Position numbers and translations under genes: made by a program
Virus record (IMG/VR): IMGVR_UViG_3300024339_000099
Span: 1-21,198 of that record
From: a virus
DNA length: 21,198 nt
Reading direction: 5' to 3' (one strand)
Notes under the pieces: model-generated
The model's database searches: none
What the model saw: the letters and a program-made list of their open reading frames with translations, nothing else
Told to the model about the DNA's origin: nothing
Shown: positions 1 to 21,198 of the stretch, in pieces
How positions within the stretch are numbered: the stretch's first letter is position 1
How the letters are laid out: every line of letters starts with the position of its first letter

Positions 1-1615
1 ACTGTCCTATATCAACGAGATTGCCGTTTATACCAAGGTAAGTATCAATCCAACCACCAATCTCATCCAAGAGATCTTCTTCTTCTTTGTTTGGATCTGT
101 GGGATTAGTACCTGTTATAACAGAAGAGCCACCAAACTCTTCCACAAACTCTTCTACATTATTCTGTAACATAATAGTTTCTATAGGTTTAGTCTCACCC
201 AATAATCCACCATTAGGTCCGTCTGGGTTTTTGCCAACCAATTCCTTTGGTTCAGGAGAACTACCACCCTCAATAGGATTATATGCTAGTTTACCGCGAT
301 CAATAGAATCTTTACGAACTTTAATTCTTGTAAAATATCCACCCGAAACAAATTCGTGTACAGATGATACAATTAAATATCTACCCGATAATAATAAATC
401 AACGTGGTCTGTTTCTTCAATTTCAGCATGACCAGTTTTAGCAAATATAATTTCAACCATAGTTCCTGGTGTTAATCTAACATCACCATATAATTTAACT
501 GAATGTTCTAGTTGTGCCATATTAGACATAATAGATCTTCTTATATTACCAGATAAAGCCATATGTTCATGTATCCCAACTTCACCCATATCTGCTCTTG
601 CTAATGCATTTGTATTGTAATAAAGATTATGAGTACCCACTATATTACTATAACTTAAACCATTAATATTAAAATCAGGATGCATAATAAGATCTTTATC
701 CATCAAAGGTGGTTTATTATCCATAGCATTATAATCGGACAGTTTATATGATTTAGTACCCCAATCTAATATATGACTTCTAGTAGTATAAGCACCATCC
801 TTTAATGCTTTATAAGGAGAGAATCCTAGGTTAGATGATACTTCAAGTATACTTCTTCTTTTATGTGAATATTGTCCGTCCGTAAAGGCTTCACCCTGTT
901 CAAAAAAGTGTTGTTCGTATCTTTCATACGGTTCAGCCGTCACCATTTCATTATAAGAAGTCATAACAACCTTAGAACCGTTAGATGAACCATTGAAGAT
1001 TTCATACGAGAAATAAGGAGAACCATTATCACTCATTGTCTTAGATAATATTTGTGATATAGCATCCGAGTAAGATATCTTAGGTGGTATATAAGTCATA
1101 ATACCAGCCGAGGATGTATCCTTTACATCTAACTTCTCACCCTCAATATTATTTTCACGATATAGTTCTTCTAATATTTCAACTGGAGTACCTTTAAGAA
1201 CATGCTCTACTTTTTTTAATTTTGAGATAAACCCAAATGTAGATATACATCTAATCTTATATACTTGAATATCAGGTTTAGGTCTACCATATAAAGGTAT
1301 ATCAAGGATATACCAATCCGATTGAAGATCTGCGGCTTCTTCACCTTCTTTAATTTGTTTTCTTAATACCATAGTAATCTTTTCATTACCAGTAATATTA
1401 AGGTCTTCCATCATATTGATACCATCCGTGATATCAAATTCTGCCATCAGTGCTTGTTGGTATATGGATTCCGTTACAATAACCTTTGAAACTAATGCAG
1501 TAATATCTCTTTCTTTGCCATTAGAAGAAAATATTTTAATGCCTAGCTTATGCGAAGAAGGATCACCACCTTCACTTGTTGATGTGGTTTTATGTAAACC
1601 TGATGTATTAGCCAT
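1..1615 (-). CDS. Baseplate hub protein, gp27-like (partial, 3' end outside window)
   Basis: The minus frame is open from an ATG at 1615 to the window edge, giving 538 visible residues and no stop. It overlaps the end of gp53 by 8 nt, with an AAGAAG-like ribosome site inside gp53. The N-terminal ~400 residues alternate beta-rich and polar stretches. Around residues 395-450 there is a typical hub pattern (SVKLYGDVRLTPGTMVEI, then SGRYLIVSSVHEF and GGYFTRIKVRKDS), as in gp27-type/gpD-type hub proteins where the tail tube meets the spike. A Pro/Gly/Glu-rich linker follows from about residue 465. It is the third gene of a leftward late baseplate operon after gp48 and gp53. Hub identity is inferred from this motif and from context. 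Whether a lysozyme or spike domain (gp5) is fused downstream cannot be seen. Confidence 0.7.
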   Translation of the reverse strand, partial: MANTSGLHKTTSTSEGGDPSSHKLGIKIFSSNGKERDITALVSKVIVTESIYQQALMAEFDITDGINMMEDLNITGNEKITMVLRKQIKEGEEAADLQSDWYILDIPLYGRPKPDIQVYKIRCISTFGFISKLKKVEHVLKGTPVEILEELYRENNIEGEKLDVKDTSSAGIMTYIPPKISYSDAISQILSKTMSDNGSPYFSYEIFNGSSNGSKVVMTSYNEMVTAEPYERYEQHFFEQGEAFTDGQYSHKRRSILEVSSNLGFSPYKALKDGAYTTRSHILDWGTKSYKLSDYNAMDNKPPLMDKDLIMHPDFNINGLSYSNIVGTHNLYYNTNALARADMGEVGIHEHMALSGNIRRSIMSNMAQLEHSVKLYGDVRLTPGTMVEIIFAKTGHAEIEETDHVDLLLSGRYLIVSSVHEFVSGGYFTRIKVRKDSIDRGKLAYNPIEGGSSPEPKELVGKNPDGPNGGLLGETKPIETIMLQNNVEEFVEEFGGSSVITGTNPTDPNKEEEDLLDEIGGWIDTYLGINGNLVDIGQ

Positions 1616-2396
1616 TAATTAACTTCTTATATGTACGTGAAAAATCTTCGATATAATGTGATTTTAATACCTTTATATCCATGAATGAATCATTGACACC
1701 CACTTCATAATTATAATTAGTTATTTTATATAATGAGGGAATTGGATATATTTCGTCAACAGAATACGTTATACGAGGTACAACAACACCATCAATCGAT
1801 TCATAATGATGTGCAGATTCGTTTTGATTTTGTAATGTGAATGTGTAATTGCTAGATCCTTGAGAAACAACTTCACCCGAAGTCAATCCAGTAATTTCTT
1901 CAGTTGAATTAAAATTGCCCGATAATTCCCCTAATGTTAAACTATTCATATCCAAATCAATATCAATAATCTTTGCGGTATATCCGGTTTCACTTCCCTG
2001 AATAGTTTCACCTTTAACAAAGGATTTGGTATAAAATAAATGATCCTCACCGGTACCACCGGAATTAACATAACCAGTTAAAGTATGATATGGATATTTC
2101 AATTCAATATAAGTTTGAAGTTCAGTATATCCTTTAGGCCAAGAATGCATACCATTTATAAGGTGATTATTAATCATAAAGAAAGTCCAATAATAATCTG
2201 GTGTATCGTATAACTCTTGTGATACCTGATCAGGTCTTGAACCATCTAATATCTGATAATATGTATATGAATTAGAATCATCAAGATTAATAGTTGCCTT
2301 GACATGTTTAAACAAATCAATGATAATATTTTTATTATTATTATTATCACCAAAATCATAAGGTGATAATGGAAAGTTTTTAAAGAAATTTGACAT
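1608..2396 (-). CDS. 53: Baseplate wedge subunit gp53
   Basis: A 262-aa protein whose N-terminus (FFKNFPLSPYDFG, then a hydrophobic/polar alternation and LYDTPDYYWTFFMINN around residues 60-80) matches the gp53 family of T4-like phages. gp53 completes the baseplate wedge and joins wedges around the hub. T4 gp53 is about 196 aa, so this one carries extra sequence. The insert at roughly residues 110-190 is Gly/Ser/Thr-rich (GYVNSGGTGEDHLF, FTKS-KGETIQG) and looks like a beta-rich decoration domain. The ATG at 2396 follows an AAGGG ribosome site. It lies 19 bp after gp48 and overlaps the hub gene. The call rests on the recognisable N-terminal half and operon position. Confidence 0.82.
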   Translation of the reverse strand: MSNFFKNFPLSPYDFGDNNNNKNIIIDLFKHVKATINLDDSNSYTYYQILDGSRPDQVSQELYDTPDYYWTFFMINNHLINGMHSWPKGYTELQTYIELKYPYHTLTGYVNSGGTGEDHLFYTKSFVKGETIQGSETGYTAKIIDIDLDMNSLTLGELSGNFNSTEEITGLTSGEVVSQGSSNYTFTLQNQNESAHHYESIDGVVVPRITYSVDEIYPIPSLYKITNYNYEVGVNDSFMDIKVLKSHYIEDFSRTYKKLING

Positions 2397-2415
2397 GTAT
2401 TAACCCTTATATAGT

Positions 2416-3174
2416 TTAATATTGCATTAATAATTGAATATCACCCTGACTAAGAACTTTAGTTTCTTGGAATGATAAAGTCAGATCAACCTCAATAGGA
2501 GCACCATCAGAGAATGTTAAGTTTGTTGATGCATTAAACGTTGAGTTACAACCAACAAGGAATGATTCATAGATTTGTGGAATAAATTTATTAACTTGAC
2601 CATCATGCTTATGAAACTTTATTTCCCATTTGGGCGGGTATGATAAAATAGTATTATTACCAGGTTGTGAAGCAGCATAGATATGTTTCCTGAAGAATTC
2701 ATGTATATTTTTGATAAGAACAGAGTCTGCTTGACTATCCGCAACAAGTTTGAATTGAAAGGTGTTTGCTCTCATTGTCATATTCTGAAATGTTGTGACA
2801 GTATTAGGGTTTATAGCAATACCGTTTTCCTTTTTATAAACATCACCAATTTTATCTACACCAGGAACTCCCGATGATTTTAACATTTGACCCGCAAGTA
2901 ATGCTTTTAGTTCTGGTGACTGTTCAAGTGCTGCCGTTTTCCCTTTAAGTTTCGATGCAAGTTGATCAGCATTTTTACCAGCCAAATCCCCCATATCACC
3001 GAACATCCCCATATCAAATGTGCCATAGGATGCACCCGCAGCACTAACCAAACTTGAAGGACAATATAAAGTTACAGATCCAATCATATCACCCTTTGCT
3101 TTACCAAGGGCTTTAAATGTTACAAAGTTTGCTTTAGACTCTGATAAATTTCTTGGATATGTTAAGTTTGCCAT
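2416..3174 (-). CDS. 48: Baseplate tail-tube cap gp48
   Basis: A 252-aa protein. The C-terminal half (from about residue 130: FQNMTMRANTFQFKLVADS, a long helix, PPKWEIKFHKH, then VDLTLSFQETKVLSQGDI at the end) has the tube-like fold signature shared by gp48 of marine T4-like phages. There gp48 caps the baseplate hub and starts tube polymerisation together with gp54. The N-terminal ~110 residues are Gly/Ala/Met-rich and variable. At 252 aa it is shorter than T4 gp48 (about 364 aa). It is the first gene of the leftward baseplate operon, 32 bp downstream of a TATAAATA late-promoter box on the same strand. The ribosome site is weak (GGA). Confidence 0.75.
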   Translation of the reverse strand: MANLTYPRNLSESKANFVTFKALGKAKGDMIGSVTLYCPSSLVSAAGASYGTFDMGMFGDMGDLAGKNADQLASKLKGKTAALEQSPELKALLAGQMLKSSGVPGVDKIGDVYKKENGIAINPNTVTTFQNMTMRANTFQFKLVADSQADSVLIKNIHEFFRKHIYAASQPGNNTILSYPPKWEIKFHKHDGQVNKFIPQIYESFLVGCNSTFNASTNLTFSDGAPIEVDLTLSFQETKVLSQGDIQLLMQY

Positions 3175-3187
3175 AAATTGAATCCGT

Positions 3188-3195
3188 TATAAATA
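3188..3195 (+). promoter_or_regulatory. T4-type late promoter box for gp4
   Basis: An exact TATAAATA, the T4 late-promoter -10 element recognised by gp55-RNA polymerase with the gp33 coactivator, lies 43 nt upstream of the gp4 ATG. The following ribosome site TTAAGGGA sits in the expected mRNA leader. gp33 is encoded in this same window. Confidence 0.7.
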
Positions 3196-3205
3196 GTAAT
3201 ATAGT

Positions 3206-3213
3206 TATTTATA
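3206..3213 (-). promoter_or_regulatory. T4-type late promoter box for gp48-gp53-hub operon
   Basis: An exact TATAAATA on the minus strand, 32 nt upstream of the gp48 start. It lies only 10 bp from the plus-strand box of gp4, so the two late units fire divergently from one 26-bp region. Confidence 0.7.
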
Positions 3214-3237
3214 TACAATGATTTAAGGGATATTATT

Positions 3238-3696
3238 ATGGCATTTAAAACTCACAAAGGTAAATATAAGGTTAAGAAACCAGAAAAATATCTTGGTGAT
3301 TATAAATCTGTTACCTATAGATCACTTTGGGAAAGACAAGCATTTAAATGGTGTGAGGGACGTGAAGATATTATTGGATGGCAATCAGAAGAAACTATAG
3401 TACCTTATAGATGTAAGACTGATAATAAGATGCATAGATACTTTATTGATTTAAAGATTAAGTTCTCTAATGGTAGAATATTACTTGTAGAGATTAAACC
3501 AAAGTGCCAGACAATACCACCAAAGAAACCAGCAAGACAAACTAAACGATATATTAATGAATGTATGACTTATATCAAGAATGAGTGTAAATGGAAAGCA
3601 GCAACAAAGTATGCACAAGATAGAGGATATCACTTCGAAATATGGACGGAAGATACTTTAACAGGTTTAGGTATAAAAATATTACTTAAAGGATAA
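3238..3696 (+). CDS. 4: Head completion protein gp4 (TnsA-like nuclease fold)
   Basis: A 152-aa protein, the same length as T4 gp4 (about 150 aa). It matches that family along its length: KPEKYLGD, YRSLWERQAFKWCE, the pair WQSEETIVPY and HRYFIDLKIKF, then LLVEIKPK and PPKKP, ending in a WKAA..A..RG..FEIWTE block. T4 gp4 (gene 50/4) acts on filled heads before tail joining. The E (WERQAF), D (FIDLKI) and E-I-K (VEIKPK) residues fit a TnsA/PD-(D/E)XK-type active site, suggesting it trims DNA at the head vertex. It has its own late promoter and a good AAGGGA ribosome site. A minus-strand consensus promoter lies just downstream, pointing into this gene. Confidence 0.88.
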   Translation: MAFKTHKGKYKVKKPEKYLGDYKSVTYRSLWERQAFKWCEGREDIIGWQSEETIVPYRCKTDNKMHRYFIDLKIKFSNGRILLVEIKPKCQTIPPKKPARQTKRYINECMTYIKNECKWKAATKYAQDRGYHFEIWTEDTLTGLGIKILLKG

Positions 3697-3728
3697 TAGT
3701 ATCCCCAATTTTCCCCGGTGACAGATCT

Positions 3729-3757
3729 ATTATACTACACTTTATTACAAATGTCAA
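3729..3757 (-). promoter_or_regulatory. Consensus sigma70-type promoter, antisense to gp4
   Basis: On the minus strand, TTGACA (3757-3752), a 17-bp spacer and TATAAT (3734-3729) make a perfect two-hexamer promoter in the gap between gp4 and the 197-aa gene. It fires leftward, through gp4 in antisense and then towards gp48. No minus-strand gene starts immediately downstream. Confidence 0.7.
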
Positions 3758-3777
3758 CCCCTACTAGGAAATAAATT

Positions 3778-4371
3778 ATGGCAGATTCGTTATTTGATAA
3801 ATATGAGAAAGAAGCATTTAGATCAGGTATTGCACCACGCACCGCAGAATCACGTAAATGGTTCATGGATAAATTAAAGAACATTAAAGATTTTAATAGA
3901 AGATCTATACTAAAAGATCCAAATTTAAAGAAGATGAATAGACCAAGAATTGGATCTATGTATATGTTCTTTTATGATCCAAAATTACGTAAGACATTAC
4001 CTTACTATGATAATTTTCCATTAGTGGTTATGGTTGCACCCGCTGATGGTGGTTTTTATGGTATCAACTTACATTATGTTCCACCAGTATTAAGGGCAAA
4101 GTTATTGGATAGTTTATTAATGACTGTTAATAATAAACGTTATGATGAATCTACTAAGATGAAACTGTCTTATGGATTATTATCCTCGGCCGCAAAGTTT
4201 AAGTATTTTAAACCTTGTTATAAAAGATATCTCTTCTCACATATAGAAGCATCAGTGGTACGAGTAGAACCCCCTGAATGGGAACTAGCGACCTTTTTGC
4301 CAGTAGCCATGTTTAAGAAAGCTAAGCAGTCAACAGTTTGGCGTGACTCAAGAAAAACTATCCGAGGATAA
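3778..4371 (+). CDS. Conserved T4-like virion assembly protein (possible gp2-type)
   Basis: A 197-aa basic protein of a family I recognise from marine T4-like phages. Landmarks are NRPRIGSMYMFFYDPK and LPYYDNFPLVV (residues 55-85), GGFYGINLHYVPP..RAKLLD (90-113), YKYFKPCYKRYLFSH (about 140-155) and a C-terminal VWRDSRKTI. There is no signal peptide or membrane segment. It sits directly after gp4 and 2 nt before gp54, with a clear AGGAAAT ribosome site. T4 places gene 2 (DNA end protector) beside gene 4, so a gp2-like head/DNA-end role is possible by position only. I do not see enough to claim it. A head-completion or baseplate assembly role is the inference. Confidence 0.6.
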   Translation: MADSLFDKYEKEAFRSGIAPRTAESRKWFMDKLKNIKDFNRRSILKDPNLKKMNRPRIGSMYMFFYDPKLRKTLPYYDNFPLVVMVAPADGGFYGINLHYVPPVLRAKLLDSLLMTVNNKRYDESTKMKLSYGLLSSAAKFKYFKPCYKRYLFSHIEASVVRVEPPEWELATFLPVAMFKKAKQSTVWRDSRKTIRG

Positions 4372-4373
4372 TA

Positions 4374-5300
4374 ATGAAATTCAAGAATCCTATAGCAGAT
4401 TTATCTGCTCAGATTAATAAACATAAAGGTATAGCAAGAGCAAACTATTTTGCTATAACCTTTTCAGGACCTGCTTCGGTTCAACCCGATACTGTATCAG
4501 TAAATGCTTTATGTGAAAGTGTAACACTTCCTGGAAGAAGTATATCAACTAATGAGTTTGCTCCTGTTGGTGGTCAAATTAAACGACCTTATACATTTAT
4601 CAATGATGATGTAACACTTACATTCTATGTCACAAATGATTTTTATATATACCGTATCTTTGAAAAATGGATGAAACATGTTGTAAATGATGTATCCGGA
4701 TTTGTTGGATATAGAGATCAATATGCTATGCCAATGACAATATCACAACTTGATCTAAATAACAATGAAATCCATCAAGTGATGTTACATAAGGCATTTC
4801 CTATATCAATGGCTATAACACCATTAAGTGTTAGTGATGGTGCATTATCTAAGTTAACCATTGTGATGACCTTTGATAATTTTACAACTAAGGGAAGTAA
4901 CTTTGAGCAGGTTTCATCTACAGCAGATTTTGGGGATGCATTATCAATACCGAATCCTAACATCGCATCATTACCATATAGTCCATTTGGTGATATCCCA
5001 AACCAAGTTGAATTTGATCTAGACTCCGTTAAACAGGGTATTCAAACATCATTGGATGATTCGTTGAATTCTACTATTAATGCCATCAAAGAAAATATAA
5101 CTTCAACTGTCACATCTATAACATCACCTATCTCAGAAGGAGTAAAAGATATATTGGCGGGTGGTAATACTGGTCTTGGTGGTATCACAACACCATCAAC
5201 AGGAGTTGGGTTTCTTGACGATATTATTGGTGAAGTTAACACAGGAATTACGTCTATAACTAATAGAGCATCAACGGGTTTATCAAACTTGATTGGATAA
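4374..5300 (+). CDS. 54: Baseplate tail-tube initiator gp54
   Basis: A 308-aa protein close to T4 gp54 in length (about 320 aa). The central 150 residues follow the tail-tube fold: SVTLPGRSI, then INDDVTLTFYVTNDFYIYRIFEKWM, a D..SG.VGYRDQY segment, and MLHKAFPISMAITPLS followed by LTIVMTFDNF. T4 gp54 has the same order: a strand, a W-containing helix, D-P-V-TG, and a VMF..C.PISVSAPELS-type strand. gp54 sits on gp48 and nucleates gp19 tube polymerisation. The last ~110 residues are Ser/Thr/Ile/Gly-rich with amphipathic repeats and resemble no domain I know. It starts 2 nt after the preceding stop with an AGGATAATA leader, so the two are translationally coupled. Confidence 0.8.
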   Translation: MKFKNPIADLSAQINKHKGIARANYFAITFSGPASVQPDTVSVNALCESVTLPGRSISTNEFAPVGGQIKRPYTFINDDVTLTFYVTNDFYIYRIFEKWMKHVVNDVSGFVGYRDQYAMPMTISQLDLNNNEIHQVMLHKAFPISMAITPLSVSDGALSKLTIVMTFDNFTTKGSNFEQVSSTADFGDALSIPNPNIASLPYSPFGDIPNQVEFDLDSVKQGIQTSLDDSLNSTINAIKENITSTVTSITSPISEGVKDILAGGNTGLGGITTPSTGVGFLDDIIGEVNTGITSITNRASTGLSNLIG

Positions 5301-5335
5301 AGAATACAATATTATTATTATTACAGGAGAATATA

Positions 5336-6040
5336 ATGGCATTACCTAGAATTAATACACCAAAATATACATTGGTTATACCTAGTACACAAGAAGAAAT
5401 TGAATACAGACCTTACCTAGTCAAAGAAGAAAAGATTCTTATGATGGGCATTGAAACTAACGATCAAAAGCAAATGATAACAGCATTACGTGATGTCATT
5501 TCTGGTTGCACTGACGGCAAAGTAAATGTTGATAAACTTCCTATGTTTGATATGGAATATATCTTCTTAAAGATTCGTGCTAAATCAGTTGGCGAAATTG
5601 CTAAGATTGGTGTCAAATGTACTTCATGCGAAACCAAGAATGAAATAGAAATCAATCTAGACAAAGTTAAAGTGTCGGGTGAAATGAAAGGATCTGAGAA
5701 GATTCAATTAACAGATGAAATTGGAATTGTATTAAAATATCCTACCGTGAAGGGTATCAAGCAACAATTATCATCTAAAAATGATGACAGAGATAATGCA
5801 ATGGGAGCAGTAGTATCTTCTATTGAATCTATTTACGATAAAGAAAGTGTATATCTTGCTCAAGATGAAACTCCAGCAAATCTACTAGCATTTCTAGAAT
5901 CATTAACTTCAACACAATTTGTGAAGATATCAGAGTATTTTGATGATATGCCAAAACTAAAACATGACATTGACTTCAAATGTGTATCGTGTGGTGAAGA
6001 TAACTCTGTAGTGTTGGAAGGTCTACAAAGTTTTTTTTAG
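5336..6040 (+). CDS. 26: Baseplate hub assembly protein gp26 (T4 baseplate family)
   Basis: A 234-aa protein, near T4 gp26 (208 aa). The N-terminal block (LPRINTPKYTLVIPST, YRPYLVKEEKILMM, then IDKLP-type and FDMEYIFLKIRAKSVGE) is typical of the phage T4-type baseplate family. Two CxxC pairs (Cys95/Cys98 and Cys216/Cys219) can form a zinc ribbon. gp26 is needed for hub assembly and works with gp51. The gene ends in Phe-Phe-stop encoded by an eight-T run from which the -1 frame reads straight into the gp51-like ORF. The ribosome site is a strong AGGAGA. It is followed by gp51 and the tape-measure gene, an order like the tail-chaperone/tape-measure order of other phages. Confidence 0.87.
   Translation: MALPRINTPKYTLVIPSTQEEIEYRPYLVKEEKILMMGIETNDQKQMITALRDVISGCTDGKVNVDKLPMFDMEYIFLKIRAKSVGEIAKIGVKCTSCETKNEIEINLDKVKVSGEMKGSEKIQLTDEIGIVLKYPTVKGIKQQLSSKNDDRDNAMGAVVSSIESIYDKESVYLAQDETPANLLAFLESLTSTQFVKISEYFDDMPKLKHDIDFKCVSCGEDNSVVLEGLQSFF
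6016..6039 (+). promoter_or_regulatory. Candidate -1 ribosomal frameshift signal at end of gp26
   Basis: The heptamer T TTT TTT (6031-6037) in the gp26 reading frame fits the X XXY YYZ rule, and the stop TAG follows at once (6038-6040). A GGAAGG Shine-Dalgarno-like element (6016-6021) lies 9 nt upstream, the geometry known to stimulate -1 shifting in dnaX. A -1 slip reads TTA GTA TGC and then the ATG of the gp51-like ORF in frame. The only downstream hairpin visible (CATG-TCA-CATG) is weak. Confidence 0.6.
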
Positions 6041-6045
6041 TATGC

Positions 6046-6222
6046 ATGTCACATGATTCATTAGAGAATTATTATAAGACTAATTTTTCTCTAATGCAAC
6101 ATCATAAATATTCTTTATCTGAATTGGATTCAATGATCCCTTGGGAAAGGGAGATATATCTTATGTTATTAGTACAATATATTAAAGAAGAAAACGACCG
6201 AATTAAATCTCAAAACAGGTAA
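6046..6222 (+). CDS. 51: gp51-like baseplate hub assembly catalyst, probably made by frameshift
   Basis: A 58-aa ORF (MSHDSLENYYKTNFSLMQHH... to ...ENDRIKSQNR) that is helical and charged. Its central motif SLSELDSMIPWEREIYLMLL resembles the short T4 gp51 family (Pro-Trp-Glu-Arg followed by a hydrophobic helix). In T4 gp51 is a catalyst for hub assembly and is absent from the virion. The ATG at 6046 has no ribosome site at usual spacing. Instead the frame is open back to 6004 inside gp26 and is in the -1 phase after the T8 slippery run, so a gp26-gp51 fusion of about 295 aa is predicted. It ends 6 nt before the tape-measure ATG. The family assignment is by size, motif and position. Confidence 0.7.
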   Translation: MSHDSLENYYKTNFSLMQHHKYSLSELDSMIPWEREIYLMLLVQYIKEENDRIKSQNR

Positions 6223-6228
6223 AAAATA

Positions 6229-9162
6229 ATGGCAAAGGATAATGATATAACAGATGCAATAGAACAACAAACTGAAGCGTTAAAAACTTCTTTGAATGTT
6301 GATGCTGTTACATCTGAACTTAAAAAACTAAATGATGTTTGGAAAGAGGGTGATTCTGAAGTAACAGAAGAAATTCAAGCATCTTCAGTTATGAATGTTA
6401 ATGCTATGGGTGAATTTGCTAGAAGGAATGAGGCAGCACTTAAAAAGGCACAGAAGGAAGCAGAAAAAAACAGTCCAATAAATAAATTAACAGAATCTCT
6501 AAAGGCACAAAATAAAATATTAGACACCAATTTGGTTATGGATGGTTTAAGTAAACAACTTGAAGATCTAAATGCTAATACTACAGAGAATTCTAGACAA
6601 CTTACCAGTCAATTTGCTGATGTTAGTTCAATATTAGAGAATCCTAGTTCATCTGATGAAGAAAAACAATCTGCTAGTGAAACACTTGCAGCACTTGGTA
6701 AATTAGCACAAGGTGAAAAACAACGTAGAGAATCTGAAAAGAAATTAAAATCTTTTGAAAATAAATCTTTAGAGAACTTAACTAAAACCCTAGAAGCACA
6801 AAATGAGGGATTACAGGTTTCGTTGTCTAAGGGAGATTTGGGTGCTAAACTTAAAAAACTAAACAAAGATTCAAATGAAAATTCACTTGAACTTGCCAGT
6901 CAATTTGCTGATGTTAGTTCAATATTAGAGAATCCTAGTTCATCTGATGAAGAAAAGAAATCTGCGAGTGAAACACTAGAAGCACTTGGTAAATTAGCAC
7001 AAGGTGAAGAACAACGTAGAGAATCTGAAAAGAAATTAAAATCACAAGCATCAATATGGAATAAGATTAAAGAAAATACCAAAGGAATGTCTGATGGTTT
7101 AAAATCACTTGGTGAAAGTTTAAAGTCTAAAGGTGGACTGCTTGCAGGTCTTGCTGGGATAGCACTTTTATTATTTAGCCCAGAAACATTCATTAAAATT
7201 ATAAATGGTGCTATTGATTTTGTCGTTGATATGTTTAAAGCAATTAATAAAATCGTTGAAGGCGATATTGGCGGTGCTTTAGAGTTGATTTGGAAACATG
7301 CAGGAATACTTTCTGGTATAATATTAGGAATTGGTTTGAAGTTTGGTGGTAAAATTATATCAGGATTTAAAGCGTTAAAGGTGGCTGTTACAGCAGTAAG
7401 AACTTTTATGCAGATGAAGTGGTTACCTGAAAGGATAGCAGACTTTAAAGGTTTCTTGAAAGGTCTTACGAAGTTTGCTGGTAAGGGGTGGAACCTTCTT
7501 AAAAATGCAATGTCTGCTGCTAAAGCTTTTATGATGACCAGTTTTATTCCTGGTATGATGGGAATGTTCTCTTCTATAGGTGCTGCTCTTGCTCCTATAT
7601 TAGCGGCTATTGCTCCAATGTTAGTACCAGCATTATTGATAGTAGGAGCAGCACTTGCTATTGGATTAGCAATAAAATCATTATATAATGCATTCAATGA
7701 TGCCTTTAAGACCTTTGAAGAAACTGGTTCTATTATGGAAACATTCAAAGCATTTATATCAGGGCTTGGTGCTACAATGATAGGGTACCCAATGGATCTA
7801 TTAAAAGATGCAATATCTTGGGTAGCAAGTGCTTTCGGTTTTGATGATGTTTCTAAATCTCTTGATTCGTTTAGTTTTCAGGATATCATTAAAAATGGTA
7901 TTGGCAACGCATTTGATTGGTTTGGTAATATATTTGCATCAATAGGAACCTCTATATCGAACTTTTTTAGTCCTATAATAGAATCATTTTCAAATATATT
8001 TCAAAATATAGGAACACTGATAAGTGAACTTCCCGCTAAAATTTATGGGTTTATACCAGATTTAATTAAAGACTTGGTTTCTTGGGTTGCTAGTGCATTA
8101 GGTTTTGAGAAATTTTCTGAATTATTAGATTCGTTTAGTTTCACTGATATATTCCAGAATGTTGTAGATACGATATTGGATACCATTAGTGGATTAATGG
8201 ATAGTGTTGTATCATTTATCACATCGGTTTTTGATTTTGATTTTATTGGAGCATTAACAAAAGCCATACCAGGTTTTGGTAAACTTGCTAGTTTTCTAGG
8301 TTTCGGATCTACAGAAACTAAAGTAACAGAAAAAAAGAAAGAAGAAAAGAAAACTGAACCATTGTCAAAGGAGGAAAAACTATCTAATGACAGAGCTAAT
8401 GGATTCAGAGGAGAAGGAAAGAGAAATTCTAACGATAGAAGGAAAGAGAGTAAACGTGTAAGAGACGATCAAGCAAAACAACTTAAAGATGCTGGTGTAA
8501 AAGACGGAAAATTCCTTGCTGGTCAACTGGTAATCGAAGGAAAGGAATTAACTAAAAATCAAAAGATAGCAAAGGCTAGAAACGATGCACGTGATAAAGC
8601 AGAAGCAGAAAAGGTTGCATTATTAACACCAGAAGAAAAGGAATCCTACGAATTTACTAAAGAAAATCCTTTTGATGGTGGGTTTACCATGCCTAAAGAT
8701 ATGGATTCTCGTGTTAAAGCTAAAAATGCTGCTGAGTTGGCTAAAACTGAAAAATGGGGAAACAAACATTATAGGAAAGAAAACGCTAAAAAGGAACCGC
8801 TTGATTCTACAGTAACAGATAAATCAACCGAAAAATCTGCATCTTTAGTTAAAGAATCCCCTGAAAAGGAAAGTGGTGGTATCTTATCAAGTATCGGTAA
8901 TTTCTTTAGTAGTAGTAGTAGTGATGAACCTGTGGTTGAAAAGTTAGAAACACCTGACTCTGGAGTATATACAAGAACCAATGAAAATATCAATGAAAAA
9001 GCAGAAGCAGATAAAGAAAGTAACAATATCGTTGTTGCTCCAGGTGGTTGGACTTCAAATAGTAATGCTACTACTAATGTGACAAATTCATCCACCGTTG
9101 TTTCTAGTGGAATTACTCCAGATGATATGGTGAAATTGTCGTTTATGAACACTGGATATTAG
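6229..9162 (+). CDS. Tail tape-measure / baseplate hub protein (gp29 analogue)
   Basis: A 977-aa, largely helical protein directly after gp26 and gp51, where a tape measure is expected. Residues 1-275 are charged coiled-coil with a ~97-residue repeat. About 49 residues of it are almost identical at 126-175 and 223-272 (SQFADVSSILENPSSSDEEK ...). Hydrophobic segments lie near 300-315 (LLAGLAGIALLLF) and 449-483 (Ala/Ile-rich), as in tape measures that later enter the membrane. A second repeat pair (WVASAFGF..SLDSFSFQDI / WVASALGF..LLDSFSFTDI) covers about 525-660. The C-terminal ~270 residues are Lys/Glu-rich and end in a Thr/Asn/Ser-rich tail. T4 gp29 is 590 aa, so the tail may be longer or the extra length may be accessory. 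The ribosome site is weak and coupling to gp51 is likely. Confidence 0.72.
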   Translation: MAKDNDITDAIEQQTEALKTSLNVDAVTSELKKLNDVWKEGDSEVTEEIQASSVMNVNAMGEFARRNEAALKKAQKEAEKNSPINKLTESLKAQNKILDTNLVMDGLSKQLEDLNANTTENSRQLTSQFADVSSILENPSSSDEEKQSASETLAALGKLAQGEKQRRESEKKLKSFENKSLENLTKTLEAQNEGLQVSLSKGDLGAKLKKLNKDSNENSLELASQFADVSSILENPSSSDEEKKSASETLEALGKLAQGEEQRRESEKKLKSQASIWNKIKENTKGMSDGLKSLGESLKSKGGLLAGLAGIALLLFSPETFIKIINGAIDFVVDMFKAINKIVEGDIGGALELIWKHAGILSGIILGIGLKFGGKIISGFKALKVAVTAVRTFMQMKWLPERIADFKGFLKGLTKFAGKGWNLLKNAMSAAKAFMMTSFIPGMMGMFSSIGAALAPILAAIAPMLVPALLIVGAALAIGLAIKSLYNAFNDAFKTFEETGSIMETFKAFISGLGATMIGYPMDLLKDAISWVASAFGFDDVSKSLDSFSFQDIIKNGIGNAFDWFGNIFASIGTSISNFFSPIIESFSNIFQNIGTLISELPAKIYGFIPDLIKDLVSWVASALGFEKFSELLDSFSFTDIFQNVVDTILDTISGLMDSVVSFITSVFDFDFIGALTKAIPGFGKLASFLGFGSTETKVTEKKKEEKKTEPLSKEEKLSNDRANGFRGEGKRNSNDRRKESKRVRDDQAKQLKDAGVKDGKFLAGQLVIEGKELTKNQKIAKARNDARDKAEAEKVALLTPEEKESYEFTKENPFDGGFTMPKDMDSRVKAKNAAELAKTEKWGNKHYRKENAKKEPLDSTVTDKSTEKSASLVKESPEKESGGILSSIGNFFSSSSSDEPVVEKLETPDSGVYTRTNENINEKAEADKESNNIVVAPGGWTSNSNATTNVTNSSTVVSSGITPDDMVKLSFMNTGY
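6605..6752 (+). repeat. Intragenic direct repeat, copy 1 (tape measure)
   Basis: A 148-bp segment repeated 291 bp downstream with about six mismatches. It encodes the SQFADVSSILEN... module of the coiled-coil region. The spacing equals 97 codons, so the reading frame is kept. Confidence 0.9.
6896..7043 (+). repeat. Intragenic direct repeat, copy 2 (tape measure)
   Basis: The second copy of the 148-bp segment. The mismatches change Gln to Lys, Ala to Glu and Lys to Glu in the encoded module. The high DNA identity points to a recent in-frame duplication. Confidence 0.9.
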
Positions 9163-9171
9163 AAAGAAAAA

Positions 9172-9195
9172 AAAGGGGACAATTAAGTCCCCTTT
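9172..9195. terminator. Bidirectional rho-independent terminator
   Basis: A perfect 9-bp stem (AAAGGGGAC / GTCCCCTTT) with the loop AATTAA lies between the converging tape-measure and gp32 genes. On the minus strand it is followed by an eight-T run, a strong terminator for gp32. On the plus strand the T tract is only three bases, giving weaker termination for the tail operon. Confidence 0.88.
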
Positions 9196-9218
9196 CTACT
9201 ATACCTTGTTATCTATCT

Positions 9219-10121
9219 CTAACTACCACCATCACCTGATGCTAGTTTTTGAAAGTAACTCATTGTTTCATCCTCTGCTTCCTCAGCAACAGATGCTGTT
9301 GGTTTAGCGAACTCTGTTTTGAAACTGGGTTGTGTTGCAGTTTCATCTAATGAAATAGATTCTGCTGTTGATCTTGTAGCACCCTCTTCACCCAAGACTC
9401 TTGCTAGTTTCGCTTTCAATTCATCATACGATTTATAGTTTGCTGGATCTGTAAACTCTCCTAATTTATATAACCCATTATAGATTACTTCAAGTTTAGC
9501 ATCATCTTCATTAAACACAGATGCTGCCGAAAACTCTGATTTATCATAGTTACGATATCCCGCAACTTGTTGAATCTTCAACTTGAAATCTGCACCTTCC
9601 CAGAAATCGAATGGGTTTAGTGGTGTTTCATCCGCAAATTGTGGTTGCATAACATCCATAACTTTGTCGAAAATCTTTTTACCATATTTGTATAAGAATA
9701 TTTTACCTTCGTTAGCGGGGTTACCTGGATCAGAAACAATCATGATATTAGACATATAATGTAAACGTCTTTTACGATCACGAGCAATTGCTTTATCTTC
9801 ATCACGACCAGTATTCCATAAGATTGTATTTGCTTCTGAAACTGGATCTTGTTGACCAATTGATGTTAATGAATTCTCGATATACCATTGACCAGATGGA
9901 CCTTTGAACCCATGATCAAAATAACTTACCCAAGGGAGATCTTCACCTTCAGGTGCTGGTAGAAATCTAAATACTGCATAACCATTACCAGCTTTATCAA
10001 CTGTTGGTTTCCAAAGTCTATCATCCGCATAGTTTTTCTTTTCACCACCACCAGCAGCTTCTGCTGCTTTAGTTAATGATGATATATTAGCACGGTTTCT
10101 TTTTAATGAATCAAACGACAT
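9219..10121 (-). CDS. 32: Single-stranded DNA-binding protein gp32
   Basis: A 300-aa protein, the same size as T4 gp32 (301 aa). The N-terminus (SLKRNRANISSL) provides the basic cooperativity segment. The core aligns with T4 gp32: W37K..VDKAGNGYAVFRFLPAP, H70GFKGPSGQWYIEN, RKRRLHYMSNIMIVSDPGNPANEGKIFLYKYGKKIFDK, and FWEGADFKL..QQVAGYRNYD-SEF. The C-terminus is acidic (EEAEDETMSYFQ), the T4 site for contacts with gp59, polymerase and other partners. The T4 zinc ligands Cys77, Cys87 and Cys90 are replaced (Ser84, Asp92, Ser95 here) although His70 remains, so this gp32 probably lacks zinc. The ribosome site AAAAGGAAAATAAT is clear. Two consensus promoters and a repeat-rich leader lie upstream. 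Confidence 0.95.
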   Translation of the reverse strand: MSFDSLKRNRANISSLTKAAEAAGGGEKKNYADDRLWKPTVDKAGNGYAVFRFLPAPEGEDLPWVSYFDHGFKGPSGQWYIENSLTSIGQQDPVSEANTILWNTGRDEDKAIARDRKRRLHYMSNIMIVSDPGNPANEGKIFLYKYGKKIFDKVMDVMQPQFADETPLNPFDFWEGADFKLKIQQVAGYRNYDKSEFSAASVFNEDDAKLEVIYNGLYKLGEFTDPANYKSYDELKAKLARVLGEEGATRSTAESISLDETATQPSFKTEFAKPTASVAEEAEDETMSYFQKLASGDGGS

Positions 10122-10138
10122 ATTATTTTCCTTTTATA

Positions 10139-10194
10139 TTTACTGAATTATTTACTGAATTATTTACTGAATTATTTGTAACACTGAATTATTC
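10139..10194 (-). promoter_or_regulatory. Direct-repeat leader of gp32, candidate autoregulatory operator
   Basis: Three perfect tandem copies of TTTACTGAATTA (10139-10174) and a degenerate fourth (CACTGAATTATT near 10181-10194) fall in the 5' leader of the gp32 mRNA, ending about 17 bp before the start codon. In RNA sense each reads UAAUUCAGUAAA. T4 gp32 represses its own translation by cooperative binding to an unstructured AU-rich leader with short repeats. This leader has the expected position and composition, though no pseudoknot was identified. Confidence 0.55.
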
Positions 10195-10243
10195 ACACAT
10201 ACTGCATCTAAATTTACCTCCTCTGTCTACTAACTAAAATACT

Positions 10244-10272
10244 ATTATACTATACAGTAGTAAGATTGTCAA
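10244..10272 (-). promoter_or_regulatory. Sigma70-type promoter P1 of gp32
   Basis: TTGACA (10272-10267), 17-bp spacer, TATAAT (10249-10244) on the minus strand, preceded by AAAATAAGTG. This is a perfect consensus promoter reading into the gp32 leader. A very similar core, including the spacer start AATCTT, occurs at 18937-18965. Confidence 0.85.
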
Positions 10273-10308
10273 CACTTATTTTCACTTCTTTCTCTAAATT
10301 TCAATTTG

Positions 10309-10316
10309 TATAAATA
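10309..10316 (+). promoter_or_regulatory. Late promoter box upstream of the homing endonuclease
   Basis: An exact TATAAATA on the plus strand, 115 nt before the ATG of the GIY-YIG endonuclease. It would make that gene late-expressed, with a leader carrying the 10373-10402 hairpin. Confidence 0.5.
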
Positions 10317-10332
10317 ACACTATAGAAAGACT

Positions 10333-10361
10333 ATTATATAACAATAATCACTTTTTGTCAA
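10333..10361 (-). promoter_or_regulatory. Sigma70-type promoter P2 of gp32
   Basis: TTGACA (10361-10356), 17-bp spacer, TATAAT (10338-10333) on the minus strand. It is the second, upstream member of a tandem promoter pair for gp32. Confidence 0.82.
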
Positions 10362-10372
10362 GCAATAAAAAT

Positions 10373-10402
10373 GCCAATCACGATGCTCGAACATCTATTG
10401 GC
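10373..10402 (+). other. Hairpin in the homing-endonuclease leader
   Basis: GCCAAT (10373-10378) pairs with ATTGGC (10397-10402). Inside it GATG (10382-10385) pairs with CATC (10392-10395) around a CTCGAA loop. There is no T run, so it is not a classical terminator. It lies 19 nt before the AAGGAA ribosome site of the endonuclease. Confidence 0.5.
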
Positions 10403-10430
10403 TCTAATCATTCTACAGTAAGGAACTACC

Positions 10431-11006
10431 ATGACCAGCACAACTATTTATACACCAATCACTCCAACATTTCTTTATATCAAGCAACACTCCATAACTG
10501 GTAAGAAATACTTTGGTAAAACTACTAGAGATCCCTATACATATCCAGGATCAGGGTTACATTGGAAACGACATATCAAAAAGCATGGTAAAGAATTCGT
10601 TGAAACCCTTTGGGTATCTGAACCATATTACGACACCAACATCACAGAAATTGCACTACAGTTATCTATTGAAAACAACATAGTAGAATCCAATCTTTGG
10701 GCAAATCTCATTCTTGAAAATGGTCTTGATGGTGGATTTGGTAATACAGGCAAGAAACATTCCGAAGAATCTAAAGCCAAGATATCTGATGCTAATACTG
10801 GCAGTAAACGCTCTGACGAAACCAAAGCAAAGATGTCTGCTGCTAAAAATCATATATCTGACGAAACTAGAGCAAAGTTGTCAGCTGCTAATAAAGGTGT
10901 TGCTCAAGAAATAGTCCATTGCCCACACTGTTCCAAAAGTGGGGGCCTTAGCCTTATGAAAAGATGGCATTTCGACAACTGCAAATCTAAGATTTCATCG
11001 CTATGA
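10431..11006 (+). CDS. GIY-YIG homing endonuclease with NUMOD3 repeats and C-terminal zinc finger
   Basis: A 191-aa protein in three parts. Residues 12-100 are a GIY-YIG-type nuclease with FLYIKQHSITGKKYFGKTT, then YPGSGLHWKRHIKKHG and a late catalytic-type Glu/Asn region (IENNI, NLILENGLDGG). Residues 108-157 hold three NUMOD3 DNA-binding repeats (HSEESKAKISDANTG, SDETKAKMSAAKN, SDETRAKLSAANKG). Residues 164-184 form a C-x2-C...H-x3-C finger. Such free-standing enzymes cut intergenic sites in related phages and spread themselves. It lies opposite to its neighbours, between gp32 and gp59, which adjoin in T4. Its stop overlaps the gp59 stop region by 6 nt. AAGGAA gives a good ribosome site at the chosen ATG. 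Confidence 0.88.
   Translation: MTSTTIYTPITPTFLYIKQHSITGKKYFGKTTRDPYTYPGSGLHWKRHIKKHGKEFVETLWVSEPYYDTNITEIALQLSIENNIVESNLWANLILENGLDGGFGNTGKKHSEESKAKISDANTGSKRSDETKAKMSAAKNHISDETRAKLSAANKGVAQEIVHCPHCSKSGGLSLMKRWHFDNCKSKISSL
10445..10452 (-). promoter_or_regulatory. Possible late promoter box towards gp32
   Basis: TATAAATA on the minus strand lies inside the first codons of the endonuclease gene and points at gp32, about 325 nt away. It would add late transcription of gp32. Being inside a coding sequence and distant, it may be chance. Confidence 0.35.
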
Positions 11007-11588
11007 CGAGAAAACTTTAAGTATAATATTTTTAAATTTATTATTATCAATATTGATGAATGATCCGTACTTACGAATCTTCCTTGATATATCTGGCCAC
11101 ACAATGGTTTCTGTAATCTCTTTATCTGCTTTAGATAAAAACTTTGTTATGTGATTTAGTATCACTACAGTTTCAATTGATATCTCTTCTGATATCAAAG
11201 ATGTTATCACAACAGGATGTCCGTTAGAACAATCAAATAATTTATCAAATGATCCTGCCGTGCTTTCAAGTTTACATATATCCTGTTCAAAGTTATATGC
11301 TAATGATTGTGTTCTCCTTTGCCAATCTTTAAACACTGCTTCATCGTTTATCATATCACCTATCCATTTGTTATCAGCAACAAACTGTGAAGCATAATAA
11401 CCAATCAAATCATCTGTATCATCAAATTGCTTTCCTATCTTAGCAAAGAAATATTTATCCTTCCTCTTCCAGAATGTTTCTGGTTTTGTTGAGGTCTTGA
11501 AGTGATACTTAATACAATCATACGAGTCAGAGTCGAAATGTAACTTTATAGATTGATATAACCTGAACGATGTAAATGGTTCGATCAT
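11001..11588 (-). CDS. 59: Helicase loader gp59
   Basis: A 195-aa protein that matches T4 gp59 (217 aa) along its length: LYQSIKLHFDSDSYDCIKYHFK, then KRKDKYFFAKI, an ASQFVADNKWIGDM segment, FEQDICKLES and a C-terminal NIDNNKFKNIILKV. gp59 binds fork DNA and gp32 and loads the gp41 replicative helicase. Here, as in T4, it lies downstream of gp33 and near gp32. Its ATG overlaps the gp33 TGA (ATGA), with no ribosome site of its own, so it is translationally coupled to gp33. The 3' end abuts the inserted homing endonuclease. Confidence 0.9.
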   Translation of the reverse strand: MIEPFTSFRLYQSIKLHFDSDSYDCIKYHFKTSTKPETFWKRKDKYFFAKIGKQFDDTDDLIGYYASQFVADNKWIGDMINDEAVFKDWQRRTQSLAYNFEQDICKLESTAGSFDKLFDCSNGHPVVITSLISEEISIETVVILNHITKFLSKADKEITETIVWPDISRKIRKYGSFINIDNNKFKNIILKVFSS

Positions 11589-11860
11589 AAAGGTAGAATG
11601 TGAGAATTGGATCTAAGTAATCTATTAGAAACTGCTTCTGCTTCAATCTTGTGTAATAAAGATGGTGTAATCAATTTAGAAATCTCTGTGATCTCATACT
11701 CTAACTCATCACAGATATAAACACACGCAGCAATATAATCATATCCTTTTAAGATTTTCTCTTCTACCATATAAGAGAATTCCTTTGGTGTTAATGGTAT
11801 CAATTCTAAATCTTTTTCAATCTGCTCAACCATATTTGTAGACATATTAAACATCATCAT
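11585..11860 (-). CDS. 33: Late-promoter transcription coactivator gp33
   Basis: A small acidic protein of 91 aa from the ATG at 11860 (T4 gp33 is 112 aa). Its features are a helical core (LTPKEFSYMVEEKILKGYDYIAACVYICDE), then a region aligning well with T4 gp33 (KLITPSLLHKIEAEAVSNRLLR), and a hydrophobic C-terminus (HILPL) where T4 gp33 carries its sliding-clamp-binding tip. gp33 bridges RNA polymerase to the gp45 clamp at TATAAATA promoters, several of which are in this window. The reading frame can extend to a TTG at 11869. I prefer the ATG, one base after the stop of the 382-aa gene. Several further in-frame ATGs follow closely, so the start is uncertain. Confidence 0.85.
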   Translation of the reverse strand: MMMFNMSTNMVEQIEKDLELIPLTPKEFSYMVEEKILKGYDYIAACVYICDELEYEITEISKLITPSLLHKIEAEAVSNRLLRSNSHILPL

Positions 11861-11861
11861 A

Positions 11862-13010
11862 TTATGCAAACACCCTTAAAATTATAGTATCGGAATTAAT
11901 TCTACCATTTGGAACACTAACCTTTGTTGTCAATAATTTCCATGCAGTATCAATTTGTTTAATTGTTTTCTTTTGTGCAATTGTTAAGAACTCTTCCGGT
12001 TTCCTTAACTTAGTTTTCCTTGACACATCACTCACGTTCTGTAATGTTGTACCCTTAACTTCAAACCCCTTAGAGGACGTAGAAACATATTCTGATATTT
12101 CACGAGTCTTAGAGTTGAATACAAACAATCTCATTGCACCAATGATGGAACTAACTTGGATAGATGATATTTTAAATTCCAAACTCTCTTTTTGATATTT
12201 AAGTTTCTCCAATTGTTTGCTAACCGATTTAGGTTTTACCACTCTAGTTTTACGAACTGCCTTAGATGCTGATAATACTTTATCCAAATCCCCTAACATT
12301 ACGTTAATAATATCAATTCTCTTTCTGATAATTCTTCTTATAATATGTGAATACCCTTCAACAGCTTGTTCACATGTATTATTAAAGGCATCTGAATATT
12401 CAGATAACCAAGTCATAAGTCTTGCTCTTACAGGAGGCACAGATGCTCCAGTTAAACCATGACCCTTAAATGCTGTATATAGATCTAGTTTAGATACATC
12501 CTTTTTATTATCAATCCAAGAATCTTCTATAGTGTCTAGATCAATCATCACGGTTTTATTGATTTTATTCAATAGTCTTTCTTTAGGACTTATTACAATA
12601 ATAGGTTTTGCATCAATAGTAGTTTCTTTGATAAGGGATTTACCTTTTATTATAGATGAGATTAAAAAGTTTGATATCGCTTTATCACCATCATAAAATA
12701 TTTCAATATCCTTTGTGCCGTTTTTAACTGTTCTTGGTTTAAATGTATTACTCAAAGCATATTTCCAATGGATACAAGCTGCAATATGAGTATTCATGGT
12801 GAATACATATTCGGGACATGCTGAAATATATTTTTGATCTTCCTTAGAACAGGTTTGATGGATATAATCTTTTATAATAGTTGATATCACTTTCTTATCA
12901 ATATCGGTATGAATATACCTTTTAAATTTTTCAAAGGTATCGGTAGGAGCACCCGCTAAACCAGTTTTGATTCTGGTAACAACCTTTTTCTTCTTTTTAA
13001 CAATAGCCAT
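11862..13010 (-). CDS. Conserved marine T4-like protein of unknown function (382 aa)
   Basis: I recognise this as a family common in marine T4-like phages beside gp33, but know no function. The N-terminus is very basic (VKKKKKVVTRIK). Residues 25-80 contain a helical domain (FKRYIHTDIDKKVISTIIKDYI) and a CxxC-free WKYAL core. The middle is helical (VPPVRARLMTWLSEYSDAF, HIIRRIIRKRIDIINVML). Residues 255-380 form the best-conserved part: KQLEKLKYQKES-EFKISSI, IGAMRLFVFNSKTREI, TKLRKPEEFL and a closing NGRINSDTIILRVFA. There is no membrane segment or enzyme motif. It is first in the operon to gp33 and gp59 and is driven by one copy of the 78-bp promoter cassette, so an early role in replication or transcription is likely. 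Confidence 0.75.
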   Translation of the reverse strand: MAIVKKKKKVVTRIKTGLAGAPTDTFEKFKRYIHTDIDKKVISTIIKDYIHQTCSKEDQKYISACPEYVFTMNTHIAACIHWKYALSNTFKPRTVKNGTKDIEIFYDGDKAISNFLISSIIKGKSLIKETTIDAKPIIVISPKERLLNKINKTVMIDLDTIEDSWIDNKKDVSKLDLYTAFKGHGLTGASVPPVRARLMTWLSEYSDAFNNTCEQAVEGYSHIIRRIIRKRIDIINVMLGDLDKVLSASKAVRKTRVVKPKSVSKQLEKLKYQKESLEFKISSIQVSSIIGAMRLFVFNSKTREISEYVSTSSKGFEVKGTTLQNVSDVSRKTKLRKPEEFLTIAQKKTIKQIDTAWKLLTTKVSVPNGRINSDTIILRVFA

Positions 13011-13085
13011 AATATATTTCCTGTATTTCTCAATTAAGTAAGACTAATTATACCTTATCTAGAACTAGATGTCAAGTTTTATTTT
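13008..13085 (-). repeat. 78-bp direct repeat, copy 1 (promoter, leader, RBS and ATG)
   Basis: Identical over 78 bp to 13184-13261. In minus-strand order it carries AAAATAAAAC, TTGACA, a 17-bp spacer, TATAAT, a leader, the ribosome site AGGAAAT and the ATG of the 382-aa gene. Confidence 0.95.
13047..13075 (-). promoter_or_regulatory. Sigma70-type promoter of the 382-aa gene / gp33 / gp59 operon
   Basis: TTGACA (13075-13070), 17-bp spacer, TATAAT (13052-13047). A perfect consensus within repeat copy 1. Confidence 0.87.
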
Positions 13086-13186
13086 TCATCATCTGATATA
13101 TCATCATAATCTATAATCAAATCGATTTCGTCTTGATTAAATTCTTCACGATAAACTTCGTATTCGTAATATTCATCTTCATTCAT
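13079..13186 (-). CDS. Tiny acidic protein (35 aa)
   Basis: An ORF of 35 residues (MNEDEYYEYEVYREEFNQDE... ending DDISDDEK) with 16 Asp/Glu and five Tyr. It has its own consensus promoter, a good AGGAAAT ribosome site and its ATG inside repeat copy 2. Its stop lies in the start of copy 1. I do not recognise it. Strongly acidic early phage microproteins sometimes mimic DNA or bind host enzymes, which is inference only. The dedicated promoter and RBS are the main reason to treat it as real. Confidence 0.62.
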   Translation of the reverse strand: MNEDEYYEYEVYREEFNQDEIDLIIDYDDISDDEK

Positions 13187-13261
13187 AATATATTTCCTGT
13201 ATTTCTCAATTAAGTAAGACTAATTATACCTTATCTAGAACTAGATGTCAAGTTTTATTTT
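13184..13261 (-). repeat. 78-bp direct repeat, copy 2 (promoter, leader, RBS and ATG)
   Basis: Identical to copy 1 and ending at the ATG of the 35-aa gene. Because promoter, leader and start codon are all duplicated, the 176-bp offset equals one gene-plus-promoter unit. Confidence 0.95.
13223..13251 (-). promoter_or_regulatory. Sigma70-type promoter of the 35-aa gene
   Basis: TTGACA (13251-13246), 17-bp spacer, TATAAT (13228-13223), inside repeat copy 2. Confidence 0.87.
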
Positions 13262-13415
13262 AGTCAGGAATTGCTTCAGGGTTGTCCCAATAGAAATCGC
13301 TTAGTTGTTGTGGTGTAAATGCTTCAAGATCATAATCATCGTTGTCATCTAATGGTAGATCTTTGTAACTACATTCAAAGGTCTTTGTTAAATCTTTTTT
13401 GTTTTCACTGTTCAT
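13260..13415 (-). CDS. Small acidic protein (51 aa), unknown
   Basis: A 51-residue ORF (MNSENKKDLTKTFECSYKDL... ending WDNPEAIPD) with an acidic centre (PLDDNDDYDLEAF) and an aromatic C-terminal part (QLSDFYWDNPEA). The ribosome site AGGAAAT and a consensus promoter lie directly upstream. Not recognised. The organisation (one promoter, one tiny acidic ORF) matches its 35-aa neighbour, and its upstream region is a diverged relative of the 78-bp cassette. Confidence 0.65.
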   Translation of the reverse strand: MNSENKKDLTKTFECSYKDLPLDDNDDYDLEAFTPQQLSDFYWDNPEAIPD

Positions 13416-13449
13416 AATATTTATTTCCTATCTTTTTAAAGTATAGGTA

Positions 13450-13478
13450 ATTATAACCTAAATCGACATCCATGTCAA
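13450..13478 (-). promoter_or_regulatory. Sigma70-type promoter of the 51-aa gene
   Basis: TTGACA (13478-13473), 17-bp spacer, TATAAT (13455-13450), preceded by AAAATAAGTG as at the gp32 P1 promoter. The RBS and start (AGGAAAT...AATATTATG) resemble the 78-bp cassette. Confidence 0.85.
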
Positions 13479-13490
13479 CACTTATTTTCC

Positions 13491-13733
13491 TTATTTTAGA
13501 ACTTTAAACTCCGTCACAGAATCTATCCTGAATGATCTCCAATCTTCAGTAATAATGTCATAAACCGCAATGGTTTCGTCAGACATTTTTCTAGTTGATG
13601 TTCCTTTAGGTTTTTTATCTTCAGGGATTGCTTCTGCTTGAAGTGTACAGGTCATTACCCTTGTATATCCATCAACTTTAGTAAAGGTTACCTCGCATAT
13701 GTTAGATTTTAAAAGGTTTCTATAGTCATTCAT
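13491..13733 (-). CDS. Sm-like/SH3-barrel small protein (WYL_2-type)
   Basis: An 80-aa protein from the ATG at 13733, one base after the stop of the gene before it. I reject the longer ORF start at 13823 because it would overlap that gene by 89 bp. The sequence MNDYRNLLKSNICEVTFTKVDG, VMTCTLQAE, a Lys-rich loop, then SDETIAVYDI and WRSFRIDSVTEFKV has the five-strand order of the small phage SH3/Sm-like family often called WYL_2. Its molecular role is unknown. It is the last gene of a three-gene operon driven from 14193-14221. Confidence 0.72.
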   Translation of the reverse strand: MNDYRNLLKSNICEVTFTKVDGYTRVMTCTLQAEAIPEDKKPKGTSTRKMSDETIAVYDIITEDWRSFRIDSVTEFKVLK

Positions 13734-13734
13734 A

Positions 13735-14001
13735 TCAGTTCCACTCATTGTCAATTTTAGTTGTTTCATTATATACATCACTATAATGGGTTTTTGCAAA
13801 AGATTCAGAATCTTTCCAAACATTATGGTTCACATCTAACTTCGCTAAGTTATTATTAATAGTCATTTCAGACTTTAGGAAGTTCTTATATGCCTTGGAT
13901 GTTCTTGGAAGTTTATTCTTTGATGTTAGTTTAGTTTTAAACTCAGATTTTGAATTTAGGTTATTCACTGCGTTTCTTATTAAGTCAATACGATTCTTCA
14001 T
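13735..14001 (-). CDS. Hypothetical small basic protein (88 aa)
   Basis: A basic, Asn/Lys-rich, helical protein (IDLIRNAVNNLNSKSEFKTKL, SKAYKNFLKSEM, and a C-terminal FAKTHYSDVYNETTKIDNEW). No family is recognised. It overlaps the preceding 59-aa gene by 17 nt and is followed with one-base spacing by the SH3-like gene, so all three are probably translated from one message. AAGAGA serves as the ribosome site. Confidence 0.6.
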   Translation of the reverse strand: MKNRIDLIRNAVNNLNSKSEFKTKLTSKNKLPRTSKAYKNFLKSEMTINNNLAKLDVNHNVWKDSESFAKTHYSDVYNETTKIDNEWN

Positions 14002-14164
14002 TATATAATTCTCTTGTTAGATCTCTAGTTGGTTTGCATTTTAACGAACCCTTTGATGTTATTTCTAGTATACTATTTTTAGAATCTATAACATCGCTTT
14101 GTGTAAATTTTTGAATCTTTGAATTTACATCACTTTTAAAATTGTCGTCACATTTAAAATTCAT
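13985..14164 (-). CDS. Hypothetical small protein (59 aa)
   Basis: A 59-residue ORF (MNFKCDDNFKSDVNSKIQKF... ending LTRELYNEESY). The start at 14164 has a strong AGGAGAGCG ribosome site and lies about 30 nt below a consensus-type promoter. It is first in a three-gene operon. It has two isolated Cys and no motif I know. Confidence 0.65.
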   Translation of the reverse strand: MNFKCDDNFKSDVNSKIQKFTQSDVIDSKNSILEITSKGSLKCKPTRDLTRELYNEESY

Positions 14165-14192
14165 CGCTCTCCTAATTATTGATTATGTTATA

Positions 14193-14221
14193 ATTATAGC
14201 ATATCATCCTTTAAAAGTCAA
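14193..14221 (-). promoter_or_regulatory. Sigma70-type promoter of the 59-aa/88-aa/SH3-like operon
   Basis: TTGACT (14221-14216), 17-bp spacer, TATAAT (14198-14193). The TGA stop of the upstream 61-aa gene (14220-14218) is inside the -35 hexamer. Confidence 0.8.
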
Positions 14222-14403
14222 CTCTTATTTCCATTTTGTGAAACAGTAAGATTATCCTGTCCCTCTAGAAGAAGAACGGGTATTCTCATTTCTTGATATG
14301 CCTGTTGATTGTGGTGTGATCCGTATTTCTCAACGAACTCCACGTATGATAGAACAAGTGAATCTTGCTCCATGTCAATGATATAATCTGTAATTTTACT
14401 CAT
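14218..14403 (-). CDS. Hypothetical small protein (61 aa)
   Basis: The frame is open from 14427, but I choose the ATG at 14403 (MSKITDYIIDMEQDSL...). Transcription from the promoter at 14434-14462 should begin near 14427, and GGGAAT then serves as a ribosome site. The sequence has an acidic helical N-terminus, YVEFVEKYGSHHNQQAYQEM in the middle and a polar tail (NLTVSQNGNKS). Not recognised. It is a single-gene unit whose stop overlaps the next promoter. Confidence 0.6.
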   Translation of the reverse strand: MSKITDYIIDMEQDSLVLSYVEFVEKYGSHHNQQAYQEMRIPVLLLEGQDNLTVSQNGNKS

Positions 14404-14433
14404 AAAATATATATATTCCCATTTCAAAATACT

Positions 14434-14462
14434 ATTATACTATAGTATTGAGGTGATGTCAA
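14434..14462 (-). promoter_or_regulatory. Sigma70-type promoter of the 61-aa gene
   Basis: TTGACA (14462-14457), 17-bp spacer, TATAAT (14439-14434). It lies in the short gap after the endolysin gene. Confidence 0.85.
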
Positions 14463-14477
14463 GCGAATAATTTTAAA

Positions 14478-14852
14478 TTAGTGTTTTATTTGAAAATGTG
14501 GTCCATCCGGAAAGTTTTTCCAATCGGCACCACATTCGATTTCAACACCAAGTTCTGAAGCAGCAACCTTCATAGCATCTGCCAGTTTATGATATAAAGG
14601 CCAATCCCACCTAACCTCTGTTCCTATGTACGCAACAAGATCAACTGCCATTCCTGTTAAATGCCGACTTCTCATTGTCTTGCTTGCACCTCTATCAAAT
14701 AACTTTTGCTGTCTTTCAAGTGACCTTACACCCTCAGTTACACCAAAGTCTATTTCAGTTATTTCTATTGCTCTTTTTACAACACTTTGTAATCCTTCAT
14801 CTACCCCAATCAGTTTCTTCTTAGACCTTCTACTTAACTTGAATTTACTCAT
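14478..14852 (-). CDS. Endolysin: M15-type L-alanyl-D-glutamate / D-Ala-D-Ala peptidase
   Basis: A 124-aa single-domain zinc peptidase of the VanY/M15 fold, close in size to T5-type endolysins. Zinc and catalytic motifs are intact: SRHLTGMAVDL supplies His64 and Asp71 (S-x-H-x2-G-x-A-x-D), and the C-terminal DGPHFQ supplies His119. EGVRSLERQQKLF (residues 40-52) is the usual substrate-side helix. It cuts peptide stems of peptidoglycan for lysis. There is no signal peptide, so a holin elsewhere is expected. Its ATG overlaps the TGA of the 48-aa gene (ATGA), making it the last gene of the long operon that begins with the FmdB-like gene. Confidence 0.9.
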   Translation of the reverse strand: MSKFKLSRRSKKKLIGVDEGLQSVVKRAIEITEIDFGVTEGVRSLERQQKLFDRGASKTMRSRHLTGMAVDLVAYIGTEVRWDWPLYHKLADAMKVAASELGVEIECGADWKNFPDGPHFQIKH

Positions 14853-14995
14853 GATACATCATCCTCTATTTTAGATTCTTCAGGTTTAGGTTCTTCGGTT
14901 TTACCAAAGATTTTATCCCAATTGTCTTCGAATTGTTTTCGGTCACTTTGTTTTCTAGGGGAACTTCCTTTTCCCCCATGCCAACTTTTTGTCAT
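14849..14995 (-). CDS. Conserved small phage protein (48 aa), KSWHGGKG type
   Basis: A 48-aa basic-then-acidic protein with MTKSWHGGKGS at the N-terminus, QFEDNWDKIFGK in the middle and an acidic Glu/Pro tail. I recognise the WHGGKGS...NWDKIFG pattern as a short protein found in many unrelated tailed phages, with no established function. It overlaps the endolysin start by 4 nt and follows the 87-aa gene closely, so it belongs to the same message. Confidence 0.72.
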   Translation of the reverse strand: MTKSWHGGKGSSPRKQSDRKQFEDNWDKIFGKTEEPKPEESKIEDDVS

Positions 14996-14997
14996 AA

Positions 14998-15261
14998 CTA
15001 ACCTTTATAAATTTTTAGTAAATGTGTTTCAAATTGCTCTACCTTTTCTAAACGATTCGGCCATAGTATATATTCCTTTTCAGGGTTCTTTTTGAGATTA
15101 TTAAGTAATGGCACCACAGCATTGTATAGTGCATCAATTTTAGTTTGTAGATCTAATGCTGTACTTTCGGTTTTAAGAACTTGATTAGTTGCTTGTTGCA
15201 CAATATCAAGTTCTGCCTCATCTACAGCGGTAAATCCAAAATCGAATATATCATCTATCAT
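14998..15261 (-). CDS. Conserved T4-like hypothetical (87 aa)
   Basis: A small acidic helical protein whose C-terminal half (IDALYNAVVPLLNNLKKNPEKEYILWPNR then QFETHLLKIY) is a strongly conserved pattern in marine T4-like phages. The N-terminus (IDDIFDFGFTAVDEAEL) is acidic. No function is known to me. Its start overlaps the end of the ClpP-like gene by 11 nt, which suggests coupled translation. Confidence 0.72.
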   Translation of the reverse strand: MIDDIFDFGFTAVDEAELDIVQQATNQVLKTESTALDLQTKIDALYNAVVPLLNNLKKNPEKEYILWPNRLEKVEQFETHLLKIYKG

Positions 15262-15931
15262 CTAGTTTCCCACAACATTTTTTAGGTTTAACTTCTTCTT
15301 CTTCTTCAATGAAATCATCATCAAAATCATCGAACATGTTATCACCTTCTTCTTCATTATCTTCACTATACAATTCATTGATTAAATTTAGTCTAGCAAT
15401 AACTTCATCAGAATCCATCCAAATATCTTTATTATTTAGGATAGATTCGATTTCAACTTCAGTTAAGAAGTCTTCATATATCTCTCTTAATAGTTTTTCT
15501 GACCACTTCTTTTCGTGTATAATATTATCATACATTTCCCCACCCTTGCCAATAGTACCACCAGAATAATTGTGGAACATAAACATAGAATGATCTGATA
15601 CTTCATAACTAGAACCTTGAAGAAATATCATTGTAGCAGCAGACATACAAGCACCTTCAACAGAACAAATGACACTTGCTTCTGTTTCTTGAATAGATCT
15701 TATCATTTGAATAGCAGTGAATAAATCACCACCAAACGAATTGATATGTATCCTAACGATATCACCCTTAACAGCATTTCTGATTGTATCAAACCAATCA
15801 ATATACTCAGATGCTTCTGCTATTTCACCTAATAGATAAAACTCGTGAAGTGCTCCACCTAAAGGTCTATTTAAAAAACTATTGGACTTTTGATCAGATC
15901 CCAAAATCATCCCTATACTTTCACTTCCCAT
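15251..15931 (-). CDS. ClpP-like serine protease
   Basis: A 226-aa protein from the ATG at 15931, which has an ATAGGATATAAT ribosome site. The frame also opens from a TTG at 15964, inside the FeoA-like gene, which I think less likely. ClpP/crotonase-fold landmarks are present: YLLGEI, IVRIHINSFGGDLFTAIQMI (oxyanion glycines), GACMSAATMIF with Ser97, MFMFHNYSGG with His120, and the IWMD segment with Asp173, completing a Ser-His-Asp triad. The last ~40 residues are very acidic (about 190-213) and end in KKCCGKLDDR, absent from bacterial ClpP. It may pair with host Clp ATPases. It is not the T4 prohead protease gp21. Confidence 0.85.
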   Translation of the reverse strand: MGSESIGMILGSDQKSNSFLNRPLGGALHEFYLLGEIAEASEYIDWFDTIRNAVKGDIVRIHINSFGGDLFTAIQMIRSIQETEASVICSVEGACMSAATMIFLQGSSYEVSDHSMFMFHNYSGGTIGKGGEMYDNIIHEKKWSEKLLREIYEDFLTEVEIESILNNKDIWMDSDEVIARLNLINELYSEDNEEEGDNMFDDFDDDFIEEEEEVKPKKCCGKLDDR

Positions 15932-15950
15932 ATTATATCCTATCTTATAA

Positions 15951-16145
15951 TTAAGTTTCTTCAACTGTTAATGTATCCCATTCACTTGCACGGATACTTA
16001 TAAAACAACCACGAACCATCACCTCAATAGGATCTCCTAAAGGTGCTACTCTTATAACCTCAACAATAGTATATGGTGTCATACCGAAAGCTAATAACTT
16101 CTTTCTGATATCACTCTTAGCAATCTTTAGTATTTTATATTTCAT
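15951..16145 (-). CDS. Stand-alone FeoA-like SH3-domain protein
   Basis: A 64-aa protein consisting of one FeoA-type domain: RKKLLAFGMTPYTIVEVIRVAPLGDPIEVMVRGCFISIRASEWDTL. The G-M-T-P-G/Y-x-I-x-V and APLGDPIEV-V-G-x-x-x-SIR blocks are the usual FeoA core. In bacteria FeoA is a small cytosolic partner of the FeoB ferrous-iron transporter, and similar domains form the C-terminus of DtxR-type regulators. No FeoB or iron gene is seen nearby. It lies between GroES and ClpP in a takeover/lysis operon and overlaps neither tightly. The ribosome site is poor. The fold call is secure, but a phage role in iron or in protein docking is open. Confidence 0.8.
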   Translation of the reverse strand: MKYKILKIAKSDIRKKLLAFGMTPYTIVEVIRVAPLGDPIEVMVRGCFISIRASEWDTLTVEET

Positions 16146-16148
16146 AAA

Positions 16149-16196
16149 TTAGGATATCTTCGACCAAGCATCCCCAGTCCTATCGACTTCAATCAT
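16149..16196 (-). CDS. Possible 15-aa micro-ORF before the FeoA-like gene
   Basis: The ORF MIEVDRTGDAWSKIS begins at the ATG at 16196 and stops three bases before the FeoA-like start, so it could couple translation to it. The frame is the same as GroES and open from the GroES stop. No ribosome site is visible. It may be a remnant of a longer protein. Confidence 0.25.
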   Translation of the reverse strand: MIEVDRTGDAWSKIS

Positions 16197-16211
16197 TGCC
16201 GTATATTTAAT

Positions 16212-16478
16212 TTACCTTTGTATAACCGCTATGATAAACTCTTCAGAGATAACGACACGTTGTTCACCATCAACTTTCACTGGTGTACTCTTTGCCCAAT
16301 CTAATAAGATTTCATCACCCACAGCAACCTCATTCACTTCTGATCCAATCTCAAGCACTCTACCAGTTTCATTATCAGACATACCAGAAGTACCTTCAAT
16401 AATAATTCCTGATGATGTTGTTTTTACACGTTCAATGTTTGCTACTAATACATTCTTTTTCAATGGTGCAAATTTCAT
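16212..16478 (-). CDS. GroES-like co-chaperonin (Cpn10)
   Basis: An 88-aa protein with the Cpn10 pattern: FAPLKKNVLVANIER at the start, TSSGIIIEGT as the mobile-loop region, then ETGRVLEIGSE, AVGDEILLDW and a C-terminal strand VISEEFIIAVIQR. Bacterial GroES is about 97 aa. Phage versions, like T4 gp31, replace host GroES so that GroEL can fold the large capsid protein. It follows the 191-aa late-type gene and has a moderate leader. It could serve capsid folding here, as gp31 does in T4, although it is more like true GroES than gp31 is. Confidence 0.9.
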   Translation of the reverse strand: MKFAPLKKNVLVANIERVKTTSSGIIIEGTSGMSDNETGRVLEIGSEVNEVAVGDEILLDWAKSTPVKVDGEQRVVISEEFIIAVIQR

Positions 16479-16493
16479 AATTTATCTCACTTT

Positions 16494-16526
16494 TTAGTTT
16501 TTATAAAAATCTTTAAATCCTAACAT
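16494..16526 (-). other. Duplicated MLGFKDF segment (10-aa ORF)
   Basis: Immediately after the stop of the 191-aa gene, ATGTTAGGATTTAAAGATTT begins a 10-codon ORF. The same 20 bases occur inside that gene at about 16707-16727, with the same frame and a similar GAGG/GAAGG in front. It looks like a short duplication or a remnant start. Confidence 0.4.
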
Positions 16527-16529
16527 ACC

Positions 16530-17105
16530 TCAATCATCGACTGTCTTGACAGATTCCTTTAATTTGACAGGCATTCCCTTTACTAGTCGAATAACACTCT
16601 TGGCATTGTGTCCTTTACCAATGCGTTTAGCATCAGCATCATCTTTAGCAATGAACTTACGGACTTGTCCATTACGCATCATCATTTCGTATTGACCTTC
16701 TATTATAAAATCTTTAAATCCTAACATGCCTTCAACTGCTAATACTTTATCACCAGTTTTAAAACCTTTTTTTCTCATTACTGTTTTAGCAACAAGATTT
16801 ACTTCTTTATTCTTTTTATCATATTCAATATGAACTGGGATGTTAATATCAGTACTCATTGATTTCACTAACTCTTCAACCTCTTTACCACCACCAACTT
16901 TAGATATTTTTTTACCAAACTTCTTATACAGATCTTTATATATGCCCACCAATTCATCGGGTGTAATCTGTTTCTTATTTCTTGCATCATTTAATCTATC
17001 AAAGAAATGTTTAGTAAACACAACATCAACTCCAAGTTGGTCGAATATTTTATCAAGAGATTTCTCTATGACATTAAGTTGTGACTTTGTGATTTTATCA
17101 TCCAT
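16530..17105 (-). CDS. Conserved marine T4-like protein of unknown function (191 aa), late promoter
   Basis: A basic, helical protein. The N-terminal ~115 residues (SLDKIFDQLGVDVVFTKHFFDRLNDARNKKQITPDELVGIYKDLYKKFGKK, then INIPVHIEYDKKNKEVNLVAKTVMRKKGFKTG) match a family I know only as unassigned in marine T4-like phages. The HFFDR-NDARN-K-IT-DEL pattern is reminiscent of small RelE/BrnT-like folds, which is a weak hint. The C-terminal part, from MLGFKDFIIEGQYEMMM, looks like an added module (RKFIAKDDADAKRIGKG, LVKGMPVKLKE). It has an AGGATAAC ribosome site and a TATAAATA late box 39 nt upstream, which sets it apart from its early neighbours and suggests a virion or assembly role. Confidence 0.68.
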   Translation of the reverse strand: MDDKITKSQLNVIEKSLDKIFDQLGVDVVFTKHFFDRLNDARNKKQITPDELVGIYKDLYKKFGKKISKVGGGKEVEELVKSMSTDINIPVHIEYDKKNKEVNLVAKTVMRKKGFKTGDKVLAVEGMLGFKDFIIEGQYEMMMRNGQVRKFIAKDDADAKRIGKGHNAKSVIRLVKGMPVKLKESVKTVDD

Positions 17106-17132
17106 ACTAGTTATCCTATTTATTATTTATTA

Positions 17133-17819
17133 TTAACTATTAGTATTTATACAATGTTCTTGGTTATACATTTCAATAGTGTCTAATAATTGGGGCGCCC
17201 AATTATCTCTATGTTCAATAAACACTTGTGCTGGTGCGTTATCTACTGCAATAATTGTTACTAGTTGTGTAATAGGTATCCCAGTTCTTTCTTCCCACAT
17301 AATAGCATACGCGGCTTCTTGAATATAATAATTAGATATCCATGCTTCCTTTTTAGGTTTAGTTGATGTTTTATAATCTATAATAGACATAACACCATCG
17401 AATTCACCCACACAATCTACACGACCCGCTAACTTTAAATAGTCAGAGTATAGAGCAAACTCTTGACCATATATTTTACCCATTCTAGTATCAAGGATAT
17501 CTTTCACTGCTAAGAAAGATTGTATTACATTAGGCATGAACCCTTTTCTATAATCAGGATTGTTCTTTACATATTGTTCTATAATAGAATGGACAGCAGT
17601 GCCACGAGTAGAAGCACGATAAGATATTTTATTTGCCTCTTCTTCTCCTACTCGTTTACGCCATGCCTCAATACTATCACGACCTAGTATTGATAATACA
17701 GTAGTGACAGAAGGATACAAAGTACCGTCAGGTGTCTTGTATTTTCTACCACCACCATTATATACAACATCTAGATCTTGATAACCAAAATCTATATCAA
17801 GTTTTTCAAATAATTTCAT
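17133..17819 (-). CDS. PD-(D/E)XK exonuclease, RecB/Cas4/MGME1-like
   Basis: A 228-aa nuclease with the RecB-family motif order: TLYPSVTTVLSI at residues 33-44, RGTAVHSIIEQY with His77 (motif I), AGRVDCVGEFDG with Asp135 (motif II), SIIDYKTSTKPKK with Asp148, Tyr149 and Lys150 (motif III, D-Y-K), and YIQEAAYAIMW with Gln167 (QxxxY). This family trims single-stranded DNA 5' or 3' ends. In T4-like marine phages it probably acts in recombination, replication or host DNA breakdown. Its start overlaps the small 49-aa gene by 14 nt. A late-promoter box for the next gene lies within its last codons. Confidence 0.87.
   Translation of the reverse strand: MKLFEKLDIDFGYQDLDVVYNGGGRKYKTPDGTLYPSVTTVLSILGRDSIEAWRKRVGEEEANKISYRASTRGTAVHSIIEQYVKNNPDYRKGFMPNVIQSFLAVKDILDTRMGKIYGQEFALYSDYLKLAGRVDCVGEFDGVMSIIDYKTSTKPKKEAWISNYYIQEAAYAIMWEERTGIPITQLVTIIAVDNAPAQVFIEHRDNWAPQLLDTIEMYNQEHCINTNS
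17144..17151 (-). promoter_or_regulatory. Late promoter box for the 191-aa gene
   Basis: An exact minus-strand TATAAATA at the very end of the exonuclease gene, 39 nt upstream of the next ATG at 17105. The spacing is the same as at the gp4 and gp48 late promoters. Confidence 0.65.
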
Positions 17820-17955
17820 AATTTAATAAGGCACTTTGGTTATTATACTTTTCCTTATTTTTATCAGAAGGATCCCGCATCTTCTTAGGAGTGTTGCGTT
17901 TTATTTCATCTTTAAATTTATTTTTAGAATCGTATTTTGCTAGTTTTTTTGACAT
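17806..17955 (-). CDS. Hypothetical basic protein (49 aa)
   Basis: A Lys/Asn-rich ORF (MSKKLAKYDSKNKFKDEIKR, PKKMRDPSDKNKEKYNNQSALLNYEII) between phoH and the exonuclease. It overlaps the exonuclease start by 14 nt. An AGGA ribosome-like element lies about 15 nt before the ATG, which is long. No family is recognised. It may bind nucleic acid given its charge, but this is a guess. Confidence 0.5.
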   Translation of the reverse strand: MSKKLAKYDSKNKFKDEIKRNTPKKMRDPSDKNKEKYNNQSALLNYEII

Positions 17956-17961
17956 AATATT

Positions 17962-18645
17962 TTATTTAATTCCTAGGTGTTCTTTAGTCATAATATATTC
18001 ACGTACAAGACCTGAACGAACAATGTCTTCCCATGTGAATTCCACAGTTTCAAAGTATTTCATGTTAGTAATAATAGACATGAACTTTAAAATTCCATCT
18101 CGATCTTTATCTTTAGAGAAGTCAGATTGATAATAATCGCCACACATTATAAATCTACAGTTCTCCCCTATACGGGTAATAACAGAATCTAGTTCGTGAA
18201 AATTTAGGTTCTGCATTTCATCGACAATGATAATAGCATTGGTTAATGTAATACCCCGTATGAATGATGTTGATGTGAACTCTATTGCCCCTTGATTTAC
18301 AAGAGCATCCCAAGCATTAGGTTCTTCTATGAGTTCACTTACAATACCTCTATAAGGTGCTGTATAAACCTCTTGCTTTTCTTCTTCTGTTCCTGGTAAG
18401 AAACCAATATCTCTAATCGGAACAACGGATCTGATAATAACCAATTTATCATATGGTGTATCTTTATCCAGAATTTCTTCTAGTGCCAGATACATTGCAA
18501 TAAAGGTTTTACCAGTACCAGCAGAACCATTCAAAGAAAGATTCATTCCACTATTATATGCTCGGAACACTTTCCCTTGATTCTCGGTAAGAGGTTCTAA
18601 AGATGTTAGATTTTCTAATCTTATTTTAGTTGATTTACTATTCAT
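17962..18645 (-). CDS. phoH: PhoH-like ATPase
   Basis: A 227-aa PhoH-family protein. The Walker A motif is GSAGTGKT at residues 40-47, Walker B is IIIVDEMQN at about 138-146, and the intervening RSVVPIRDIGFLPGT and CGDYYQSDFS blocks are typical. PhoH proteins are superfamily-1-helicase-like ATPases, possibly acting on RNA. The gene is a common marker of marine phages, whose exact role and link to phosphate stress are not settled. It follows the FmdB-like gene with a 2-bp gap in the operon driven from 18937-18965. Confidence 0.95.
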   Translation of the reverse strand: MNSKSTKIRLENLTSLEPLTENQGKVFRAYNSGMNLSLNGSAGTGKTFIAMYLALEEILDKDTPYDKLVIIRSVVPIRDIGFLPGTEEEKQEVYTAPYRGIVSELIEEPNAWDALVNQGAIEFTSTSFIRGITLTNAIIIVDEMQNLNFHELDSVITRIGENCRFIMCGDYYQSDFSKDKDRDGILKFMSIITNMKYFETVEFTWEDIVRSGLVREYIMTKEHLGIK

Positions 18646-18647
18646 TA

Positions 18648-18890
18648 TTAGTTTTTTGTATGAATACTGTTGCCTTGTCCAGAACCTGATTTGATTTTCT
18701 TTAGAACATCATTCCAACCATCTGAAGTTTTTGATAATACACCCCCTAGTTCATGAACTATATGAGGTGAAACTGCAATATATGCTACTTGATCTTTATT
18801 GTCCTCTAGGTAAATCTCCCTTGCTGATATTTTCATAAACTTTTCTGTGATTTCTCCAGTGTTTATATTCTTAAACATATAGGTTGGCAT
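18648..18890 (-). CDS. FmdB-like small protein without zinc-ribbon cysteines (80 aa)
   Basis: Begins MPTYMFKNINTGEITEKFMKISA, the same pattern as the MPTYEY...GE.FE start of FmdB-type regulatory proteins and of a small family common in T4-like marine phages. It ends with a Gly/Ser-rich stretch after WNDVLKKIK. The cysteines of bacterial FmdB zinc ribbons are absent, so metal binding is unlikely. The GAGGATATGA ribosome site is strong. It is the first gene after the 18937-18965 promoter and directly precedes phoH. Confidence 0.75.
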   Translation of the reverse strand: MPTYMFKNINTGEITEKFMKISAREIYLEDNKDQVAYIAVSPHIVHELGGVLSKTSDGWNDVLKKIKSGSGQGNSIHTKN

Positions 18891-18936
18891 TCATATCCTC
18901 TATTAGGTTTTAAGACAATCTTACTACTGAAAATAT

Positions 18937-18965
18937 ATTATACTATACAATAGCAAGATTGTCAA
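18937..18965 (-). promoter_or_regulatory. Sigma70-type promoter of the FmdB-like/phoH operon
   Basis: TTGACA (18965-18960), 17-bp spacer, TATAAT (18942-18937), preceded by GTAAATAAG. The promoter and spacer are nearly the same as gp32 P1. Confidence 0.86.
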
Positions 18966-18972
18966 GACTTAT

Positions 18973-19143
18973 TTACGCTCCTAGAAAGAAATCCTCCAAG
19001 TCTTCAATTCTAGAATCAAGGTACTCTCTCTTCTTTTGAAGATCGAATGCCTTTTTGTTTTCACCACGTTTTTCTAATCTCCGCATAAAGTATCCTAGTT
19101 CCCTAGAATCCCTCTTTAATCTTTCTACTTGAGGTCCATACAT
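18973..19143 (-). CDS. Hypothetical small coiled-coil protein (56 aa)
   Basis: A charged helical ORF (MYGPQVERLKRDSRELGYFM, RRLEKRGENKKAFDLQKKRE, ending DLEDFFLGA). The ribosome site AGGAAAC lies 7 nt before the ATG. It is followed directly by the 18937-18965 promoter. No family is recognised. The heptad-like charge pattern suggests a short coiled coil. Confidence 0.65.
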   Translation of the reverse strand: MYGPQVERLKRDSRELGYFMRRLEKRGENKKAFDLQKKREYLDSRIEDLEDFFLGA

Positions 19144-19233
19144 ATTCAGTTTCCTGTATATATTTTTACTGTATTTAAAATGATTTAACTGAGAAAACTT
19201 TTACTCCTTGTTGCATGGGTTGGCATAATATAT

Positions 19234-19665
19234 TTACTGCTTAATCAATTCTGGAAAGACTTCGTTAACTAAAGACTTTGTAATACCTTTATACACACTA
19301 GTCAGTTTCTTATCTTTCATTAGAATAACTAACTCTGCTTCCTTTACATGAACACCTTCAAGGATCTCAATAAACATTCTTTCAACTTTCGGTCTTTGTA
19401 AAGCATCACCTTTACCACCCTTAACAAAATAAGAAAATCTATTTGTCACATGTTGTAGTGTGGTTCTAGAATATCCAACAGGAGCATCATCTTGATTAAA
19501 TGGTGGTGATCCTTTAGGTAAAGTAAATACAATACCATCATCAAATGAACCTCTTAGAATGTCTCTTAATGCTAGTGTATTATTCTCTTTTAAAAATTTT
19601 ATCTTTGCCTTTTTAGTCTTCAATAAGACTGCTTTCTCTAATACCTCGTGTATCATTAGTATCAC
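19234..19665 (-). CDS. Conserved T4-like protein of unknown function (143 aa, DUF6433-type)
   Basis: I place the start at the GTG at 19665. It overlaps the RNase H TGA by 4 nt (GTGA) and has AGGAG seven bases upstream. The ATG at 19656 is the alternative. The sequence (FLKENNTLALRDILRGSFDDGIVFTLPKGSPPFNQDDAPVGYSRTTLQHVTNRFSYFV, then KVERMFIEILEGVHVKEAELVILMKDKKL) is a well-conserved family in marine T4-like phages, which I believe corresponds to DUF6433. Its function is not known. Coupling to RNase H suggests a replication-linked role, perhaps DNA or clamp binding. Confidence 0.75.
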   Translation of the reverse strand: MILMIHEVLEKAVLLKTKKAKIKFLKENNTLALRDILRGSFDDGIVFTLPKGSPPFNQDDAPVGYSRTTLQHVTNRFSYFVKGGKGDALQRPKVERMFIEILEGVHVKEAELVILMKDKKLTSVYKGITKSLVNEVFPELIKQ

Positions 19666-20510
19666 GTAAATTCTCCTGCACATTCGATTAATAAACTACA
19701 ACGGTTCTTTATAAGATAATTTAATACCTTTAACTTACTACTAACTTTCACATTAGCAACTTCTTCTTGGATATTTGACACAAGATCTTTAGGTATCTGT
19801 GTTAGATCAATCATCTTACGGTTTCTACAGAAGTTTCTATATGTTTCTGTTTCCATAATAGTATGCATATCATCAAGATTGTCAATTGTATACTTTGCAA
19901 TCTTCTTTTGTGTCATTGGACTTTGACGGATACCTTCAGAAAATGTATTATCAGGACTCAATACATTTGGCACACCATCACTTGAATCACCCTTTAATAA
20001 GTGTTCTAGTAGATATGCTTTAGGATCTGGGTTCTGTATAAATTTCTTTGTGATAGGACTATATTGTCTGATATTGTTGAATTGATGTAACTGAATGAAA
20101 TCTTTATCACCGGATACAATCATCACTTTATCATGTTGTCCGAACTCTTGGGTATCTAATGCTAATACACCAATAATATCATCTGCCTCACATCTATCAA
20201 CCTCTACAACCTTATAAGGAAAGTTCTCCTTTAATTCAAGTTTAATTTTATCAATAATCACAAAGATACTTTTCCAATCAATAGGTGATTCTTTTCTTGC
20301 CGAAGCCCGTTTAAATTTATATTCAGGATAAATCTCTTTACGCCATGAATAAGAATCTATAGCAATTACCATTTGACCATATTCGGTACGGAATCTTTTA
20401 TTATACATTCTGAGTGAATTCAGAATTGTATGTCGGATATCGTCTTCCTTTGTTAGTTTTTGAGCAACAACATTGCCAATAGCAATTGCTGAGAAATCTA
20501 TAATAATCAT
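19662..20510 (-). CDS. rnh: RNase H / 5'-3' exonuclease (T4 Rnh-like)
   Basis: A 282-aa FEN1/5'-nuclease-family protein (T4 RNase H is 305 aa). Metal-binding acidic residues are in place: IIIDFSA (Asp5), VIAIDSYSWRKEIYPEYKFKR (Asp52 plus the basic arch), RCEADDIIG (Glu108, Asp110, Asp111), IVSGDKDFIQL (Asp135, Asp137) and LLKGDSSDGVPNV (Asp175, Asp178), then the helix-hairpin segment. It removes RNA primers and adjoining DNA from lagging strands. It has its own promoter at 20542-20570 and is coupled to the 143-aa gene. Confidence 0.92.
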   Translation of the reverse strand: MIIIDFSAIAIGNVVAQKLTKEDDIRHTILNSLRMYNKRFRTEYGQMVIAIDSYSWRKEIYPEYKFKRASARKESPIDWKSIFVIIDKIKLELKENFPYKVVEVDRCEADDIIGVLALDTQEFGQHDKVMIVSGDKDFIQLHQFNNIRQYSPITKKFIQNPDPKAYLLEHLLKGDSSDGVPNVLSPDNTFSEGIRQSPMTQKKIAKYTIDNLDDMHTIMETETYRNFCRNRKMIDLTQIPKDLVSNIQEEVANVKVSSKLKVLNYLIKNRCSLLIECAGEFT

Positions 20511-20541
20511 AATATGTTTCCATTTTTATTTTGTAAGACTT

Positions 20542-20570
20542 ATTATAACTCACATTCAAGGCAAAGTCAA
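20542..20570 (-). promoter_or_regulatory. Sigma70-type promoter of rnh
   Basis: TTGACT (20570-20565), 17-bp spacer, TATAAT (20547-20542). The -35 lies in the last codons of the GIY-YIG gene, whose TGA stop falls in the spacer. Confidence 0.8.
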
Positions 20571-21020
20571 CTCTTTTACATGATTTCTATGGATCTTCGC
20601 TTGTACTATTCCATTATACCATAGATCAGGATGTAATAATACTTCACGGAAAATCTGTTCCCTTAATTCTACATACGACAATGCACCCTTAGATTTGCAA
20701 TAAAACAATATCTCTCTTGTAAAGTTTTCTGCTCCTAGTGAAACCACATCAGACGACAACTCTACACTGGAACCATAATAAGTTTTCCAATCAGATTCTA
20801 CTTGACTCTTAATCTTCTTACGTTTCTTTGTTCCATCCTTTAAGGTCACCATCTTGTACTTAGTCTTAGCAAACTTTGCAAGTTTCTTACCAATATATTT
20901 TCTATTATTGGTAAGATTCGTCACCATATAAACGAACCCGACACAATCATCGGGTAATGTTTCTACTAAAGTATTCTGGTGATACCAATCATTATTCAAA
21001 ATCTTCATCATCAGATTCAT
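20556..21020 (-). CDS. GIY-YIG-domain protein (Seg-type endonuclease-like)
   Basis: A 154-aa single-domain protein with VGFVYMVTNLTNNRKYIGKK as the GIY-YIG motif pair, SDWKTYYGSS, then LGAENFTREILFYCKSKGALSYVELREQIFREVLL carrying the catalytic-type Arg and Glu, and a C-terminal YNGIVQAKIHRNHVK with an Asn. There are no DNA-binding modules such as NUMOD3. I know this as a widespread family in marine T4-like phages, perhaps a domesticated nuclease rather than an active homing enzyme. The start at 21020 overlaps the zinc-ribbon gene by 29 nt. ATGs at 21011 and 21008 are equally plausible, and no strong ribosome site decides. Confidence 0.78.
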   Translation of the reverse strand: MNLMMKILNNDWYHQNTLVETLPDDCVGFVYMVTNLTNNRKYIGKKLAKFAKTKYKMVTLKDGTKKRKKIKSQVESDWKTYYGSSVELSSDVVSLGAENFTREILFYCKSKGALSYVELREQIFREVLLHPDLWYNGIVQAKIHRNHVKELTLP

Positions 21021-21189
21021 TCAAAGGAATTTCATAACCTTCTTCAAAATCTAAATCATCAATATTTTCAGTACCACAATAAGGACAGTATCTAGTTTGA
21101 ACATTTTCTAGTACTGCCATAGTAGATCTTATTTTATATTCCATTTCACATGCATTACATGTGTGTTCTATTTTATCCATATCACTCAT
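20992..21189 (-). CDS. Small zinc-ribbon protein (65 aa)
   Basis: Two CxxC pairs (HTCNACEMEYKI at residues 9-20 and RYCPYCGTEN at 33-42) form a single zinc ribbon. The C-terminal ~25 residues are strongly acidic (DDLDFEEGYEIPLNESDDEDFE). Similar short zinc-ribbon proteins occur in marine T4-like phages with no known role. Nucleic-acid or RNA-polymerase binding is the usual guess. AAGGAAAT gives a good ribosome site close to the window end, and the promoter lies outside. Confidence 0.75.
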   Translation of the reverse strand: MSDMDKIEHTCNACEMEYKIRSTMAVLENVQTRYCPYCGTENIDDLDFEEGYEIPLNESDDEDFE

Positions 21190-21198
21190 TTCCTTTTT

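Follow-up and report, generated by a model that had tools for sequence, protein, structure and literature searches.

The gp26-like and gp51-like reading frames of the virus record IMGVR_UViG_3300024339_000099, whose 21,198 bases are the window analyzed here, are very probably joined by a programmed -1 frameshift. We consider it highly likely that a slip at a U heptamer yields a short and a fused tail assembly chaperone, and that T4 has a gene duplication instead. The pair is most readily understood as the T4-side equivalent of lambda G/GT, given the short and fusion paralogy of T4 gp26 and gp51 and the N-terminus of gp26, which resembles the HK97 chaperone. Under this model, ribosomes on gp26 would reach U_UUU_UUU just 5' of the stop codon, where most would terminate and release a short chaperone of 234 amino acids; a minority would slip back one base into the gp51 frame and produce a fusion of 295 amino acids. 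An SD-like element 9 nt upstream would pair with the 16S rRNA in the elongating ribosome, aiding the slip. We infer that slippage actually takes place, at a rate that leaves the fusion in the minority, and that the two forms differ in what they bind: if lambda G/GT is a guide, the short form would cover, in many copies, the tape measure protein made from the neighbouring gene, and the fusion, present in few, would bring in the tail tube protein via the gp51 domain. In T4-type phages, the slip would have been replaced by duplicated genes, 26 for the short form and 51 for the full-length one.

The junction is laid out as the original prediction described it (table 1). The gp26 product matches the Pfam family PF12322 "T4_baseplate" (E 1.5e-63) and phrog_150 (E 3.7e-68). 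Its zero-frame codons at the heptamer are AGT TTT TTT and its C-terminus is S-F-F-stop, the TAG following T_TTT_TTT at once. A -1 slip was predicted to continue in frame through the whole gp51-like ORF, and it does: the reading after the slip is TTA GTA TGC ATG TCA (LVCMS), within a -1 frame that overlaps gp26 by 37 nt and extends 182 nt beyond it. The post-slip part, from 6037, comprises 61 residues of the gp51-like domain. This frame matches phrog_634, the gp51 family annotated as "baseplate hub assembly catalyst" (E 5.4e-28), and also the end of the phrog_150 profile (positions 237-278 of 282, E 4.1e-6), which was a first hint that both frames are one protein. The product encoded next downstream matches the tape measure families phrog_1535, phrog_58, and phrog_4197 (E 2e-8 to 3.5e-8), its best match being phrog_27688 (E 3.6e-13), to which no function is assigned there. 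The tape measure gene adjoins the pair in the window, whereas relatives such as HTVC008M and Cr30 have one small gene in between. Within the N-terminal part of the window's tape measure gene, a 102-base stretch occurs twice (6599-6700 and 6890-6991, 94% identical), a duplication that looks recent. Elsewhere, the window encodes two homing-endonuclease-like proteins, one with a NUMOD3 motif and one of the SegE-type GIY-YIG kind (10431-11006 and 20556-21020), and, on the minus strand, GroES-like (Cpn10) and Clp protease-like genes (16212-16478 and 15251-15964, respectively).

Table 1. Features at and around the gp26-gp51 junction of the window.
Feature	Position	Strand	Basis or remark
Tail tube protein gene (gp19-like)	4374..5300	+	Directly upstream of gp26; phrog_45 E 3.3e-33; PF23849 E 3.1e-7
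gp26-like gene, predicted short form (TAC-N, putative lambda gpG counterpart), 234 aa	5336..6040	+	PF12322, phrog_150
-1 frame, open	6004..6222	+	gp51-like C-terminal domain after predicted slip; stop 6220-6222
SD-like element GGAAGG, putative frameshift stimulator	6016..6021	+	Read directly; 9 nt 5' of heptamer
Slippery heptamer T_TTT_TTT	6031..6037	+	Within run of 8 T
Zero-frame gp26 stop TAG	6038..6040	+	Read directly; directly 3' of heptamer
ATG of stand-alone gp51, probably not main start	6046..6048	+	58-aa ORF 6046-6222; weak SD
Predicted hairpin, window-specific	6059..6096 (6059-6068 with 6087-6096)	+	Within fold of z -3.05
Tape measure protein gene, 977 aa	6229..9162	+	Directly downstream; PHROG matches

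The arrangement recurs in relatives. An IMG/VR scan with gp26 gave 82 loci, the best 80 of 421 relatives plus two pieces of the window's own record; gp26 is complete in 79, two of them from the window's own record and six 100% identical copies, and gp51 lies in the -1 frame in all 79. Further scans (one giving the best 80 of a larger set) and 16 named isolates, hand-picked from listings, brought the collection to 251 loci including the window. Fifteen were set aside beforehand: two window copies (L001 and L002) and 13 loci with separate genes (T4, ten T4-type loci, RB43, and Aeromonas phage 31). A gp26 stop is present in 247 of the 251 loci and missing in four; 163 loci remain at <90% identity, or 161 once L114 (broken frame) and L244 (masked) are dropped. 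Near the gp26 end, a zero-frame T_TTT_TTN occurs in 154 of these 161 non-redundant loci (window in, T4-type phages out), and in every one of the 154 the heptamer lies within an open -1 frame. The seventh base of the heptamer is C in 120 loci, T in 29, A in 3, and G in 2. The gp26 stop follows after 3 nt in 132 loci, directly in 17, and after 6, 9, or 24 nt in 5; the stop distance varies while the heptamer stays, so that the heptamer is what is kept. The control was formed by the 416 other Phe-Phe pairs that these loci encode in long plus-strand ORFs, of which 26 have T_TTT_TTY. The -1 extension reaches at least 140 nt in 151 loci, the remaining three running off their contigs, and the +1 extension has a median of 16 nt. 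The 154 loci form 47 clusters at 55% identity in a sample that leans to relatives of the queries; because the loci are related and the scans return the best 80 of larger sets, these counts overstate independence. The junction layout is far from chance. Slippery heptamer and -1 overlap are thus conserved at the position where the original prediction placed a programmed frameshift site, which the sequence comparison supports.

The strict heptamer is absent from seven of the 161 loci: Vibrio phage D492, the Ackermannviridae Kuja, Menlow, Ds23CZ, and PhaxI, and two PhaxI relatives from IMG/VR. In these (L101, L105, L106, L107, L108, L132, L138), the -1 frame stays open for 149-191 nt, and gp26 ends in ATTTTC, CTTTTC, or CTTTTTC. 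Among the 16 named isolates, the five just listed by name lack the heptamer and 11 carry it (P-SSM2, HTVC008M, Melnitz, P-HM2, Cr30, RHph_Y68, ACP17, OLIVR5, QD01, avDM6, and S-SKS1). None of the 16 records annotates a joined gp26-gp51 coding sequence, and three (ACP17, avDM6, Menlow) show no gene at the gp51 position.

Seven of the same records annotate gp51 as its own gene, as if it were a separate protein begun at an ATG of its own, whether by coupling or by reinitiation once gp26 has terminated, with the overlap a mere product of compact packing. The window does offer an ATG 5 nt after the stop, and across the 154 loci the searched -1 stretch contains an ATG in 94, only GTG or TTG in 25, and none of these in 35. 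We nevertheless judge a separate gp51 improbable. For the window's group we use 34 of the 154 loci (A3) and for cyanophage-type phages 73 (A2), both chosen by locus number; within the former, an ATG at the 6046 site occurs in a single locus, the window itself, and is missing from the other 33, while any ATG, GTG, or TTG in the searched stretch is found in 15 of 34. The anti-SD energy before ATG 6046 is -0.4 kcal/mol, almost no SD at all, where the gp26 start has -7.4 and that of the tape measure gene -3.8; this is in line with the predicted lack of a ribosome site of its own. More widely, -4 kcal/mol or lower is reached before candidate gp51 starts in 9 of 119 loci, as against 59 of 150 gp26 starts and 45 of 136 next-gene starts. 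A separate start also leaves the fixed -1 frame and the heptamer unexplained, and in T4 a gp26-like domain and the gp51 part are encoded together by one gene, 51. Given the 94 loci with an ATG, some free gp51 could be made alongside the frameshift product, chiefly in cyanophage-type loci.

A second signal lies upstream of the heptamer. Averaged over the 154 loci, anti-SD pairing energy is lowest 15 nt before it (offset -15), at -7.0 kcal/mol; the background further upstream is -0.53 kcal/mol (sd 0.40). The GGAAGG of the window sits at this minimum. An SD-like core lies 8 or 9 nt 5' of the heptamer in 138 loci; by the pattern list used, eight have none. When synonymous codons were permuted gene by gene, the null mean was -5.33 versus -7.09 observed, the observed value being lower in 124 of 154 loci (Wilcoxon 1e-17); at control positions anti-SD pairing was slightly weaker than its own permutation null, that is, in the opposite direction. 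Codon choice at the site follows suit: Glu is GAG in 93 of 113 cases here versus 1080 of 3534 elsewhere, and the preceding Leu is TTG or CTG in 62 of 121 versus 741 of 2956. Tested singly, p 0.05 is attained by 12% of loci and not by the window (p 0.22); the putative SD-like stimulator is a property of the group, stronger than codon usage predicts.

A slip of RNA polymerase on the T run, instead of the ribosome, is less probable still than a separate gp51 start. The run comprises 8 T in the window and 8 or 9 T in nine of the 154 loci, but exactly 6 T in 125, which is short for transcriptional slippage; moreover, the phase of the heptamer is fixed, and the SD-like element stands at a distance relevant to the ribosome. 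Homopolymer runs are prone to indels, but that a sequencing or assembly error split one gene is scarcely credible, being contradicted by independent records: the same junction recurs in six 100% identical loci of other IMG/VR records (L003-L008), and the isolates P-SSM2, HTVC008M, and Melnitz share the layout.

The geometry of the upstream element had been likened to that of the dnaX frameshift stimulator. This likeness holds, with an SD-like GGAAGG 9 nt before the heptamer; the downstream hairpin that the dnaX signal also has was found in most of the cyanophage-type set and not in the window's group. In the former, an 11-pair hairpin starts 5 nt 3' of the heptamer. Over the 73 loci, which include some without the hairpin, 77.8% of cells are paired, a share that no slid version brings above 47.0%, and covariation stands at 0.169 versus at most 0.088; pair 42-56, for instance, is UA in 34, GC in 8, AU in 7, GU in 1, and unpaired in 23. 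Two of five measures do not rise above controls in this set. Pairs with changes on both sides number 4, a value that 163 of 500 shuffles also reach, with 5 in some slid versions; pair types number 11, also reached in 69 of 500 shuffles. By eye, the ATG often falls inside the hairpin in cyanophage-type loci. Some of these loci without the main hairpin (L200-L203, L207, L208, L218-L220) show another short hairpin 3' of the heptamer, centred on GGUCC-AUAU-GGACC, whose variants keep pairing (by eye).

For the 34 loci of the window's group, a conserved downstream structure was rejected: the main stem is 55.6% paired versus up to 56.8% in slid versions, and no pairs are predicted by RNAalifold. Nor does the SD-like element pair with the downstream CCUCUC beyond what shuffles give. 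The window's own downstream fold has a z of -3.05, and its stem is not conserved over the 34 loci. Across the 47 clusters, the 60 nt downstream fold with a mean z of -1.54 versus -0.47 at a control site, 18 of 47 lying below -2; single folds outside cyanophage-type loci share, by eye, no common hairpin position. As far as the dnaX signal is described in excerpts of the literature (PMC3711429), the likeness covers the upstream SD-like element, the homopolymer heptamer, and, in the cyanophage-type set, the hairpin 5 nt downstream; the differences are a U heptamer here versus A, and the window's group being without a conserved hairpin.

Separate ORFs with ribosome sites and no slippery run, the pattern that would speak against frameshifting, fit T4-type phages only, in which gp26 and gp51 are fused within the long gene. 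T4 genes 26 (208 aa) and 51 (249 aa) lie on opposite strands, as in Aeromonas phage 31, and in five other loci (L088-L091 and L093) a gp26 homologue stands beside gp51 on the opposite strand. Both T4 proteins match PF12322 (gp26, E 8.8e-64; gp51, E 3.9e-52) and each other (blastp E 1.7e-6); by their sequences, they are paralogues. T4 gp26 aligns with the short form of the window (E 9e-10). T4 gp51 aligns over residues 16-244 of 249 with the predicted window fusion (blastp E 2e-5, 19% identity), covers phrog_150 positions 13-280 of 282, tail included, and shares with the window gp51 a match to phrog_634. T4 gp26 would thus correspond to the short form and T4 gp51 to the fusion. The homologous proteins are thus present in short and full-length form, as predicted for the window; what differs is that they come from separate genes, on opposite strands, with no slippery run. 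The end of T4 gene 26, GAG TTC TTT GAG, keeps Phe-Phe without the run. In a tree of 65 of the 66 rows given (L091_gp26, whose start was not recovered, was dropped), T4-type gp26 rows form one group (99/96) and T4-type gp51 rows another (100/100), the two together being split from other rows by a branch of 97/86. A single duplication behind the T4-type genes is likely; the tree tool warns of long branches, and we therefore stop short of calling it proven. A gp26 was not found within the 3.7 kb of RB43 examined. QD01 and avDM6, which we take to be KVP40-like and Aeh1-like, respectively, are filed under Straboviridae like T4 and keep the frameshift layout. Separately, T4 gp26 (L083:3806-4429) weakly matches PHROG 1140, the gp28 family (E 0.00094), and gp28 may be a further relative. 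In the excerpts available, a 2010 review tabulates T4 gp26 and gp51 both as hub assembly chaperones and reports that genetic studies favour gp26 as part of the T4 hub (PMC3004832), which is hard to reconcile with a chaperone that does not stay in the particle.

Structure prediction is supportive, not decisive, in that the modelled N-terminal fold of gp26 is similar to that of the HK97 tail assembly chaperone. The protein alignments and models do not include L092, whose frame is broken. The AF2 model of the window gp26, built with 64 sequences, has a pLDDT of 88.9. When Foldseek candidates were re-compared, its residues 1-85 matched the HK97 chaperone 2ob9 at rank 2 with a Z of 7.8 (83 of 107 residues, rmsd 4.0, 7% identity), behind the uncharacterised 3fgx (Z 8.0, 85 residues) and ahead of rows at Z 5.1 and 2.8; neither 8.0 nor 7.8 exceeds what the tool regards as safe. 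Foldseek's own output gave 2ob9 the top probability among the 50 rows listed (0.60), with a poor E-value (0.96). Past residue 85, gp26 continues for a further 149 residues, which include two Cys-x-x-Cys pairs and set it apart from the HK97 protein. The T4-type gp51 model (pLDDT 90.1) matched 2ob9 weakly (Z 3.7, rank 4) and gave no convincing Foldseek match. A sequence search of solved structures returned nothing better than E 0.17, and an NCBIfam search nothing useful.

The equivalence to G/GT proposed in the original prediction is, on sequence evidence, supported, T4 26 and 51 being paralogous as short and full-length forms. As with lambda gpG and gpGT, a short form and a -1 fusion would be made next to the tape measure gene. 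Lambda G/GT uses the heptamer GGGAAAG; here it is U_UUU_UUN, and the conserved SD-like element is a further difference. In T4-like phages, Vladimirov, Gautam, and Davidson reportedly identified the tail assembly chaperone genes in 2022 (Virology 566:9-15), with frameshifting retained in several groups and T4 relying on 26 and 51. Of two papers that cite Vladimirov et al. 2022, one states in the excerpts available that frameshifting is replaced in some T4-like phages by two chaperone genes, one short and one long and fused (the PRFect paper, PMC10885494), and the other that the TAC-N genes of T4-like phages are known to contain poly-T slippery sequences (the Adele paper, PMC12846349). Seen through these citing papers, the genes and layout are apparently the same as ours; to that extent the principle is already published in outline (Vladimirov et al. 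2022), and the window is a further case. No description of stimulators at the gp26-gp51 junction was found in the titles and abstracts searched, a body of literature that contains few subscription papers, or in the citing passages; two elements may be new, the support at codon level for an SD-like stimulator and the hairpin of cyanophage-type loci.

Taking these observations together, we lean toward a reading, somewhat more probable than its opposite, in which the wider T4 group sets the ratio of short to long chaperone by a dnaX-like signal. This would consist of an internal SD-like element and a U heptamer, to which cyanophage-type members would add a hairpin that has compensatory changes and also buries the annotated gp51 start codon. 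T4-type phages would later have fixed both products as the duplicated genes 26 and 51, which would be why T4 is listed as an exception to G-T frameshifting. The same model bears on an older observation, that cyanophage gp51 has about 20% of its usual length, given in excerpts of Sullivan et al. 2010 (PMC3037559), a paper whose main text does not contain the word "frameshift". The short cyanophage gp51 would be explained because the missing remainder is gp26, supplied by the slip. The analysis thus offers a concrete candidate for the stimulator and would place T4 within the general rule, not outside it.
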